Source of the DNA: Candidatus Kapaibacterium sp. | GTDB lineage: Bacteria; Bacteroidota; Ignavibacteria; Kapaibacteriales; NICIL-2 | Assembly: GCA_026003475.1 (NCBI GenBank) | Contig: BPHJ01000001.1 | Coordinates: 1,053,189-1,117,188, forward strand | DNA length: 64,000 nucleotides | Direction: 5' to 3' | Shown: one piece after another, positions 1-64,000 of the stretch | Layout of the letters: each line of letters starts with the position of its first letter | Numbering within the stretch: position 1 is the first letter of the stretch | Notes under the pieces: model-generated | What the model was told of the DNA's origin: nothing | Seen by the model: only the letters and a program-made list of their open reading frames with translations | Databases searched by the model: none | Position numbers and translations under genes: made by a program

Positions 1-58
1 GAACGATGCGTTCGAGGATCGGAGATTGTACAGGCGATTGTGTCGAAACTGTGCTCAT
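1..58 (-). CDS. sufD: SufD N-terminal fragment (partial, cut by window start)
   Basis: An ATG at 58..56 overlaps the sufC stop codon (ATGA arrangement) and opens a frame that stays open to the window edge, reading MSTVSTQSPVQSPILERIV. Only 19 codons are visible, so the product is inferred from position: sufB-sufC-sufD is the usual order of the SUF Fe-S scaffold genes, and SufD forms the SufBC2D complex with the two genes upstream. No domain can be checked here. Confidence 0.6.
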   Translation of the reverse strand, partial: MSTVSTQSPVQSPILERIV

Positions 59-825
59 GCTTCAACCTCGGCCTCGTCCTTGATCCAGTCGTACCCTTTC
101 GCTTCGAGTTCAAGCGCGAGTTCCTTCGTCCCGGACTTGATAATGCGCCCACGGTAGAGCACATGGACAATGTCGGGGACAATGTAGTTGAGCAGTCGTT
201 GGTAGTGAGTAATCACGACAAATGCTCGGTCTGGTGTGCGAAGAGCGTTGACGCCATCGGCAACAATGCGGAGCGCATCAATATCGAGTCCGGAATCGGT
301 TTCATCGAGTATCGCCAAGCGTGGCTCCAGCATCGCAAGCTGGAAGATTTCGTTGCGTTTTTTCTCGCCGCCGGAGAAACCTTCGTTGAGTGACCGCGAA
401 AAGAATGCAGGGTCAATGTTGACCAATGCCGCACGCTCTCGCATCAACTCCATAAATTCCATCGCATCGAGGGGCGACTGGCCGCGATGCTTACGAAGCT
501 CATTGAGCGCCGTTTTCAAGAATGTTGCCGTCGAGACGCCGGGAATCTCGACCGGATACTGGAACGCCAAAAACAAACCTTCCCGCGCCCGATCTTCGGG
601 GGAAAGCTCAAGCAAATTCTTCCCATCGAAAAGGACTTCCCCTTCGGTTACTTGGTAGTCCTCGCGTCCGGCAAGCACTGCGGCAAGGGTGCTTTTGCCA
701 GAACCATTGGGACCCATGATCGCATGAACTTGTCCTGGATAGACCGTCAGATCAACACCGCGGAGAATCTCACGTTCACCAACACGCGCATGAAGGTTTC
801 GAATTTCCAGAATCGGTTGTATCAT
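55..825 (-). CDS. sufC: SufC, Fe-S cluster assembly ATPase
   Basis: ATPase subunit of the cytosolic SufBCD scaffold that builds Fe-S clusters. The protein has Walker A GPNGSGKST, the family signature FSGGEKKR and Walker B LAILDETDSGLD; the 'ETDSGLD' form is typical of SufC rather than of transporters. I chose the ATG at 825 (MIQPILEIRNL), which gives 256 aa, near the family's ~250. A TTG at 861 would add 12 residues and overlap the sufB stop. The gene is 28 bp downstream of sufB and overlaps the start of sufD, so it is very probably one operon. Confidence 0.95.
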   Translation of the reverse strand: MIQPILEIRNLHARVGEREILRGVDLTVYPGQVHAIMGPNGSGKSTLAAVLAGREDYQVTEGEVLFDGKNLLELSPEDRAREGLFLAFQYPVEIPGVSTATFLKTALNELRKHRGQSPLDAMEFMELMRERAALVNIDPAFFSRSLNEGFSGGEKKRNEIFQLAMLEPRLAILDETDSGLDIDALRIVADGVNALRTPDRAFVVITHYQRLLNYIVPDIVHVLYRGRIIKSGTKELALELEAKGYDWIKDEAEVEA

Positions 826-853
826 CGGTACAGAGTACAGAAAGGGTGAAACA

Positions 854-2323
854 TTATCCAACGCTGCCTTCGAGCGAAATGGCTAACAGCTTCTGTGCCT
901 CGACGGCAAATTCCATGGGGAGCTTACTGAGAACTTCGCGTGCATAGCCATTGATGATGAGGGCTACCGCTGTTTCTGTGTCAATCCCCCGTTGATTGCA
1001 GTAGAACAGAATATCCTCTCCAATCTTGGAAGTGGTGGCTTCATGTTCGACGATCGCGGTGGGATTATTGACTTCGATGTATGGGAATGTGTGCGCGCCA
1101 CACTGGTCACCAATGAGCAACGAATCGCACTGTGAAAAGTTCCGCGCATTCTCGGCGCTGGGATTGACGCGAACCAGTCCGCGGTATGAGTTCTGACTGT
1201 AGCCAGCACTGATACCTTTGGAGACTATTCGACTGCGTGTATTACGACCAACGTGGGTCATTTTCGTGCCAGTATCGGCTTGTTGGCGATGGTTCGTCAC
1301 AGCGACCGAGTAGAATTCTCCCACCGAATTATCACCCTTCAAGATGACGCTCGGATATTTCCATGTGATGGCAGAACCTGTTTCGACCTGCGTCCAGGAA
1401 ATTTTCGAATTCTCTCCCAAGCAAATGCCCCGCTTTGTCACAAAGTTGTAGATGCCACCACGTCCTTCTTTATCGCCGGGATACCAGTTTTGCACGGTTG
1501 AGTACTTGATCTCGGCATCCTTGAGGGCAATCAATTCGACGACAGCAGCATGAAGCTGGTTTTCATCTCGCATGGGCGCGGTGCATCCTTCCAAGTAGCT
1601 GACGTAGGCGCCTTCATCTGCGATGATGAGGGTACGCTCAAATTGGCCGGTGTTGCGTGCATTGATACGGAAGTACGTCGAAAGCTCGATCGGACACCGC
1701 ACTCCAGGTGGCACATAGCAGAACGACCCATCGGAGAAAACCGCCGAATTGAGCGCTGCGAAAAAGTTGTCGTTGGGAGGAACCACAGTGCCCAAATATC
1801 GCCGCACTAGATCGGGATATTCCCGAATTGCCTCGCTCATTGAACAAAAAATGATACCGAGCGATTGCAGTTTTTCCCGAAACGTCGTCGCAACGGAAAC
1901 ACTATCGAGCACGGCATCAACAGCGACGCCCGCAAGAATCTCTTGTTCGTGGAGTGGGATGCCGAGTTTTTCGAACGTGCGCCGTAGTTCGGGGTCAACT
2001 TCCTCCAATGAGCGTGGTTGTGCAGCCCGCTTCGGTGCCGCATAGTAGCTGATCGCTTGGTAATCAATGGGTTCATAGCGAACATTTGCCCAGTGGGGCT
2101 CCTTCATATACTGCCATGCACGAAAGGCGTCAAGACGCCACTGAAGCATCCACTCCGGCTCGCCTTTCTTGGCTGAAATGGTTCGAATGATGGATTCATC
2201 CAACCCGGGTGGAACAACCTCCTCCTCGATCTGCGATTCGAAACCGTACTTGTACTGGTAATCCTCGCTGGTAATGTGCTCGAGGATGTCAACATGTTCG
2301 TTGTATTCGTTCACAGCGCGCAC
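854..2323 (-). CDS. sufB: SufB, Fe-S cluster assembly scaffold protein
   Basis: SufB is the scaffold on which SufBC2D assembles Fe-S clusters. The 489 aa match the family's ~470-490 length. Typical stretches are present: the N-terminal [11 protein letters not shown], the central CSAPMRD-like segment ([19 protein letters not shown]) and NSYRGLVRV near the C-terminal region. The start codon is a GTG at 2323 (a second GTG lies at 2314); no ATG fits the family N-terminus and no Shine-Dalgarno sequence is visible. It is first in the suf run and diverges from pdxJ, with about 120 bp between them. Confidence 0.95.
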
Positions 2324-2448
2324 ACCAAAAAATCCGACTACTTTGTTCTGGTTTCAGGACGCACAACAGCTCAGTTTTCGTGTATAGTTCCCTTCGGACT
2401 GCAAGGTGCTGGTATTTTCGCACTGGACGTTTTTTCTTGCTGATGCGC

Positions 2449-3183
2449 ATGGCAGAGCTTGCTGTTAACATTGACCACATTGCCACAATCCGCGAAGCGC
2501 GTGGCGGTATCGAGCCGGATCCGATCGCAGGAGCAGTCATTGCAGAACTGGCTGGTGCGGTCGGAATTGTCTGCCACCTCCGTGAGGATCGGCGCCATAT
2601 CAACGATCGCGACGTGCGCCTTCTCCGCGAGGTCGTCAAAACCAAGCTCGACCTTGAGATGGCTGCAACACCAGAGATTATCGAAATCGCGTTCGAGGTA
2701 TTGCCAGATTTGGTAACGATTGTTCCGGAACGTCGAGAAGAACTGACAACCGAAGGTGGTCTGGATGTAGCAGCACGTGTTGAATTCTACACAAACCTTG
2801 TCGAGCGCATACACGATAAGGAAATCGAAGTCAGCTTCTTCATCGAACCGGATACCGACCAAATTGATGCAGCGCTCGAAGCTGGCGCTGATATTGTCGA
2901 GCTCCACACGGGCATCTATGCCAACGCACGAAGTGCAGAGGATGTCCGCACCGAGCTGGAACGCCTGGCAGGCGCGGCTGCCTATGCCCGACAAAACGGG
3001 TTACGCGTCACCGCCGGCCACGGCCTCAACTACATCAATGTTGTCCCCATCGTCGGGATTCCTGACATTGTCGAAGTCAGCATCGGCCATGCGATCATCT
3101 CCCGTGCTGTATTCGTTGGCCTCGATCGAGCAGTACGCGAAATGTGTTCCCTTGTCCGTCATGGCTGTCTGCCTCACAAATAA
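2449..3183 (+). CDS. pdxJ: PdxJ, pyridoxine 5'-phosphate synthase
   Basis: Condenses 3-amino-2-oxopropyl phosphate with 1-deoxy-D-xylulose 5-phosphate to pyridoxine 5'-phosphate in DXP-dependent vitamin B6 synthesis. The sequence shows [15 protein letters not shown] at the N-terminus, [11 protein letters not shown] (catalytic His), LDLEMA (catalytic Glu) and TAGHGLNY (second His). I took the ATG at 2449 (MAELAVNID), giving 244 aa; an ATG two codons earlier at 2443 is equally possible. A TATTTTCG box at 2413-2420 is a weak promoter candidate. It lies two genes upstream of dxs, which makes its co-substrate DXP. Confidence 0.96.
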
Positions 3184-3212
3184 CTCATGTTCAAATTTCA
3201 ACCAAAATCGCT

Positions 3213-5099
3213 ATGCGTTTTATTGGTGTGTTGCTTGGTCTGATGAGCTGCGTCGTCATGCTCCGTGCACAGGAAAATCCGCCGGTACGACTTGGCATCC
3301 ATGGTGGACTCAATGCCAACTTTCACAATCCAGCATTTCCTACCCAGCAGCTCTCGACTGCGCCATACTTCAACAACTCCGCAACCAGTCTCACTGGATC
3401 CATCGGCCTTATTGGACACATTCCCATTTCACCAGCGCTGGCACTGGGACTCCGCGCTACCTACACCGCAATGGGCAATACAACGTTGACCGCCTCCAAC
3501 GGTATCGCAGCCGGACTTTCGCCATCACTGCCCTATTTGGAACTAACCCCAACCATTGGCATCAATGACCTGTTGCTGTCGAAGTCCCTCTGGCTGTGGG
3601 GTGGCCTTGAAGTTGGTATTCCCCTATCACCGACGTATTCCCAGGATTCGAGCGGAACCACGCTTGTTACCAATGCAACCCTTCCCGATGCTCAGACGCG
3701 CATTGCGCTTGCTATTGGTGCAGCCTACGATCTTCCACTTAGCGATCGCTGGACACTCCAGCCAGAACTTAGCCTTCGCTTCCCGTTCTCGAAAGTCTCC
3801 TCGAGTGTTGCATTCGATTCGTGGACTATCCCGCAAGTGCGGCTTGGCGTAAACATTTTCTACAACCTCAGCTCTGCAAAACAGGATTCAACTGTGCCAC
3901 CAACTGAACCATATGTGCGCGGACGGATTGCACGTGTTGTCAGCATTACTCCCGATGGCGACACGACAGATGTTCGCTCACTCACCCTGGAAGATGTTCG
4001 CTACACAGAGTACTTCCCGGTGGTGCCCTACGTGTTCTTTCCTGCCAATTCGAGCAATCCAGAGCCAACGTATGCGCCGATCGAGGCACGCGAAACCGGC
4101 GACGAATCTGCCGTGGATACCCTCAAGGATGCTCTCTCCATCAATGACCAGGTGCTCACGCTCCTCTGCCGACGGATGAAGCAGTATCCAACAGCCACAC
4201 TGACAATCATCGGCACAAACGATGGGCGCAGTGAGCTTCGGAATCGCACACTATCGCTCCAACGGGCACAGACGATTCGTTCATTCCTCGTCGGCTGTGG
4301 GATAGACTCCACTCGAATCAAGGTTGAAGCACACGATTTGCCCGAAAAACCATCCGCACCGAACGACCCCGATGGTATTGCCGAAAATCGTCGGGTCGAG
4401 TTTCGTGCGTCCACCCCAGAAGTGCTCGAGCCCTTTCAGTCGCGCGTAGGAATCGAACGCCTTGCCAACCCGGATGCGCTCATCTTCTTGCCGGAGGTTT
4501 CAACATCCGACCCGTTCAAGGAGTGGGAGCTGACCTTAACCCAGGCTGGACGCACCCTCCGGACTATCCGCGGGGAAGGCTCCCCACGACCTGTGACCTG
4601 GACAATTCAGCCCAGCGAACTTTCATCCCAGCAAGTACCCATTGACTACACCTACCGCGTTGAGTCTGTGCTCGGGAAAGTATCCGAAAGCAGCGGCTCG
4701 ATTGCTGTGGACTACATCAGCAGCACCCGCAAACTCCGCGAACAGAGCGGCAATAAGACAATCGAAAAATTCAGCCTGATCCTCTTTGACTTCGATAGCG
4801 ATGTCATCACGCCCGACAATCAGCGCATTCTTGATCAGAAGATTGTTCCAGCGATCAAGCCCGGGTCGAACGTGAAGATTTTTGGCTACACCGACCGAAT
4901 CGGCGAAGCACGCTACAACCTGGATCTTTCACGTCGCCGAGCACAAGCGGTGATGAACTATCTCAAATCCAAACGCCCGGACGCGAACTACCAAGCCGCA
5001 GGTTTTGGCGAATCCATCGAACGCTACGACAATAACCGTCCCACAGGCAGACAACTCAGCCGCACGGTGCAGATCATCATCGAGACGCCGAAGCAATAA
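3213..5099 (+). CDS. OmpA-family envelope protein with barrel and two OmpA-like modules
   Basis: Secreted or outer-membrane protein of 628 aa. The start at 3213 gives a clean signal peptide (MRFIGVLLGLMSCVVMLRAQ). Residues ~25-215 resemble an outer-membrane beta-barrel, with alternating hydrophobic strands and LGIHGGLNANF at the start. Two OmpA-like peptidoglycan-binding modules follow. The first (about 330-400) shows SLQRAQTIRSFL and ENRRVEF. The second, at the C-terminus, shows LFDFDSDVITPDN, LSRRRAQAVMNYL and the basic LSRTVQI. A role tethering the outer membrane to peptidoglycan is inferred. It starts 29 bp after pdxJ and could share its transcript. Confidence 0.85.
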   Translation: MRFIGVLLGLMSCVVMLRAQENPPVRLGIHGGLNANFHNPAFPTQQLSTAPYFNNSATSLTGSIGLIGHIPISPALALGLRATYTAMGNTTLTASNGIAAGLSPSLPYLELTPTIGINDLLLSKSLWLWGGLEVGIPLSPTYSQDSSGTTLVTNATLPDAQTRIALAIGAAYDLPLSDRWTLQPELSLRFPFSKVSSSVAFDSWTIPQVRLGVNIFYNLSSAKQDSTVPPTEPYVRGRIARVVSITPDGDTTDVRSLTLEDVRYTEYFPVVPYVFFPANSSNPEPTYAPIEARETGDESAVDTLKDALSINDQVLTLLCRRMKQYPTATLTIIGTNDGRSELRNRTLSLQRAQTIRSFLVGCGIDSTRIKVEAHDLPEKPSAPNDPDGIAENRRVEFRASTPEVLEPFQSRVGIERLANPDALIFLPEVSTSDPFKEWELTLTQAGRTLRTIRGEGSPRPVTWTIQPSELSSQQVPIDYTYRVESVLGKVSESSGSIAVDYISSTRKLREQSGNKTIEKFSLILFDFDSDVITPDNQRILDQKIVPAIKPGSNVKIFGYTDRIGEARYNLDLSRRRAQAVMNYLKSKRPDANYQAAGFGESIERYDNNRPTGRQLSRTVQIIIETPKQ

Positions 5100-5155
5100 T
5101 CGGAACTGCTCAGCACGTTTGAGCGTTTCAACCTTTGAACCATTGCAACAACGGC

Positions 5156-7093
5156 ATGGCGCCAAACATCTATCTCGACCGCATCAACTCGCCGGAAGAT
5201 CTTCGGAAGCTGCCACCATCAGCATTGCGTACGGTTGCATCCGAAGTGCGCGACTACCTCATTGACGTCGTCACACGCGTCGGTGGGCATTTTGGCGCTG
5301 GGCTTGGGGTAGTTGAATTGACCGTAGCGCTCCACTACGTCTTCGACACACCACGCGACCGAATCATCTTCGATACTGGCCACCAAGGTTACCCACACAA
5401 AATTTTGACCGGCAGGCGCGATCAGCTACCCACGATTCGTCAGCTTGGTGGGCTATCGGGTTTCCTCAAACGGACAGAAAGCCCATACGATGTCTTCGGT
5501 GCAGGGCATGCGTCCACCAGCATAAGTGCAGCGCTGGGAATCGCGATTGCACGTGATCTCAAAGGTGAGGATTTCAAGGTCGTCGCTGTCATCGGGGATG
5601 GTGCGATGACAGGCGGCTTAGCCTATGAAGCCATGAACAACTGCGGCGTCCAAAAGCGAAACATTATCGTTGTTCTCAACGACAACAACATGTCCATTGC
5701 CCCGAACGTTTGGGCAATCTCGAACTACTTTACCGAGCTATTCACCACACCGACAGCAATCAAACTCCGTCAGCAATTCAAGCACCTTGCCTCCCAAGCC
5801 GGCCCCATCGGGGATCGAATCCGGTTCCTTGCTGGTCGGCTCGAGGACGGCTTCAAAGCAGTGCTGACACCAGGCATGCTCTTTGAGTCGCTCGGCTTCA
5901 AGTACTTTGGGCCAATCAATGGGCACAACATCGCCCAGCTTGTGCGCATCCTTCGCCATATCAAAGACCTTTCGGGACCGATTCTCCTGCACGTTCGCAC
6001 GCAGAAAGGCAAAGGCTACAAGCCAGCCGAGGAAGACAAACAATTCCTCCACGCTATCGGGAAGGTTGACAAGATCACCGGAAAGTCATTGGCACCGCAG
6101 CCTGCTAAACCCCAGCCACCTACCTACCAGAAAGTCTTCGGCGAAGCGCTTCTCGAGATCATGCGGGAGCATCCACGCGTGGTGGGAATCACTGCTGCTA
6201 TGCCCGATGGAACGGGCTTAGACATCGTGCAGAAGGAGTTTCCCGATCGTGTCTTCGACGTTGGCATCGCCGAAGGACATGCAGTCACCAGTGCTGCTGG
6301 CATGGCAACCGAGGGCATCATTCCCGTCTGTGCGATCTACTCAACGTTCCTGCAGCGTGCGTTCGATATGATTGTGCACGACGTCGCGTTGCAGCATCTT
6401 CACGTCGTTTTTGCGCTCGATCGAGCCGGCATCGTTGGTGCCGATGGCCCAACCCATCACGGTGTCCTTGATCTTGCCTACATGCGCATCGTTCAGGGTG
6501 CGGTAGTCATGGCACCCAAAGACGAACAGGAACTCCGCGATATGCTCTACTCGGCAATCTATGCCTACCGAAACGGACCGGTTTCGCTTCGGTATCCGCG
6601 AGGGAATGCCATTGGTGTGCCGCTCCGCCCAATGCAGCTACTCCCGCTCGGAAAGGGCGAGCTCCTTCGTGATGGAACAGACATCGCGCTCATTGCCGTT
6701 GGACCCCTTGTCTATCGTGCTCTCGACGCTGCAGACATTCTCCTCCAGCGCTACGGCATCAGTGCTGCTGTCGTCAATGCGCGCTTTGTCAAACCACTCG
6801 ACAAGTCGTTACTCTGCTCGGTTGCTCGACAGACGGGCGCTGTGATGACAATCGAGGATGGTCAAATCCAAGGTGGATTCGGTTCAGCAGTCGCTGAATT
6901 GTTCGCCCAAGAGCATTTGGCTGATGTTCGGCTCAAGCTCCACGGAATCGAAGATACGTTCGTCGAGCACGGCACGCCAGAGCAACTGCACGCACTCCTC
7001 AAACTTGATGCAGAGGGCATTGCCAGCGTTGCCGCTGAATGGCTCACAAGCATCCGCGCACACACGCTAATCAACAACATTCACTCGGCCTAA
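5156..7093 (+). CDS. dxs: DXS, 1-deoxy-D-xylulose-5-phosphate synthase
   Basis: Thiamine-diphosphate enzyme that makes DXP from pyruvate and glyceraldehyde 3-phosphate for isoprenoids, thiamine and PLP. The 645 aa show the TPP/Mg motif GDGAMTGG...NDNNMSI, GHASTSISAALG, and the transketolase-like second half with DRAGIVGADGPTHHG. The catalytic Glu is kept in VGIAEGHAVTSAAG, but the usual EQHAVTFAAG has changed at two positions, and GPIDGHD reads GPINGHN. The ATG at 5156 is preferred to a TTG at 5135. No Shine-Dalgarno sequence is seen. Confidence 0.96.
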   Translation: MAPNIYLDRINSPEDLRKLPPSALRTVASEVRDYLIDVVTRVGGHFGAGLGVVELTVALHYVFDTPRDRIIFDTGHQGYPHKILTGRRDQLPTIRQLGGLSGFLKRTESPYDVFGAGHASTSISAALGIAIARDLKGEDFKVVAVIGDGAMTGGLAYEAMNNCGVQKRNIIVVLNDNNMSIAPNVWAISNYFTELFTTPTAIKLRQQFKHLASQAGPIGDRIRFLAGRLEDGFKAVLTPGMLFESLGFKYFGPINGHNIAQLVRILRHIKDLSGPILLHVRTQKGKGYKPAEEDKQFLHAIGKVDKITGKSLAPQPAKPQPPTYQKVFGEALLEIMREHPRVVGITAAMPDGTGLDIVQKEFPDRVFDVGIAEGHAVTSAAGMATEGIIPVCAIYSTFLQRAFDMIVHDVALQHLHVVFALDRAGIVGADGPTHHGVLDLAYMRIVQGAVVMAPKDEQELRDMLYSAIYAYRNGPVSLRYPRGNAIGVPLRPMQLLPLGKGELLRDGTDIALIAVGPLVYRALDAADILLQRYGISAAVVNARFVKPLDKSLLCSVARQTGAVMTIEDGQIQGGFGSAVAELFAQEHLADVRLKLHGIEDTFVEHGTPEQLHALLKLDAEGIASVAAEWLTSIRAHTLINNIHSA

Positions 7094-7118
7094 CCGAAAC
7101 GCAATGCCGGTGGAGCCG

Positions 7119-7126
7119 TATTTTTG
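7119..7126 (+). promoter_or_regulatory. -10 box (TATTTTTG) of tRNA-Lys
   Basis: TATTTTTG matches the Bacteroidota -7 consensus TAnnTTTG. It ends 21 nt before the first base of the tRNA, a plausible leader length. I see no convincing -35 TTG at the usual distance. Confidence 0.5.
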
Positions 7127-7147
7127 CCGCACTTGTTGCGTGTACCC

Positions 7148-7219
7148 GACCCCGTAGCTCAGAGGTAGAGCATCTGACTTTTAATCAGAGGGCCGCAGGT
7201 TCGATCCCTGCCGGGGTCA
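7148..7219 (+). tRNA. tRNA-Lys (anticodon TTT)
   Basis: A full cloverleaf can be drawn by hand. The acceptor stem GACCCCG pairs with CGGGGTC (7212-7218) and the discriminator is A. The D arm is GCTC/GAGC, the anticodon stem TCTGA/TCAGA encloses CTTTTAA with anticodon TTT at 7180-7182, the variable loop has 5 nt, and the T arm is GCAGG-TTCGATC-CCTGC. It is 72 nt long and CCA is not encoded. It stands alone between dxs and an ABC exporter gene. Confidence 0.97.
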
Positions 7220-7235
7220 CGTCTGTTCAACTCCA

Positions 7236-9062
7236 GTGTCACCCACGGCTGCAGCGCGTGTGACCAATCCCAGTGCCACCCCGACCAAAAGTGACTGGCG
7301 AATTCTCCTCCGGTTGATTACCTACGTTCGACCCTACCTGCCCCATCTTATCGGTGCGGTGGCAATCACGCTGGTCGTCTCCGCACTTGGTCCACTGCGT
7401 CCCTGGCTTTTCCGCCATGCCATTGATGCTGCCGTTGCAAGCAACCAATGGAACCAAGTGCTTCTTTTCACCGCCATCATAGCTGCCACACTCATTTTTC
7501 ACGGTGCCCTGCAAGTTGTCCAATCGTACGTGTTGCAATGGATCGGGCAGCAAACTCTCCACGATATGCGGCGCAGCGTCTTCCACCACATACTCCATCT
7601 CCGGTTTCGCACGATTGATACGACTCCCGTCGGACGGCTCGTCACGCGCGCAACCAACGACGTTGAGGCACTCAACGAACTTTTCTCATCCGGAGTGGTG
7701 ATGATTATTTCCGATGTGCTGGTTCTCGTCTGGATTCTGGTGTTCATGCTTGCAACGGATGCCGAACTGACACTCTATGCATTGGTGGTAATTCCGTTGC
7801 TACTGGTTGCAGCCAGTATCTTCCGATCGAAAGTGCGGAAGGTGTACTCTGCCATCCGCGTCCAGGTCGCTCGCATGAATGCATTCCTCAACGAATTTAT
7901 CCAAGGGATCAGCACAATCCATCTGTTCAACATCCATCGCCAACAAGCCGACCGCTTCGACGCCATCAATCGCGAGCATACTCGACTGCAACTTCGAACG
8001 GTGACGTACTACGCATCGTTTTTCCCGGTGGTCGAGTTCTTGTCGGTGTTGGCACTCTGCTTGGTTCTCTATGCCGCATTTGGACGGACCGTCGGTGGGA
8101 GCATGAGTATCGGTACTGTGGTCTCGTTCCTGATGTATGGCGAAATGTTTTTTCGTCCTGTTCGAGATTTGACAGAAAAGTACAACGTGCTCCAAACGGC
8201 AACAACTGCATCCGAGCGCATCTTCGCGTTACTCGATGAACCGACTGCTGACCAACAGAGCGACGATGAATCGGTCCTGCCAGCCCAACCAATACGAGAT
8301 CGAATCGCCTTCGAGCGTGTCGGGTTCAGTTATGATGACAAGACAACGGTTCTGGATAACATTTCGTTCGAGATTCCTGCCGGTGCATTCGTTGCCATTG
8401 TTGGCGCGACGGGCTCTGGGAAAAGCACTATTGCCAATCTACTGCTCAAATTCTATGAACCCCAACAGGGCCGTATCACCATTGATGGGACCGAGCTTGC
8501 CCGCATCGAAACGATCTCACATCGCCAGCGGTGCGCGATTGTGTTGCAGGAAGCTTTTCTCTTCTCGCGCTCGGCGGAGGAGAATATCCAGCTCGGCCGT
8601 AGCCTTTCCATCGAGCACTTATGGGATCGGCTCCGACAGACACACCCGTTGCTTGTCGAGCGACTCCGTCGTGAGAGCACTTTTCACGAACGCGGCGGAT
8701 CACTCTCCGGTGGCGAACGCCAGATTCTGGCGCTCCTTCGCGCTTTGGCAGGCAATCCAGAACTTCTCATCCTCGACGAAGCAACTGCACATGTGGATTC
8801 CGAGACAGAACGGACTGTGATGGACATCATCGAGGAAATTCGCGGTACCATGACGATTGTTTCCATCGCTCACCGACTGGCGACAATACGGTCTGCTGAT
8901 ACTATTGTAGTGCTCCACCAAGGCAAAATCGTCGAACAAGGCACTCACCAGGAATTGTTGGCACGCGATGGCTACTACGCCACGCTCTACAAGCTGCAGC
9001 AGTTCGATCGGTACACTACCGTTGATGGCTCTGCTCCCACGATCGAGACTCAAAGGGTATGA
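7236..9062 (+). CDS. ABC exporter, fused membrane and ATPase domains (MsbA-like)
   Basis: A 608-aa half-transporter. An N-terminal six-helix membrane domain (~25-320, e.g. LPHLIGAVAITLVVSALG) is followed by a nucleotide-binding domain with Walker A GATGSGKST (near 390), signature LSGGERQ (near 490) and Walker B LLILDEATAHVD. It probably works as a homodimeric lipid or drug exporter; the substrate cannot be read from sequence. The start is a GTG at 7236, with another GTG at 7260 possible. Its stop overlaps the start of the holB-like gene (ATGA), implying coupled translation. Confidence 0.9.
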   Translation: MSPTAAARVTNPSATPTKSDWRILLRLITYVRPYLPHLIGAVAITLVVSALGPLRPWLFRHAIDAAVASNQWNQVLLFTAIIAATLIFHGALQVVQSYVLQWIGQQTLHDMRRSVFHHILHLRFRTIDTTPVGRLVTRATNDVEALNELFSSGVVMIISDVLVLVWILVFMLATDAELTLYALVVIPLLLVAASIFRSKVRKVYSAIRVQVARMNAFLNEFIQGISTIHLFNIHRQQADRFDAINREHTRLQLRTVTYYASFFPVVEFLSVLALCLVLYAAFGRTVGGSMSIGTVVSFLMYGEMFFRPVRDLTEKYNVLQTATTASERIFALLDEPTADQQSDDESVLPAQPIRDRIAFERVGFSYDDKTTVLDNISFEIPAGAFVAIVGATGSGKSTIANLLLKFYEPQQGRITIDGTELARIETISHRQRCAIVLQEAFLFSRSAEENIQLGRSLSIEHLWDRLRQTHPLLVERLRRESTFHERGGSLSGGERQILALLRALAGNPELLILDEATAHVDSETERTVMDIIEEIRGTMTIVSIAHRLATIRSADTIVVLHQGKIVEQGTHQELLARDGYYATLYKLQQFDRYTTVDGSAPTIETQRV

Positions 9063-10243
9063 AGTGGAAGCGTGTCATTGGCCAGTCGCACGCGAAGGAT
9101 ATTCTCATCGCCTCAATCCGGAGCCAACACATTGCCCACGCGTACTGTTTTTGGGGCCCAGAAGGTGTGGGCAAGGATGCTCTTGCGCTTGAATTTGCGC
9201 GTGTTCTCAACTGCCAGGAACCCATCGAGACAGCCGACAGCATCGAAGCCTGTGACCACTGCCGTAGCTGTCTGCAGATGAACACACTCCAGCACCCCAA
9301 TCTCCAGCTTATCTTCTCGCTGCCTGCTACCAACCGTGTCGGAAGCAATAGCGATGAATCACCCCTCCTCCGCCTGAGCGACGATCAAATTTCCCTCATC
9401 CAAGAGCAGCTCATACTCAAGGCACACAATCCCTACCACAACATCACCATCCCGAACGCAACACAAATTCGCATCGCATCCATTCGCGACGTTCGGCGTT
9501 CGCTACAACTTGCCGCTCCCGTCCACCACGGATGGCGTGTGGTCATCATCAGCGAAGCAGACGCAATGACCACGGAAGCAGCCAATGCATTCTTGAAAAC
9601 ACTCGAAGAGCCCCACCAGCGAACAACGCTCATCCTGACCAGTTCACGCCGGGACTTATTGCCGGAGACCATTCGTTCGCGGTGTCAGCACATCCATTGT
9701 GGAACGCTCAGTGAGGATGATATCGCCTCGGCACTCATCGAGCGCGAAAGCCTTGCCCCCGACCGAGCGCGCATTATCGCTGCACTGGCACACGGAAGCT
9801 ATGCACGCGCCCTAGAGCTTGCCAACTCAACCGAAGATGAGGATGCACTGGCAGAGATCGTGCTGAATTTTCTTCGCACACTTTTGAAACCCTCGCGTTA
9901 CCGCAATGAACTCGCCAAACTCATTGAGCAGCGCTTTGCCGCTGTCGATCGGCAGCATCTGCGTGTGTATCTCCGCATGCTCGAAGCATGGCTCCATGAT
10001 GCCAACCGTCTTGTGATGATTGGGGATCGCGCCAATGACTACCTGGTCTTTCAACATGGTGCTGCCAGTAGTGCGATCCGCCGTTTCATTGCACACTATC
10101 CCCACGCACGGCTCGACAAGGCAATATGCGCCATTGAAGATGCTATCGAAGCGATCGAATCGAATGCGCAGATTCCCCTGACACTGCTGACACTCGCCGT
10201 GCGTCTGCGCCGAGCAATTGGCTCCACACCAACTAAAACGTGA
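9059..10243 (+). CDS. holB: DNA polymerase III delta' subunit (clamp loader)
   Basis: AAA+ clamp-loader subunit of 394 aa. Walker A GPEGVGKDALA (~33-43) is followed by a zinc-binding cysteine set C52, C65, C68, C71. ANAFLKTLEEP and the Arg/Cys-rich ETIRSRCQH carry sensor and SRC motifs typical of delta' and DnaX. The length and lack of a DnaX-type C-terminal extension favour delta'. The ATG overlaps the ABC gene's stop by 4 bp and dtd follows after 3 bp, so the three genes probably share a transcript. Confidence 0.88.
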   Translation: MKWKRVIGQSHAKDILIASIRSQHIAHAYCFWGPEGVGKDALALEFARVLNCQEPIETADSIEACDHCRSCLQMNTLQHPNLQLIFSLPATNRVGSNSDESPLLRLSDDQISLIQEQLILKAHNPYHNITIPNATQIRIASIRDVRRSLQLAAPVHHGWRVVIISEADAMTTEAANAFLKTLEEPHQRTTLILTSSRRDLLPETIRSRCQHIHCGTLSEDDIASALIERESLAPDRARIIAALAHGSYARALELANSTEDEDALAEIVLNFLRTLLKPSRYRNELAKLIEQRFAAVDRQHLRVYLRMLEAWLHDANRLVMIGDRANDYLVFQHGAASSAIRRFIAHYPHARLDKAICAIEDAIEAIESNAQIPLTLLTLAVRLRRAIGSTPTKT

Positions 10244-10246
10244 TTC

Positions 10247-10705
10247 ATGCGTGCAGTAGTACAGCGTGTCCACTGGGCTCGTATCCAAGTCGGCGGTGAA
10301 ACAGTTGCTCGCACTGATCGCGGGTTGTTAGTGCTGCTCGGCATTGGTGCGGGCGATACACCCGACTGCGCAACATGGATGGCTCGAAAAATCGCCGGAC
10401 TTCGCATTTTCCCTGACCATACGGAACGTTTCAACCTCTCGGTGCAAGATGTCGGTGGATCAGTACTCGTTGTTTCTCAGTTCACGCTCTACGGCGATGC
10501 GCAGCGGGGATTTCGTCCCAGCTTCAGCCTCGCAGCACCTCCGGCCCAGGCTCAGCCACTCTATGAACGCGTTGCCGAATTGCTACGCAGCGAACACAAC
10601 CTTCATGTCGAGACCGGCATCTTCGGTGCTATGATGGACGTCGAAAGCAGCAATTGGGGACCGGTGACGATACTTCTCGAAAAAGAGAGCGGCTCTCAGT
10701 CGTAG
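10247..10705 (+). CDS. dtd: D-aminoacyl-tRNA deacylase
   Basis: Removes D-amino acids mischarged onto tRNA and clears Gly-tRNA-Ala. The 152 aa fit the family's ~145-150. MRAVVQRV starts the protein; the active-site segments SQFTLYGD and the C-terminal GPVT (SSNWGPVTILL) are both present. Last gene of the plus-strand run; its stop codon lies inside a hairpin that serves as terminator for the opposite strand. Confidence 0.95.
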   Translation: MRAVVQRVHWARIQVGGETVARTDRGLLVLLGIGAGDTPDCATWMARKIAGLRIFPDHTERFNLSVQDVGGSVLVVSQFTLYGDAQRGFRPSFSLAAPPAQAQPLYERVAELLRSEHNLHVETGIFGAMMDVESSNWGPVTILLEKESGSQS

Positions 10706-10717
10706 TCGGAGAGCCGC
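10680..10717 (-). terminator. Intrinsic terminator after the E2 gene, overlapping dtd end
   Basis: Perfect 9-bp stem GCGGCTCTC (10689-10697) / GAGAGCCGC (10709-10717) with an 11-nt loop. Read on the minus strand it is followed by TCTCTTTTT, a usable U-tract, 28 bp after the acyltransferase stop. On the plus strand no T-run follows, so termination of dtd is less certain. Confidence 0.7.
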
Positions 10718-10744
10718 CATCCATCTGGAACTCCGTTTGTTACC

Positions 10745-12559
10745 TTAGAGCTCGACGGTATCGGGGTTCATCGCCTCGAGTGACTGCACAATTGCTCGCA
10801 AGCACGACGAGCCAAGCGCACCATCAATGACACGGTGATCGTAGGTTATGGTCACGTACATCATGTGACGGATCATGATCACATCCTCGCCGTTGATTTC
10901 CTTGACAACAGGGCGTTTCTGGACAGCATACACCCCAATAATGGCTGCTTGTGGCTGATTGATTACTGGTGAGCCGAACAAGCTTCCCCATGGACCCATG
11001 TTCGTTAGCGAAATCGTTCCTCCTTGGATTTCATCCGGATTGAGCTTTTTGTTTCGCGCTCGCGTTGCAAGGTCGGTGATAGCGTGCGCCAGCCCGGTGA
11101 TGTTGAGCAATTGTGCTTTCTTGACAACGGGAACAATCAAATTCCCATCGGGCAGCAGTGTCGCGAAGCTGAGATTGATGTTCTTATGAACGACAATGTT
11201 GGTCCCATCAACGCTCACGTTGACCATTGGGTACTGCTTGACACCGTCAACGATTGCTTTCGCAAAAAATGGAGTCAGCGTCAATTTGATGCCATGGCGA
11301 CGCTGGAAGTCCTCGCGGTAGAGTTGATGAGCTCGAATGATGCCTGTAACATCTGCTTCTGCGACACTGGTGACGTGAGGTGAAGTATGTTTGGAGCGCA
11401 CCATGTGCTCGGCGATGAGCTGACGGACACGGTCCATTGGGATAATGTCCACGTCGGCACCCCAGCTTGGCTTGGGTGCTTGGGGTGGCGGTGGCGCTGC
11501 AGGCGACGGCGCTGCCACTGTTGGCGCCGGGGATGGAGCACGCGACTCGACTGGCTGCACCGATGGTGTCAACGTGGGTTGTGCCTTCCGTCGCTCAAGA
11601 TAAGCCAGCAGGTCCTTCTTCGTTACTCGACCGCCCAGACCAGTACCTTCGATTGTTTCCAGTTCTTCTAACGAGACACCCTCCGCTTCTGCAATGGTAC
11701 GTACCAGTGGCGAATAGAAACGTTCGCCATGCTGGCGAGGAATCTTCATCGTACGGGTGGTGGCGTGAATTGGTGCAGCAGGTTCCGGAGCAGTACGCTG
11801 CTGCGAACCATTGGTCGGCCCAGGAGGAGGTGGTGCTGATGACTGAACCGGCGCAGTCGGTGTGCTTGTCTGCTGCGAGGCTGGCGACGGAGCAGGTGGT
11901 GGTGGTTGGGGTGTTGCTGCTTGTGCCCCTGTAGCAATGCGCGCAATCACAGTACCGACCTCGACCGTATCTCCCTCGTTGGCAAGACGCTCAACAAGTA
12001 CTCCCGCCGCGGGCGATGGCACTTCGGTATCTACCTTATCGGTCGAAATCTCGAGCAACACCTCATCGCGCTCGACTCGATCGCCAACGTTTTTCACCCA
12101 CCGTAGAATCTTTCCTTCTTGCACCGATTCACCCATCTTGGGCATGACAACATCAACGTGAACGCCACTGTTCTGTACCGATGAAGCGGGAGCAGGTTGC
12201 GCTGGTGGTGCAGGTTGCGGAGAAGCATGTTGCGTTGGTGGAGCACTTGGTTGAGGCTGCGCCGGCGCTGCTACAGGCGTTGATTTCGAGGGCTGCGGTT
12301 GCGGTGCGACCGTTGCGGTTGCCTCGGTTTCAATCCGTGCAATGACAGTGCCGACCTCGACCGTATCCCCCTCGTTGGCAAGACGCTCAACAAGCACTCC
12401 CGCCGCGGGCGATGGTACTTCGGTATCCACCTTGTCGGTCGAGATTTCGAGCAACACCTCATCGCGCTCGATACGGTCGCCAACATTTTTGACCCACCGC
12501 AGAATCTTTCCTTCTTGCACCGATTCGCCCATCTTGGGCATGACAACATCAACTTTCAT
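10745..12559 (-). CDS. Dihydrolipoamide acyltransferase (E2) with two lipoyl domains
   Basis: Core E2 of a 2-oxo acid dehydrogenase complex (604 aa). Two lipoyl domains (residues 1-76 and ~134-209) carry the lipoylated lysine in EISTDKVDTE (K43, K175). They are joined by Pro/Ala/Gln-rich flexible linkers. A peripheral-subunit-binding domain follows (SPLVRTIAEAEGVSLEEL, ~290-330). The C-terminal acetyltransferase domain ends with the catalytic HRVIDG near 575. The E1/E3 genes are not in the window, so whether it is the pyruvate, 2-oxoglutarate or branched-chain enzyme is open. The two lipoyl domains differ by very few residues, suggesting recent duplication or gene conversion. Confidence 0.92.
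   Translation of the reverse strand: MKVDVVMPKMGESVQEGKILRWVKNVGDRIERDEVLLEISTDKVDTEVPSPAAGVLVERLANEGDTVEVGTVIARIETEATATVAPQPQPSKSTPVAAPAQPQPSAPPTQHASPQPAPPAQPAPASSVQNSGVHVDVVMPKMGESVQEGKILRWVKNVGDRVERDEVLLEISTDKVDTEVPSPAAGVLVERLANEGDTVEVGTVIARIATGAQAATPQPPPPAPSPASQQTSTPTAPVQSSAPPPPGPTNGSQQRTAPEPAAPIHATTRTMKIPRQHGERFYSPLVRTIAEAEGVSLEELETIEGTGLGGRVTKKDLLAYLERRKAQPTLTPSVQPVESRAPSPAPTVAAPSPAAPPPPQAPKPSWGADVDIIPMDRVRQLIAEHMVRSKHTSPHVTSVAEADVTGIIRAHQLYREDFQRRHGIKLTLTPFFAKAIVDGVKQYPMVNVSVDGTNIVVHKNINLSFATLLPDGNLIVPVVKKAQLLNITGLAHAITDLATRARNKKLNPDEIQGGTISLTNMGPWGSLFGSPVINQPQAAIIGVYAVQKRPVVKEINGEDVIMIRHMMYVTITYDHRVIDGALGSSCLRAIVQSLEAMNPDTVEL
11933..12160 (-). repeat. Lipoyl-domain copy 2 (direct repeat)
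   Basis: Encodes the second lipoyl domain. By eye it aligns without gaps to 12332-12559, with only scattered and mostly synonymous differences over about 228 bp. The proteins start differing mainly where the linkers begin. Confidence 0.85.
12332..12559 (-). repeat. Lipoyl-domain copy 1 (direct repeat)
   Basis: Encodes the first lipoyl domain, in the same reading frame and orientation as 11933-12160. The shared DNA spans the domain itself, and the linker sequences between them are unrelated. Confidence 0.85.
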
Positions 12560-12616
12560 TGCAATTGTGAAATGGTTGACACGATCAGGTAAAGCGAAAT
12601 TAGCAAGCCTTGCATG

Positions 12617-13696
12617 TTACCAACGATACCGACTCACGTAATTGTCGCGGGTTAGTCGCAACTGGTGGCGCCGAATCCAGCGTTCCAGTTGCTGCAACCG
12701 CGCTTGATTTTTTTGGGCAAACTCAGAAAACTGCATTGGTTTGCCGTGCTGTGCTACCACATGGACGTAGGCATCGAGCAGACCTTCTTGCTTGAGTTGT
12801 TGGTAGCGCTCGATGATGATATTCCGGAACGTCGTGTCGTATCCGCGTTGCTTCCAACGCTGCAGGAAGTCACCAAGCAGCGTATCAATCGAAGCGATGG
12901 GTAGCTCGAAATCACGATTGAAGCGGAGAACGCGAGCAGATTCGGTAAGCACTGCACTGAATGCGTCGGGAAAACTCGGACCTGATGGACCGCCGATGCG
13001 AATTTCCCGTGAAAGCACGATCTTCCCTACATGATCGAATTGTTCGATGGCTTCGCGGAACATGTTGTACCAGAGCGCGCTCATTTCATCAGCTTTTGCG
13101 CTATTGGGTCGAAGGTTGATGAACACTTCCGCGTAGAAGATTGCCCATATCCGTTCCGATGATGCACGGTACATTCGCGCGCCCCAGTAGTAGCTCAGCG
13201 GATAAGTTGGATCACCGCTGATGGCACTTTCGATTTCCTCCAGTGCTTCCTCGAGATTGCCCCGCTGGACAAGACGGATCGCTTGTTCGACATGCAACCG
13301 TGCCGACGTTGGAAAGCGTTGGAGCCCGCGCTGGTAGCTTGCGTCGGCATTGACCGAGTCATCTTTCTGTGCGTAGAGATTTCCGAGTAGCTGAAAATAG
13401 TGGTCGTGCTGCTGGTGTTTGGGAATTGTCGTGTCGCAGATTATCGCGCATTCAGCGAGCGCCTCATCGTAGCGCTTCTGGAGCGAAAGCACCAATGCTA
13501 ATTCGTATCGAGCATCGTAGTAGGTTGGATGGCGCTTGATTACCGCACGGAGAGTACGCTCAGCTTCGGCATAGCGCTTTGCGTTGATTGCCTCGATGGC
13601 ACGCTCGAGCTGGCGCACTGCTGATTGGGGTACTTGTGCGCTGATCGCCAGACCAAGCCCCATCATCATAACCAGCAGAATGCAGATGCGTTTCAT
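12617..13696 (-). CDS. Secreted TPR-repeat protein of unknown function
   Basis: A 359-aa protein. The signal peptide ([21 protein letters not shown]) is followed by TPR-like helices over ~25-190, e.g. [19 protein letters not shown] and [19 protein letters not shown]. The C-terminal ~170 residues are not recognised. Such proteins usually scaffold envelope complexes, but no partner is indicated. Its ATG overlaps the fumC stop by 4 bp and the E2 gene follows after 57 bp. Confidence 0.75.
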
Positions 13697-15093
13697 GCCG
13701 ATAGGTTGGGTCCGAGCATAGCTTCCGGGCGGACGATGCGATCGAAGGTTTCGCCATCGAGAATGCCGAGCTCGATCGCTGCTTGGCGGAGCGAGAGTCC
13801 GTTCGTATAGGCATGCTTGGCAATGCGGGCAGCGTTGTCGTAGCCAACATGCGGATTGAGTGCAGTAACAAGCATCAGCGAATGCTGGACGTAGTACTGC
13901 AACCGTTCACGATTCGGCTCAATCCCCCGCGCGCAGTGTTCATCAAACATGCGGCAGGCATCCCCAAGAAGGCGGATGCTCTGCAGCACATTGTAGATGA
14001 TCATTGGCTTGAACACATTCAGTTCGAAGTTACCCGATGCTCCACCAATGTTGATGGCAACGTCGTTTCCAAGCACCTGGGCGCAGACCATCGTCATAGC
14101 TTCGCTCTGGGTAGGGTTGACTTTGCCCGGCATGATCGAGCTACCGGGTTCATTTTCGGGAATGAAAATTTCGTTCAAACCGCAGCGAGGTCCCGAGGCC
14201 ATCCATCGAATATCATTGGCAATTTTCATGAGTGAACATGCGAGCGTCTTGAGTCCCCCATGGGCAAAGACAAGTGCATCATGGGCCGCGAGCGCTTCGA
14301 ACTTATTCGGTGCGCTTCGGAACGGCAATCCCGTCAACTCAGCAATGCGAGCAGCCACGCGCTCTGCAAACGCTGGGTGCGTGTTCAATCCCGTACCGAC
14401 CGCCGTTCCACCGATTGCCAGATCATAGAGTCGTTCGAGCGAGGCTTCAATGCGTTCGATTCCATAGGCAAGCTGTTGGACGTAGCCGCTGAACTCTTGT
14501 CCCAGCGTCAAGGGCACAGCATCCATCAAGTGCGTGCGTCCAATTTTGATGATGTCTGCAAAAGCGTGTGCTTTCTGCTCAAGTGTGGATTGGAGTTGCC
14601 GCACCGCAGGAAGCAGGTGTTTGACTAGTTGCTCGGCGGCAGCAATATGCATTGCTGTCGGGAATGTATCGTTGGAGCTCTGCGATTTGTTGACATCATC
14701 ATTGGGATGAATAGGCGCTTTCGATCCCATCACACCGCCAGCACGCTCGATGGCTCGATTGGCAATGACTTCGTTGACATTCATGTTGGTTTGCGTACCG
14801 GAACCAGTCTGCCACACTGAGAGTGGGAAATGCTCATCGAGCGTTCCAGCGATAACCTCCTCGGCTGCTGCAACGATCAGATCGCGTTTTGCGGTGGTAA
14901 GCAACCCCAACTCAGCATTGACCAGTGCTGCGGCTTTTTTGAGAATTCCGAAGGCGCGGATCAATTCGCGTGGCATTCGTTCAGTACCAATTGCAAAGTG
15001 GATCAACGAGCGCGCAGTTTGTGCGCCGTAATACTTGTCCGCCGGCACCTCAATGGTGCCCATGGTATCGGATTCAAGACGCGTTTGGGGCAT
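13693..15093 (-). CDS. fumC: Fumarase, class II
   Basis: Iron-independent fumarate hydratase (fumarate + water to malate) of the TCA cycle; 466 aa, the usual length. The superfamily signature [17 protein letters not shown] is intact, as are [12 protein letters not shown] and [16 protein letters not shown]. It overlaps the downstream TPR gene by 4 bp. A TATCTTTG -10 box lies about 29 bp before its ATG, so it may have its own promoter in addition to reading from the barrel gene. Confidence 0.97.
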
Positions 15094-15121
15094 AGGTCAT
15101 CGAAAATGGTTCAGCAAGCGG

Positions 15122-15129
15122 CAAAGATA
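15122..15129 (-). promoter_or_regulatory. Candidate -10 box (TATCTTTG) of fumC
   Basis: TATCTTTG fits TAnnTTTG and lies 28 nt before the fumC ATG, just past the stop of the upstream barrel gene. The same octamer precedes valS. No clear -35 TTG was found. Confidence 0.4.
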
Positions 15130-15135
15130 CGCTCT

Positions 15136-15849
15136 CTAAAATCCGATCGCGAGTGTAAGGAAGACACCGCCGAACGTTCTGATTGGCTGCCCTTGGATGC
15201 TCTCGAGACCATTGCCACCAAACGGAATGTAGTAGTAGCGAATGTTGAACGATGCGTCACTCTTTGATTGCGGACCAAACAGTAACCCAACCCCCACAAA
15301 GGAGCCGAATCGCACATACCCACGCGCATAGCTCCATGATTGGAAAAATTCGTACTCATAGGGTGTTGAGACAACCAGCGTCGGACCAACACCTGCGCTG
15401 ACAAAGGGACGCAGCGATTCACTCAAACTTTCATCAAACAAGCGGTGCCCAATGCCAATGGTCAATGGAAAGATGAACAGTCTGTTGATTTTGCCGGGAA
15501 CCAGCAACCGTCCACTGATCGGGTCGTAGAGCGACTCGATCTCGCTACTATTGCGTGCCCCGGATATACCAAGCTCCAGCGACGCCCAGAGCAGATCGGT
15601 CACCCAATGCTGATAGAACACTCCCATCCCGAAACCACTTTGCGAAAACAGCACCGCAATACCACCACTTGTACGTTTGACCTGAGCTGCAGCATGATTG
15701 ACAAGTGGTCGCGGCGATGCGAACACGAACACTGTATCCGGAGGAACTTCCTCACCAGCACCCGGAGTGGTTCCCCGCTCACCAGGGAGTGGAGCTTGTG
15801 CACGCGCGACACTGTAGGCAGTGAGCAGAAAAAGTGCTAACCACTTCAC
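15136..15849 (-). CDS. Outer-membrane beta-barrel protein, unknown role
   Basis: The GTG at 15849 gives a 237-aa protein with a clear signal peptide (MKWLALFLLTAYSVARAQA). The body has amphipathic strands and glycine-rich turns (SGFGMGVFYQHWVTD, GIGHRLFDESLSESLRPF, VSAGVGPTLVV) and ends in TFGGVFLTLAIGF, an aromatic C-terminus typical of outer-membrane barrels. In-frame starts at 15900 and 15963 are less likely because a terminator hairpin sits at 15920-15947. Function is unknown. Confidence 0.75.
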   Translation of the reverse strand: MKWLALFLLTAYSVARAQAPLPGERGTTPGAGEEVPPDTVFVFASPRPLVNHAAAQVKRTSGGIAVLFSQSGFGMGVFYQHWVTDLLWASLELGISGARNSSEIESLYDPISGRLLVPGKINRLFIFPLTIGIGHRLFDESLSESLRPFVSAGVGPTLVVSTPYEYEFFQSWSYARGYVRFGSFVGVGLLFGPQSKSDASFNIRYYYIPFGGNGLESIQGQPIRTFGGVFLTLAIGF

Positions 15850-15907
15850 GCGAAACCTTGGCTCGTTGGTGCAACCTGGGGTGGGGACGGATGTGGCCAT
15901 TGCTCCG

Positions 15908-15947
15908 TGTACAACAACAAAGCGCTGCCGCAGTCGCGACAGCGCTT
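15908..15947 (-). terminator. Hairpin after ftsZ, probable terminator of the fts operon
   Basis: Stem AAGCGCTG (15920-15927) / CAGCGCTT (15940-15947), continued by 3 bp inside a mismatch and closed by an AGTC tetraloop. On the minus strand it is followed by TGTTGTTGT, a weak U-rich tail. It lies 60 bp after the ftsZ stop and before the barrel gene. Confidence 0.5.
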
Positions 15948-16007
15948 GGTGGAGGTGTACCATCTCCCCTCCGGAATACGGCTTGCCGAAAAGCTGACTA
16001 TGACGAC

Positions 16008-17300
16008 CTAATCCATGATTCGACGCAAGAACGCTGGTTTATCACTGGGAGCTTTCGTGTTCGTCGGTGTTGATGCATTAGATGAATTGTTCGAAAGCGC
16101 ATCATTGCGGCGAAGGTATGCTGGTGTGTCGTAGGCAGCGGTTTGCTCATGTCCAATGGGTGCGGCATCAGGTAATGGACGCGAACCGATGGGAATGGGG
16201 ACGATTCCATCAGGTGCATTGGCCGCATGACGAACTGCCGGCTGAACCTGCTGTTCAACGTGGCTCTGCTGTACGGACATTACCGGTTGAGCTGCATCCA
16301 GCAATTCTGTGGAAGCATTCCCAAATCCCGTCGCCACAACGGTGACCATGAGTGCATCGCCAATTTCCTCTTTGAAAACAACACCGAAAATGATATTGGC
16401 CTGATCGCCGGCTGCTTCTTCGATCGTTTGAACGGTTTCGCCGATTTCTGCCATGCTCACATCCTCACGCGCGGTGATATTGATGAGAACACCTTCAGCA
16501 CCAGCAATGGAGATCCCGTCGAGGAGAGGCGAATTGATCGCGTTGATTGCAGCTTCGCGCGCACGATACTCGCCTACTGCCGTCCCAATCCCCATAATTG
16601 CATCGCCTTTGTTCTTCATGATCGTTCGCACATCGGCAAAATCCACGTTCACATAGCCGCTGCCGCTGATAATGTCGGCAATACCGCGTGTTGCATTGTA
16701 GAGCACATCGTCAACGCGCTGGAATGCTTCGATGAGTGGCATCGAACGATCAACCAGATCCATGAGTCGTTGGTTGGGAATCACAATGAGCGCATCAACC
16801 TGCTGTCGGAGAAGCTCGATGCCTTCGAGTGCAACAACCATCCGGCGGCGTGCTTCCCACTTGAACGGCTTGGTGACAATGCCGACGACGAGAGCTCCCA
16901 ACTCCCGGCCGATTTGCGCAATGATCGGAGCAGCCCCGGTGCCGGTGCCACCTCCCATGCCCGCCGTGATAAAGATCATGTCGCTACCCTGCAGGGCATC
17001 GCGCACTTCATCAATGCTTTCCTCAACTGCTCGCTGTCCGATCGTTGGATCAGCTCCCGCTCCAAGTCCGCGCGTGAGCTGTTTACCCAACTGAATCTTG
17101 GTTGGAGCCGGGCTTGCTTCCAGAGCTTGTGCATCGGTGTTGGCAACAACAAAATCAACACCGGTCAAGCCACGGCGAATCATGCTGTTGACAGCATTAC
17201 CACCGCCTCCACCGACACCGACAACACGGATGCGTGCACCCGCCATTGCTGGTGCATCGAGATGGATGCGAACATCCGAAGGTAGTTGTTGAGGAGTCAT
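16008..17300 (-). CDS. ftsZ: FtsZ, cell-division GTPase
   Basis: Tubulin homologue that polymerises into the Z-ring; 430 aa. The nucleotide pocket is intact (VGVGGGGGNAVN, the tubulin signature GMGGGTGTGAAPIIA, and NVDFADVRTIM). A variable linker starts near 320. The C-terminus carries DKPAFLRRIMD, the usual peptide that binds FtsA and other partners, and about 25 residues earlier a second similar motif, DTPAYLRRN (391-399). It follows ftsA by 20 bp and is the last gene of the ftsQAZ run. Confidence 0.98.
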   Translation of the reverse strand: MTPQQLPSDVRIHLDAPAMAGARIRVVGVGGGGGNAVNSMIRRGLTGVDFVVANTDAQALEASPAPTKIQLGKQLTRGLGAGADPTIGQRAVEESIDEVRDALQGSDMIFITAGMGGGTGTGAAPIIAQIGRELGALVVGIVTKPFKWEARRRMVVALEGIELLRQQVDALIVIPNQRLMDLVDRSMPLIEAFQRVDDVLYNATRGIADIISGSGYVNVDFADVRTIMKNKGDAIMGIGTAVGEYRAREAAINAINSPLLDGISIAGAEGVLINITAREDVSMAEIGETVQTIEEAAGDQANIIFGVVFKEEIGDALMVTVVATGFGNASTELLDAAQPVMSVQQSHVEQQVQPAVRHAANAPDGIVPIPIGSRPLPDAAPIGHEQTAAYDTPAYLRRNDALSNNSSNASTPTNTKAPSDKPAFLRRIMD

Positions 17301-17320
17301 AGCTGCCCCACAGGTTTGTG

Positions 17321-18634
17321 TTACAATTGTTCAAAAAAATGCTTGACACGCTCGATGATGCTGCGATAACCGAGCCCGTGATGTCGCCGTTGTTGCATGG
17401 CACGGAAACTCCGGCCAAGCGATGTCGAATACGAGTTCATCTGATGTGCGTAGAGCACCAGACCAACTGCCGTTGCATACATGGGTGATTGCACTTCGGG
17501 TGCGAAGCCTCCGCTAATGCCGACCATGGGGACGCCAACTTTGACGGGCATGCCGAATATCCGCTCGGCCAGTTCTGCTGCACCGCAGAGTTGGGCACAG
17601 CCACCGGTCAGAACGATTCCAGCCGACAAATTCCGTGCATAGCCACTGCGCCGAATCTCAGCGAATGCGAACTCGAAAATTTCCTCCATGCGCGGTTGGA
17701 TGATCTGACACAAGATGCTCTTGGTCACCTCGATGGGTTTTCGCCCGTTGATCCCTGGAATCATGAATACTTCATCGTCGAGGATGCTCTCTTGGAGTGC
17801 ATGTCCGTAGGCAATCTTGATCTGCTCGGCTTGTGCATGGACTATTCCAAGGCCTTTCTTGATGTCGTCGGTAACCTTATTGCCAGCGATGGCAAACATG
17901 GAAGTGTGACGGATTACTCCATCTTCGAAGATGGCGATGTCGGTCGTTCCACCGCCAATATCAACCAGCGCAACACCGACTTCACGCTCGGCACTGTCGA
18001 GCACAGCCATGCTACTTGCAACCGGCTGGAGAATGATGTCCCGGACGGTTAATCCTGCACGCTCAATGCAGCGGTGAAGGTTCTCGACTGCTGTCCGTGC
18101 TCCTGTGACAACATGGATATTAGCTTCCAACCGAACACCACTCATGCCAACGGGATCAATGATGCCATCCTGCCCGTCGAGGATGTAGTCTTGGGGGAAA
18201 AGATGCAGAATCACTCGATCAGATGGCAGTGCAATCATCCGTGCATCATCGAGCAAGCGCTCTAAGTCGTTGCGCGAGATTTCATGCCCGGCACCTGCAA
18301 TAGCTACTGCACTGCGGCTCTGGAAGGATTGGATGTGATCGCCTGCAATACCAACCACCACGCTACTAATCGCAACACCGGACGTTGTCTCGGCTTGCTC
18401 AACTGCACGCTCGATTGCTTGCACCGTTTTGTCCAAATTCACCACGATCCCGCGGGCAAGCCCCGAATTTTCCGCCATCCCGACTCCAAGCACCGTGAGC
18501 GTGTGGGTGCGTTCGTCGGGTGCAGCCACGATCGCGCAGACCTTGGTTGTGCCGATATCGAGCCCGACAACAATGTCGCTGGTGTTACGACTTGTTCGCT
18601 GCTGCCGTTTTGCTGCTGCAGAGGTCGTGTTCAT
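17321..18634 (-). CDS. ftsA: FtsA, actin-like division protein
   Basis: Tethers FtsZ filaments to the membrane and recruits later division proteins; 437 aa. It has the actin-family phosphate 1 motif VVGLDIGTTKVCAIV, phosphate 2 VDIGGGTTDIAIF and the adenosine region VLTGGCAQLCGAAELA. The C-terminal SIIERVKHFFEQL is a plausible amphipathic membrane-targeting helix. Its ATG overlaps the ftsQ stop by 4 bp, and ftsZ follows directly. Confidence 0.97.
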   Translation of the reverse strand: MNTTSAAAKRQQRTSRNTSDIVVGLDIGTTKVCAIVAAPDERTHTLTVLGVGMAENSGLARGIVVNLDKTVQAIERAVEQAETTSGVAISSVVVGIAGDHIQSFQSRSAVAIAGAGHEISRNDLERLLDDARMIALPSDRVILHLFPQDYILDGQDGIIDPVGMSGVRLEANIHVVTGARTAVENLHRCIERAGLTVRDIILQPVASSMAVLDSAEREVGVALVDIGGGTTDIAIFEDGVIRHTSMFAIAGNKVTDDIKKGLGIVHAQAEQIKIAYGHALQESILDDEVFMIPGINGRKPIEVTKSILCQIIQPRMEEIFEFAFAEIRRSGYARNLSAGIVLTGGCAQLCGAAELAERIFGMPVKVGVPMVGISGGFAPEVQSPMYATAVGLVLYAHQMNSYSTSLGRSFRAMQQRRHHGLGYRSIIERVKHFFEQL

Positions 18635-19368
18635 GATTCTGTTTCAGCAGTAGTGGCTGTTGACACAATTATCCGTTGATTCCATCGAATGTCCAGGCTC
18701 CGTGCCGCATAGATCCAGTTGGTCGTGAGCACCCACGCAAGACGGCGAACTTTGCTCTGGACGTCGGCAGTTGGTCCCAGCAGCACTCGACACTGATGCG
18801 GTGTAAGCCAGAGCCAAGCGCCACCGCGATCAACATGCACTTCCGAACACATTGCATCTACCTGCGGGAACTGCTCCATCGCCAATACAATCGGCAGCGC
18901 AGATCGTGCAGTCTCGCGACTATTGGCAACTACAAGCGGCACAGTCACGCGCTCGTACCATGGATGGTATGGCAGCATTTGGCCATCACGATCCATCCAA
19001 GCCATTGCGGTATCGGTAATCACAACCAGCGCAACGGGTAGCCGTTCGGTGACTGTTACCTGGAGTGTTGAACCGACTTTTCGCGCAATCGCTGCCTGAA
19101 CAAACGGGAACGCTTCAACGCGCTCTTCGGCATCACGCAGAGAGCCGAGCTGGCCGCGCTCGATTGCGCCCTGAAGGGCACGCTCAATCGAATCGCGGTA
19201 GCGCATCGCAACATGTTCCCACCCGTCCACCTGGAGCGTTCGGATAGGTCGGTTTCGATTCCAGAGCACGGCGGCTGCGAGCAGCGCAACCACAAGCACC
19301 AGTACCGTCAAGAACTGGCTCAGGCCGAACAATTGCCGAACTGGCGCCTGCTGCGCGCGGTCGTTCAT
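18631..19368 (-). CDS. ftsQ: FtsQ/DivIB-like division protein
   Basis: A single-pass membrane protein of 245 aa. A short cytoplasmic tail is followed by a transmembrane helix at ~16-37 (FLTVLVLVVALLAAAVLW). A POTRA-like region comes next (IRTLQVDGWEHV) and then an FtsQ domain with FPFVQAAIARKVGSTLQVTVTERLPVALV, which matches the family's 'P.V..a.V.r..P.tl.V.v.ER.P' pattern. Position before ftsA and ftsZ supports the call. An AGGAG sits 9 nt before the ATG, rare in this window, right at the foot of a large leader hairpin. Confidence 0.88.
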   Translation of the reverse strand: MNDRAQQAPVRQLFGLSQFLTVLVLVVALLAAAVLWNRNRPIRTLQVDGWEHVAMRYRDSIERALQGAIERGQLGSLRDAEERVEAFPFVQAAIARKVGSTLQVTVTERLPVALVVITDTAMAWMDRDGQMLPYHPWYERVTVPLVVANSRETARSALPIVLAMEQFPQVDAMCSEVHVDRGGAWLWLTPHQCRVLLGPTADVQSKVRRLAWVLTTNWIYAARSLDIRWNQRIIVSTATTAETES

Positions 19369-19382
19369 GGATACATGCTCCT

Positions 19383-19450
19383 GGTACCAACGGTGCTATT
19401 GGAAACAGGGCTCAAGACACCAAGCCCTTCCGCTGAGCATCGGTGGTACC
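19383..19450 (-). promoter_or_regulatory. Nested stem-loop in the ftsQ leader
   Basis: The outer arms 19383-19397 and 19436-19450 pair at 13 of 15 positions (GGTACC at the base). The inner arms 19407-19412 and 19423-19428 form a 6-bp AGGGCT/AGCCCT stem. The structure lies between the promoter (19528-19558) and the ftsQ ATG at 19368. It ends next to the AGGAG ribosome-binding site, so it could control translation of ftsQ. No U-run follows, so it is not a terminator on this strand. Confidence 0.5.
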
Positions 19451-19527
19451 GAGTTGTGAACAGACACGGCAAGGAACGTTAGGATTGAGCCATCTGCAGT
19501 AGTGCTGCATCTACTGCAAACGCGTGG

Positions 19528-19558
19528 CAAAAATAGCACAGCCAAGGGTACTTGTCAA
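19528..19558 (-). promoter_or_regulatory. Promoter of ftsQAZ
   Basis: TTGACA at 19558..19553 and TATTTTTG at 19535..19528 with a 17-bp spacer. This fits both a sigma-70 promoter and the Bacteroidota TTG-N20-TAnnTTTG pattern. The -35 overlaps the stop codon of the HisA-like gene and sits in the palindrome GTACTT-GTC-AAGTAC (19548-19562), a possible operator. The predicted leader is about 155 nt. Confidence 0.7.
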
Positions 19559-20334
19559 GTACTTTTTGGGGGTGGAACAAAATTTTTTTGTACAGTCGCC
19601 TCGACCATTCGCCAAATGTACTGGCACGGGAATCGGTTTTCAACAATTGCTCGACCGACAATCACCGAATCAACACCACACGAACGCAATGCATTGCAAC
19701 GCCAGAGTTCTTCCGGGCTGTCAATACCACCAGCGATCGTGATATTCATCTGAACCGATCGGGCAAACATTTCGACAAGGTCAAAATCTGGCCCCTCGTA
19801 GGTACCCTCCCAGCGAACATCGCTATAAACCACGCGGCGAATCCCTACAGCTTTTGCAGCGAGTGCAAAGGAGACATCATCCATCGTCGTACCAGCAACA
19901 TGCACCTGTCGGTTGTGCGCACGAATCCCAACCACGATGCGCGATGCAGTGTATCGCTCCACGAGTGTTTTGAGCGAGTCTGGATCGGTCAGAACAAGGT
20001 CGCTGACGACCAGCCGGAAAACACCACTATCGAGCCATTCTCTGCATTCGGCGGCACTGGAAAACGTCGAAAGCAACTCGATGGGAATATCCACAGCGTG
20101 TGCAATTGTGACAATCGCACGACGATTCGCTTCGCTGCGAGCATCACTGCTACCCTCGATTGCGTCTATGTCCACTATGTGGAGCGACCGTGCATTTTCC
20201 TGGCGGTAGAGTCGTGCAAGCTCATCTGGGTGTTCTTGGAGGTAGGTGTAGTACCCCTCGAGCGCAGGGTCGCCCTGGATACGTCGGCGGCAGCGCCCAT
20301 TGCAAAGCTCAATTGCTGGAATGACGAGTACCAT
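19555..20334 (-). CDS. HisA-like (beta/alpha)8 barrel lacking catalytic aspartates
   Basis: A 259-aa protein with the HisA/HisF fold signature: IPAIEL at the N-terminus, IQGD, LHIVDIDAIEG, and phosphate-binding GGIDSPEEL and VIVGRA near the C-terminus. HisA isomerises ProFAR in histidine synthesis using two Asp residues. Here the first is Glu (E9 in IPAIEL) and the second aligns with Arg (R138 in VVGIRAHNRQV). The region normally reading TDIxRDGT is SDVRWEGT. No other his genes are nearby. It is therefore probably not a working HisA; its role is unknown. The start overlaps the ruvA stop by 1 bp. Confidence 0.75.
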   Translation of the reverse strand: MVLVIPAIELCNGRCRRRIQGDPALEGYYTYLQEHPDELARLYRQENARSLHIVDIDAIEGSSDARSEANRRAIVTIAHAVDIPIELLSTFSSAAECREWLDSGVFRLVVSDLVLTDPDSLKTLVERYTASRIVVGIRAHNRQVHVAGTTMDDVSFALAAKAVGIRRVVYSDVRWEGTYEGPDFDLVEMFARSVQMNITIAGGIDSPEELWRCNALRSCGVDSVIVGRAIVENRFPCQYIWRMVEATVQKNFVPPPKST

Positions 20335-20939
20335 TATCCTTGTCCCGCGACAATGCGAAGTGCACGTTTGACCAGTTGTTCGACGTTGGGATGTTCACCA
20401 TCGTCTTGACACTGCTCGAATGCGGTGCGGAGCGCTTTCTCTGCGACTTGGCGGTTGTAACCGAGCACTAACAATGCACTCAGCGATTCGCCCAGCAGTG
20501 ATGCAATATTTCCATCCAAACTTGGTGCTGGTGCAATGGCAGCAATGCGCTCGCGAAGCTCGAGCACAAGACGCTCGGCAGTCTTTCGCCCCACGCCAGG
20601 TATTCGTTGGAGCTGAACGGTATTATTGGCAAGTACTGCGTGTTGCAGCTCAGTTACACTCATCGCCGAGAGTATCCCCAGTGCAATTCGCATTCCGACA
20701 CCCGGTATCGCCGTCAGCAGCAAGAATGCATCACGCTCGCTTTGTGTTGCGAAACCGACAAGCTCCATGCTGTCTTCCCGAACGATCAAATGTGTATGCA
20801 GAAGCGTTTGATGACCGACCGGAGGTAGGGCTTCCGATGTCGTCAGCGATATGTGAACGCGATAACCAACGCCACCGCAGTCAATGATTACATGCGATGG
20901 GGATTTCTCGAGAATTCGTCCTTCGAGTCGGGCAATCAT
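20334..20939 (-). CDS. ruvA: RuvA, Holliday junction branch-migration protein
   Basis: Binds four-way junctions and loads the RuvB helicase; 201 aa. MIARLEGRILEK begins the OB-fold domain. Two helix-hairpin-helix motifs follow (LLTAIPGVGMRIALGIL and LQRIPGVGRKTAERLVLEL). The C-terminal three-helix domain that contacts RuvB is present (LSALLVLGYNRQVAEKAL). It overlaps the phosphatase gene upstream by 4 bp. Confidence 0.97.
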   Translation of the reverse strand: MIARLEGRILEKSPSHVIIDCGGVGYRVHISLTTSEALPPVGHQTLLHTHLIVREDSMELVGFATQSERDAFLLLTAIPGVGMRIALGILSAMSVTELQHAVLANNTVQLQRIPGVGRKTAERLVLELRERIAAIAPAPSLDGNIASLLGESLSALLVLGYNRQVAEKALRTAFEQCQDDGEHPNVEQLVKRALRIVAGQG

Positions 20940-22549
20940 GGATGCTTTGATCGAAGTAACACAAGTGTTTGATCATCGGTGAGGGTTTGCACACCTGTGT
21001 GCCCTGCAACAGCAGACCGCACAGCGGCAAGCACACTCTCGAGGGGTTGCTCTGCAGTCTGAGAGAGCACCCGTTGCAAGCGTTCAACACCGAATTCTTC
21101 TCCATCGACAGAAGGAGCCTCGATGATCCCATCTGTGTAGAAGCAAACCATTTCACCGGTTCGTAGCTCGACAACATGCTCTTGATAGCGAACATCCTCG
21201 AGCACACCGAGAACAAGCGAACCACCATCGAGGACACTGCTTCGATTTCCGTCAACAGTCAAAAGTGGTCGCGGGTGCCCAGCGTTGCAGTACCGCACCT
21301 GTCCGGATGTGGGATCGTACGCAGCCACAATTGCCGTCACGAATGCACCACTATCGGTGTGTTTGCAGAGCAGACGATTCAGTTCCGTCAAAATCTGCGC
21401 CGGTGAGGAACCAGTGCGAACCAGCATGTGAAAAGCAGCATGAAGATGCGCCATCAGCAGTGCTGCTGCTACACCCTTACCACAGACATCAGCAACAATG
21501 ATAATGATGTTCCCACCGCGCTCGACGACGTCGAAGTAATCCCCGCTAACATGGCGGGCAGGCTCGAGAAATGCCGCAATGTCGGCTGCATTGATTGCCG
21601 AAAGCTGTTCGTGGGTTGGAAGCAATCGTCGTTGAATCGAACGCGCGACCATCAACTCTTGTTCTAAGCGCTCTTGCTCAACGAGTGCTTCCACAAGTTG
21701 AAGCTGCTCGAGCGCCGCTGCCAGCGCATTCGCATACGCGCGTAAAAACGCATCACCTGCGTGAATCCGGCGTCCGTCGCGCCGAGGGCCGACCAGGACA
21801 ACACCGACGGTCTGCTCCCGCACACGCAGAGGTAGCACCATTTCCACGCCCTGATTTTCCACTGCAAGGCGGAGTTGGTCCGGGAGTGAATGGCTTGGGC
21901 AAGATGCGTTCACAGCGCGAGCAAGATCGATAATGACCTGCTGCTCCAACCGTATTCCGCGTGACCACACGGTACAGGTATTCCGGCGATCCACTGCGGC
22001 AATGAGCAGTCGCGTCGTCATTACATGCGTCAGCAGCCGCAACCCAGCGATATGGAGCAACCGTTCGCGTGATGTTGCAATCGTGACATCCCGCGTCAGC
22101 TCGAACATCGTCTCGAGCAGTTGATTGCGCTCGAGCAAGGTTTGTTCAAGCAATGCAGCCTGATGGCGTTCCACAAGTGATTCAAGCGCTACTTGGGCAA
22201 GTGCTATTGCGAGGCTGATTCGATCATCGCCGGATGGAGTGGCAGCAATCAATTCTTGATTCTCCCATTGCCCAATGCGGTGCAGAACGATTGAATCTGG
22301 ACGCTCAGCGATAGTAGGTGTTGTGTTCTGGTAGGTGATGTGAACAATTGGCGGAACCTGAATTCCGGTTGCTGCCAGCACGCGGTAGGCATCACCACTG
22401 CCGGATGCGATCAACGACCACGCAGCGCCACCATCGTGCAGGATTCGGCTGAGTACTGTTGCAAGCTCCGCAGCATCTCGACACGAAAAACATGCCCGAA
22501 CATCATCAGCACAGAGGAAGTGTTCGGCCGCTTGCCAGCTATGCTTCAT
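20936..22549 (-). CDS. GAF plus SpoIIE-type PP2C phosphatase
   Basis: A 537-aa signalling protein. An N-terminal ~180 residues of unclear fold is followed by a GAF-like sensor domain (~170-310) and a short coiled linker (LEQELMVARSIQRRLLPTHE). A SpoIIE/RsbU phosphatase domain follows with metal-binding GDYFDVV, VADVCGKGVAAALLMA, CNAGHPRP and YTDGIIEA. Such proteins dephosphorylate anti-anti-sigma factors or other targets. The start is the ATG at 22549, which overlaps the thioesterase stop by 11 bp. No anti-sigma partner lies nearby. Confidence 0.88.
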   Translation of the reverse strand: MKHSWQAAEHFLCADDVRACFSCRDAAELATVLSRILHDGGAAWSLIASGSGDAYRVLAATGIQVPPIVHITYQNTTPTIAERPDSIVLHRIGQWENQELIAATPSGDDRISLAIALAQVALESLVERHQAALLEQTLLERNQLLETMFELTRDVTIATSRERLLHIAGLRLLTHVMTTRLLIAAVDRRNTCTVWSRGIRLEQQVIIDLARAVNASCPSHSLPDQLRLAVENQGVEMVLPLRVREQTVGVVLVGPRRDGRRIHAGDAFLRAYANALAAALEQLQLVEALVEQERLEQELMVARSIQRRLLPTHEQLSAINAADIAAFLEPARHVSGDYFDVVERGGNIIIIVADVCGKGVAAALLMAHLHAAFHMLVRTGSSPAQILTELNRLLCKHTDSGAFVTAIVAAYDPTSGQVRYCNAGHPRPLLTVDGNRSSVLDGGSLVLGVLEDVRYQEHVVELRTGEMVCFYTDGIIEAPSVDGEEFGVERLQRVLSQTAEQPLESVLAAVRSAVAGHTGVQTLTDDQTLVLLRSKHP

Positions 22550-23057
22550 CGGCAATGGTGACGTTTTCACCTTCGTAGTCGCGGATGAGTGACCGATAGG
22601 AATCAGGAATTCGCTCTGGCACGTTGGTTGCTGGATTGAGATGGACCAAAACTGCACTTGCTTTGACCAGCAACGGCCCCTCAACTAACACCACAAGCTG
22701 CTCGAACACCAGGGACGACCGCCGAACAGAAGGAATCCGCGTGAGCACCTCGTATTCGTCATCGAATTGTGCAGCGGCGAAGTAGTCTATCTCCTGGTGA
22801 GCAACCACAAAACGGTGCTTGGTGACAAACGTGTCTCGATCAATTGGCAAGCCGATCGAGCGGAAATACTCAACCCGCGCTGCTTCCAACCAGTAGAAGT
22901 ACACTGCGTTATGGACAATGCCTTGACGGTCAACGTCGTACGTGCGAACTCTGGTCCGGACGATGTGTTTGTAGAGTGGTCGTTCCTCGGCCAGTATGCG
23001 CTCTGCTCGTTGGGATGCCGTCGGGAGGACTGTGGAATGAACGATTCCGACACTCAT
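22539..23057 (-). CDS. Acyl-CoA thioesterase, 4HBT hotdog family (YbgC/FadM-like)
   Basis: A 172-aa hotdog-fold protein. The active-site segment YDVDRQGIVHNAVYFYWLEAAR matches the 4HBT pattern, where Asp in 'Y.D.D..G.vhn..Y' is catalytic. It hydrolyses acyl-CoA or acyl-ACP thioesters; the acyl chain cannot be predicted. An N-terminal ~25 residues is extra compared with YbgC. Its ATG overlaps the threonine aldolase stop by 4 bp. Confidence 0.85.
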   Translation of the reverse strand: MSVGIVHSTVLPTASQRAERILAEERPLYKHIVRTRVRTYDVDRQGIVHNAVYFYWLEAARVEYFRSIGLPIDRDTFVTKHRFVVAHQEIDYFAAAQFDDEYEVLTRIPSVRRSSLVFEQLVVLVEGPLLVKASAVLVHLNPATNVPERIPDSYRSLIRDYEGENVTIADEA

Positions 23058-24118
23058 GGTGATGCTGCAGCGATGGTAAAACGATCAGTACATTCAGCAT
23101 GAACACGACGAATGACTTCGATAGCTTGGCGAGTTTGCTCATCGTCAACGCACAGGTGGAACACTGCCCGCAGCCAATCCGCCGGTCCTGGCGATACCAG
23201 CACACCATTCTGCGCAAATGCAGCTCGCAACCTATCGGCACGGACACCCAATCGTGAACGAAACATCACAATGTTCGTTGGTGGCGGATTGAGCATAATC
23301 TCGAATTCGTCGGCTATAGTCGAGGCGAACATCGAGGCGCGACGGTGGTCTTCGGCAAGAAGTGGGAAGTGATGCTCTATCGCATAGAGTCCAGCGGCAG
23401 CAAGTATCCCCGTCTGTCGCATACCACCACCGAGCATCTTTCGCCATCGTCGTGCGTTGGCGATAAGTTCTCGTGGACCGACAAGCAACGAACCAACAGG
23501 CGCCCCCAGCCCTTTGGACAAACAAACCATGACTGTCGTACATGGTGCAGCATAGTCTGCAAGCGAGACGCCGGTTGCAACCGAAGCATTCCAGAGTCGT
23601 GCGCCGTCGCAGTGCAGAAAGAGATTATGCTCGGCACACCAGGCACCAATGCGTTGAACCTGCTCCAAAGGGGTGATTGCACCGCTATTGCGGTTGTGCG
23701 TGTTCTCGATGCAGACACCTCGCGTTCGCGGGTAATAGTAGTCCGGTGGACGGAGGGCCTCATCCAACGTACGGAGTTGGTCGGTACCGTGCGCATGCAG
23801 TTCGACAGCTCGAAGCTGCACACGGGACACAAGCGCCGGTGCACCGGTTTCGTAGTGCAGGATGTGGCACTGCGCATCCACGATCACCTCGTCGCCAACG
23901 GTTGCTTGCACTGCAAGAGCAAGTTGATTGCCCATGGTTCCACTGGGGACGAATAGCGCAGCCTCTTTACCGAGCAGCGCAGCAACCGTCTCCTCCAACC
24001 GGATGGTCGTTGGGTCTTCTCCGAAGACATCGTCGCCAACCTCGGCAGCAACCATCGCTCGCCGCATTGGTTCCGTGGGAGTTGTAACGGTATCGCTCCG
24101 AAGGTCAATTGGTCTCAT
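23054..24118 (-). CDS. Low-specificity L-threonine aldolase
   Basis: PLP enzyme that splits L-threonine or allo-threonine into glycine and acetaldehyde; 354 aa. It begins MRPIDLRSDTVTTPTEPM, a family hallmark. GDDVFGEDPT and VPSGTMGNQLAL follow, and the PLP lysine is in CLSKGLGAPVGSLLVG. The ATG at 24118 lies only 7 bp after a TATTTTTG box, so the transcript should have almost no leader. First gene of a five-gene operon (aldolase, thioesterase, phosphatase, ruvA, HisA-like). Confidence 0.95.
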   Translation of the reverse strand: MRPIDLRSDTVTTPTEPMRRAMVAAEVGDDVFGEDPTTIRLEETVAALLGKEAALFVPSGTMGNQLALAVQATVGDEVIVDAQCHILHYETGAPALVSRVQLRAVELHAHGTDQLRTLDEALRPPDYYYPRTRGVCIENTHNRNSGAITPLEQVQRIGAWCAEHNLFLHCDGARLWNASVATGVSLADYAAPCTTVMVCLSKGLGAPVGSLLVGPRELIANARRWRKMLGGGMRQTGILAAAGLYAIEHHFPLLAEDHRRASMFASTIADEFEIMLNPPPTNIVMFRSRLGVRADRLRAAFAQNGVLVSPGPADWLRAVFHLCVDDEQTRQAIEVIRRVHAECTDRFTIAAASP

Positions 24119-24125
24119 AACAGCA

Positions 24126-24157
24126 CAAAAATACCAGCCATCCCCACTGGCTTGCAA
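24126..24157 (-). promoter_or_regulatory. Promoter of the threonine aldolase-ruvA operon
   Basis: TTGCAA at 24157..24152 and TATTTTTG at 24133..24126, with an 18-bp spacer. The predicted start of transcription lies within a few bases of the aldolase ATG (24118). The -35 is palindromic and also fits a plus-strand promoter. Confidence 0.65.
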
Positions 24158-24181
24158 TCGGCAGTATGTGTGCGAATTTTG
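24152..24181 (+). promoter_or_regulatory. Candidate promoter of the acyl-CoA synthetase gene
   Basis: The same TTGCAA (24152-24157) followed after 16 bp by GAATTTTG (24174-24181), one base from TAnnTTTG. It lies 36 bp before the ATG at 24218. Weaker than the opposite promoter. Confidence 0.4.
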
Positions 24182-24217
24182 TGGGAGCAGTTGTACCATC
24201 CGCTTGCATGGTTCGCT

Positions 24218-25870
24218 ATGGCAGCGCTGCACGAACGCATCCGAAACGCCCAGACTGCCCATGGAATTCCACCTGAACGCGCACCGCTCCGTTTTCATTC
24301 GATCGCTCAGGTTGCAGTTGCCAACCTGGCCGCACGCCCTGACCAGGAGTTCCTCATCTACTACGACGACGTCGGCCGCCGCTCTGCACTGCGGTATCGG
24401 GACTTCATCGAACGCGTTCTGCGCACGGCTACGTTCTTGCGATCGCGTGGCCTTCGCCGAGGAGATCGCTTCGCGACAGCAGCTCACAACCACACCGATA
24501 CCATCGTGCAGTACTTTGCCGGTTGGATGCTTGGTTGCTGCGTTGTGCCACTCAACATGACCGAGGACGATGCACGCTTAGCGTACATTCTCAAGACCGC
24601 TGGTGCTCGATTGCTCTTATGCCGCCCAGACTATACCGACCGTCTCCCGGCAATGACAGCCTCAGCTTCGATCGAGACGATTGTCGTTGATGATACCTAC
24701 CATGCAGCCATCGAGCAGAGCAAGCCAATCCCACTCGACGAAAGCACCTCCGAGTTGGAAACCGAAGCGCTGCTTGTTTTCACCAGTGGTACAACGGGTA
24801 ATCCCAAAGGTGTTGTGCTCGTTCAACGGAACCTGATCGCCGATGCTGAAGGCATTGCAGACTGGCATCGGATCACACCGAGCGACCGTATGATGTGTGT
24901 ATTGCCCGTGCACCATGTCAATGGCACCATCGTTACGCATGTGACACCCTTCGTCGCTGGGTCGTCGGTGGTGCTCAATCGCAAGTTTCAGACCGAGCAT
25001 TTTTTCCCTCGCATAGCGGCTGAAGGTGTCACCGTTGTTTCAGTGGTGCCGACGCTTCTTGCATTTCTGCTGGAAGCAAATGCTGATTCGTGTGGTGTGG
25101 TCGAGCGTGGATTCCGGCATATCATCTGCGGTGCTGGTCCGCTCACCTGCGAACTTGCTCAACGATTCGAAGAGCGCTATCGCATACCCATCATCCACGG
25201 ATACGGACTCTCGGAAACTACCTGCTACTCCTGTTTTCTCGAAATTGAATTGCCAGCCGAAGAGCATCGGCGCTGGATGCTCAGCTATGGCTTCCCTTCC
25301 ATTGGCACACCGATACCACAGAATGAAATGGCAATCCATGATCCAAATGGGAATCCACTCGGCGAGGGTGAACGCGGCGAAATCGTCATCCGTGGATGGA
25401 ACGTCATGAAAGGATACGACGCCAATCCCAGCGCAAACGAGGCGGCTTTCACCTATGGATGGTTCCGCAGCGGTGACGAAGGCTTCTATGTCCGATCTGA
25501 CGATGGCAAGCCATACTTTTTCATCACCGGTCGCATCAAAGAGCTGATCATTCGTGGCGGCGTCAACATTGCTCCGCTCGAAATTGACGAAGTCCTTGCA
25601 CGAGCACCAGGTGTACGCGCTGGGATCGCCGTTGGGTTTGAGCATGATCTCTACGGCGAAGAAGTTGGTGCTCTGGTCATCCCTGAGCAGGGAGCATCCA
25701 AAGAGGCTATCCTTGCATTCTGCTGTGAACACTTGCCGTTCCACAAGTGCCCAAAGGTTGTGCTCTTTACCGACACGCTGCCAGTAACCTCAACGGGAAA
25801 GTATCAACGCAACCGAGTCAAGCATTTGTTTGCCCCGTGGCGGTCGGTTCAATTTCTGCGCTCGGCTTAG
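24218..25870 (+). CDS. AMP-dependent acyl-CoA synthetase / acid-CoA ligase
   Basis: A 550-aa member of the ANL superfamily. The P-loop-like A3 motif is LVFTSGTTGNPKGVVL, A5 is HGYGLSETT, A7 is SGDEGFYVR, A8 is GRIKELIIRGGVNI and the catalytic Lys is in TSTGKYQRN. It adenylates a carboxylic acid and transfers it to CoA; the substrate (fatty or aromatic) is not evident. The ATG at 24218 is preferred to an upstream TTG. Its last 53 bp overlap the end of the convergent flippase-like gene. Confidence 0.9.
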   Translation: MAALHERIRNAQTAHGIPPERAPLRFHSIAQVAVANLAARPDQEFLIYYDDVGRRSALRYRDFIERVLRTATFLRSRGLRRGDRFATAAHNHTDTIVQYFAGWMLGCCVVPLNMTEDDARLAYILKTAGARLLLCRPDYTDRLPAMTASASIETIVVDDTYHAAIEQSKPIPLDESTSELETEALLVFTSGTTGNPKGVVLVQRNLIADAEGIADWHRITPSDRMMCVLPVHHVNGTIVTHVTPFVAGSSVVLNRKFQTEHFFPRIAAEGVTVVSVVPTLLAFLLEANADSCGVVERGFRHIICGAGPLTCELAQRFEERYRIPIIHGYGLSETTCYSCFLEIELPAEEHRRWMLSYGFPSIGTPIPQNEMAIHDPNGNPLGEGERGEIVIRGWNVMKGYDANPSANEAAFTYGWFRSGDEGFYVRSDDGKPYFFITGRIKELIIRGGVNIAPLEIDEVLARAPGVRAGIAVGFEHDLYGEEVGALVIPEQGASKEAILAFCCEHLPFHKCPKVVLFTDTLPVTSTGKYQRNRVKHLFAPWRSVQFLRSA

Positions 25871-26909
25871 CGCGAACAAGGCCCGCCAGCGAAAGTCCCT
25901 CGCGCGCCGCGAGCGCTCCGCCGACGAGCATCACCGAGAGGTAATTGAGCGCGTGTGCAACGGTAATGTAGACGAATGCTTCTTCGAGCGTAACACCGTA
26001 GAGATGATTCATTGCTTCCGCAACCAGCGCATGAACAACCCCGATTGCTCCTGGTGTCGGGGCAATCGTTGTTCCAATCGCAACGACGAGCAAAAGAACA
26101 ATAGCATCGAGGAACGACCACTGGTGACCGCCGGACAGTGGTACCGCATGCAAAACGATCCAGAGTGGGAGCACATAGAGCACCCAAATTGCTATTGATT
26201 CGAGAGACAATCGGAGCACGTCTCGGCCATTGCGCATGATGCGCAATCCGCGCCGGAATGAATCGAACGCTGTTGCAATCCGTTCGGCAAGCTGACGATT
26301 GAGAAGCTTGACGATCTGGACCAGGAGACGTTCCCCCAGCGATGTCACCCCAAGTGCGACAACGATTGCGGTCAGTACTAGTACGACCAGTGCAAGCGAA
26401 CGCATCCCTTCGCCAAGCATCCAGGGTGGGAGTGCACCGGCAACAAGCTGTGGTAGCAGCAGCAGTGCGGCAGCCAGAAAAACCAGAAGCTGAATCACAT
26501 CAAAGAGCCGCTCAGCGAGAACAGAGGCAATCAACAGGGCATTCGAAATACCATGACGCTTGGCCAGCACGTACGGACGGAGCAGTTCCCCGCTGCGAGG
26601 AATGATGTTGTTCGCGGTATAGCCGACCATGACTGCCGAAAACAAATCCCAGAGCGGAAGCGGTTGTATCCCCACTGCCCGGAGCATTGTGCGCCAGCGT
26701 ATTGCGCGCACCAGATGTGAGGCAAGGACTGGTGCAATGCTCGTCAGTGCAAGGAGATAATCAACCTGTTGAAGCGTTTCCCAGACACGGCGCAAATCCA
26801 GAACCGATGCTACCCATAGCAGTATGGCCGCAAAGACAATTCCACCGAGCACGATTTTCCAGAATACCCTTCTGGGTGATTGTGCACCACGCTCTGGGGC
26901 ATTCTGCAT
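25818..26909 (-). CDS. Flippase-like integral membrane protein (UPF0104 / LPG synthase TM family)
   Basis: A 363-aa polytopic protein with about eight hydrophobic helices, e.g. IVLGGIVFAAILLWVASVL and LLVFLAAALLLLPQLVAGAL. The family hallmark HLVRAIRWRTML lies near residue 70, and NIIPRSGELLRPYVLA follows the first loop. Relatives are annotated as AglD/MprF-like membrane domains or flippases; substrate unknown. It starts 3 bp after the T9SS cargo gene. Its final 53 bp are read on both strands, overlapping the acyl-CoA synthetase tail. Confidence 0.82.
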   Translation of the reverse strand: MQNAPERGAQSPRRVFWKIVLGGIVFAAILLWVASVLDLRRVWETLQQVDYLLALTSIAPVLASHLVRAIRWRTMLRAVGIQPLPLWDLFSAVMVGYTANNIIPRSGELLRPYVLAKRHGISNALLIASVLAERLFDVIQLLVFLAAALLLLPQLVAGALPPWMLGEGMRSLALVVLVLTAIVVALGVTSLGERLLVQIVKLLNRQLAERIATAFDSFRRGLRIMRNGRDVLRLSLESIAIWVLYVLPLWIVLHAVPLSGGHQWSFLDAIVLLLVVAIGTTIAPTPGAIGVVHALVAEAMNHLYGVTLEEAFVYITVAHALNYLSVMLVGGALAAREGLSLAGLVRAKPSAEIEPTATGQTNA

Positions 26910-26912
26910 ACA

Positions 26913-29912
26913 TCAGCGAGCAATAGTGAGCCGCTCTACCACGCTGCCAGAGGTCGTCGTGCATCGAACAAGGTACATCCCACTGGCAAGGGCACTCACA
27001 TCCAGATTGAATCGGTGTGTGCCATCGCTTGTTGTCTGCTGAGGCACTGTTGCAACAACTCTGCCCATAAGATCGAGCAGCTCAACTTGGACCGATGGGG
27101 TTGGCAGTAAGAGTTGCACGTGAATCTCGACTTGGTCACTTGCTGGATTCGGTGCAAGCGTTATCGTCGCAGCACCGGCTGCAATAGGCTGTTCAACGGA
27201 GGCGACACTATCGGTCAAGCCAACATTGTCGAGATACCATCCATCATCGGTACCAAGCGCACCGGCAACAAGCACAAAGCGGACATAGATGGTATCACCG
27301 ACATGCTCAGCAAGGGAACGGTGCACCCAGTACCATGGGGCATTCTGCACCGTGGCACTGCCTCCCCATTCGGGTGCTGAGAGTCGGTTGAAGGATCCCC
27401 ACCAGTTCCAGCTCTGCCCAAAATCTGTGCTGTACTCGACCCCACCAAAGTGCGAAGAGGTACCCCGAATCAGCGCGATGTGGGCAAACGAGAATGTCGT
27501 CCGCTCAGCCGGCACGACAAATGGTGCCATGAGCAGAAAGTTCGTTGTGCCGGGGGTATAGTTTCCGCTTGGCGAATCGGTCAAACTGTTCGGTGCACTC
27601 AGCGAACGAACGCTTGTGCGCGACCACTGTGGATTGCTGGGGATGATTGTTCCATCATTTGTGCGAACGTTGAATCCATAGAATGCCACTGTATCGACAG
27701 CATCACGGTCGAACGTCGCAACAAATTGACCCAAGGGAGCGCCGCTGTATGCAAGCACTGGCGCTGTTGGGACGCTGTAGGTGAAGCGCTCACCGCGTTT
27801 ACCAACTGCACGAAGTGTCAACCAGACAAATTGCTTCGTCGGCAGTCGCAAAAGGTACCGACTCCGACTCCCTGCTTGAACCTGCGGCGCACTGATGCTA
27901 TCAACTGCTTGGTCATTGCTATAGAACACGATGCGATCAAAATCATGGAAGTACGAACTGTCCACATGCGCACTCGGATTTGTCCAGAGGACCTCGATCC
28001 CTTCGCTATGAGGTTTGGCAACAACCACCGATGGTGGGAGTGGCTCCAGTGCGCCGCCAGTGAAAACACTCCCGCTGATGGGTGTGCTCTCTAAACCATC
28101 ACTGGTGCGAACGATAACGTCGTAAGTGTACTGCTGACCGTCCTCGAGTCCGGTGTCGGTGTAGGTCGTCGTACCACCTGGAAGCTGAGCGATTTGTTGG
28201 CCATTGCGATAAATGAGCAGGACATAATCTCCGAGTGCATCGCCGAGCATGGTCGTTGTGGGGTTCGTCCAGCGCAATTCGACGGTGGTCGGATTTTGGT
28301 AGGTGTTCGTCAACGCAAGATTTTCCACCGGTCGCGGACCAAGGGAGACAATCGCCACGTACGTGTCATTTGTTGACATGGCACCTGTTGGTGAGTCCGG
28401 CATCCACCAGCAAGGGTAAAACTTCCCACCCCATGCCGTAATGCTTGTGTAATCCCCCCAATAATTCCCACCACTTCCTCCCTGTGGGGAGACAGTGTTC
28501 GGTGAACGGAAGTACCACGTTTGGGGCGTCAATCGAAAGCGTCGCCAGGTCGAGCCTCCATCCCGCGAAAGAGCAAGGTAAGCATCTGCACCGGTGTTGT
28601 CGGGAGAATTCTGTGAGCTGTAGTAGAGCACTCCTATTGTGCCCGTGAGTGGATCAACCGCAATTGCTGGCATGAAGACATCATTATTGAGCGAATTATC
28701 GTCCACGCGGATAGAAGAGGACCATGTCTGACCTTGATCGGTGGAACGCACAAGGTACACCCCTGTCTGCTGCGTTGTGGTATGGCGTCCGGCTTGTACA
28801 AGGTAGACCCAGCCCCGTCGCGGACCATTGGAGCGGTCAACATCAATCGCTGGATAAGAGCTAACGCGCATATTTTGCTTCTGTGCCAGTTCGTAGCGAT
28901 TATTGGTGGAGTTGTAGGTGCCCAGTGACAGCACCGTCTGTGCGATCCTCCCGGGACGGAACGAATACCCACCATCAGTGCTGACGCGAACGATAGCATC
29001 AGTACGCCCACTCGACCCGGAGCGATAGGCAACGTAGAGTATGCCTCCTGGTCCCACTCGCGGCATAGGGGACTGAATCGAGCCGTAGGCAAGCTCCAAC
29101 GGCGGTTGATCCCAGGATTGACCACCATCGGTGGAGCGCGAGAACGCAATGAAGTTTGGCGATCCACCCTTGCTGAAATGCGTCCAGGCGACGTAGATGC
29201 TGTTTTTGTACGGTGATGATGGATCGCTATCGGCATCAATGAGCCATTTGTCGTTGAAGGGTGGATCAGTCTGGTTCTCGTAGTACCATACATACGGGAG
29301 CATCGTCCAGGTGACTCCACCATCGGTGGATTTGCAGACGATGACGTAATTATCACCGTTGCCATCACCCTGCGTCAAGCGCGCCCAACCATAGCCGTAG
29401 TACAAATTCCCATCGGCATCAAATGCCAGCGCAGGATCAAAATTTGTTTGACCTCCACCGGCTGGTCTGCCAATGGTTGCGTTGTTCGGTAGAAGCGTTC
29501 GCGTCCAGGTGCGTCCACCATCGTTGCTAACGAACGCCGTCATTCGATATCCGTTGACGCCGTTGTACTGAATGTCGTTGGAATTGGCAACGATGTTTTG
29601 CGGATTACGGGGATTGACTGCAATCCATGTCTCTGTCTGGTCGTACGGTGCACCGGTACTGGCATTGGCAATCGGAAAGCCATCAGGAGAAACCAAGCCG
29701 TTTTGGTAGCGCGAAACATGTTTTTCGGTACCGGGCGGATACCATGGCGCTTTCATCCACAGCGATGGTTTGCGCATGCCGACCCCCTCCCACGAACTCG
29801 ATGGCTGGAGGAACAAAGGGATAGTCCGAGCATCGTACTGCGCCCATAGACACGACCAGCTCCAGAGCAACACAAGGAGTACTATCCAGAGTCGGTAGGT
29901 AACGCTAACCAT
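26913..29912 (-). CDS. Secreted BNR/sialidase-like repeat protein with T9SS sorting domain
   Basis: A 999-aa exported protein. A signal peptide (MVSVTYRLWIVLLVLLWSW...) is followed by a beta-propeller-like region to ~520 with BNR/Asp-box repeats (SNDGGRTWTRT, STDGGVTWTML, STDGGQSWDQ, STDQGQTWSSS, SRDGGSTWRRF). Two fibronectin III-like modules, a jelly-roll-like region with YSTDFGQSWNWWG, and a C-terminal type A sorting domain follow (LAPNPASDQVEI ... GMYLVRCTT). It is expected to cross the outer membrane by T9SS. Asp-box repeats alone do not prove sialidase activity; no catalytic Arg triad was identified. Four bp after adk. Confidence 0.85.
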   Translation of the reverse strand: MVSVTYRLWIVLLVLLWSWSCLWAQYDARTIPLFLQPSSSWEGVGMRKPSLWMKAPWYPPGTEKHVSRYQNGLVSPDGFPIANASTGAPYDQTETWIAVNPRNPQNIVANSNDIQYNGVNGYRMTAFVSNDGGRTWTRTLLPNNATIGRPAGGGQTNFDPALAFDADGNLYYGYGWARLTQGDGNGDNYVIVCKSTDGGVTWTMLPYVWYYENQTDPPFNDKWLIDADSDPSSPYKNSIYVAWTHFSKGGSPNFIAFSRSTDGGQSWDQPPLELAYGSIQSPMPRVGPGGILYVAYRSGSSGRTDAIVRVSTDGGYSFRPGRIAQTVLSLGTYNSTNNRYELAQKQNMRVSSYPAIDVDRSNGPRRGWVYLVQAGRHTTTQQTGVYLVRSTDQGQTWSSSIRVDDNSLNNDVFMPAIAVDPLTGTIGVLYYSSQNSPDNTGADAYLALSRDGGSTWRRFRLTPQTWYFRSPNTVSPQGGSGGNYWGDYTSITAWGGKFYPCWWMPDSPTGAMSTNDTYVAIVSLGPRPVENLALTNTYQNPTTVELRWTNPTTTMLGDALGDYVLLIYRNGQQIAQLPGGTTTYTDTGLEDGQQYTYDVIVRTSDGLESTPISGSVFTGGALEPLPPSVVVAKPHSEGIEVLWTNPSAHVDSSYFHDFDRIVFYSNDQAVDSISAPQVQAGSRSRYLLRLPTKQFVWLTLRAVGKRGERFTYSVPTAPVLAYSGAPLGQFVATFDRDAVDTVAFYGFNVRTNDGTIIPSNPQWSRTSVRSLSAPNSLTDSPSGNYTPGTTNFLLMAPFVVPAERTTFSFAHIALIRGTSSHFGGVEYSTDFGQSWNWWGSFNRLSAPEWGGSATVQNAPWYWVHRSLAEHVGDTIYVRFVLVAGALGTDDGWYLDNVGLTDSVASVEQPIAAGAATITLAPNPASDQVEIHVQLLLPTPSVQVELLDLMGRVVATVPQQTTSDGTHRFNLDVSALASGMYLVRCTTTSGSVVERLTIAR

Positions 29913-29916
29913 TGGA

Positions 29917-30507
29917 TCAGGATGATGAGAGGTTGGACATAGTTTCGTTTGCTGCTACTGTCGAGAGAGTCTGGCGGATTGCCTGATGTACCTGCTCGAT
30001 CGTGGCATTGCCTGCGATGCGGCGGAGCTTACCGCGCTGAGCGTAGTAATCGAGCACTGGTGCTGTTCGCTCTTGGTAAACGCGGAGACGCTCACGGATA
30101 ACGGCTTCGTTGTCGTCGCTTCTGCCGCGCTGGAGCATACGACGGACCAGTTCTTCTTCTGGTACATCAATAGTCAACACCAGATCAATTGCGCTGCCAC
30201 GCTCAGCCAACAGATTATCGAGGGCTTGCGCTTGCGCCAATGTTCGCGGGAAGCCATCGAAAACGCACCCCTGCCGGTAGTGCTCTGTGGAGAGCGCCTC
30301 CCGGACAACGTCAAGCACAATGTCATCAGGAACCAGATCGCCGGATTCTACGATTGCACGAATCCGCGCGCCAAGCGGTGTACCAGCCTCAATATGTCGG
30401 CGGAACTCCTCACCAGTCGAAAAGTGAGCCAGTCCCAACCGCTGGTTGAGTAACGCTGCTTGCGTACCCTTCCCTGCTCCTGGTGGTCCGAAAAGAACGA
30501 TGTTCAT
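29917..30507 (-). CDS. adk: Adenylate kinase
   Basis: ATP + AMP to 2 ADP. A 196-aa short-type enzyme as in Bacteroidota. P-loop GPPGAGKGTQ, the AMP-binding TGEEFR region, DGFPRTLAQA and the LID-side RSDDNEAVIRERL are all present. The long zinc-containing LID insert is absent, as expected for this type. A serine-rich tail follows the last helix. It lies within a minus-strand run between rluA-family and the T9SS cargo gene. Confidence 0.97.
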   Translation of the reverse strand: MNIVLFGPPGAGKGTQAALLNQRLGLAHFSTGEEFRRHIEAGTPLGARIRAIVESGDLVPDDIVLDVVREALSTEHYRQGCVFDGFPRTLAQAQALDNLLAERGSAIDLVLTIDVPEEELVRRMLQRGRSDDNEAVIRERLRVYQERTAPVLDYYAQRGKLRRIAGNATIEQVHQAIRQTLSTVAANETMSNLSSS

Positions 30508-30541
30508 TCAATTCTTCAATCGTAGAACACACTACAAGTTA

Positions 30542-31303
30542 CTAAATCGCCTCCCCATGTTCCTCTCCCCAGGAAGATGCAGAATACTTGCGCAAGGCAT
30601 GGAGGAGTGCTCGAAAATCCTTGGGATGTTCGGCAGTAAACGTCGCTGGCTCTCCGTTGGCTGGATGCAGAATCGTGATACTCCACGCATGGAGCGTGGC
30701 ACGGTTGATGATTGGGCGTTCTGGATCGGTGCGCTTTTTCTTGTACCGTGGCTTGAGCGCCGATAGATACACACCATCGCCGACACCATAGAGCGAATCA
30801 ACAAGGAGCGGATGTCCAACTGCCGCTACGTGTACGCGTACCTGATGCTGGCGGCCCGTGACGGGCTCGCATTCGAGAAGTGTAGCACTTTGGAATCGCT
30901 CGCGAACACGAACGCGCGTGAGTGACTCTTTCCCGCGCGCCGATGGAATCACCCTCCCTGGCGCCGATGGATCAACAAGCAACGGTATATCAATGTCGAA
31001 TGCATCATCCTCAACAACACCAACAACGACCGCGTGGTACACCTTACTTACACGGCGATGCTCAAATTGCAGCGACAGATCGCGGTGTGCCTCTGGCGTG
31101 CGCGCAAAGACCATCACACCACTGGTATCATGATCGAGACGATGAACGACAAATACCTCCCCATAGCGCTGACGCAGCCATTCCCGCAGATTGGGTATAT
31201 CGGGTCGGAAGCGATCCGGCAGCGAATGGAACGACGGCGGTTTGGCTACCACCAGGATGGCATCATCCTCGTGGAGAATTACTGGAAAAGTGGCTTTTCC
31301 CAT
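30542..31303 (-). CDS. RluA-family RNA pseudouridine synthase
   Basis: Converts specific uridines in rRNA or tRNA to pseudouridine; 253 aa. The catalytic motif is VHRLDHDTSGVMVFA with the nucleophilic Asp. The later KVYHAVVVG and VTGRQHQVRVH segments are also typical. There is no N-terminal S4 domain, so it is nearer to RluA/TruC than to RluC/D; the target site is unknown. It overlaps the end of folD by 25 bp. Confidence 0.93.
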   Translation of the reverse strand: MGKATFPVILHEDDAILVVAKPPSFHSLPDRFRPDIPNLREWLRQRYGEVFVVHRLDHDTSGVMVFARTPEAHRDLSLQFEHRRVSKVYHAVVVGVVEDDAFDIDIPLLVDPSAPGRVIPSARGKESLTRVRVRERFQSATLLECEPVTGRQHQVRVHVAAVGHPLLVDSLYGVGDGVYLSALKPRYKKKRTDPERPIINRATLHAWSITILHPANGEPATFTAEHPKDFRALLHALRKYSASSWGEEHGEAI

Positions 31304-32169
31304 GCTATCCCTGCTGCAGAGTAAACAGTATTGCGAAGCAAGAGTGCAATTGTCATTGGCCCAACACCACCAGGAACGGGTGTGATTGCAGACGCTTTGG
31401 GCGCAACCGATGCAAAATCCACATCTCCGACAATCCGATATCCTCGTGGAGCGGTTGAATCCTCGATGCGATTGATCCCAACATCGACAACGACCGCACC
31501 TTCTCGCACATCATCGCCATGGATAAGACCTGCGCGCCCAACCGCGACGACGAGAATATCAGCCTGACGCGTGTATGCCTGGACATCGTCTGCTGCGCTG
31601 TGGCATACAGTGACAATAGCATCCGCCCACGGCGCTTTCTGCATCAACAAATTCGCAAGTGGCTTCCCGACGATGTTGCTCCGTCCGAGTACAACGACGT
31701 GTTTGCCGCGAACAGTGATTCTGTAGCGACGCAGCAATTCCACAATTCCTGCTGGAGTACACGGAACAAACGACGGCAATCCGAGAACCGCTCGCCCGAC
31801 GTTGACCGGATGAAAGCCATCAACGTCTTTTTGCGGATCAATGGTTTGGAGTACGTCATCGGTCCTGATGTGTGCTGGCAAGGGCAGTTGAACTAATATG
31901 CCGTGAATGGTTGGGTCCTGGTTCCATCGGCATATCAGTTCGATTACCTCCTGATGTGACGCTGATGCTGGAAGCCGATGGACCGTCGAAGCGATGCCGA
32001 TTTTCTCGCACGCCCGACTTTTGGATTGAACGTACGACAGCGACGCAGCATTGTCCCCAACAAGCAACAGCGCAATGTGAGGCACTATGCCGCGTGCACG
32101 GAGGCTTTCGACTTCGATGCGGAGCTCGTCGTGAATCTGGGAAGCAACGGTCTTACCATCAAGAATCAT
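31279..32169 (-). CDS. folD: FolD, methylenetetrahydrofolate dehydrogenase / cyclohydrolase
   Basis: Bifunctional one-carbon enzyme (methylene-THF to formyl-THF); 296 aa. The catalytic Tyr/Lys segment is SYVQSKSRACEKIGI. GILVQLPLP, the substrate signature PCTPAG, the NADP-binding GRSNIVGKPLA and the C-terminal TPVPGGVGPMT are all intact. Glycine made by the two threonine-degrading enzymes in this window could feed one-carbon metabolism, but that link is inference. Confidence 0.97.
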   Translation of the reverse strand: MILDGKTVASQIHDELRIEVESLRARGIVPHIALLLVGDNAASLSYVQSKSRACEKIGIASTVHRLPASASHQEVIELICRWNQDPTIHGILVQLPLPAHIRTDDVLQTIDPQKDVDGFHPVNVGRAVLGLPSFVPCTPAGIVELLRRYRITVRGKHVVVLGRSNIVGKPLANLLMQKAPWADAIVTVCHSAADDVQAYTRQADILVVAVGRAGLIHGDDVREGAVVVDVGINRIEDSTAPRGYRIVGDVDFASVAPKASAITPVPGGVGPMTIALLLRNTVYSAAGIAWEKPLFQ

Positions 32170-32196
32170 CGTTCCAGCAAAGTAGGTTGAAAAAAC

Positions 32197-34215
32197 TCAT
32201 GCCTTCGATGCCCGGAGGGCATGCTCAATTGCAGTCCACTCCGTCAGTGGAGCGCTACATGCATCCGGTGTGCAGAGAATTGCATGCGGAGCATTCCTCG
32301 ATGGATCGGTGTACGTGGTTGCTGCAATCAGGCGCAACGGGGAATGCTGTCTGGTAAGCAGCTCGCTGAGACGATACCAATCGCGGTCGGGAAGCTCAAT
32401 GCTGAGCGTCTCACCAGCAGTCAGCATCAGATAGGCAACCATCATCGTACACGAAGCAGTCGGGTGCTTGTTGACTGTTGAACCGTACCGCTCCAGAAGA
32501 CGCTCTGCACGTTTGCTGCGTTCTGGGTTCGAGCAGAGCATTCCCAATGTGGCTTCGACGTAGGCAGTAATCCCAACGGCAGACACCGTCGCTCCATCGA
32601 ATGGTTCGGTAAACGCCGGAACGTCCTGACCTGTTGTATTGAGAAGCAGACCATCGGTGGTGGTAAAGTGCGTTGCAATGATGTCCGTCACGTGACAGGC
32701 AGCTTCGAGATAAGAATCAGAACTGGTCGCTTGATACAGCTCGAGCAATCCCCATGCAACAAAGGCATGGTCATCGAGAAAGCCGTAGCCAGAGCACTCG
32801 CCGTCGTAGGAGCAATGCGCAAGTCCTCCATCCGGTAAGCGGTGAGCATGCTCAAGGTAACGCCAACATCGCTCTGCCCGTTCGATGAAGGAGCGCTCGC
32901 CCAGCAGACGCCCAGCGCGTGCCAACCCGACAATCGCCAGTGCATTCCAGTCGCAGAGGATTTGCTCATCACGCAGTGGACGTGGGCGCACCAAGCGGTG
33001 CTCCAGCAGACGGCAACGCACCGGTTCCCACCACTCCCAATAGTCATCCAGCGAAGAACCGAATTGTTTCGCAACGCGCTCGGTGCTCGTCCCCGCATAG
33101 AGGATGTTCCGTCCCGTCGGCTCGCCGCTTGCCTCATCATGCGCGTTTCCGCGTTCAGTCACACCGAACAGCGCGCACATACGTGCCAGGTCCTCCGATG
33201 ATACAATCGTCGCCAGTTCATCGTACCGCCATTGGTAGTAGGCTCCTTCTCCATCAGCAGTATCGGCATCCTCTGCTGCTGCGAAGGCACCACAACCAAG
33301 CAACAGACAACGTTCCATGTAGTCGGCGATCTCAAACGCTGTGCGCCGGTAGAGCACGTTGCCCGTGCATGCTGCCGCTTCGGCATAGAGCATGAGCAGC
33401 AGTGCCTGATCGTAGAGCATTTTCTCGAAGTGCGGTAAGAACCACTGCTGATCGGTGCAGTAGCGATGGAACCCCAATCCCACATGATCCCAGAGCCCGC
33501 TCCAGCGCATGGCATCTAAGGTTCGGGTCACCATAGATAGCGTTGTGGAATCACCACCGACACTTCCCCACACCAGAAGAAACCACAGCGTGGACGCCAT
33601 CGGGAACTTTGGCTGTTGACCAAATCCACCGAAGCGTTCATCATACGACTGCGCAAGCTGAATCGCTGCCAATTCGCAGGTAGCCCGGTCAACTCGACCT
33701 GGCTCCGCAACGCGAAACAATGGTGCCGCACGTTCCATCAACGCCGATGCAGCCGCAACAACATCCTGCCGCTGCTGTTCCCAGAGTGATGCAATCCGCT
33801 CGAGCAGTTCAAGCAATCCTATCCGGTAGGGAGTGCTCCGCTTGGGGAAGTACGTTCCAACAAACACAACCTGCTTGTCTGGGGTCAGCACAACCGTCAA
33901 TGGCCAGCCACCATGCCCTGTTGCTGCCTGGCAAATGCTCATGTAAACAGCGTCAATATCGGGGCGCTCTTGACGATCAACCTTGACCGGAATAAACTTT
34001 GTATTGAGTATGCTGGCAACCTCGTCGTCATCGAACGACTCGCGTTCCATCACGTGGCACCAGTGGCACGCAGCATACCCAATGCTGACAAACACCAGCT
34101 TCCCTTCCCGCCGTGCACGCTCGAACACTGCATCACCCCACGGCATCCACGCAACAGGATTACCTGCATGCTGCCGCAAGTAAAGAGAGCGTTCTGTGCT
34201 CAGCGCATTTGGCAT
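32197..34215 (-). CDS. DUF255 thioredoxin-like protein (YyaL / spermatogenesis-associated protein 20 family)
   Basis: A 672-aa protein. The N-terminal thioredoxin-like domain has the family motif [16 protein letters not shown]. It is followed by [12 protein letters not shown] and [15 protein letters not shown], and then by a long (alpha/alpha) barrel resembling glycosidase or epimerase folds (CHWC near 65, barrel from ~180). The ATG at 34215 begins [20 protein letters not shown], the typical N-terminus. The biological role of the family is poorly defined. It starts 14 bp after the threonine dehydrogenase gene. Confidence 0.92.
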
Positions 34216-34229
34216 GAATATCGTGTAGC

Positions 34230-35258
34230 TTACGATGCCAGAACGTTTGCGTAGCGATGTTTGATTGCGGGGATCAGGTACTCCGAAAACGCCCGTTCGT
34301 AGGTGTATTGCGGCATCCATCCCCAATCTTGACGGGCAGCCGTATCGTCCACATCGGCGCACCATGAATCCACGATAGCCTGGCGTCGTTGGTCAACGTC
34401 GAAGGAAATTGTTGCGCCCGGAAAGTACCCAGCGATCGTCTGAGCAAGGTCGGCAGCGGTCGGTGCAAATGCACCAATGTTGTACACGTGCTGCGAAAGT
34501 TGCTCACGGTCGGCATCAGCAAGCATCAACAGCGCACGAACGCCATCCGGCATTGCCATGAAGGGAATTTGCGTGTCGGGACGAACGAAGCATCGGTACG
34601 GCTGTCCCTGCGCAGCCGCATGGAGCATTTCCGGTGCGTAGTCGCTGGTGCCGCCGGTTGGCAGCGTATCGGCACTGATCAAGCCAGGAAATCGGATTGC
34701 ACGGAAATCAACCCATGGCGCCTCCCCGCTCAATCGGCGGTAGTAACGCGCGTAGTATTCTCCGAGCCGTTCGCAGTGAAGTTTGGCAATACCATAGAGC
34801 GTTTGCGGTTGGAGTGCCTGATCCTCTCGCACCTGCACATGGCGCATTTTCTCCTCGAGCGATGCAAAACCATACACTGCGATCGTGCTCGGGAAAAGCA
34901 CCCGGATAGACCGTTGGTGCTCGCTCCCAAGCTGGTGGGCTAACTCCAGGACGTTGAGTGTCCCATCAACGTTGATGTGGTGCGCTCGGACGGGATCGCG
35001 CTCTGCCGCAGTGGAAAGGACCGCCGCAAGGTGAAAAATCCGCTCAATCGGATAACGGAGCGCCGATTGAACAAATTCAGTACGCGTAACATCACCTTCA
35101 GGGCCAGTAAGAACTGCGGCGCAGGAATCAGCAATTCCATCCGGCAAGGGGCGAAGATCGGTTGCGACAATTGCTGCACCGGTTTGGGACAATGCGTGGA
35201 TAAGCGCATGTCCCATTTCACCACCGGCACCAGTGACAAGAATCCACGAGGATGGCAT
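34230..35258 (-). CDS. L-threonine 3-dehydrogenase, SDR (epimerase-like) type
   Basis: Probably oxidises L-threonine with NAD to 2-amino-3-ketobutyrate. The 342-aa extended SDR has the NAD loop VTGAGGEMG, Tyr-x3-Lys in YGIAKLHCE, and the substrate-side signature [20 protein letters not shown], which distinguishes this TDH group from sugar epimerases. The ATG at 35258 ([10 protein letters not shown]) was chosen because the nucleotide loop follows directly. It diverges from the GT9 gene and heads a seven-gene minus-strand run. Confidence 0.87.
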
Positions 35259-35284
35259 GCGATACACATGGAGTAAATAGTGCG

Positions 35285-35292
35285 CAAAAATA
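35285..35292 (-). promoter_or_regulatory. Candidate -10 box (TATTTTTG) of the threonine dehydrogenase run
   Basis: Exact TATTTTTG 26 nt before the ATG at 35258, in the gap between divergent genes. A TTG lies 16 bp further upstream, somewhat short of the usual spacing. Confidence 0.45.
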
Positions 35293-35341
35293 GAATTGCT
35301 CTCGAGTGCAATATTTTCGCGCCCGTCAAATGGAGCACCGC

Positions 35342-36460
35342 ATGAGAACATTCCTTCGCAGGCTCGACCGTGCTCGACGGTATGCAACACTTCCGTTGCT
35401 CCAGCTCCTCCTTCGACGGGGACGGTCGGTCGCATTTCCCCTGGACCCTGCTTCAACCAAACGCGTGCTGGTCATTCGCGACGATGGCTTGGGTGATGCC
35501 ATCACGACACTGCCAATGATCCGACTGCTCCGGCGCCTACTGCCACCGAGTGCTTCCATAGACGTTCTCTGTACCCACCGCAATGCTCAAGTGTTTGCCG
35601 CATTACCCGATGTGACGCGCCTTTGGTTTCGCCCTACCAGCAGTGCTGATCTCCTCCGGTTACTCCTGCGGCTTCGCCGCGAGCAGTACGACGTCATTCT
35701 CTTGACTGTTCGGAACAAGACCACTGCGTCGGCGCTGTTGATGCGAGCAATTGCATCACCGCACACAATCCGAGCAGCATCCGATCGCGGACAGAAATAC
35801 CGATGGCATTTCGATTTCTGCAGTCGTATCGCATCTGCAGCCACGAACGAATGGCAAGCCACGCTTAACCTTGTCGCTGAGTTATTCGGGTACACACTCA
35901 CCGAGCGCGACTGTGAACCCTTTTTTCCTCGCGTCGAACGCTCCTGGCAAATCGCCGCTCAACACTGCAAAAGACTGGGGCTGGCGCTGGGATCGTATGT
36001 CGTGGTCAACCTCAGCGTCTATCAAGCACGCAACAAATGGAATACCGCACAACTTCATACAACACTTGCAGCACTCTGCTCTGAAGGTCTGCACCTTATC
36101 GCCTGCGGTATCGAATCGGATCTGGCCAGCTATCGGGATATTCTCGACTCCCTTGGTGTCCCCAGCTACCCACCAACACATGACATCCATCAAATCGCTG
36201 GACTCATCGCAAATGCTCGCTGCATCATAACTCCAGACACAGGTATCGTCCATTTAGCAACTGCTTTAGGCACACCACTGGTCGCGCTTTATCGGAGCGA
36301 TGGAAAAGCCGAACACTATTGGGCACCGTTCTGCCATCCTAACGCAGTACAACTCATCGCCGAATTGGGCACATTGCCCGGGAGCATTCCTGCAGAAAAG
36401 ATTATCCACGCAACACTTGAGCTTATCCATTCACGCGCGGCTGCTCCAGCTCTCTCCTAA
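35342..36460 (+). CDS. Glycosyltransferase family 9 (heptosyltransferase-like)
   Basis: A 372-aa GT-B enzyme. The N-terminal RVLVIRDDGLGDAITTLPM is the family's first signature. The second domain ends with TPDTGIVHLATALGTPLVALY, the nucleotide-sugar site. GT9 enzymes add heptose or related sugars to lipopolysaccharide core. In-frame starts at 35330 (ATG) and 35306 (GTG) are possible; I took the ATG at 35342. Its stop is 4 bp from the stop of the convergent DUF2851 gene. Confidence 0.88.
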   Translation: MRTFLRRLDRARRYATLPLLQLLLRRGRSVAFPLDPASTKRVLVIRDDGLGDAITTLPMIRLLRRLLPPSASIDVLCTHRNAQVFAALPDVTRLWFRPTSSADLLRLLLRLRREQYDVILLTVRNKTTASALLMRAIASPHTIRAASDRGQKYRWHFDFCSRIASAATNEWQATLNLVAELFGYTLTERDCEPFFPRVERSWQIAAQHCKRLGLALGSYVVVNLSVYQARNKWNTAQLHTTLAALCSEGLHLIACGIESDLASYRDILDSLGVPSYPPTHDIHQIAGLIANARCIITPDTGIVHLATALGTPLVALYRSDGKAEHYWAPFCHPNAVQLIAELGTLPGSIPAEKIIHATLELIHSRAAAPALS

Positions 36461-36464
36461 TCAA

Positions 36465-37487
36465 TCACCGTTCATCTTCCAAGGCTGGCGGCTCTTCGGC
36501 AGCACGGTAGAAATCGAGCGCAAGCAGCGTTCCATAGGTCCGGAAGACATCGCCTACCGTCGTTGTCGCATGCTGTTGGCGGAGCATTTCGAGCATACCC
36601 TGTTGCTGCCATACGTACCGCTGCGGAACCAACGGGAATTCGCGCACTAAGTGTGCGTAGGGTGTTGTTGCCTCGGCACTCCAGTACCAAGTGAACACAC
36701 CAATCCGATCGCGGTCGGAAGCAAGCACACACGCCGATGGCACCACACAATTGGTCATGATTTCGTTCCGCAAATGCTGCCCTTCGTCGGCGATAGGTGT
36801 TCGTGTCAGTTCAGCCAGTCGCTGGACAACCACGAGCACTTGCCCGCCAACGATTGCTTCCAGAAATTGCACATGTTCGGACTCTGCAACTCGACCAAGC
36901 AGGTAGTCCAGTCGCTCGGCTGCATACGTTGGACGGCGACGTTTTTTGGCATATTGCTCAAGGAACGTCCGCACCGAGTAAGCGAACCCCTCCCGAATGG
37001 TACGGTTGCGGTAGTACTCGGCATGCTGTGCGCTAAGTCGTAACAAGCGCAGGAGTGCATAGCCTTGAATTTCGTCGAGCGTGGTGTTTGGCTCCGACGG
37101 CATGGGGGTCTCGATGACATTGAGAAGCTCGTCGGCAGGGACAACGAGCGCTTCTGGCAAGTCATCGCGGTCTGTGTCGGATTCGAGCACGACGTGGAGG
37201 ACCACACTCTGATAGCGTGCATTCGTGGTATGATGATGAGCCACCCAAAGACTACGCTGTTTATCGAACTCGATCGAGCCGACCAAGACAACACTATCGA
37301 GCAAGATTGCAGCATCGAGAAAGTCGGGTCCATCGTGATGTGGATTGATCCGACCTGGCGACAATACTTGCAAGCGTTTACCCGACACGGTTCGATGCAC
37401 GCGGGAGGGTTCGCTCAGCCAGCGATGGACCGCAGGGTGAATCTGTGTTTCGTGGGATGCAAACAGCTTCGTGAGCGCATCATTCAT
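36465..37487 (-). CDS. DUF2851 family protein
   Basis: A 340-aa protein of a family I know from Bacteroidota and Chlorobiota, with no assigned function. Matching segments are GRINPHHDGPDFLDAAI, GSIEFDKQRSLW, HHHTTNARYQSVVLHVV and the Arg-rich helices after residue ~170. The histidine cluster WVAHHH suggests a metal or nucleotide site, but this is a guess. The ATG at 37487 overlaps the pyrF stop by one base (TGATG), so translation is probably coupled. Confidence 0.85.
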   Translation of the reverse strand: MNDALTKLFASHETQIHPAVHRWLSEPSRVHRTVSGKRLQVLSPGRINPHHDGPDFLDAAILLDSVVLVGSIEFDKQRSLWVAHHHTTNARYQSVVLHVVLESDTDRDDLPEALVVPADELLNVIETPMPSEPNTTLDEIQGYALLRLLRLSAQHAEYYRNRTIREGFAYSVRTFLEQYAKKRRRPTYAAERLDYLLGRVAESEHVQFLEAIVGGQVLVVVQRLAELTRTPIADEGQHLRNEIMTNCVVPSACVLASDRDRIGVFTWYWSAEATTPYAHLVREFPLVPQRYVWQQQGMLEMLRQQHATTTVGDVFRTYGTLLALDFYRAAEEPPALEDER

Positions 37488-38281
37488 CACCGTGCAAGCT
37501 GGGTGTAGTACCACTTTGCCGCTTCTTCAAATCCAGCTACTCCCCCATCCTGATAGGCTTGGAGAAGTCCACGCGAGACGTTGACCAGCGCTACTCCGCC
37601 ATCATTGGCACGGCAGACAGCATCAAGGTCACCACCTTGGGCACCAACTCCCGGAATCAACAGTGGCACGTCCGGTCCGACAAGCTGTCGCACCGATGCC
37701 AGCCGATCGGGATATGTTGCTCCGACAACGAATCCAAGTGCGTCGTGCCAGCGCGTGGCAATGAGCGACCGGATCACGTGTTCATAGAGCGGTGCACCAT
37801 CGCAACAGAGCAACTGGAAATCCTTCGCTCCTGCATTCGAGGTGAGCGCCAGCACAAACACTAACCGCCCATCGTAAATGAACGGTTCGATCGCATCGGT
37901 CCCCATATAGGGATTGACCGTAACGGCATCAGCACCGAGTGTCTCGAAGGCGGACGTCGCATACGCAGTAGCAGTTGAGCCAATATCGCCGCGCTTTCCA
38001 TCGAGTATGACTAACAGGTCATCGGGCACAGCCTCAACCAAGTGACTGAGCGCGCTCCAGCCATCGGCACCGAGTACTTCGAAGAATGCCATATTGAATT
38101 TGAAGGCAGCACACCAGCGCGCGCCAGTTTCGATCAGCGGCAGTCCCCACGCAAGCAACTCTTCCGTCGTGGACTCGTCGAGGAACGAGCGGTGTGGATC
38201 AATTCCGATGCAGAGCCGTGAACCGGACCGTTCGAGCGCAGCCAGTAATTTTTCACGACCTCGCAGTGTGGCTTCGTTCAT
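37487..38281 (-). CDS. pyrF: Orotidine 5'-phosphate decarboxylase
   Basis: Last step of UMP synthesis. A 264-aa enzyme of the longer type 2 PyrF group: CIGIDPHRSFL, FKFNMAFFE, the catalytic DGKRGDIGSTATAYA and the phosphate site LIPGVGAQGGD are present. No other pyrimidine genes are near. It overlaps the M48 protease gene by 4 bp upstream and DUF2851 by 1 bp downstream. Confidence 0.97.
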   Translation of the reverse strand: MNEATLRGREKLLAALERSGSRLCIGIDPHRSFLDESTTEELLAWGLPLIETGARWCAAFKFNMAFFEVLGADGWSALSHLVEAVPDDLLVILDGKRGDIGSTATAYATSAFETLGADAVTVNPYMGTDAIEPFIYDGRLVFVLALTSNAGAKDFQLLCCDGAPLYEHVIRSLIATRWHDALGFVVGATYPDRLASVRQLVGPDVPLLIPGVGAQGGDLDAVCRANDGGVALVNVSRGLLQAYQDGGVAGFEEAAKWYYTQLAR

Positions 38282-39072
38282 GGAAGCATGCGTTTGAGTT
38301 CTTGATAGGGTTGCGTTCGGAGATTCGCTTCCGTCGGTGGTGGAAGATTGGCTTTGCGTACACGTTCGGCATTGGCTTCGATGCGGTCCTGCGGAAGCGG
38401 GTGCGTGCTCAGCAAGCGCTCAATGGCACCGCCACTGCGACCCCTGATTTTCTCAAAGAAAAAGCCGAGTGCGCCGGGGTACCATCGCGTCGTTTGCAGA
38501 TAGCGGAACGAATACTCATCGCTTTCGGCTTCGTCGTCACGACTGTTTTTGAGCAGCGCGAGCCCAACGAACAAATTCGCTGCCAGCTCAGTTGTGCGCG
38601 AGGAATTCTGCCCCAGTGCAATATCCATGAGCAACTGTGCCCCGAGCGCTTTTGTCATGCGCTTGGTTGCGTGGCGCCGTTCGGCATGAGCGATCTCGTG
38701 ACCAAGCACCGCGGCAAGCGTCGCTTCGTTATCAACTGCTTTCATCAATCCGGTGTACACGTAAATGTAGCCACCCGGCGTACAGAATGCGTTCAGCGTG
38801 CCCGGATCGTTGATGATCGAAACTTTGTACGGGAACCGGTCGCGATACTCAAGCAGCGGCGATCGGATTATCTCGTTGACCATCCCTTGCACCGTGCTGC
38901 GAACAGTTTCGTTGTTCAACAATGGGTACTCCCGCGGATTCTTTCGAATCTCCTGATCCAAGTTCGCACCAAGCTGCGCATCGTAGGAGGCTGGAAAAAT
39001 GTTGACCCCACAGGTGATAGCAGCAATCGCTATCGCAATGGCAACGAACGCACGAACGATAATTGGTTTCAT
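38278..39072 (-). CDS. M48-family metalloprotease, membrane-anchored or lipoprotein
   Basis: A 264-aa zinc peptidase. HEIAHA (LGHEIAHAERRHA, near 130) and the third ligand in DDEAESDEY give the gluzincin site. LNAFCTPGGYIYVYTG is typical of BepA/LoiP-like periplasmic M48 proteins. The N-terminus MKPIIVRAFVAIAIAIAAITC is a signal peptide; AITC is a poor lipobox because Thr precedes Cys, so lipidation is uncertain. A role in envelope protein quality control is inferred from the family. The start at 39072 overlaps the truA stop. Confidence 0.88.
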   Translation of the reverse strand: MKPIIVRAFVAIAIAIAAITCGVNIFPASYDAQLGANLDQEIRKNPREYPLLNNETVRSTVQGMVNEIIRSPLLEYRDRFPYKVSIINDPGTLNAFCTPGGYIYVYTGLMKAVDNEATLAAVLGHEIAHAERRHATKRMTKALGAQLLMDIALGQNSSRTTELAANLFVGLALLKNSRDDEAESDEYSFRYLQTTRWYPGALGFFFEKIRGRSGGAIERLLSTHPLPQDRIEANAERVRKANLPPPTEANLRTQPYQELKRMLP

Positions 39073-39854
39073 GACGGCGAGCACTCTGGGTGGAACATGA
39101 CGTTGAGATGGTGAGGATACTCGACTGATTCGAAAACCAGGCCATGCGGTGGAGCAAGGGCACTGGCGACGCGACGATCGCGGATTGCGAAGGCCTCGGC
39201 AAGCTCATCGAGCGAGCGCTTGCCGCGTGCACAGTCCACCATGGCACCAACAAGCGAGCGAACCATTCCATAGACAAAACGATTTGCAGCAATCTCGAGT
39301 CGGAACCGCCCACTACCGCATGCCTGCCATTGGCACTGCTCCACGGTGCAAATGTACGTGCGCTGCGAGGCATTGAGTTTCGAAAATGTCGTAAAATCAT
39401 GCGTGCCAAGGAATAGTTGGGCGCACTCGTGCAACAACTCTTCGCGGATCGGAGCACGAACGTACCATTCGAACCGACGGCGCAGTGGGTTGTCGCAGCG
39501 TGCAATCGTGTAACTGTAGCGGCGACGGATAGCATCGTAGCGAGCATGAAAGGTCGTGTCGTCACGCAGGTGGACCCCTATCACACGAACATCGGCAGGC
39601 AACCGTGCATTGAGGGCACGAGCAATTCGTTCGATCGGGATGCGCTCGGCAGTAGAAAGCCGCACGTGGACAACCATCCCCTGTGCATGGACGCCTGCGT
39701 CGGTGCGCCCCGCAGGAACGACCCTTACAGGCTCCTGGTAGGTCTGCTCGATTGCAGTGCTGAGAACCTCCTCGACGGTTCGCCCATTTGGTTGCCGTTG
39801 CATTCCAACAAACTCCGTTCCATCGTAGGCAACCTTGAGCACCAGTGTCTTCAT
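39069..39854 (-). CDS. truA: TruA, tRNA pseudouridine(38-40) synthase
   Basis: Modifies U38-40 in the anticodon arm of tRNAs; 261 aa. AYDGTEFVGMQRQPNG begins the fold and AGRTDAGVHAQG holds the catalytic Asp. The later segment FVYGMVRSLVGAMVD is also a family mark. It follows the mtaB-like gene by 6 bp and overlaps the M48 protease gene, so two tRNA-modification genes share one transcript. Confidence 0.97.
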   Translation of the reverse strand: MKTLVLKVAYDGTEFVGMQRQPNGRTVEEVLSTAIEQTYQEPVRVVPAGRTDAGVHAQGMVVHVRLSTAERIPIERIARALNARLPADVRVIGVHLRDDTTFHARYDAIRRRYSYTIARCDNPLRRRFEWYVRAPIREELLHECAQLFLGTHDFTTFSKLNASQRTYICTVEQCQWQACGSGRFRLEIAANRFVYGMVRSLVGAMVDCARGKRSLDELAEAFAIRDRRVASALAPPHGLVFESVEYPHHLNVMFHPECSPS

Positions 39855-39860
39855 GCCGTG

Positions 39861-41201
39861 CTATGCCACAACAGGGAGCGCAACATATCGTGACAGCTGC
39901 TCATTCGAGTCCGGTGCCTCTGCCCATAGGAGCATGCTCTCGCATCGTGTGATCGCAACATTCATCAGCTCGCCATCGGTTGCTGCTGGCAGGGCAACAC
40001 GGCAGTAGTTTTCGGTGTACCCCGTCCAGGCTCCAATGGTAGCATCGTAACACTCCACAAGCACTGTTCGCTCTGTACCCACGTTGGCATGGTAGAATGC
40101 TTCTCTCTTGGCATCGCTGAGTGCACGCAGACGGGCGGTGCGCTCTTTCCGCACGCGATAAGGAACTCGATCAGTTCGCTGAGCGGCATCAGTCAGTTCT
40201 CGCTCGCTGTAGGTGAAGACATGGAGGTACGACAGTGGCAACGATTCAATAAAGCGGTAGGTTTCCTCGAAATGCTCGTCTGTTTCTCCAGGAAATCCGG
40301 TCAGGACGTCGGCGCCAATGCATGCATGCGGTATTCGCTCCTTGATCATGTGTACACGCTCGGCATAGAGCTCGCGATTGTAGCGCCGCCGCATTGCCCG
40401 GAGGACTTCGGGCGAGCCGCTCTGGAGTGGAAGGTGAAAGTGCGGACAGATGCTCGGATGCTCGCTCACGACTGCGACAATGTCCGGATGCATACGATTG
40501 GGTTCAACCGAACTCATCCGGAAGCGACACGCAACCTTCATCCCAACAAGCAGACGCAGAACGTCCAACAGTCGCTCACCTGTCGGCGATCGGTACTCGC
40601 CAAGATTGATGCCGGTGAGCACGATCTCACGGTAGCCAGCCTTGACCAAACGCTGAACATGGGAAGGAATATCCTCGAACGGCATCGAACGACTCTTGCC
40701 ACGTGCATGCGGGATAGTACAGAATGAACAGGAGTAGTCACATCCATCCTGTAGCTTGAGGAATGCACGGGTGCGGCTATCGTGCTCAGAAAATGCCGCA
40801 GGAACAAACTCCAGGTCTGCCGAACGGAGATCGGGCGTATGAACAATCAGCGGCTCAGTCGAACCCAACGCGCGCTCAATCAATCGTGGCAGATGATGCT
40901 TTTCGGCATTGCCAACCACAAGGCGCACACCGTCAATTGCGGTAATCTCTTGAGGCTGAAGCTGCGCATAACACCCCGTCACAACGACGACCGCATCCGG
41001 AGAGCGATGCAATGCCCGATGCACAATTTTTCGGCACTCCCGATCGGCTGTTTCGGTTACTGTGCAGGTGTTGACCACGACAACATCGGCAGCTTCACCA
41101 AACGGCACCAGCTCATACCCGTATCGCTCCAGTTGGTCGGCGATCGAGGAACTTTCGACGTAGTTTTGCTTGCAACCAAATGTGTAGATAGCGGCTTTCA
41201 T
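39861..41201 (-). CDS. mtaB: MtaB-like radical SAM tRNA methylthiotransferase
   Basis: Adds a methylthio group to t6A37 of tRNA. The 446 aa contain an N-terminal UPF0004 domain with three cluster cysteines (YTFGCKQNYVESS, VVNTCTVTETAD, VVTGCYAQL). The radical SAM motif CDYSCSFCTIPHARG follows, and a TRAM-like domain lies at the C-terminus. The 'GCKQN...ES' form favours MtaB over MiaB or RimO. The ATG at 41201 lies 5 bp after a TAATTTTG box, so the mRNA may be leaderless. First of five genes (mtaB, truA, M48, pyrF, DUF2851). Confidence 0.92.
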   Translation of the reverse strand: MKAAIYTFGCKQNYVESSSIADQLERYGYELVPFGEAADVVVVNTCTVTETADRECRKIVHRALHRSPDAVVVVTGCYAQLQPQEITAIDGVRLVVGNAEKHHLPRLIERALGSTEPLIVHTPDLRSADLEFVPAAFSEHDSRTRAFLKLQDGCDYSCSFCTIPHARGKSRSMPFEDIPSHVQRLVKAGYREIVLTGINLGEYRSPTGERLLDVLRLLVGMKVACRFRMSSVEPNRMHPDIVAVVSEHPSICPHFHLPLQSGSPEVLRAMRRRYNRELYAERVHMIKERIPHACIGADVLTGFPGETDEHFEETYRFIESLPLSYLHVFTYSERELTDAAQRTDRVPYRVRKERTARLRALSDAKREAFYHANVGTERTVLVECYDATIGAWTGYTENYCRVALPAATDGELMNVAITRCESMLLWAEAPDSNEQLSRYVALPVVA

Positions 41202-41206
41202 CGCTG

Positions 41207-41214
41207 CAAAATTA
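41207..41214 (-). promoter_or_regulatory. Candidate -10 box (TAATTTTG) of the mtaB operon
   Basis: Matches TAnnTTTG and ends 5 nt before the mtaB ATG. No strong -35 TTG at 19-21 bp, so confidence is moderate. Confidence 0.4.
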
Positions 41215-41235
41215 GTCCCTTTTGACACCTGAACC

Positions 41236-41649
41236 ATGAAACCCGACGTTCGCTCCAGTAGCGCGACTGTGCAGATAACCGTAACCCCCGACATGGCAGC
41301 ATCCCTCGACGGACGAGTGATTCATCCCCTCTACGCGACGTTCTGGCTTGCCTACCATGCTGAAGTTGTAGCACGCAAAGCAATTGAACCATTCTTCGAG
41401 GATGGAGAAAACGCCGTTGGTGCTGGCCTTCAGCTTGAGCATCGAGGAATGTGCCCGATCGGTGCCAGTGTGACCGTCACAGCAACAGTCGTTGACTATA
41501 CTGACAATCGCATCGTTTGCTCGATCCTCGCCCGGACAACGCAGACCGAAATCGCACGGGGAACACAAACGCAAATCGTGCTTCCAGCAACCACGATTGC
41601 CGATAAAGTAGCACGTGCGTATGCAATGCACGGACTCCCGTTACCCTAA
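41236..41649 (+). CDS. Small hotdog thioesterase (FlK-like)
   Basis: A 137-aa single hotdog domain. HPLYATFWLAYHAEVVARKA and VGAGLQLEHRGMCPIGASVTVTATV resemble fluoroacetyl-CoA thioesterase-like proteins, where T, E and H form the active site; Thr and His positions look kept, but a Glu aligns only loosely. Substrate unknown. It starts 34 bp from the divergent mtaB ATG and its last 9 bp overlap the convergent SET-domain gene. Confidence 0.8.
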   Translation: MKPDVRSSSATVQITVTPDMAASLDGRVIHPLYATFWLAYHAEVVARKAIEPFFEDGENAVGAGLQLEHRGMCPIGASVTVTATVVDYTDNRIVCSILARTTQTEIARGTQTQIVLPATTIADKVARAYAMHGLPLP

Positions 41650-42150
41650 TCCCATTGCGGCGATCATCTCTTCCCCGTAATCGGCAAGGAGCTCTTCTCC
41701 CGTCTCAATCGGCGCAATTGTCCATACCTCGACGCATTTTCCACTGCTGACGTATTCAACGTTGGGACGTTTCCCGGATCCGTGATACGAACAGATGAAG
41801 CGCGCAACGCCTGCATCTGTCCGCCGAGCGTCAATAATCACCGATGCGGTCAGCTCGATTGCATACGGACCAAACCCCATGTCTGCATAGCGAGCATTGT
41901 AATCAGCCACGCTGAGCCGATCGCCGTCGTAGTTGAACAGGAACACACCCTTTGGCAAATACCGCACGGCAAAGAGCCCCAGTCCTGCTCCCGGAATGGT
42001 TGATGGCCGTACCTCGACACCATGCACCACCCGCGTATGCTGTGCGCAGTATGGATGGGTAATAGTCGTCAAGCGTCGGCAGCGCTCACCATTTGGGTGG
42101 ATAAAAGCACATTGTTTGGTGATGTAGTCGGTAAACCCATTGCGACTCAT
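41641..42150 (-). CDS. SET-domain protein with N-terminal zinc knuckle
   Basis: A 169-aa protein. Residues ~10-40 hold a Cys-x8-Cys-x10-Cys-x2-His arrangement (QCAFIHPNGERC ... YCAQH) resembling DUF5763-type knuckles. The rest is a small SET domain: RPSTIPGAGLGLFA, FNYDGDRLS, KRPNVEYV and GEELLADYGEEM. SET domains methylate lysines using AdoMet; here the usual NHSC pseudoknot motif reads ICSYHGSGKRPN, so activity is unproven. The ATG overlaps the ogg stop by 4 bp, putting it last in the valS run. Confidence 0.82.
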   Translation of the reverse strand: MSRNGFTDYITKQCAFIHPNGERCRRLTTITHPYCAQHTRVVHGVEVRPSTIPGAGLGLFAVRYLPKGVFLFNYDGDRLSVADYNARYADMGFGPYAIELTASVIIDARRTDAGVARFICSYHGSGKRPNVEYVSSGKCVEVWTIAPIETGEELLADYGEEMIAAMGLG

Positions 42151-42770
42151 TTGAGCACGAGACCTGTTTCGATTGCCCATAGCAACAAATCCAAAGCCTG
42201 AAGAGGAAGACCACAGCGGATGGCAAAATTCTGGAATCGTTCTTCGAGCACTTCGTAGTCTTGTCGCGTGCGGGGTGGCATTGGATCAGCAATCACACCG
42301 TACCGTGCAAGATTACGGAGAATGTGACGGTCCAGAATCGCCAGGTCAGCATAGCCAAGATTTCGGAGAACATGACTTGCTTCCTTGAAACCAAGGCCGG
42401 GAACAGTTGTCGCAACCCATGCTCGGAGCACACGTGGATCCGGCTCATCCCGGAGCATCGCAAGGATCGCTGGAAATTGATCGCGAAGCCCCAGCAATCG
42501 TGCTGCTTTCGTACGATGAAAGCGAATGTAGTGCTCGCGCTGAGCCAACAGTGGTGTCGGGTCGAACGGTCGCTCGAAAAACTGCTGTTGCTCGAGTTGC
42601 TCGACGACGTGGAGCGCATGTTGCGCCTTGCTTTGCGGCGTACAAATGCAGTAGCATAATTCGTAGAAAATCTCCTTCTCGCTTTTGGGGGCAGCAAATT
42701 CAGCCAACCGCGCAGAGATCGCTTTTTCGAAACGAGCATAGTAACGATCGAGCGGAGGAGGCAGCATCAT
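42147..42770 (-). CDS. ogg: Ogg2-type N-glycosylase / DNA lyase
   Basis: Excises 8-oxoguanine and nicks the abasic site. A 207-aa HhH-GPD protein of the archaeal/Thermotoga Ogg2 type. YELCYCICTPQSKA, the hairpin VPGLGFKEASHVLRNLG with the catalytic Lys, and LAILDRHILRNL with the catalytic Asp are all present. No Fe-S cysteines follow, unlike endonuclease III. The ATG at 42770 overlaps the stop of the FAD oxidase gene; longer in-frame starts run into that gene. Confidence 0.88.
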   Translation of the reverse strand: MMLPPPLDRYYARFEKAISARLAEFAAPKSEKEIFYELCYCICTPQSKAQHALHVVEQLEQQQFFERPFDPTPLLAQREHYIRFHRTKAARLLGLRDQFPAILAMLRDEPDPRVLRAWVATTVPGLGFKEASHVLRNLGYADLAILDRHILRNLARYGVIADPMPPRTRQDYEVLEERFQNFAIRCGLPLQALDLLLWAIETGLVLK

Positions 42771-45577
42771 CGGGTTATCTGTTCGAGGACACACCAGAGC
42801 GAACGATACTGCTTCCCAGTCGTTGCAGAAAGCTGCCATTGGCAAGGGAGATTTGTGCTCACGTAAAAATCCGCATCCGTCTGGGCAATTTCTGCTTTCT
42901 GCATTGCAAGTGCGGCAGCGGGCAATTCTGGAAACCGTAACCCCCGATCGCCTGCTACTCCACAACAACTTGCCGAATGAGGAACAATCACCGTTGCACC
43001 GATCGAGCGCAGCAAATCCACCAAACGTTCTCGCTCGTGGCTACGGTCGAGCGCGCAGGTTGGATGAAGCACGATCTGGAACTGGCCGCGAATGCGCGCT
43101 GCCAGCTTCTCGAGCAGAATCTCTGCTGCATGGACGGGACCGAGAATCTGCAGCTGTTTCAGTTGTTCGGCACGTTCACGGCTGAGGAGCGGTGGAGCAT
43201 TCCGGAGCGATAAGGCACAGGAGCTGCTATCGGTGATGACCGGCAAGCGACCGCCACGACTTGCTTGGTACGCTGCAGCGATCCATTCTTCGCAGACGCG
43301 GCGATAGGCATCCTTGATTCCCTTCGAATGCCAGGGATGCCCGCAGCAGACCGAACCTGCTTTCTCTGCAACAACGAGGGGTATTCCGGCACGGTCAGCA
43401 AGCGCCAGAAGTGCATTCGCTGTTGAGTCGCCCTCGGGTGAGCGCCCACCAAACCATGCCATGCACGAGGGCACATACACCATTGCCGCATCTGGCGGTG
43501 AGCGGCGTTCTATTCTGTCGGGCAGTCCCATTGTTGGCAACCATGCTGGCGTCCGCAGCCAGCGTGCCAGCCCTGCCGTCAGCGCTGCAACGGGCCTTTC
43601 CCCAACGGTGTCAGCAAGCGCGCGCGCTAAATACAGTGCAGTCCGGTTAGCAGCGATCCACGCAGCGATGTTGTGTGCTGAAGCTTTTGCCAGTGCAGTC
43701 GCTATCGGATGCGAGCGCTTGCCGCGTTGCTCGATGATGAAGTCACCAGTGTTGATTCCAACCGGGCATGCAAGCTGGCACACACCATCGGCGGCGCAGG
43801 TTTGCTCTCCCGCATATCGGAAGCGTCGGCGGAGCGCACGTGCATCCTGGTATTGATGCAATGCTGTTGCGCGCTCAATCTGTCGGAGAGCGACGATCCG
43901 TTGCCGCGGGGATAACGTCACGCCACTCGATGGGCAGGCGCGCTCGCAGAAACCACACTCGATACACCGGTCAATGCTATGGTGCACCGAGGGTAGCTGC
44001 TTGATATTGCGCAGATGAATGCGCTGGTCACGGCTGAGCAGAACATCTCGATTGAGCAGGCGGTCCGGATCGAGGAGTTCTTTGAGCTGCCACATCAGCG
44101 CGGTAGCACGTTCTCCCCACTGACGTTCGAGGTACGGTGCCATGTTCCGACCTGTGCTATGCTCAGCTTTGAGCGAACCATCGTAGCGCTCCACAACGAG
44201 CGCTGCGACCTCATCCATGAAGCGTCCATAGCGTTCAATCGAAGGCTCGGCTGCATCGAGTGCGAAGGCAAAGTGCATGTTTCCATCCCGAGCATGCCCG
44301 AAAATGACCGCATCGCTGAAGCAGAACTCGAGAAGCAGCGATCGCAAATCATGCACTGCTGCGGCAAGGTGCTGCCGCGGGAATGCGACATCTTCGTTGA
44401 TGAGCGCGGTCTCTGGTGGTCGTGCCGCCCCAACGCTCGGCATTGCGCCCTTGCGAAGTTGCCAGAGCAGGTGACGCTCCCGGTCGCTGGCTGCAAGTGT
44501 TAGCGAGGTTGCAGCTGTCTTCTGCGCGAGGGTAGTTACGCGGGAACTCATGGCGGCAGATTGCTCTGGATCATCATAGCGGAATTCAACGAGCAGTGCT
44601 GCCGTGCGCGGGAGCGGTGCGAACGCTCGCCCTCCTGCGTGGAGAGCAATTGCTGCCAGTGTTGCCTGGTCCATCAATTCAATGGCAACGGCACCCTCGG
44701 CATCGAATGCATCGACTGCTGCACACGCATCATGAAGGCTCCGATAGCCCAGAAGCGCGGTTGTCGCATGTGGTGGCTCGTCAATCGTTCGAAGTGTGAC
44801 GTCGGCAATAAACCCCAACGTCCCTTCGCTACCAACGAGCAAATGTTGGAGAATATCTGCTGGACGCTCGAAGTCGAGAAATGCTGCGATTGAATATCCC
44901 ATCGTGTTCTTCAGTCGCGTGCGATGACGAATGATACGCGCAAGCTCGGCATCACCTCGCACCTGATCACGAAGTGCGCAAAGTCCTGCGTACACCGCTG
45001 GCTCTCGCTCGGCAAGGAGTTGATCGGCTGCCTCGAGATCGGATGTATCGAGAACGGTTCCCGACAGAAGAACCAACCTCATCGCTACCAGCGTATGGTA
45101 GGCGTTCTGCGCAATTCCGCAACACATACCGCTGGCGTTGTTTGCAACAATTCCACCGATCGTGCAAGCATCAATCGACGCAGGATCAGGACCAATGCGC
45201 CGGTGGTAGGAGCGCAATCGCCCATTGACATAGCCACCGCGCAGAGTGCACCCTGCACGTACCGCTTGCCCGTTCGATGGGATATGAAGGCAATCGAACC
45301 CACGGAGCACAACCAGAGCATGGTTGGTGACTGCCTGACCGGAAAGACTAGTACCGGCAGCGCGGAACGTCAGCGGTATGCGTTCGCGCCGGCTCCACGC
45401 AAAAAGTTCGATGACATCGGCAATGCTTTCTGCACGAACAACAATCTCGGGCACCAGTTGGTAAAGACTGGCATCGCACGAGTACGCGATGCGATCGAGA
45501 AGATCGGTTGACACCTTGGCTGGTCCGAGAGCGTCTGCCAAACGCGAGGCTGCATGTTCAGCGAGCGCGGCCATCAT
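42767..45577 (-). CDS. FAD-linked oxidase fused to Fe-S/CCG reductase (D-2-hydroxyacid dehydrogenase-like)
   Basis: A 936-aa fusion. The N-terminal FAD-binding type 4 domain (RAAGTSLSGQAV, GGIVANNASGMCCG) is followed by an FAD-oxidase C domain to ~520. Two 4Fe-4S-like sites come next (CIECGFCERACPSSG; CAADGVCQLACPVG), then two CCG domains (VCCGHPWHSKG; SCCGVAGDRG). The layout equals a GlcD-GlcF fusion, as in YdiJ/Dld-type enzymes that oxidise D-lactate or D-2-hydroxyglutarate and pass electrons to quinone. The exact substrate is not clear. It lies 5 bp after the thiolase gene. Confidence 0.88.
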   Translation of the reverse strand: MMAALAEHAASRLADALGPAKVSTDLLDRIAYSCDASLYQLVPEIVVRAESIADVIELFAWSRRERIPLTFRAAGTSLSGQAVTNHALVVLRGFDCLHIPSNGQAVRAGCTLRGGYVNGRLRSYHRRIGPDPASIDACTIGGIVANNASGMCCGIAQNAYHTLVAMRLVLLSGTVLDTSDLEAADQLLAEREPAVYAGLCALRDQVRGDAELARIIRHRTRLKNTMGYSIAAFLDFERPADILQHLLVGSEGTLGFIADVTLRTIDEPPHATTALLGYRSLHDACAAVDAFDAEGAVAIELMDQATLAAIALHAGGRAFAPLPRTAALLVEFRYDDPEQSAAMSSRVTTLAQKTAATSLTLAASDRERHLLWQLRKGAMPSVGAARPPETALINEDVAFPRQHLAAAVHDLRSLLLEFCFSDAVIFGHARDGNMHFAFALDAAEPSIERYGRFMDEVAALVVERYDGSLKAEHSTGRNMAPYLERQWGERATALMWQLKELLDPDRLLNRDVLLSRDQRIHLRNIKQLPSVHHSIDRCIECGFCERACPSSGVTLSPRQRIVALRQIERATALHQYQDARALRRRFRYAGEQTCAADGVCQLACPVGINTGDFIIEQRGKRSHPIATALAKASAHNIAAWIAANRTALYLARALADTVGERPVAALTAGLARWLRTPAWLPTMGLPDRIERRSPPDAAMVYVPSCMAWFGGRSPEGDSTANALLALADRAGIPLVVAEKAGSVCCGHPWHSKGIKDAYRRVCEEWIAAAYQASRGGRLPVITDSSSCALSLRNAPPLLSRERAEQLKQLQILGPVHAAEILLEKLAARIRGQFQIVLHPTCALDRSHERERLVDLLRSIGATVIVPHSASCCGVAGDRGLRFPELPAAALAMQKAEIAQTDADFYVSTNLPCQWQLSATTGKQYRSLWCVLEQITR

Positions 45578-45582
45578 TTGAG

Positions 45583-46788
45583 CTACACGCGTTCGACAAC
45601 GGCAGCAAGTCCCTGCCCAACTCCGATACAGAGCGATGCGACACCGAACTTCTCGCCCGTACGATGGAGAGCGCGGATGAGGGTCCCCATAATCCGGACG
45701 CCGCTCATACCCAGTGGATGACCGATCGCAATAGCGCCACCATGGATGTTGAGCTTCTCAAGCGGGATACCGAGCAACCGTTGGCAGGCGAGTACTTGTG
45801 CGGCAAATGCTTCATTGATCTCGAACAATCCAACATCCTCGATCGAGAGACCTGCTTTTGCCAATGCACCCGGTATTGCTTCCACGGGACCGATGCCCAT
45901 GTATCGAGGATCCACACCAGCTGCATGTCCGGCACAGTAACGCGCCAAGGGCTGGAGCTTGTGCTGGACAACTGCACGTTCGCTGGCTACGATGAGCGCG
46001 CCGGCACCATCATTGAGCGAGGACGAATTCCCCGCTGTGACGGTCCCATTGGCTCGGAATGCTGGCGGTAACTTGGCTAACTTCTCGATTGACGTATCAG
46101 GACGGGGCCCTTCGTCCCGTTCGACAAGCGTTCGATTTCCTTTGTAGTCTTGGATCGGAACGGGGACAATCTCACCAGGCAAGAATCCATCCTCGTATGC
46201 ACGCAAGGCAGATTGATGCGAGCGCAACGCATACTGATCTTGGTCATCACGGTTGATGTGGTAGCGCTCGGCAACGTTCTCGGCTGTCTCGCCCATAGAC
46301 TCAAGGGGAAAAAGCTTCTCCATCGCTGGATTGGGAAAGCGCCACCCCAATGCTGTGTCGTATGCTGTCAAGTTCCCAAAGACAGCGCGTCCACTAACAT
46401 TCTTGGGAAGGACATAGGGCGCGCGCGACATAGACTCAACTCCGCCAGCGATGATCATATCGGCTTCACCAGCACGGATTGCTCGTGCTGCAACGATGAT
46501 TGCCTCCAGCGACGAAGCACAGAGCCGATTGACGGTCACACCTGGAACTCGATGTGGAAATCCCGCCAGCAGCAACGCCATTCGGGCAACGTTGCGATTA
46601 TCTTCACCGGCTTGGTTTGCGCAACCCAGGATGACATCATCAACAGCAGAAGGATCGATCGCTGCATGCTCCACTATGGCACGTAGCACGAGCGCTGCCA
46701 GATCGTCGGCGCGCACCGAACTGAGTGCCCCGCCATACTTTCCTACTGGCGTACGAACTGGACTGCACAGAAAAACATCCTGCATCAT
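45583..46788 (-). CDS. Acetyl-CoA acyltransferase (thiolase, beta-ketoadipyl-CoA thiolase-like)
   Basis: Cleaves 3-ketoacyl-CoA to acetyl-CoA and a shortened acyl-CoA. The 401-aa protein has the nucleophile Cys in VNRLCASSLEAI, the His in GGAIAIGHPLG and the second Cys in CIGVGQG. GCANQAGEDNRNVARMA is characteristic of the PcaF/PaaJ and FadA groups. The usual LCGSGLEA is LCASSLEA. The start could be either ATG of ATGATG at 46788 or 46785, which overlaps the valS stop. Confidence 0.92.
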   Translation of the reverse strand: MMQDVFLCSPVRTPVGKYGGALSSVRADDLAALVLRAIVEHAAIDPSAVDDVILGCANQAGEDNRNVARMALLLAGFPHRVPGVTVNRLCASSLEAIIVAARAIRAGEADMIIAGGVESMSRAPYVLPKNVSGRAVFGNLTAYDTALGWRFPNPAMEKLFPLESMGETAENVAERYHINRDDQDQYALRSHQSALRAYEDGFLPGEIVPVPIQDYKGNRTLVERDEGPRPDTSIEKLAKLPPAFRANGTVTAGNSSSLNDGAGALIVASERAVVQHKLQPLARYCAGHAAGVDPRYMGIGPVEAIPGALAKAGLSIEDVGLFEINEAFAAQVLACQRLLGIPLEKLNIHGGAIAIGHPLGMSGVRIMGTLIRALHRTGEKFGVASLCIGVGQGLAAVVERV

Positions 46789-49499
46789 TGCTGTTCCATA
46801 AGGTGGTGCAAACTCGCGTTGATTTTCTCGAGTGCTTCTGCAAAGGTTGCTTCCTTTGCACGTTCGTTTTCGACGACGTCGGGTTTAGCTCGCTGGAGGA
46901 ACTGCTCGTTGGCCAAGCGTGCTCGGGTTTGCGCAAGCAAGTGTTCCAATCGTGCACGCTCAGCAAGCAAACGCTCTCGCTCCCGTTGGAGTACGTGATC
47001 GCCAACAACAATGAACACTTCGGCATCGCCGACGATGGCACTGAGCGCTCCCCGAGGCTTCTGCGCGTTTGTGTCAACAAGCGTCGGCAGCTCGATACGT
47101 GCCAGTGCGGCAATGAGCGGAGCATTTGCTCTGAGCATCTCTGCAGTGCTCCCATCGGCACGGAATGATGCCGGCGGGAGATCGGTCGGTTTGAGATTCG
47201 CTGTTGCTTTGAGCATGCGGAATTGTTCGATGGCGTTCATCAGCAGTGCCATCTGCTGTTCCACGTGGGGCAGCTCGAAGTGGGGATTGTGTTTCGGCAG
47301 CAACTCTGTGCACAACGAGCGGTCCGGCTCACGCAACCCCAGACGATGCCAGAGCTCTTCCGTGATGAACGGCATGAGCGGGTGAAGCAACCCTAATGCA
47401 TCCTCGAAGACCTGCAGCGAGAACCGAACAAGGCCCTGACGCTGCTGAAGTGATTCAAGCTGCTGCAATCGAATCTTGAGCAGCTCGATATACCAGTCGC
47501 AGTAGTCGTGCCAGAAGAAGTCGTAGAGCGTTCGCACGTAGTCGTTGATTCGGTAGCGTTCCAAGTGCTCATCAACAAGGCGGATCGTTGCATGCAATCG
47601 GGATCGAATCCACCGTTCGGGAAGCCCGAGCTCGTCATCGGTCGGTTGTGGGGTTCGGTCAGCTCCAACGCCGACCTCATCTGCTTTGAGCGCTAAAAAG
47701 CGTGCTGCATTCCACAACTTGTTGGCAAAGTTTCGTCCCAATTCCATCTGCGGAGCATCTTGCGTGACTGGATCAACCGTGATGCGTACGTCCTGACCAA
47801 CCGGTGCCAGGTAGAGCACCGTATAGCGCACGGCATCTGCTCCGTAGGTTGCGATCAACTTGAGTGGGTCTGGCGAGTTACCCAGCGATTTGGACATCTT
47901 GCGTCCCTTGTCGTCGCGGATAATGCTCGTGAAGTACACATCCCGGAAGGGCACGACGCCGCGGAAATAGAGCGATGCCATAATCATGCGCGCGACCCAG
48001 AAGAAGATGATGTCCGGCCCCGTCACAAGCAAGTCCGTCGGAAGGTATGTCCGCAGAATCGGTGTGTCCTCGGTTTTGCCATCGTGGAGCCATCGCATCG
48101 TGGTGAGCATCCAGAGCCAGGACGAAAACCAGGTGTCGAGCGAGTCCTCATCCTGTCGCAGCTCAGCCGTTGGCGACAGTCCCAATTTTTCACGAGCGTG
48201 CTCGGCACTCCGCGCTGCAGTGTAACGCCCGTCGGCAGCATAGTACACAGGGATACGATGTCCCCACCAGAGTTGCCGCGAAATACACCAATCGCGAATG
48301 TTCCGCATCCAGTGTTCGTAGGTCTTGGTCCAGTGCTCTGGGAAAAAGCGTATCGTACCATCGAGAACGACTTGGAGCGCAGGCTCGGCCAGTGGTTGCA
48401 TACGAACAAACCACTGATCGCTGTAGAAGGGTTCGACGGGTTCTCCACTGCGTTCGGAGAATCCGACGTTGTGGACGTAGGGTTGTTCGTTGACTAGCAA
48501 GCCGGCAGCGCGCAAATCCGCGACGATCTGTGTGCGCGCAGCAAAGCGTTCCATGCCTTCGTAGGGACCAGCGACGTGATTGAGCCGTCCGTCCGCGTTG
48601 ATCGAAGCAAGGACCGGCAGCGAATGCCGCACTCCGATCTCGAAATCATTGGGATCATGCGCGGGAGTGATCTTGAGGCAACCTGTCCCGAAGGTAGGAT
48701 CGACATAGGAATCGGCGATGATCGGCACTAGGCGATCGGTCAATGGAACACGAACCTTCTTCCCAATCAGATGCCGATAGCGCTCATCCTCAGGATGCAC
48801 AGCAACTGCGACATCGCCGAAAATCGTCTCCGGTCGCACGGTTGCGACAGCCACAAATTCATCCCCATCGCCTTCGAGCTGATACTTGAGCGTGTAGAGC
48901 GTGTCTTCCACCTGGCGGTACACAACCTCTTCATCCGAGAGAGCCGATTGAAGCACGGGGGACCAGTTGATAATGCGCTTACCGCGATAGATCAAGCCAG
49001 CATCGAACAATCGGATGAACACCTCACGGACAGCATTGGAAGCGCTCTCGTCCATGGTAAAGAGCGTTCGTTTCCAATCACACGAGACGCCCAAGGAGCG
49101 AAGCTGTTCGAGGATGATGCCACCGTACTGTTCCTTCCATTGCCAGACTCGGCGAAGGAATTCCTCCCGTCCAAGGTCCCAGCGCGTTTTCCCCTCTGTG
49201 CGGAGGAGCTCTGCTTCCACCTTGCTCTGCGTTGCGATGCCGGCATGATCAAGCCCAGGGAACCAACAGGCGACCTTTCCCAGCTTGCGATGGTACCGAA
49301 TGTAAAGGTCCTGGATGGTGTTGTTGAGAACATGCCCCATCGTCAGCACACCGGTCACGTTGGGCGGTGGCATCAGGATACTGTAGCGGGGCTGGTCAGT
49401 AGAATCCGGACACGAGAAAAGGTCCAGTTCCAGCCAATGTTCGTACCATGGACGTTCGATTGCGGAAGGGTTGTAGTGGCGATCGAATTGACGCTGCAT
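46785..49499 (-). CDS. valS: Valyl-tRNA synthetase
   Basis: Charges tRNA-Val; 904 aa. The class I catalytic core has PPPNVTGVLTMGHVLNNT as its first signature, where the HIGH motif reads TMGH, and KMSKSLGNS as the second. A CP1 editing domain (~200-340), the anticodon-binding domain and a C-terminal coiled coil are present (RERERLLAERARLEHLLAQT). The ATG at 49499 begins MQRQFDRHYNPSAIE. First gene of a run of five. Confidence 0.96.
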   Translation of the reverse strand: MQRQFDRHYNPSAIERPWYEHWLELDLFSCPDSTDQPRYSILMPPPNVTGVLTMGHVLNNTIQDLYIRYHRKLGKVACWFPGLDHAGIATQSKVEAELLRTEGKTRWDLGREEFLRRVWQWKEQYGGIILEQLRSLGVSCDWKRTLFTMDESASNAVREVFIRLFDAGLIYRGKRIINWSPVLQSALSDEEVVYRQVEDTLYTLKYQLEGDGDEFVAVATVRPETIFGDVAVAVHPEDERYRHLIGKKVRVPLTDRLVPIIADSYVDPTFGTGCLKITPAHDPNDFEIGVRHSLPVLASINADGRLNHVAGPYEGMERFAARTQIVADLRAAGLLVNEQPYVHNVGFSERSGEPVEPFYSDQWFVRMQPLAEPALQVVLDGTIRFFPEHWTKTYEHWMRNIRDWCISRQLWWGHRIPVYYAADGRYTAARSAEHAREKLGLSPTAELRQDEDSLDTWFSSWLWMLTTMRWLHDGKTEDTPILRTYLPTDLLVTGPDIIFFWVARMIMASLYFRGVVPFRDVYFTSIIRDDKGRKMSKSLGNSPDPLKLIATYGADAVRYTVLYLAPVGQDVRITVDPVTQDAPQMELGRNFANKLWNAARFLALKADEVGVGADRTPQPTDDELGLPERWIRSRLHATIRLVDEHLERYRINDYVRTLYDFFWHDYCDWYIELLKIRLQQLESLQQRQGLVRFSLQVFEDALGLLHPLMPFITEELWHRLGLREPDRSLCTELLPKHNPHFELPHVEQQMALLMNAIEQFRMLKATANLKPTDLPPASFRADGSTAEMLRANAPLIAALARIELPTLVDTNAQKPRGALSAIVGDAEVFIVVGDHVLQRERERLLAERARLEHLLAQTRARLANEQFLQRAKPDVVENERAKEATFAEALEKINASLHHLMEQQ

Positions 49500-49529
49500 A
49501 CACTTCGAGTAGGAGACAATCACGGGCTG

Positions 49530-49537
49530 CAAAGATA
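49530..49537 (-). promoter_or_regulatory. Candidate -10 box (TATCTTTG) of valS
   Basis: Fits TAnnTTTG and lies 30 nt before the valS ATG. It is framed by the inverted repeat GGCTGC/GCAGCC (49525-49543), which may be an operator or a short hairpin after the PorU stop. No U-tract follows. Confidence 0.4.
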
Positions 49538-49553
49538 GCAGCCGCAGACAGGC

Positions 49554-52500
49554 TTACTGTAGAACGATAAGCACCCCACCAACTGCATCGGTAGCTCCCA
49601 GGGGCTCCAGCCACAGACGCCAGTAGTACGCACCGCTCTGAAGTGAACCACCGCTGGACTGGTCAATCAACGGGAATGCAATGTGATTGATCCCATTGAC
49701 GACAGTCACAGCCGCACCGTACACTTTCTTGCCCAAAACATCGAAGACCTCCAGACGCGCCGGTGCGCTCTGCTCGAAGCCATGGTAGGTGGCGGTGACA
49801 ACTGCTTCTTGGCCAACAGCACACGGATTAGGAGACACGGCCACACTATCAATCCACAGTGAGGATGGCACCACCAGCACAAACTGTGCTGTCGTGGTAT
49901 TGCCTGTAGCATCGCGGGCAGTAACCAAAAGAATGTTGACCCCCTGCTCCAGTTCAACTGCTGTTGAGACTGCTGCGCGTGCGAGCGGTTCAGCACTCCA
50001 GCGTTCGCTTTGCGGAAGTGCCGAGGTCGGAAAGAACGTGTACGGTTGCGTACCTTGAGGAAGCCGCAGTCCGTTGAGGCGCAACACGATCGCAGTGCTA
50101 TCGGTGATCGCAACACGCGCCGAATCGAGCAGTGCACACTCCAGCAAAACATGCTGCGCGACGATGGTCGTATCCCCAGCCGGAACACCATTGGCAAGCA
50201 ACAGCACTCGTGGCGGATCGCTATCAGAGCGAATCCGAAGCATCTGTGATGAAAAATTGTTGAATTGGTACTGGTCACGTTGCGGCACAAGCGTGAGCTG
50301 AAGCGTTACAGCGTCTGGTAAATCAAGTGTTGGAAGCAGTGCGTTGAGCGTTGTATCGCCGAGACCAACGGTGAACTCCGCGGGCAAGGTCTCGATCGTG
50401 ATCGCCTCTCCCCCAACACCGATCACCTGCCATTGCCCGGTCATCAATCGAACTCCGGAGCGCGAGACCAGGTTGATCACGCGAGCACGGATAGCGACCG
50501 TATCGCCACGCAGCGGCGATCGGTCACCAACATCGAGTGCGGCTGCAATCTCAGGCAAAGGAGTGTATTCCACCAGAGCCGATGCAATCGTGCACGGGGT
50601 AAAATCGGTGCTGTCGCGTTGGAGTGTACAGACAATCTGAAGGTAGGGGTACTCGGCAGCATCGAGATCAGCAAGCGACAAGAAACTGCTATCGCTCGAT
50701 GCAACAATCTGCGTCTGGTCATTGGGAGCTTTGCTGCCATACGCTGCGAGCTGCAGTCGTGCGGTCGTCAGTGATACATCAAGGCGGGCGCTCTTCCACT
50801 GTTCGGCTGGTCCTGCTGGCGGTAGCACAAGCTGTGCTTCCAAGGGAAATATCGGTAGCTCAAAAACTGCCGAGATGGTATCGCTTCCCTGTGTGGCGTC
50901 GTCGATACCGAGGCGTTCAAGCATGAACGGACGGTTGCCCGACCTCATCCCCACAAACAGGTAGGAGCGCGTTGCATTCAGTGAGTCGGCGTATCGCGCT
51001 CCAAACTCTGCAAGAACGGTGCGAAACGCTGCCGCGTATTGCCGAAACTGCAGCGCCCAGGCTCCACCGCAAGAGGTCAAGAGAACGTAATCACGATCAG
51101 CAACGGAATCCCGCAAGAATTCGATGAGTTCCGGTGCACCACCATTGCTTCGATTGATAGGTGTCGTCGTCCAGGTTGCGTACCAGCGCACCGCCTTCAC
51201 TGCTCCGGTGTACGGCGAAAGAACTGCAAGATGAACGCCGATCTCATCGTTGCGTTCGCTGGCTACATTTACCCCTCCAATCCGAAGGCGATATGCTGGC
51301 TGTATCGGCAGTCGTACTGAATCACGTTGATCGAACTGGTATCCACCTGCCGAGAGCAGCTCGACGCCAATGGACTGTGCGAAGGTTAGGGTCCCCGATG
51401 GAGTTTGTTCCATTCCACTAACGATGCTCCGGGACCAAGCGCCACCCCCGACTCCCTGCACGTGGTCTATTCGATTGACCGCTGCTTGCTCGGTAATCAC
51501 GATTGGAATGATCAAAGGTGGTGTCCAAACTTGGCGCTCGGTATTGTATCCACGGATAACGATGCGGTATTCCCTGCCAACCGTGAGCAGGGGCGGAAAG
51601 TGCCATTGACAATGCGTAGGGAGCACATTCACCGGATATTCCGCACTCGTGGCGAGGGTATCGCCACGATCAGAAAGGAGCAACGCTTCGTAGGTGAAGG
51701 GAGCCGCTGTGGCAAACGGATTCAGGAACCGAACGATGGTATCGGTTGGCGCAATATTCCACCCAGCTTGCGGCTCGACAGGATAGAGTTGTTCGGCATA
51801 CACATACAGTGGAATGTCCAATTGCGCCATTGGTCCGCTCCTCCCTACCGTGTCAATCTCAATGTGGAGGGCATGGCTGCCTGGCATGTTGTGAATGGGG
51901 AGTACAAACCGTAAGCGGACTGGATAGCATAGCTGCGAGAGCACAGTGCGGAACGTATCGCGCTGCTGCTGATAGGTTCGAACCAACCGAACTTCGATCG
52001 TGGAATCCGTATATACACCAGCGTTGAACGCCATTACCTCGACAATAGCACTTTCAGCATTGGTAGTCAAGGTCGGTGCATCAGGGACACTCCGGATCGT
52101 CAGCGATGAGCCATCCAGCACAGGATGTGGTAGTGTATCAATCGGAATCCGGGTAAGAGGATCCCCAAAAAGTGTTGTCTGGAGAATGGTGTTGATCGCC
52201 AGTTGCGTACCGTCGAACAAGTAGAGCTTTGCACGATTGAGGACGTCTCCGAGCGCGCGGCTGGTGCTTCGTGCTAAGGATGCGAAGATGCCGGCGTTGA
52301 CGATGTCGTCATAGGAACGGATGCCGAATCCTGTCGTTGCAATGACCGCGACCATCCCCGCCGATGGCGCCGCCAGAAAATCTTCTCCCAATGCTTGGAT
52401 GGCTGGTTCTGCAAAAGCCCCAATTTGACAAGAAAAACTCGCCAGAATCGGATACCTGCCCCGATTCCGCAGGCGTTCAGGCTCCCATCCAGCAACTTCC

Positions 52501-54764
52501 AGTGTGCGTGGTGCACCGTGACCGATGTAATTGACCCACACTGCACCGCTGTTGATCGTATTGACGATTGCTGTGGGTACAGGCGAACCATCGGCAGTGC
52601 CAGCATAGAACGATGCCAGCACTGTATCGGCACAGAGGGCGCGTTGGTACGGATCAACCAGCAGAGGAAGCAGCGAATAGACCACCGATTCGTAGAAGTC
52701 CACTTGCTCGGCTGGATCAGCACCGCCCGTGATGAAAAGGAAGCGTTTGTGCCAACGAGCAGGTGGGAGCGTGTCATACTCGATGAGTTTATCAACGATC
52801 GCATCGGCTTGCACTAACGTGGTCACGGGAAGTCTGCCAATGCTCATCTCCGGAATGTAGTCATCACCTTCCAAGAGTGTGTACCAGAAATCGCTGACTG
52901 GCTTTCCATAACTCGGGATGAAGTCCTCGTTGATCGTGGTCGGAGAGACGCGGCGGGGATCCCAACTTGCATCGCCCATGAGCAGAATTGCACGTGGAGG
53001 CGGAGCTCCCCACTGTCGGTAGGCATACCGAAGAAATGCTTTGATTGCATGCGGCGATTTCTCACCCCGGCCAAAGGCATCGAAGATGTCTTGCACTTCG
53101 ACGACACGCGCACGCACATGATGATGCTGCGACCGATAACGCGCTAATCGCTCTGCGGCAGCACGAAAAAAGCGATGGGTGATGATGACATAATCTGCGC
53201 GGTTGGTGTCGGCGTAGAGGTCGCTTCCTCCACATGGGCGAATGCGCGCATGTTCAATCGCAGTACTACCTGTTGCCACGAGAGCATGGTCACCACGCGA
53301 GAGCGGAACGACAACGCGGTATGCGTTTCCACGTTCGGTCGGCACCCAAGCGATGAGCACTGCTGCGCCCGATGCCAGTGCCTCCTGGTACTGGAGCGGC
53401 TGGCCACGCACACCACAACCAACGTAGGCGACGCCAGAGGTAATTGCTGAAACGGACGAACTCCCTTCGCTGGTGAGCTGATCGCGGAGTGTTTGATCGA
53501 GTGTTTGCCCATCAGCGATCAGTATGGCGAACGGCGTCCCGACTGGCAACGCCCGGATCAGCCCCGCAACCGTTGGTGCATTCTCGGAAAAGAGCTGGAC
53601 CGTTTGCTGCTCATCAAGCCATGCGACGGTGATCGGTTGGCGCGTCGTTACAATTGCCGTATCGCCGATCGCTATACCCAAACGCTGTGGGGATTGCCGT
53701 GCAGAGAGTCGAAAGAGGACCCCACGCTCACCGGTCATCCATCGCCACGTTCGGCGCAGGGTGTCGAATACCAGCGCGCGCGATGAAACAAAATTGAGCA
53801 GCTCAAGCTCTTCGTCCTGGGTTGATTGACACCTTCCCGCAAGGTAATCGCCAGTGGCAACAGCTCGTTCTGTTCCACGTGTTGTGATGTAGTCCACTGC
53901 TTCTGCAGCGATAGTCGTTGCGGTATTCTGGAAAACGAGTGAATCCACAATGCAGCCATCACGGCGGGGACGGAGCACAAACCCAAGGGTATCGTAGCGC
54001 GGTCCATCGAAGGTGGTGCTATCGCGAAGGATTCCGCCATAGCGGCACTGAAGGCGATGGTCGGGGGCGGTGAAGATGTCGTCGCTGATAGCCGAATAGA
54101 CAATCTTCACCTCGATGCTATCATCACTGGAGGGTTCGGGTGCGACCGGCAAGAACGTCGAAAAGGGACGAAGTGGATACGTTATCGCCCATGCCCATCC
54201 CTCACCAGGCACGGTTTCGGTGACGAATGTGCTCTGCGTTTGACTGTAGCGATCGTTGTCGAGCCATCCTTGAACGTATTCGCGATCGTACTCGATGTGG
54301 CGTTCCACAACAATGTGGCGGCGTAATGGCAGCCCTTCTCCTGTTGCGGTATCTAGCTGCAGCCGGTATGGTGGCTGCGATGGATCGTACCAGACCTCAA
54401 AAGCAGCACGATCGGTGTACGCGTCGAAGTAGGTTGTATCCCCGGTCGGATGAGAACCAACAAAGAGAAGTGTATCATCATCGGTCAAACGACCATCGTG
54501 ATCGACCAGTGCAACGGGTATGAAATGTCCTTTTCGGAGAAGGTGTAATCCATCGCTTGGCAAGTTCCGCAGCATCGGAGCAACGCCGAGCAGTTCGGAT
54601 ACGAGGAGCTGGGCAACGCCATCTCGCGTAGTTTCGATGTACGCAAGCGGAAGTTGTTGCACTGTGGTGACTCTAGGGCGAGCATGCGGAGTGGCAGTCT
54701 GTGCTTGCGCCGCCGAATACCAACCGACAACGAACAGCAGAGCAAGACAACAGATTCGCAGCAT
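49554..54764 (-). CDS. porU: PorU-like T9SS C-terminal signal peptidase (C25 gingipain family)
   Basis: Sorting peptidase that removes the C-terminal domain from T9SS cargo at the outer membrane. The ATG at 54764 gives a signal peptide (MLRICCLALLFVVGWYSAAQAQ). The C25 domain spans ~530-860 (YVIITHRFF, ILLMGDASWDPR, SIGRLPVTT). The His/Cys dyad is His749 in YIGHGAP and Cys779 in SFSCQIGAF. Long beta-rich regions follow, and a C-terminal sorting-like domain with SPNPCAVGQ and SGAYYWRLWL. At 1736 aa it is much longer than P. gingivalis PorU (about 1160). No other T9SS component is in the window. Confidence 0.88.
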   Translation of the reverse strand: MLRICCLALLFVVGWYSAAQAQTATPHARPRVTTVQQLPLAYIETTRDGVAQLLVSELLGVAPMLRNLPSDGLHLLRKGHFIPVALVDHDGRLTDDDTLLFVGSHPTGDTTYFDAYTDRAAFEVWYDPSQPPYRLQLDTATGEGLPLRRHIVVERHIEYDREYVQGWLDNDRYSQTQSTFVTETVPGEGWAWAITYPLRPFSTFLPVAPEPSSDDSIEVKIVYSAISDDIFTAPDHRLQCRYGGILRDSTTFDGPRYDTLGFVLRPRRDGCIVDSLVFQNTATTIAAEAVDYITTRGTERAVATGDYLAGRCQSTQDEELELLNFVSSRALVFDTLRRTWRWMTGERGVLFRLSARQSPQRLGIAIGDTAIVTTRQPITVAWLDEQQTVQLFSENAPTVAGLIRALPVGTPFAILIADGQTLDQTLRDQLTSEGSSSVSAITSGVAYVGCGVRGQPLQYQEALASGAAVLIAWVPTERGNAYRVVVPLSRGDHALVATGSTAIEHARIRPCGGSDLYADTNRADYVIITHRFFRAAAERLARYRSQHHHVRARVVEVQDIFDAFGRGEKSPHAIKAFLRYAYRQWGAPPPRAILLMGDASWDPRRVSPTTINEDFIPSYGKPVSDFWYTLLEGDDYIPEMSIGRLPVTTLVQADAIVDKLIEYDTLPPARWHKRFLFITGGADPAEQVDFYESVVYSLLPLLVDPYQRALCADTVLASFYAGTADGSPVPTAIVNTINSGAVWVNYIGHGAPRTLEVAGWEPERLRNRGRYPILASFSCQIGAFAEPAIQALGEDFLAAPSAGMVAVIATTGFGIRSYDDIVNAGIFASLARSTSRALGDVLNRAKLYLFDGTQLAINTILQTTLFGDPLTRIPIDTLPHPVLDGSSLTIRSVPDAPTLTTNAESAIVEVMAFNAGVYTDSTIEVRLVRTYQQQRDTFRTVLSQLCYPVRLRFVLPIHNMPGSHALHIEIDTVGRSGPMAQLDIPLYVYAEQLYPVEPQAGWNIAPTDTIVRFLNPFATAAPFTYEALLLSDRGDTLATSAEYPVNVLPTHCQWHFPPLLTVGREYRIVIRGYNTERQVWTPPLIIPIVITEQAAVNRIDHVQGVGGGAWSRSIVSGMEQTPSGTLTFAQSIGVELLSAGGYQFDQRDSVRLPIQPAYRLRIGGVNVASERNDEIGVHLAVLSPYTGAVKAVRWYATWTTTPINRSNGGAPELIEFLRDSVADRDYVLLTSCGGAWALQFRQYAAAFRTVLAEFGARYADSLNATRSYLFVGMRSGNRPFMLERLGIDDATQGSDTISAVFELPIFPLEAQLVLPPAGPAEQWKSARLDVSLTTARLQLAAYGSKAPNDQTQIVASSDSSFLSLADLDAAEYPYLQIVCTLQRDSTDFTPCTIASALVEYTPLPEIAAALDVGDRSPLRGDTVAIRARVINLVSRSGVRLMTGQWQVIGVGGEAITIETLPAEFTVGLGDTTLNALLPTLDLPDAVTLQLTLVPQRDQYQFNNFSSQMLRIRSDSDPPRVLLLANGVPAGDTTIVAQHVLLECALLDSARVAITDSTAIVLRLNGLRLPQGTQPYTFFPTSALPQSERWSAEPLARAAVSTAVELEQGVNILLVTARDATGNTTTAQFVLVVPSSLWIDSVAVSPNPCAVGQEAVVTATYHGFEQSAPARLEVFDVLGKKVYGAAVTVVNGINHIAFPLIDQSSGGSLQSGAYYWRLWLEPLGATDAVGGVLIVLQ

Positions 54765-54830
54765 ACAGACTCGCAGGAGGTGTCCATTCTGCTGGCAATA
54801 ATGCATAGCACGTTCGGTGTGTTTCGCCAA

Positions 54831-54881
54831 GACAAAAGCAATACAGCGCTGGACCACTACTGCCAGGCCCAGCGCTGTATT
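54831..54881 (-). terminator. Terminator-like hairpin after the unknown membrane protein gene
   Basis: Perfect 13-bp inverted repeat AATACAGCGCTGG (54840-54852) / CCAGCGCTGTATT (54869-54881), 16-nt loop, 35 bp after the stop at 54917. On the minus strand it is followed by TGCTTTTGTC, a broken U-tract. The stem is strong; the tail is weak. Confidence 0.6.
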
Positions 54882-54916
54882 CATTGTTGCATGTTCAAGA
54901 GAGCGGTTGTGGTACG

Positions 54917-56245
54917 CTACCGGTCAAGCGATTCCTTGAATCCGATCTTGAGATTTTCCACGATGGCTTTGCTTATTTTTTCACGCATTGCTTGATCGTT
55001 GGATAGATGCTCGCTAATTGCTTCCTCAACGCGGCGTTTGATCATTTCGGATGACTCGCCGATGAGCTTGTCCACAAAGAGCCGAATATCACGCTGTTGT
55101 TCTTGCAGGATGTCGAGCTGGCTGCGACTGGCATCCTCCATCTTTTTGAGCATTTTATCCATGCGCTCTTCTTCTTCGGTGTAGAATAGCGTGAATGCCA
55201 GCAGAGCCAACATGGAGAATTCCAGAAAGATCGCACCCAGAATCAGCGAGGGACGTGTCGGAGGAATAAACTTCAGACCGCGGATACCGACAGCAACAAT
55301 CAGCAACGCAGCGCCACCATACGCAAAGCCGGTGACGTTATTCGAGTACTGCTCGGTGAAGTGATGAGCCATGTACAGCCGCAGTGCTGAGCCGATGCGA
55401 AGACGATTCCGCTGCCAACCGATCGCTGCTTTGATATCCTCGATGCTACGCTCGACAAATTCGCTGAAGTGCTCACGAATGCGGATATACAAAACGTTGT
55501 TGCGGAAGACAACCGGATCGGTGTTGCGGTCGAAAGCATCGTCGAATCCAATAACTTGGCGGTGGCTGCTGCCGATTTCTTCTTCGGGAATCGTGCGATT
55601 CCAGACAACACGGAAGGCTTCAACGATCTTGCGACGGTCAGTTTCCGCAAGCGCTGCAAGGCGGTCATCGGGCATAACGAGCAACTCGACAATTTCTTCC
55701 GAGAAGCCCGTTTGGAGCCGAATTTTTGCTTTGTTGTTGTGTATTTCCCGCTCAACCTTGAGTGACATAAATCCAAAGCCTGGTGGCATGATCAGTGTCA
55801 GCAGAACAGCAACCACAAAGCCAATGTCGATCGAGAAAATCACGAAGCCAACATTCGGATCAAGATAAATCGGATCATCACCAAGCTTGGGAGCTTTGAC
55901 GACCCATTCATCTGGAGCTTTCGGATAGCCGTGGACTTTTTCCTGCCGCGCCTTGTTGGTGAAATCGAAGATGTACTCTGGTTTGATGTACTCGCGCTTG
56001 ACTTCTTCACCGATATGCTTGAGTCCCTCGGCTGACGGTACGGCGCGGACACCATTGAAGTTGGCAAGCTCCTCCCGTTCGGGTTTGAACTGGAACACCA
56101 CAAAGCTCTCAACGATGCGAACTAAGAGAAACTTGTGGAAGATGACCGCTGTTGCCAAGAAGATAGCGAAAAACACCACGTAGTGGACAAACCCTGCTTT
56201 GTAGAGGGTATGTTCGGGCGCATTCGGATTTGTGCGTGCGCTCAT
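54917..56245 (-). CDS. Unknown membrane protein with four helices and coiled coil
   Basis: I do not recognise this 442-aa protein. The ATG at 56245 begins MSARTNPNAPEHTLYK. Predicted helices lie at ~18-41 (VVFFAIFLATAVIF), 132-155 (GFVIFSIDIGFVVAVLL), 305-326 (GGAALLIVAVGI) and 332-355 (LILGAIFLEFSMLALLAF). Between helices 2 and 3 is a ~150-residue soluble, highly charged domain. A coiled coil follows from ~356 (EEEERMDKMLKKMEDASRSQ) with a helical tail. There is no signal peptide or enzyme motif. It has its own promoter and terminator, so it is probably a single-gene unit. Confidence 0.7.
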   Translation of the reverse strand: MSARTNPNAPEHTLYKAGFVHYVVFFAIFLATAVIFHKFLLVRIVESFVVFQFKPEREELANFNGVRAVPSAEGLKHIGEEVKREYIKPEYIFDFTNKARQEKVHGYPKAPDEWVVKAPKLGDDPIYLDPNVGFVIFSIDIGFVVAVLLTLIMPPGFGFMSLKVEREIHNNKAKIRLQTGFSEEIVELLVMPDDRLAALAETDRRKIVEAFRVVWNRTIPEEEIGSSHRQVIGFDDAFDRNTDPVVFRNNVLYIRIREHFSEFVERSIEDIKAAIGWQRNRLRIGSALRLYMAHHFTEQYSNNVTGFAYGGAALLIVAVGIRGLKFIPPTRPSLILGAIFLEFSMLALLAFTLFYTEEEERMDKMLKKMEDASRSQLDILQEQQRDIRLFVDKLIGESSEMIKRRVEEAISEHLSNDQAMREKISKAIVENLKIGFKESLDR

Positions 56246-56342
56246 GGTTGCAGTATCCTTGAACGATTGAACAAACGCATGATGTATCGAGAGATCACCA
56301 CCGCCGCAGACGAATGTGAACTGCAGGCAGAAAGAACCGCAG

Positions 56343-56373
56343 CAAAAATAGCAAGCCTTGTTTGCATATGCAA
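56343..56373 (-). promoter_or_regulatory. Promoter of the unknown membrane protein gene
   Basis: TTGCAT at 56373..56368 and TATTTTTG at 56350..56343, 17-bp spacer. The -35 is half of the palindrome TTGCATATGCAA (56362-56373), so a dimeric regulator could cover it. Predicted leader about 90 nt. Confidence 0.6.
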
Positions 56374-56411
56374 CATATTTTTTGCACGCGGAATTAGGCA
56401 CCGCGATTTCG

Positions 56412-56419
56412 TACTTTTG
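56412..56419 (+). promoter_or_regulatory. Candidate -10 box (TACTTTTG) of lysine 6-transaminase
   Basis: Fits TAnnTTTG. The nearest upstream TTG (56382-56384) is 27 bp away, longer than usual, so this is only a candidate. Confidence 0.35.
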
Positions 56420-56673
56420 CAACCGTATGCGGACTTCGACGTTAGTTGGTTCGACCGTCCGGGCTGAACACGGCACAATCCGTGGGAGCTCGTTTGTCAG
56501 CGCGCATTCGGTACGGAATGCACTGCTGGGGTCCGTTATTCTCTCAAGCCTGCCTCACGCCATACCGACTGTGTAGCACTTGCCTGCTACACTCCGTTTC
56601 GAGGGCAACGCATAGCCCCTTCGCTTCCCGGCCTTATCCAATTGTCGAACAACTCAGTATCAGTACCGACGCT

Positions 56674-58005
56674 ATGAAGTTATCGTGGCTTGACGCTTCA
56701 CATGTTCACGATACCCTCCGCCGCCACCTCCTGGTCGATGGCTTCGATCTTGTCGTTGATCTCGACCGAAGCGGTTGTGGGTACTTTGTTGATGTGCGAA
56801 GTGGTCGGCGATACGTTGATATGTTCTCTTGCTTTGCGTCGTTGCCACTATCACTCAATCATCCGGACCTTCGAAACAGCGAAACCATTGAACAACTCGG
56901 CACCGTTGCGCTCCATAAGCTCACCAATTCCGATCTCTACACGAGTGTGTACGCCACGTTCGTGGATACTCTCTTCCGCATAGCAATCAAGGAACCATTC
57001 AAGTACGCCTTCTTTATCGAGGGTGGCGCTCTGGCAGTGGAGAATGCTCTCAAGGTTGCCTTCGATTGGAAAGTCCGGAAAAACTTCCAGAAGGGCTATA
57101 CTCGTGAAGTGGGGCATAAAGTGATCCACTTCCGCCAGGCATTTCATGGACGGAGCGGTTACACTCTCTCGATGACAAATACCGATCCAACCAAGGTTGC
57201 ATACTTTCCCAAATTCGACTGGCCACGCGTCCTCAACCCCAAGCTTCGATTCCCCATCACTGAGGAATCGCTTGCTCGAACAATCGCCGACGAACAGCTT
57301 GCTCTCAACCAGATCAAGACCGCCCTCTGTGAGCATGGTGACGACATCGCTGCACTCATCATCGAGCCCATTCAAGGGGAAGGCGGCGACAATCATTTCC
57401 GTCCAGAATTCCTCCAAGCGCTTCGCACACTCTGCGATGAAAACGACATCCTACTCATCTTCGATGAGGTTCAGACTGGAGTCGGGATCACCGGCACGTG
57501 GTGGGCATACGAACAGCTCGATGTCGTACCCGATATCATGACCTTCGGCAAAAAGATGCAGGTATGCGGTATTGTTGCAACCACCCGTATAGACGACGTG
57601 CCCGAGAACGTCTTCCATGTTTCCAGCCGCATCAATTCGACGTGGGGTGGCAATCTGACTGACATGGCTCGAGCAACAGCATACCTCCAGATTATTGCCG
57701 AGCGAAACTACCTCGACAATGCCCGGCAGCAAGGTGCCTATTTGCAGGCGCGACTCGAACGACTGGCACAGCAGTATCCACACTTGGTCAGCAATGCTCG
57801 CGGACGCGGGCTGTTCTGCGCATTCGATTTACCCTCGCCCATGGTACGCCGTCAGTTTCTGCAACGCTCCCATGCAGAGGGGCTCTTGATCTTGGGGTGC
57901 GGCGAACAGAGCATCCGCTTCCGTCCAACGCTTGATGTCACACAACAACGAATTGATGAGGCGATTGCCATCATCGAGAAAGTGCTGCAGGCAACCGCAG
58001 CATAG
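56674..58005 (+). CDS. lat: L-lysine 6-transaminase
   Basis: PLP enzyme that moves the epsilon-amino group of lysine to 2-oxoglutarate, giving the semialdehyde/piperideine-6-carboxylate. The 443 aa match the family's ~450. HLLVDGFDLVVDLDRSGCGY, FIEGGALAVENALKVAFDWK, IEPIQGEGGDNHFRPEF and DEVQTGVGITGTWWAYE are present. The PLP lysine is probably in TFGKKMQVCG, a Lat-specific segment. The ATG at 56674 (MKLSWLDASHVHD) was chosen because upstream codons show no similarity. It is a stand-alone gene ended by a strong terminator. Confidence 0.93.
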   Translation: MKLSWLDASHVHDTLRRHLLVDGFDLVVDLDRSGCGYFVDVRSGRRYVDMFSCFASLPLSLNHPDLRNSETIEQLGTVALHKLTNSDLYTSVYATFVDTLFRIAIKEPFKYAFFIEGGALAVENALKVAFDWKVRKNFQKGYTREVGHKVIHFRQAFHGRSGYTLSMTNTDPTKVAYFPKFDWPRVLNPKLRFPITEESLARTIADEQLALNQIKTALCEHGDDIAALIIEPIQGEGGDNHFRPEFLQALRTLCDENDILLIFDEVQTGVGITGTWWAYEQLDVVPDIMTFGKKMQVCGIVATTRIDDVPENVFHVSSRINSTWGGNLTDMARATAYLQIIAERNYLDNARQQGAYLQARLERLAQQYPHLVSNARGRGLFCAFDLPSPMVRRQFLQRSHAEGLLILGCGEQSIRFRPTLDVTQQRIDEAIAIIEKVLQATAA

Positions 58006-58034
58006 TGCGTTTCGTGGTTCCTCCTCCATCCCCT

Positions 58035-58072
58035 GTGCCCTTTTGCCTTCGTGCAAAAGGGCACGCTTTTTT
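58035..58072 (+). terminator. Intrinsic terminator after lat
   Basis: Perfect 12-bp stem GTGCCCTTTTGC (58035-58046) / GCAAAAGGGCAC (58053-58064), 6-nt loop CTTCGT, then GCTTTTTT. It begins 29 bp after the lat stop. The clearest terminator in the window. Confidence 0.93.
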
Positions 58073-58086
58073 GTTAGCGTTACTCG

Positions 58087-58094
58087 TATTTTCG
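58087..58094 (+). promoter_or_regulatory. Candidate -10 box (TATTTTCG) of the glycosidase-like gene
   Basis: TATTTTCG, a one-base variant of the TATTTTTG box, ends 36 nt before the ATG at 58131, directly after the lat terminator. Similar TATTTTCG octamers occur before pdxJ (2413) and the GT9 gene (35312). Confidence 0.35.
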
Positions 58095-58130
58095 ACGCGT
58101 ACATTCCCCCACAGTAGTGGAGTTCTACCG

Positions 58131-61094
58131 ATGCTGAAGACAACTCTTTTGGTAGCGGTTCTCTCGGTTGCTTCTTTGAGCGCACAACCATTGCTTAACC
58201 CTTTTTCCTGGACACTCGACCCAACCCGACCACTGGACAATAGTGTCATCCCAGGGAGTGAACAACTCAGCACAGCACAGAAAGGGAGGATCACAATTCG
58301 TGATGGGAAATTGGTGTATCCCGATGGTTCTCGCGCACGGTTATATGGTGTAACTATTGCCGGTCCAGCAGTTTTTCCCGACAGTGCCCAAGCGATCGCC
58401 GTCGCCCAGCGACTGCAGAGTATGGGAATCAACCTTGTTCGCTTGACCTACTTCGACTACACTACCTACAATGATGCTTCGATTCTGGTTCGTTCCAACA
58501 CGAGTAGCCGCGGTTTCGATAGCACCATGCTTCGCCGCTTCGATTGGTTCATCGCCCAGCTACGTAAACACGGGATCTACGTTTCGTTAGTACTGCGCTC
58601 TGTCCGCGGGGCACGCCGCGATGATGGAATCGCCGGTTGGGACTCAGTTCGCTATGCGGGTCGCATCTATTCGTACTTCTTGCCTGGTTATCAAATGGTC
58701 GTGCGTGACTTCGTCCGCGACCTCTTGTTGCGGCGCAATCAATTCACCGGAATTCCCTACAAGGATGACCCCACCATCGCCATCCTCGAGCTCGACCAAG
58801 ACAACTCCCTGTTTACCCAATGGGTCGTTGGGTACGTATTTCCAATTGCTCAAGGTGGGCAGCTTTCGTGGTTGCATTCGCGAATGCTCGATAGCGCATT
58901 CATCCGGTTTGTGCTTGCCAAATACCGGTCCGCACAAGCAGCCCAGACTGCATGGCATTTCACTCCGCGCTCGATGGCAAACGTTGTTGGCAATCCCAGT
59001 TTCGAGGATCCATTCGATAACACATGGACGCTCAATCTTAGTGGCAACGCACGTGCCGTCACCGAGCGCGATCCCCTGGACCGAAAGGACGGGGCATACT
59101 CCATGCGCATTCGCATTTCACAGCCTGGTTCTGCTCCAGCGAATGTGCGATTTATCAACATCGCACCACAACTCCAACGCTATGCACTCTACCGGATCCA
59201 ATTCTGGGCAAAAACGGATTCACCGCGCCGACTTGCAACATTTGCCATCGCTAATTTTTCCTTCCGGGACACGCTCCTGCCACAGTGGAAAGAATACAGC
59301 TACACATTCCGGAGTAACGTCGAAGGTTCTGCCGTTTTTGTCGTGGATGTTGGTGGAACCAATGGCGACGTCTGGCTCGATAACGTCCGGATTACCGCGC
59401 TCGATGAGCCAGCCCTGCGATCGGGTGAGTCGTTCGCTTCGTACACCGTTGCACGTAGTGGCTACAACGAACACATGCTCTATTCGCTTCCCCGATGGCG
59501 CGACAACTTGGAGTTCTACCAAACGCTCACCGAAAATTGGTTCAATTGGATGCGGCGGTTGATTCACGATACGGTACGGTGCGCAGCATTGATCGCTCCG
59601 GGGAACCAGCAAGTGCTACTCAATGACGTTTACGCTGCACGGCTTCTCGACCTTCCATCGGTTGGCACTGGATGGGATAGCCCATACCGACGGATCAGCG
59701 GTGCTACGAGCGACTCAGCTTGGTACATCCTCAACGATCCACAACTCGGCAATCGAAATGGTGGCATCATCTACGTTCCAGCACGTGCACGTATTGCAGG
59801 AAAACCGCTCATGGTGGATGCTTTTGCCATGCCGTATCCTCATGCGTCGTTATCGGAAATGACGACGCTCCTGCCAGCATACCTTGCTTACCAGGATGCC
59901 GACGTGTACGTGCTTGCTTACTACGCCTACAATCGCTCAAGTCTAGTAACACCCTGGATACGTGATCGCTACGGCCCCAACGGTGTGGGGACGATTACGC
60001 ACTATGAGTTTGCAGGTAATCCAGCGCTCATGGCAATGCTGCCAATCTCAGCATATGTTTTTCGCAATGGTTTGATCTCGCCAGCGCAAGAGCAATTGCT
60101 CCTTGAACAAACCAGCGAAGCACTTGCCTATCCACCCTACAATCAGTTCGGCGCCTTCTTCCTTTCCAGTGGTGCCGATGCCCGAATACCACTTTTCCGA
60201 CGGGTGGCAATTGACTCGTTCGTTGCGTCCGTGCAGAGTTACCAACCTCATCGTGAGATTCCCGCACTGGCAGATCAGGCAAGCGTCAACATCTCCGATC
60301 TCCTCAGCGATACCGGTCAGTTACTCTGGAATGCCGCCGACACTGTCTTGACAATCCGAACGCCTCGGTATCGCGCAGCAAGTGGTGTCCTCCGCGGCAA
60401 AATCCTCGACCTGAGCGGAAGATCCACACATACGGTCGAGCGTCTCGACAATGGCTGGATTGGAACCGTCGAATTCCTCTCGCTCGATAGTCTTTCCCTG
60501 GACTCTGCTCAACAAGTGCTTCTTGCGCTGACCACTCGAAGCTGTGCAACAGGTGCAGTCTGGAGTGGGGATTCCTCGACGTACCGCAACTGGGGTACTG
60601 AACCGATGCAAGTGGAAGCAATCACCGCCACCATAGGATGGCTGCATAGCGCTGATTCATTGATCCTTGTTCCTCTCGATTCAATGGGGCGACCGATCTC
60701 TGCTCGAGCACGGGGAATCGGTAAAGCAACTGGCGGACGATTCCGTTTCACCGTTGATCAACGTGCTGATCGTACCGTCTGGTATGCAGCACGATTTATC
60801 CGCACGAGCACTCCATCAACAGCGCCCGAGAACCTACCAACCCAAGACATCCATGCCTACACAGCATTAGGGCAACTCACACTCGAACTCCGCGGTTTTG
60901 CCGAGGGTACCCCGCTTCGAGTACGGCTGTTGAGCCTTGATGGGCGCATTCTTGCAGATTGGGATCATCGTGCCGTGCAATCATCGTCCGACGTGCAGAC
61001 GTTTTCGCTCAATTCACTTCCGCCAGGGGTGTACGCACTGTGTGCAACAATTGGAACGCAGACGTTCGCACAGAAAATAATTCTCGCCCCGTAG
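58131..61094 (+). CDS. Secreted glycoside-hydrolase-like protein with T9SS sorting domain
   Basis: A 987-aa exported protein. The signal peptide (MLKTTLLVAVLSVASLSAQ) is followed by a TIM-barrel-like domain resembling clan GH-A cellulases (YGVTIAGPAVFPD, LQSMGINLVRLTYFD, FDWFIAQLRKHGIYVSL). A CBM4/9-like insert follows (~325-445, NPSFEDPFDNTWTLN ... VWLDNVRIT). The barrel resumes at ~450-740, and a beta-rich part ends in a type A sorting domain (LNSLPPGVYALCA). The acid/base position reads ELDQDNSL instead of NE, and the strand expected to carry the nucleophile reads MVDAFAMPYPH. Hydrolysis may be lost. The start at 58131 lies downstream of the lat terminator. Confidence 0.75.
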   Translation: MLKTTLLVAVLSVASLSAQPLLNPFSWTLDPTRPLDNSVIPGSEQLSTAQKGRITIRDGKLVYPDGSRARLYGVTIAGPAVFPDSAQAIAVAQRLQSMGINLVRLTYFDYTTYNDASILVRSNTSSRGFDSTMLRRFDWFIAQLRKHGIYVSLVLRSVRGARRDDGIAGWDSVRYAGRIYSYFLPGYQMVVRDFVRDLLLRRNQFTGIPYKDDPTIAILELDQDNSLFTQWVVGYVFPIAQGGQLSWLHSRMLDSAFIRFVLAKYRSAQAAQTAWHFTPRSMANVVGNPSFEDPFDNTWTLNLSGNARAVTERDPLDRKDGAYSMRIRISQPGSAPANVRFINIAPQLQRYALYRIQFWAKTDSPRRLATFAIANFSFRDTLLPQWKEYSYTFRSNVEGSAVFVVDVGGTNGDVWLDNVRITALDEPALRSGESFASYTVARSGYNEHMLYSLPRWRDNLEFYQTLTENWFNWMRRLIHDTVRCAALIAPGNQQVLLNDVYAARLLDLPSVGTGWDSPYRRISGATSDSAWYILNDPQLGNRNGGIIYVPARARIAGKPLMVDAFAMPYPHASLSEMTTLLPAYLAYQDADVYVLAYYAYNRSSLVTPWIRDRYGPNGVGTITHYEFAGNPALMAMLPISAYVFRNGLISPAQEQLLLEQTSEALAYPPYNQFGAFFLSSGADARIPLFRRVAIDSFVASVQSYQPHREIPALADQASVNISDLLSDTGQLLWNAADTVLTIRTPRYRAASGVLRGKILDLSGRSTHTVERLDNGWIGTVEFLSLDSLSLDSAQQVLLALTTRSCATGAVWSGDSSTYRNWGTEPMQVEAITATIGWLHSADSLILVPLDSMGRPISARARGIGKATGGRFRFTVDQRADRTVWYAARFIRTSTPSTAPENLPTQDIHAYTALGQLTLELRGFAEGTPLRVRLLSLDGRILADWDHRAVQSSSDVQTFSLNSLPPGVYALCATIGTQTFAQKIILAP

Positions 61095-61130
61095 TCTATC
61101 ACGAGGCGAGAATGTTGAGCAGTCTTTTTT
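61080..61130 (+). terminator. Possible terminator between convergent genes
   Basis: A 9-bp stem ATTCTCGCC (61080-61088) / GGCGAGAAT (61105-61113) spans the stop codon of the glycosidase-like gene; TTTTTT follows only 11 nt later (61125-61130). The loop is 16 nt. Plausible but not typical. Confidence 0.35.
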
Positions 61131-61175
61131 CAGCACGCCGCTGATTTATCAAGCCGGTGGCTCTATTCAGCGATG

Positions 61176-62000
61176 TCAGAATGCGAACCGGACGTCGAGC
61201 TGTGCTTGAACGGTATTGACCCGCCAGCTCTCGTTCTGCGTCAGGTTTGTGATGCCAAAGTTGTAGTTGAGCGATGGAACAATGGTCATTCTCCGCAAGA
61301 AAATTTCATACTGAATGCCTGCTTTCAGGCCAATGCGCAAGGCATTTGACGACGGGATGTCGCCGCTGTAAATAACCGCTGTGCGGAGATTATCGCGATA
61401 TTCATAGCCCGGTGCTGGAACGAATTGTGCATTATCGGGTTCGAGCAGCTTGAACAATTGCTCCACTTTTTTCTCGATAGCATAGCTCACGACAGGACCA
61501 GCTTGTATACCGAACCCTGTGGTTCCAATCCCGAAGCGATACATCGCCTCGAAGTCAATGGTGGTGTAGGTGACGTTTGCAGTGAATGTCGTCGTGGTGA
61601 TGATAGTTTGGCTGTTCCCGTTAGCATCAATGATCCGTGTCGGCAAGCGGTCGTTGAGTTGTTCAAACGACGACGGCATGCGATTGTACAGCAGCCGGAA
61701 GATCAGCGATGATCGTGAGTCTTTCGGGTTGCCGAGGATGATTTCGGTGTTGATACCGGCAAAGAAACCATTGGCGCTTCCATCTTCGAGAATAGGACAG
61801 AGCGGCGCTTGATCAGGGCTGGCATAGTACTGGAATCCCCCTGTCTGCATCACGCGGTTAAAACCAATCACCGGTCCGATGAAAATTCGCGATGGAGCTT
61901 TCGCAGGCTCAAGTGGATTGGCAAGATCATCTTGAGCCCACAGACTGGCGCTCCATGAGGCCAGTATCATCACCACAGCAAGAATGCGCAATTGCGTCAT
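61176..62000 (-). CDS. Outer-membrane beta-barrel protein, unknown role
   Basis: A 274-aa protein. The ATG at 62000 gives the signal peptide MTQLRILAVVMILASWSASLWAQ. Strand-rich sequence follows (FIGPVIGFNRVMQTGG, SLIFRLLYNRM, FEAMYRFGIGTTGFGIQAGP, LRIGLKAGIQYEIFL) and it ends VQAQLDVRFAF with a C-terminal Phe, typical of outer-membrane barrels. It starts 14 bp after the ASH-repeat cargo gene and probably shares its transcript; it may be a partner of that exported protein, but this is only position. Confidence 0.75.
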   Translation of the reverse strand: MTQLRILAVVMILASWSASLWAQDDLANPLEPAKAPSRIFIGPVIGFNRVMQTGGFQYYASPDQAPLCPILEDGSANGFFAGINTEIILGNPKDSRSSLIFRLLYNRMPSSFEQLNDRLPTRIIDANGNSQTIITTTTFTANVTYTTIDFEAMYRFGIGTTGFGIQAGPVVSYAIEKKVEQLFKLLEPDNAQFVPAPGYEYRDNLRTAVIYSGDIPSSNALRIGLKAGIQYEIFLRRMTIVPSLNYNFGITNLTQNESWRVNTVQAQLDVRFAF

Positions 62001-62014
62001 GGCACCTACTCCAA

Positions 62015-64000
62015 TCATTGTTTGAAGAAACAACAGATTTCACTGCGACGGCCGTCGGCAGTTTCGAGCACAAACAGATACCAACCAGACGGCAATGTGT
62101 CGGTGTCAAAAATAACAACGTACTCCCCAGTTTGCAAGAGGGCACGTTCCCCGACAAAATATTTTCTGCCGATCCCGTCGTATGCCCAAGCTCGCAGCAC
62201 TTGGGTACTGAACACATCCACATCGAGCCGCACCTGGTCAGAAAATGGGTTCGGTGTAACCGACCGAATTGTTGCTCCCACAAGTTGAATGCCCCGCAAC
62301 TGTTGACCACAGACGGCACTAACTGTAACCGTGGCAGAAGCCATTGCAGTATCGTAGCAATCTCCGGCGAAGACGCGTGCATGAATCGTCCCCTCGGTCT
62401 CCAAGGAAAACAGAAACCGAATTGGTACTGCCAACTGCCACCAGCAGTCCGTAGCCGATGGCGGGATGCTCCAGACTGCGACATACCGATCTGCTTGAAC
62501 AGCAACAGTTGCTGATTGCATCTGCGATGCTCCACCACAGCCGAACGTGACCGGCAGTGTTGCTCCACCGCGATATTCGATGAGGTTAGCTGGGACATCG
62601 AGATCAAGCATCACAGAAATCGGTCGCGTACTGCCAGAATTGATGCTGCCCCGAATCGTAAGCGTAGCGGTACTATCAACGACTCCACTCATGGAGTCGA
62701 GCTGAACAGTAAGAGTGTCAAACCGTGGGTCAAAGCGCAGAATGCGCTGCCGCACCAAGGTATCATTGGCAACAATCCGAACAGTCACATTGCGCTTGGC
62801 TTGCGGTGGTGGAAACACAATGCGAATACGTGTTTGGTCCTTGGGTGCAAGCCAGGCCGGAAAGCGACTGAGAATATCCACTGGTTGCCCGCGGTCGAGC
62901 AACTCCGCCGAGGAAAATCGAAGTGGTGCTGAGCCTGTGTTCTCCACAATCAGCGTTGCTTCTGCCTGCTCGCAGCGGTTGGGAACGGGATTGTACGTTA
63001 CGTCGAATCGAAAGTCAACGGTATCAACAATCTCCGTTGTGTCGGTCGGACCGCCACCGCTGGAGTCTTGCTCCAGTGCGATCCCGCGCAACGTTCCGGC
63101 TGAGAGCGTGCGGAGGTAGTTCGGTCGCGCATCGTTGAGTGCATAGACGGCCACTTGGTGCAACCCAACACGGCTCGGCTCGAAGGTAATCGGTATCGCG
63201 ATTGCTTGGCCGGGTGGTACAACTGCTGGCATCGCTGGCATCGCTTGAATGCGGAATGAACTGCGGTCGGGACCATCGAGCCAGAGCGAATCCACCGTGA
63301 GTGCTTCATTCCCTTCCGATCGCACAACAATCACCGTCACATCGGCACGTTGCCCGAGTTTGATTGGTCCGATTGTCGTATCCACCATCGTAATGATCGG
63401 GAGCGTTCCAGCACCCTGGATGGCAAGCTGGACCAGATCACCACCATCGGTGGAGAATTCCAGCACCGATGCAAACGACCCTACAGCGCTCGGACTAAAT
63501 CGGATTGGCAACGTAATGCTACTCTTAGCTGGAATGCGCAGCAGATCTCCCTGCGCAAGAGAATGGAGCACTGCTTGGACGTCCCCTCGTTGCTGCTGGT
63601 ATCGAACAGTCGCATCAGCAGTACCACGGTTGTGGATATGGGCAACAGTATCGAATCGCACACCCACCCGCCGCGGACCACAGTCGAGCAACTCCGCTAC
63701 AAGGTCGGCACGAATTCCTCTTCCGCGGAGTTCAAAACGTGTGGGCAACGATTTATCGTTTACCACCTCAATCTGTAGTCGGATACCCCCAGTATCTACC
63801 GGTAGAAAACACACCTCCACATGCAGTGAATCCCCGGGCAGAAGCGTCTGTGGCAGTGCTGGTTGCCGAAGGCGAAAGCTCTGGAGCGCTGAATCAGCAA
63901 GCAACTGCTCGAGACGAACAGGTTCCGTTCCCGTATTGATGATACTCACAAAGCGACAACTCGAATCCCCGACGAGCACATCGCCGAAGTCAACATCCCC
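62015..64000 (-). CDS. ASH-domain (choice-of-anchor) protein with T9SS sorting domain, N-terminus outside window
   Basis: The frame is open to the window end, so the start is missing; 661 codons are visible. At the edge VDFGDVLVGDSSC begins an ASH-type beta-sandwich ('FGxVxVG...NTG'). Further sandwich repeats follow (TIGPIKLGQRADVTV; RFDVTYNPVPNRCEQAEATLIVENTG). The C-terminus is a type A sorting domain (VTPNPFSDQVRLDV ... SGWYLFVLET). It is expected to be a T9SS-exported surface or adhesion-like protein. No catalytic domain is seen in the visible part. Confidence 0.82.
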   Translation of the reverse strand, partial: GDVDFGDVLVGDSSCRFVSIINTGTEPVRLEQLLADSALQSFRLRQPALPQTLLPGDSLHVEVCFLPVDTGGIRLQIEVVNDKSLPTRFELRGRGIRADLVAELLDCGPRRVGVRFDTVAHIHNRGTADATVRYQQQRGDVQAVLHSLAQGDLLRIPAKSSITLPIRFSPSAVGSFASVLEFSTDGGDLVQLAIQGAGTLPIITMVDTTIGPIKLGQRADVTVIVVRSEGNEALTVDSLWLDGPDRSSFRIQAMPAMPAVVPPGQAIAIPITFEPSRVGLHQVAVYALNDARPNYLRTLSAGTLRGIALEQDSSGGGPTDTTEIVDTVDFRFDVTYNPVPNRCEQAEATLIVENTGSAPLRFSSAELLDRGQPVDILSRFPAWLAPKDQTRIRIVFPPPQAKRNVTVRIVANDTLVRQRILRFDPRFDTLTVQLDSMSGVVDSTATLTIRGSINSGSTRPISVMLDLDVPANLIEYRGGATLPVTFGCGGASQMQSATVAVQADRYVAVWSIPPSATDCWWQLAVPIRFLFSLETEGTIHARVFAGDCYDTAMASATVTVSAVCGQQLRGIQLVGATIRSVTPNPFSDQVRLDVDVFSTQVLRAWAYDGIGRKYFVGERALLQTGEYVVIFDTDTLPSGWYLFVLETADGRRSEICCFFKQ

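Follow-up and report, generated by a model that had tools for sequence, protein, structure and literature searches.

Gene order at the locus

The window, by which we mean the whole stretch of 64,000 nucleotides analyzed here, carries on its minus strand a closely packed run of genes in the order valS, thiolase, FAD oxidase, ogg and SET, with gaps or overlaps ranging from a few bases to 34. The run comprises the valyl-tRNA synthetase gene valS (46785–49532; Pfam tRNA-synt_1 and Val_tRNA-synt_C), a thiolase gene (45583–46788; Thiolase_N and Thiolase_C), a gene for an FAD-linked oxidase with Fe-S and CCG domains identified by Pfam (42767–45577), the gene ogg for a 207-aa OGG2-type 8-oxoguanine DNA glycosylase (42147–42770; Ogg-HhH) and, last, a gene for a small protein with a Pfam SET domain (41641–42180), which is 179 aa long when read from a conserved upstream ATG and 169 aa if started at the ATG at 42150. 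On the plus strand, a gene for a FlK-type thioesterase (41236–41649; Pfam FlK) converges on the SET gene, and the ends of the two genes share 9 bp (41641–41649). Just upstream of valS, the minus strand encodes a 1776-aa protein with Peptidase_C25 (gingipain-type) and ILEI domains (49554–54884). The genome of the window, a single contig of 2.16 Mb, contains one SET match. A promoter and terminator scan was uninformative, returning 4 promoter-like sites against 3.0 expected and 2 terminator-like sites against 4.9 expected.

The protein encoded by ogg scored 152 bits against the OGG2 profile PF22175 (Ogg-HhH; cut-off 27, E 1.6e-44), and 163.5 against the NCBIfam equivalog PRK01229, under the cut-off of 183. 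The Lys of G-x-G-x-KEASH and the Asp of DRH, which we take to be the catalytic residues of HhH-GPD enzymes, are conserved in all eight aligned ogg proteins. The profile match bears out an earlier note on this DNA, which had named the gene beside SET an Ogg2 glycosylase; SET lies directly downstream.

A finger-SET protein conserved in two families

The SET protein was found in all eight genomes of the window's family and all ten of a sister family among 61 relatives, while the remaining 43 gave one weak match to a different SET type. Of these orthologues, 17 are full length and one is cut by a contig end; in that genome (G058) the SET part lies on contig C68 (L018/L048) and a finger-like part on C22. 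In searches of samples drawn from the class (294 genomes) and the phylum (395), matches starting before profile position 12 occurred in these two families only, and one frame-broken match outside them starts at position 12. The two families form a clade with support of 97/95, and the window's family alone one of 100/99, in a midpoint-rooted tree with one long branch flagged elsewhere. A pattern scan of genome contigs recovered 4 relatives; among viral contigs there were 91 pattern hits and no relative by tblastn, and PHROGs gave no family. One genome of the window's family (G007) has four SET matches, on contigs C13, C152, C31 and C18, compared with one in the genome of the window.

The small SET domain proposed in the earlier note (residues 66–169; 41674–41985, minus strand, from the Pfam match range and the AlphaFold model) scored 40.1 bits against Pfam SET (PF00856; cut-off 22.4, E 5.1e-10). 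Pfam SET matched 17 of 17 aligned sequences, and those listed individually were over the cut-off. The same note had read SYHGSGKRPN in place of the NHSC motif, and alignments confirm this at residues 131–140: the variant segment CSYHGSGKRPN (residues 130–140; 41761–41793, minus strand) stands where canonical SETs have NHSCxPN, the H/RxxNHxC motif is absent from residues 127–140 (RFICSYHGSGKRPN), and NHSC is replaced in 17 of 17. What replaces it is itself conserved. The pattern C-x-[YF]-[HQ]-G-S-x4-N is kept in all 17 sequences of both families, with C130, G134, S135 and N140 invariant. When same-phylum and canonical SET types were added to give 33 aligned SETs, the canonical NHSC asparagine aligned with C130, followed by an insertion of a few residues, and S60, G66, G68, Y84, G86, N140, E163 and Y168 were invariant. 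Tyr168 (codon 41677–41679, minus strand) lies where SET domains have their catalytic tyrosine, a residue whose role in EZH2 is reported (PMC3868588).

Strong purifying selection acts on the SET gene. Its dN, computed with the first 12 residues left out, was lower than the dN of ogg in all 15 genome pairs of the genus (0.133–0.226 against 0.235–0.340 outside the closest pair), with dS saturated in 9 of the 15 SET pairs and 8 of the 15 ogg pairs. Because the motif is kept in all 17 aligned finger-SET sequences, Tyr168 in every aligned SET and SET dN lies below ogg dN throughout, the variant motif is not a sign of decay.

Ahead of the SET domain lies a C3H zinc-finger motif, C24-x9-C34-x10-C45-x2-H48 (42037–42111, minus strand). 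The earlier note had described a Cys/His finger with a first spacing of x8; the ligands are indeed present, and the first spacing in the window is x9. The four ligand positions are invariant in the 17 aligned sequences of both families, the window's included, and x8 instead of x9 occurs in all nine sister-family sequences and in one genome of the alignment (G006). The spacing CX9CX10CX2H is identical to that of the WRC finger of plant GRF proteins, of the WRC/HRT type, a C3H finger described as binding DNA (PMC7380329). Searched at E up to 1, Pfam WRC (PF08879) did not match the protein of the window; it matched 5 of the 17 finger-SET sequences weakly (best E 0.0077), and all scores shown were under the cut-off of 28.6 bits, the best relative reaching 16.3.

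An AlphaFold model built from 33 sequences (pLDDT 86.6, pTM 0.81) predicts the finger region (residues 21–60) at a pLDDT of about 97 and residues 131–140 at 92; it supersedes a first model from 17 sequences (pLDDT 75.6), with which a PRC2 chain ranked first. With VIA-align, where rows within 1 Z count as tied, the top row was PRDM9 with AdoHcy (4c1q; Z 14.9, 131 aligned, 2.9 Å), tied with PRDM5 (6xaz; 14.0) and PRC2 (5kkl; 14.0) and followed by PRDM3 (6xau; 13.5). Z was at least 8 in 413 of 779 aligned chains, and the 50 rows listed are SET/PR structures. Foldseek placed MLL1 first and the PRDM9 entry 4c1q 35th. The cofactor-free model thus has a predicted SET fold that lies near SET/PR enzymes with bound cofactor. 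The earlier note had counted a predicted structure lacking an AdoMet pocket as an outcome against its inference, and this outcome did not arise: the Tyr168 position is kept, and the likeness to AdoHcy-bound enzymes suggests a pocket.

Probable activity of the variant SET domain

Two lines of literature bear on a SET domain of this kind. Most PR domains are without NHxC, and several of these are reported as methyltransferases (PMC4146578, PMC4620005). The same papers report that many PR proteins without H/RxxNHxC appear to have no intrinsic activity, and that the FOG1 PR domain did not bind AdoHcy; its authors suggested that PR activity observed might stem from co-purified proteins. As some such PR domains are reported active and others apparently inactive, the absence of NHSC settles nothing either way.

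The earlier note had suggested that the fold may have lost activity. In its fullest form this would leave the SET domain catalytically dead, a module that binds proteins or methyl-lysine alongside a second binding part, the finger. The replacement of NHSC in all 17 aligned finger-SET sequences, together with the apparently inactive PR proteins and the FOG1 result (PMC4620005, PMC4146578), speaks for such a module. Against it, the Tyr168, GxG and N140 positions are invariant in all 33 aligned SETs, these positions are retained in SETs of the same phylum that carry a different NHSC variant, and the top structural row is an AdoHcy-bound enzyme. We consider a dead SET domain unlikely, if still a serious possibility. 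Lost activity is not the reading we favor, given that the variant motif is conserved, the tyrosine position is kept and some PR domains lacking NHxC are reported active (PMC4146578). Judged from sequence and model, the finger-SET protein is real and conserved, and it is more probably active than inactive.

The junction with ogg and the conservation of the neighborhood

In the six genomes of the genus, junction sequences place the conserved SET start inside ogg. The upstream ATG (42180 in the window; MGN...) is common to all six and gives an overlap of 34 bp with the end of ogg (42147–42180, minus strand). This ATG exists because a Leu codon of ogg ends in A, as it does in six of six genomes, compared with 11 of the 137 remaining Leu codons in these ogg genes; since the six genomes are related, these A-ending codons are not six independent events. 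The earlier note had described a 4-bp ATGA overlap between the two genes. An ATGA is present in the window (42150–42147), where it joins SET Met11 to the ogg stop, and is confined to it: the five other genomes have TAG as the ogg stop, and at that point their SET frame lacks an ATG. We therefore rejected ATGA as the general SET start. A regular ATGA overlap of 4 bp is found one junction upstream, between the FAD oxidase gene and ogg (42770–42767). This overlap (42767–42770, minus strand) recurs in all seven genomes of the family that have both genes adjacent. In two other genera of the family ogg and SET do not overlap, SET starting 12 and 37 bp after ogg. SET is the last gene of a tight run in the window's family and starts within ogg in the window's genus, so that the two are probably expressed together.

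That ogg adjoins SET in all eight genomes of the window's family, across three genera, makes the neighborhood more than chance and carries the SET–ogg pair beyond the window's genome; restriction to that genome, the other outcome that the earlier note had counted against its inference, therefore did not arise. Of the two families, the pair was found in this one only. In the sister family OGG2 is present in nine of ten genomes and on the same contig as SET in none of the nine, and one genome (G017; a single contig rated 100% complete) has SET and no OGG2 match. There, SET follows a TonB-receptor cluster gene in nine of nine loci with upstream sequence and has a fatty-acid hydroxylase gene next to it in six of ten, both neighbor functions being taken from one representative locus. 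The sister-family arrangement means that the SET protein does not need ogg as a neighbor. In the class survey (294 genomes), SET matched in 93 and OGG2 in 204 (164 over the cut-off, with places listed for 149); both genes were placed in 38. They were adjacent in five of these 38, all five from the window's family, against 0 of 13 in the sister family and 0 of 20 in the others, and we rejected SET–ogg as a widespread pairing. Literature searches on SET domains with 8-oxoguanine, on SET in Kapabacteria/Ignavibacteria/Chlorobi and on OGG2 neighborhoods returned no paper on the SET–ogg pair, which is no proof that there is none.

As a control for synteny we used 23 protein pieces, giving 12 directly adjacent pairs without ogg–SET that were counted manually; a pair was scored as kept when both best matches lay no more than 5 kb apart on one contig, and two pairs with the gene at 20936, which was not clearly found, were dropped. 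Nine of 12 pairs were kept in G007 and seven of 12 in G006, a fragmented assembly in which pairs split over contigs were scored as not kept. The conservation of ogg–SET over three genera is near the general level of the region. Since most neighboring pairs in this region stay together within the family, the adjacency counts for less.

These data bear on the view that SET works with OGG2, methylating OGG2 itself or a DNA-bound protein in 8-oxoguanine repair, with the overlap fixing the ratio of the two products. The constant neighborhood within the family speaks for this view, as does the start inside ogg throughout the genus, and the finger has the spacing of a known DNA-binding finger. In G007, moreover, the best oxidase match lies on another contig than ogg–SET, and the MiaB-like and thiolase genes found on either side of the block in the window sit together on a third contig without it. 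Set against this are the separate contigs of SET and ogg in all nine sister-family genomes with OGG2, the genome with SET and no OGG2 match, the lack of adjacency in all 33 genomes from other families for which the class survey placed both genes, the background conservation of other pairs in G007 and G006, the presence of valS, thiolase and oxidase in the same run, and the gaps in place of an overlap in two other genera. On balance we hold a working partnership with OGG2 to be very improbable. The functional coupling to 8-oxoguanine repair inferred in the earlier note is not established, with the sister-family SET apart from ogg and other pairs conserved about as often, and because the adjacency is found in one of two families the link to DNA repair is unproven. 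The ogg link is a family-level operon arrangement. The long overlap and ambiguous start might suggest that annotation or overlap created the pair as an artefact, or that SET is a decaying fragment; this is next to impossible given an orthologue in each of the 18 genomes of the two families, purifying selection and a complete domain.

Relation to known SET proteins and proposed role

With SET lysine methyltransferases (PF00856; MLL, EZH2, SET8 and Legionella LegAS4) the window protein shares GxG, Tyr168, GEEL-x2-DY and the predicted fold. It differs from them in a longer conserved segment in place of NHSC, in its own N-terminal finger and in lacking a cysteine-rich post-SET, the chain ending 11 residues after Tyr168. 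PRDM proteins, PRDM9 especially, are among the top structural rows, lack NHxC as the window protein does and also carry zinc fingers or knuckles (PMC4620005). Unlike them, the window protein is bacterial and has no finger array, and its match to the PR profile is below the cut-off and unspecific: it scored 13.9 bits against PF21549 (cut-off 27), and all 17 finger-SET sequences matched below the cut-off. In a control scan the profile also matched five of five bacterial SETs (four NHSC- and one NHC-type, 15.5 to 27.2 bits), and we rejected PR-profile likeness as a special sign since these controls match with equal or higher scores; the match is no mark of special kinship.

In the phylum search, the SET group nearest after the finger-SET proteins was a set of ANDA-motif SETs (L080–L084) from the same phylum, probably Bacteroidota. 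NHSC is likewise replaced in these proteins, with an insertion at the same place as in the window protein; they differ in having no zinc finger and, in several, a Lys-rich C-terminal tail. ANDA together with a Lys-rich, histone-H1-like C-terminal tail was seen in L080:1483-2028, L082:1480-2010, L083:1477-1965 and L084:1378-1884. L080, at 28.6 bits, also exceeded the 27-bit cut-off of Pfam PRDM2_PR, as did L069 and L071. The archaeal Go1-SET of Methanosarcina mazei, a prokaryotic SET like the window protein and likened to it by description rather than sequence, reportedly methylates MC1-alpha, a DNA-binding protein (PMC3980110).

We lean towards the reading that the window protein is a vertically inherited finger-SET lysine methyltransferase of a distinct subfamily, which combines a C3H (WRC/HRT-like) finger with a SET domain lacking NHSC. 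In such an enzyme, AdoMet would bind in the SET pocket, where the variant segment at residues 130–140 may stand in for NHSC, by likeness to active PR domains, in which other residues must serve. Tyr168 would assist methyl transfer onto a lysine, and the finger, presumably zinc-bound, may tether the enzyme either to DNA or to a protein partner bearing the target lysine. In the window's family, SET would share an operon with ogg by lineage history. A more specific form, in which a finger-guided, PR-like lysine methyltransferase with a non-NHSC motif III marks a DNA-bound protein and, in one family, shares a unit of transcription and translation with 8-oxoguanine repair, strikes us as improbable.

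The review of bacterial SET proteins deals mainly with proteins that pathogens and symbionts direct at host chromatin, with Go1-SET in addition (PMC3980110). Bacterial SET proteins are widespread, and the finger-SET protein, which occurs in all 18 genomes of the two families, would suit the study of SET roles inside bacteria. Its conserved non-NHSC motif offers a natural test of which residues the SET/PR fold needs for AdoMet.
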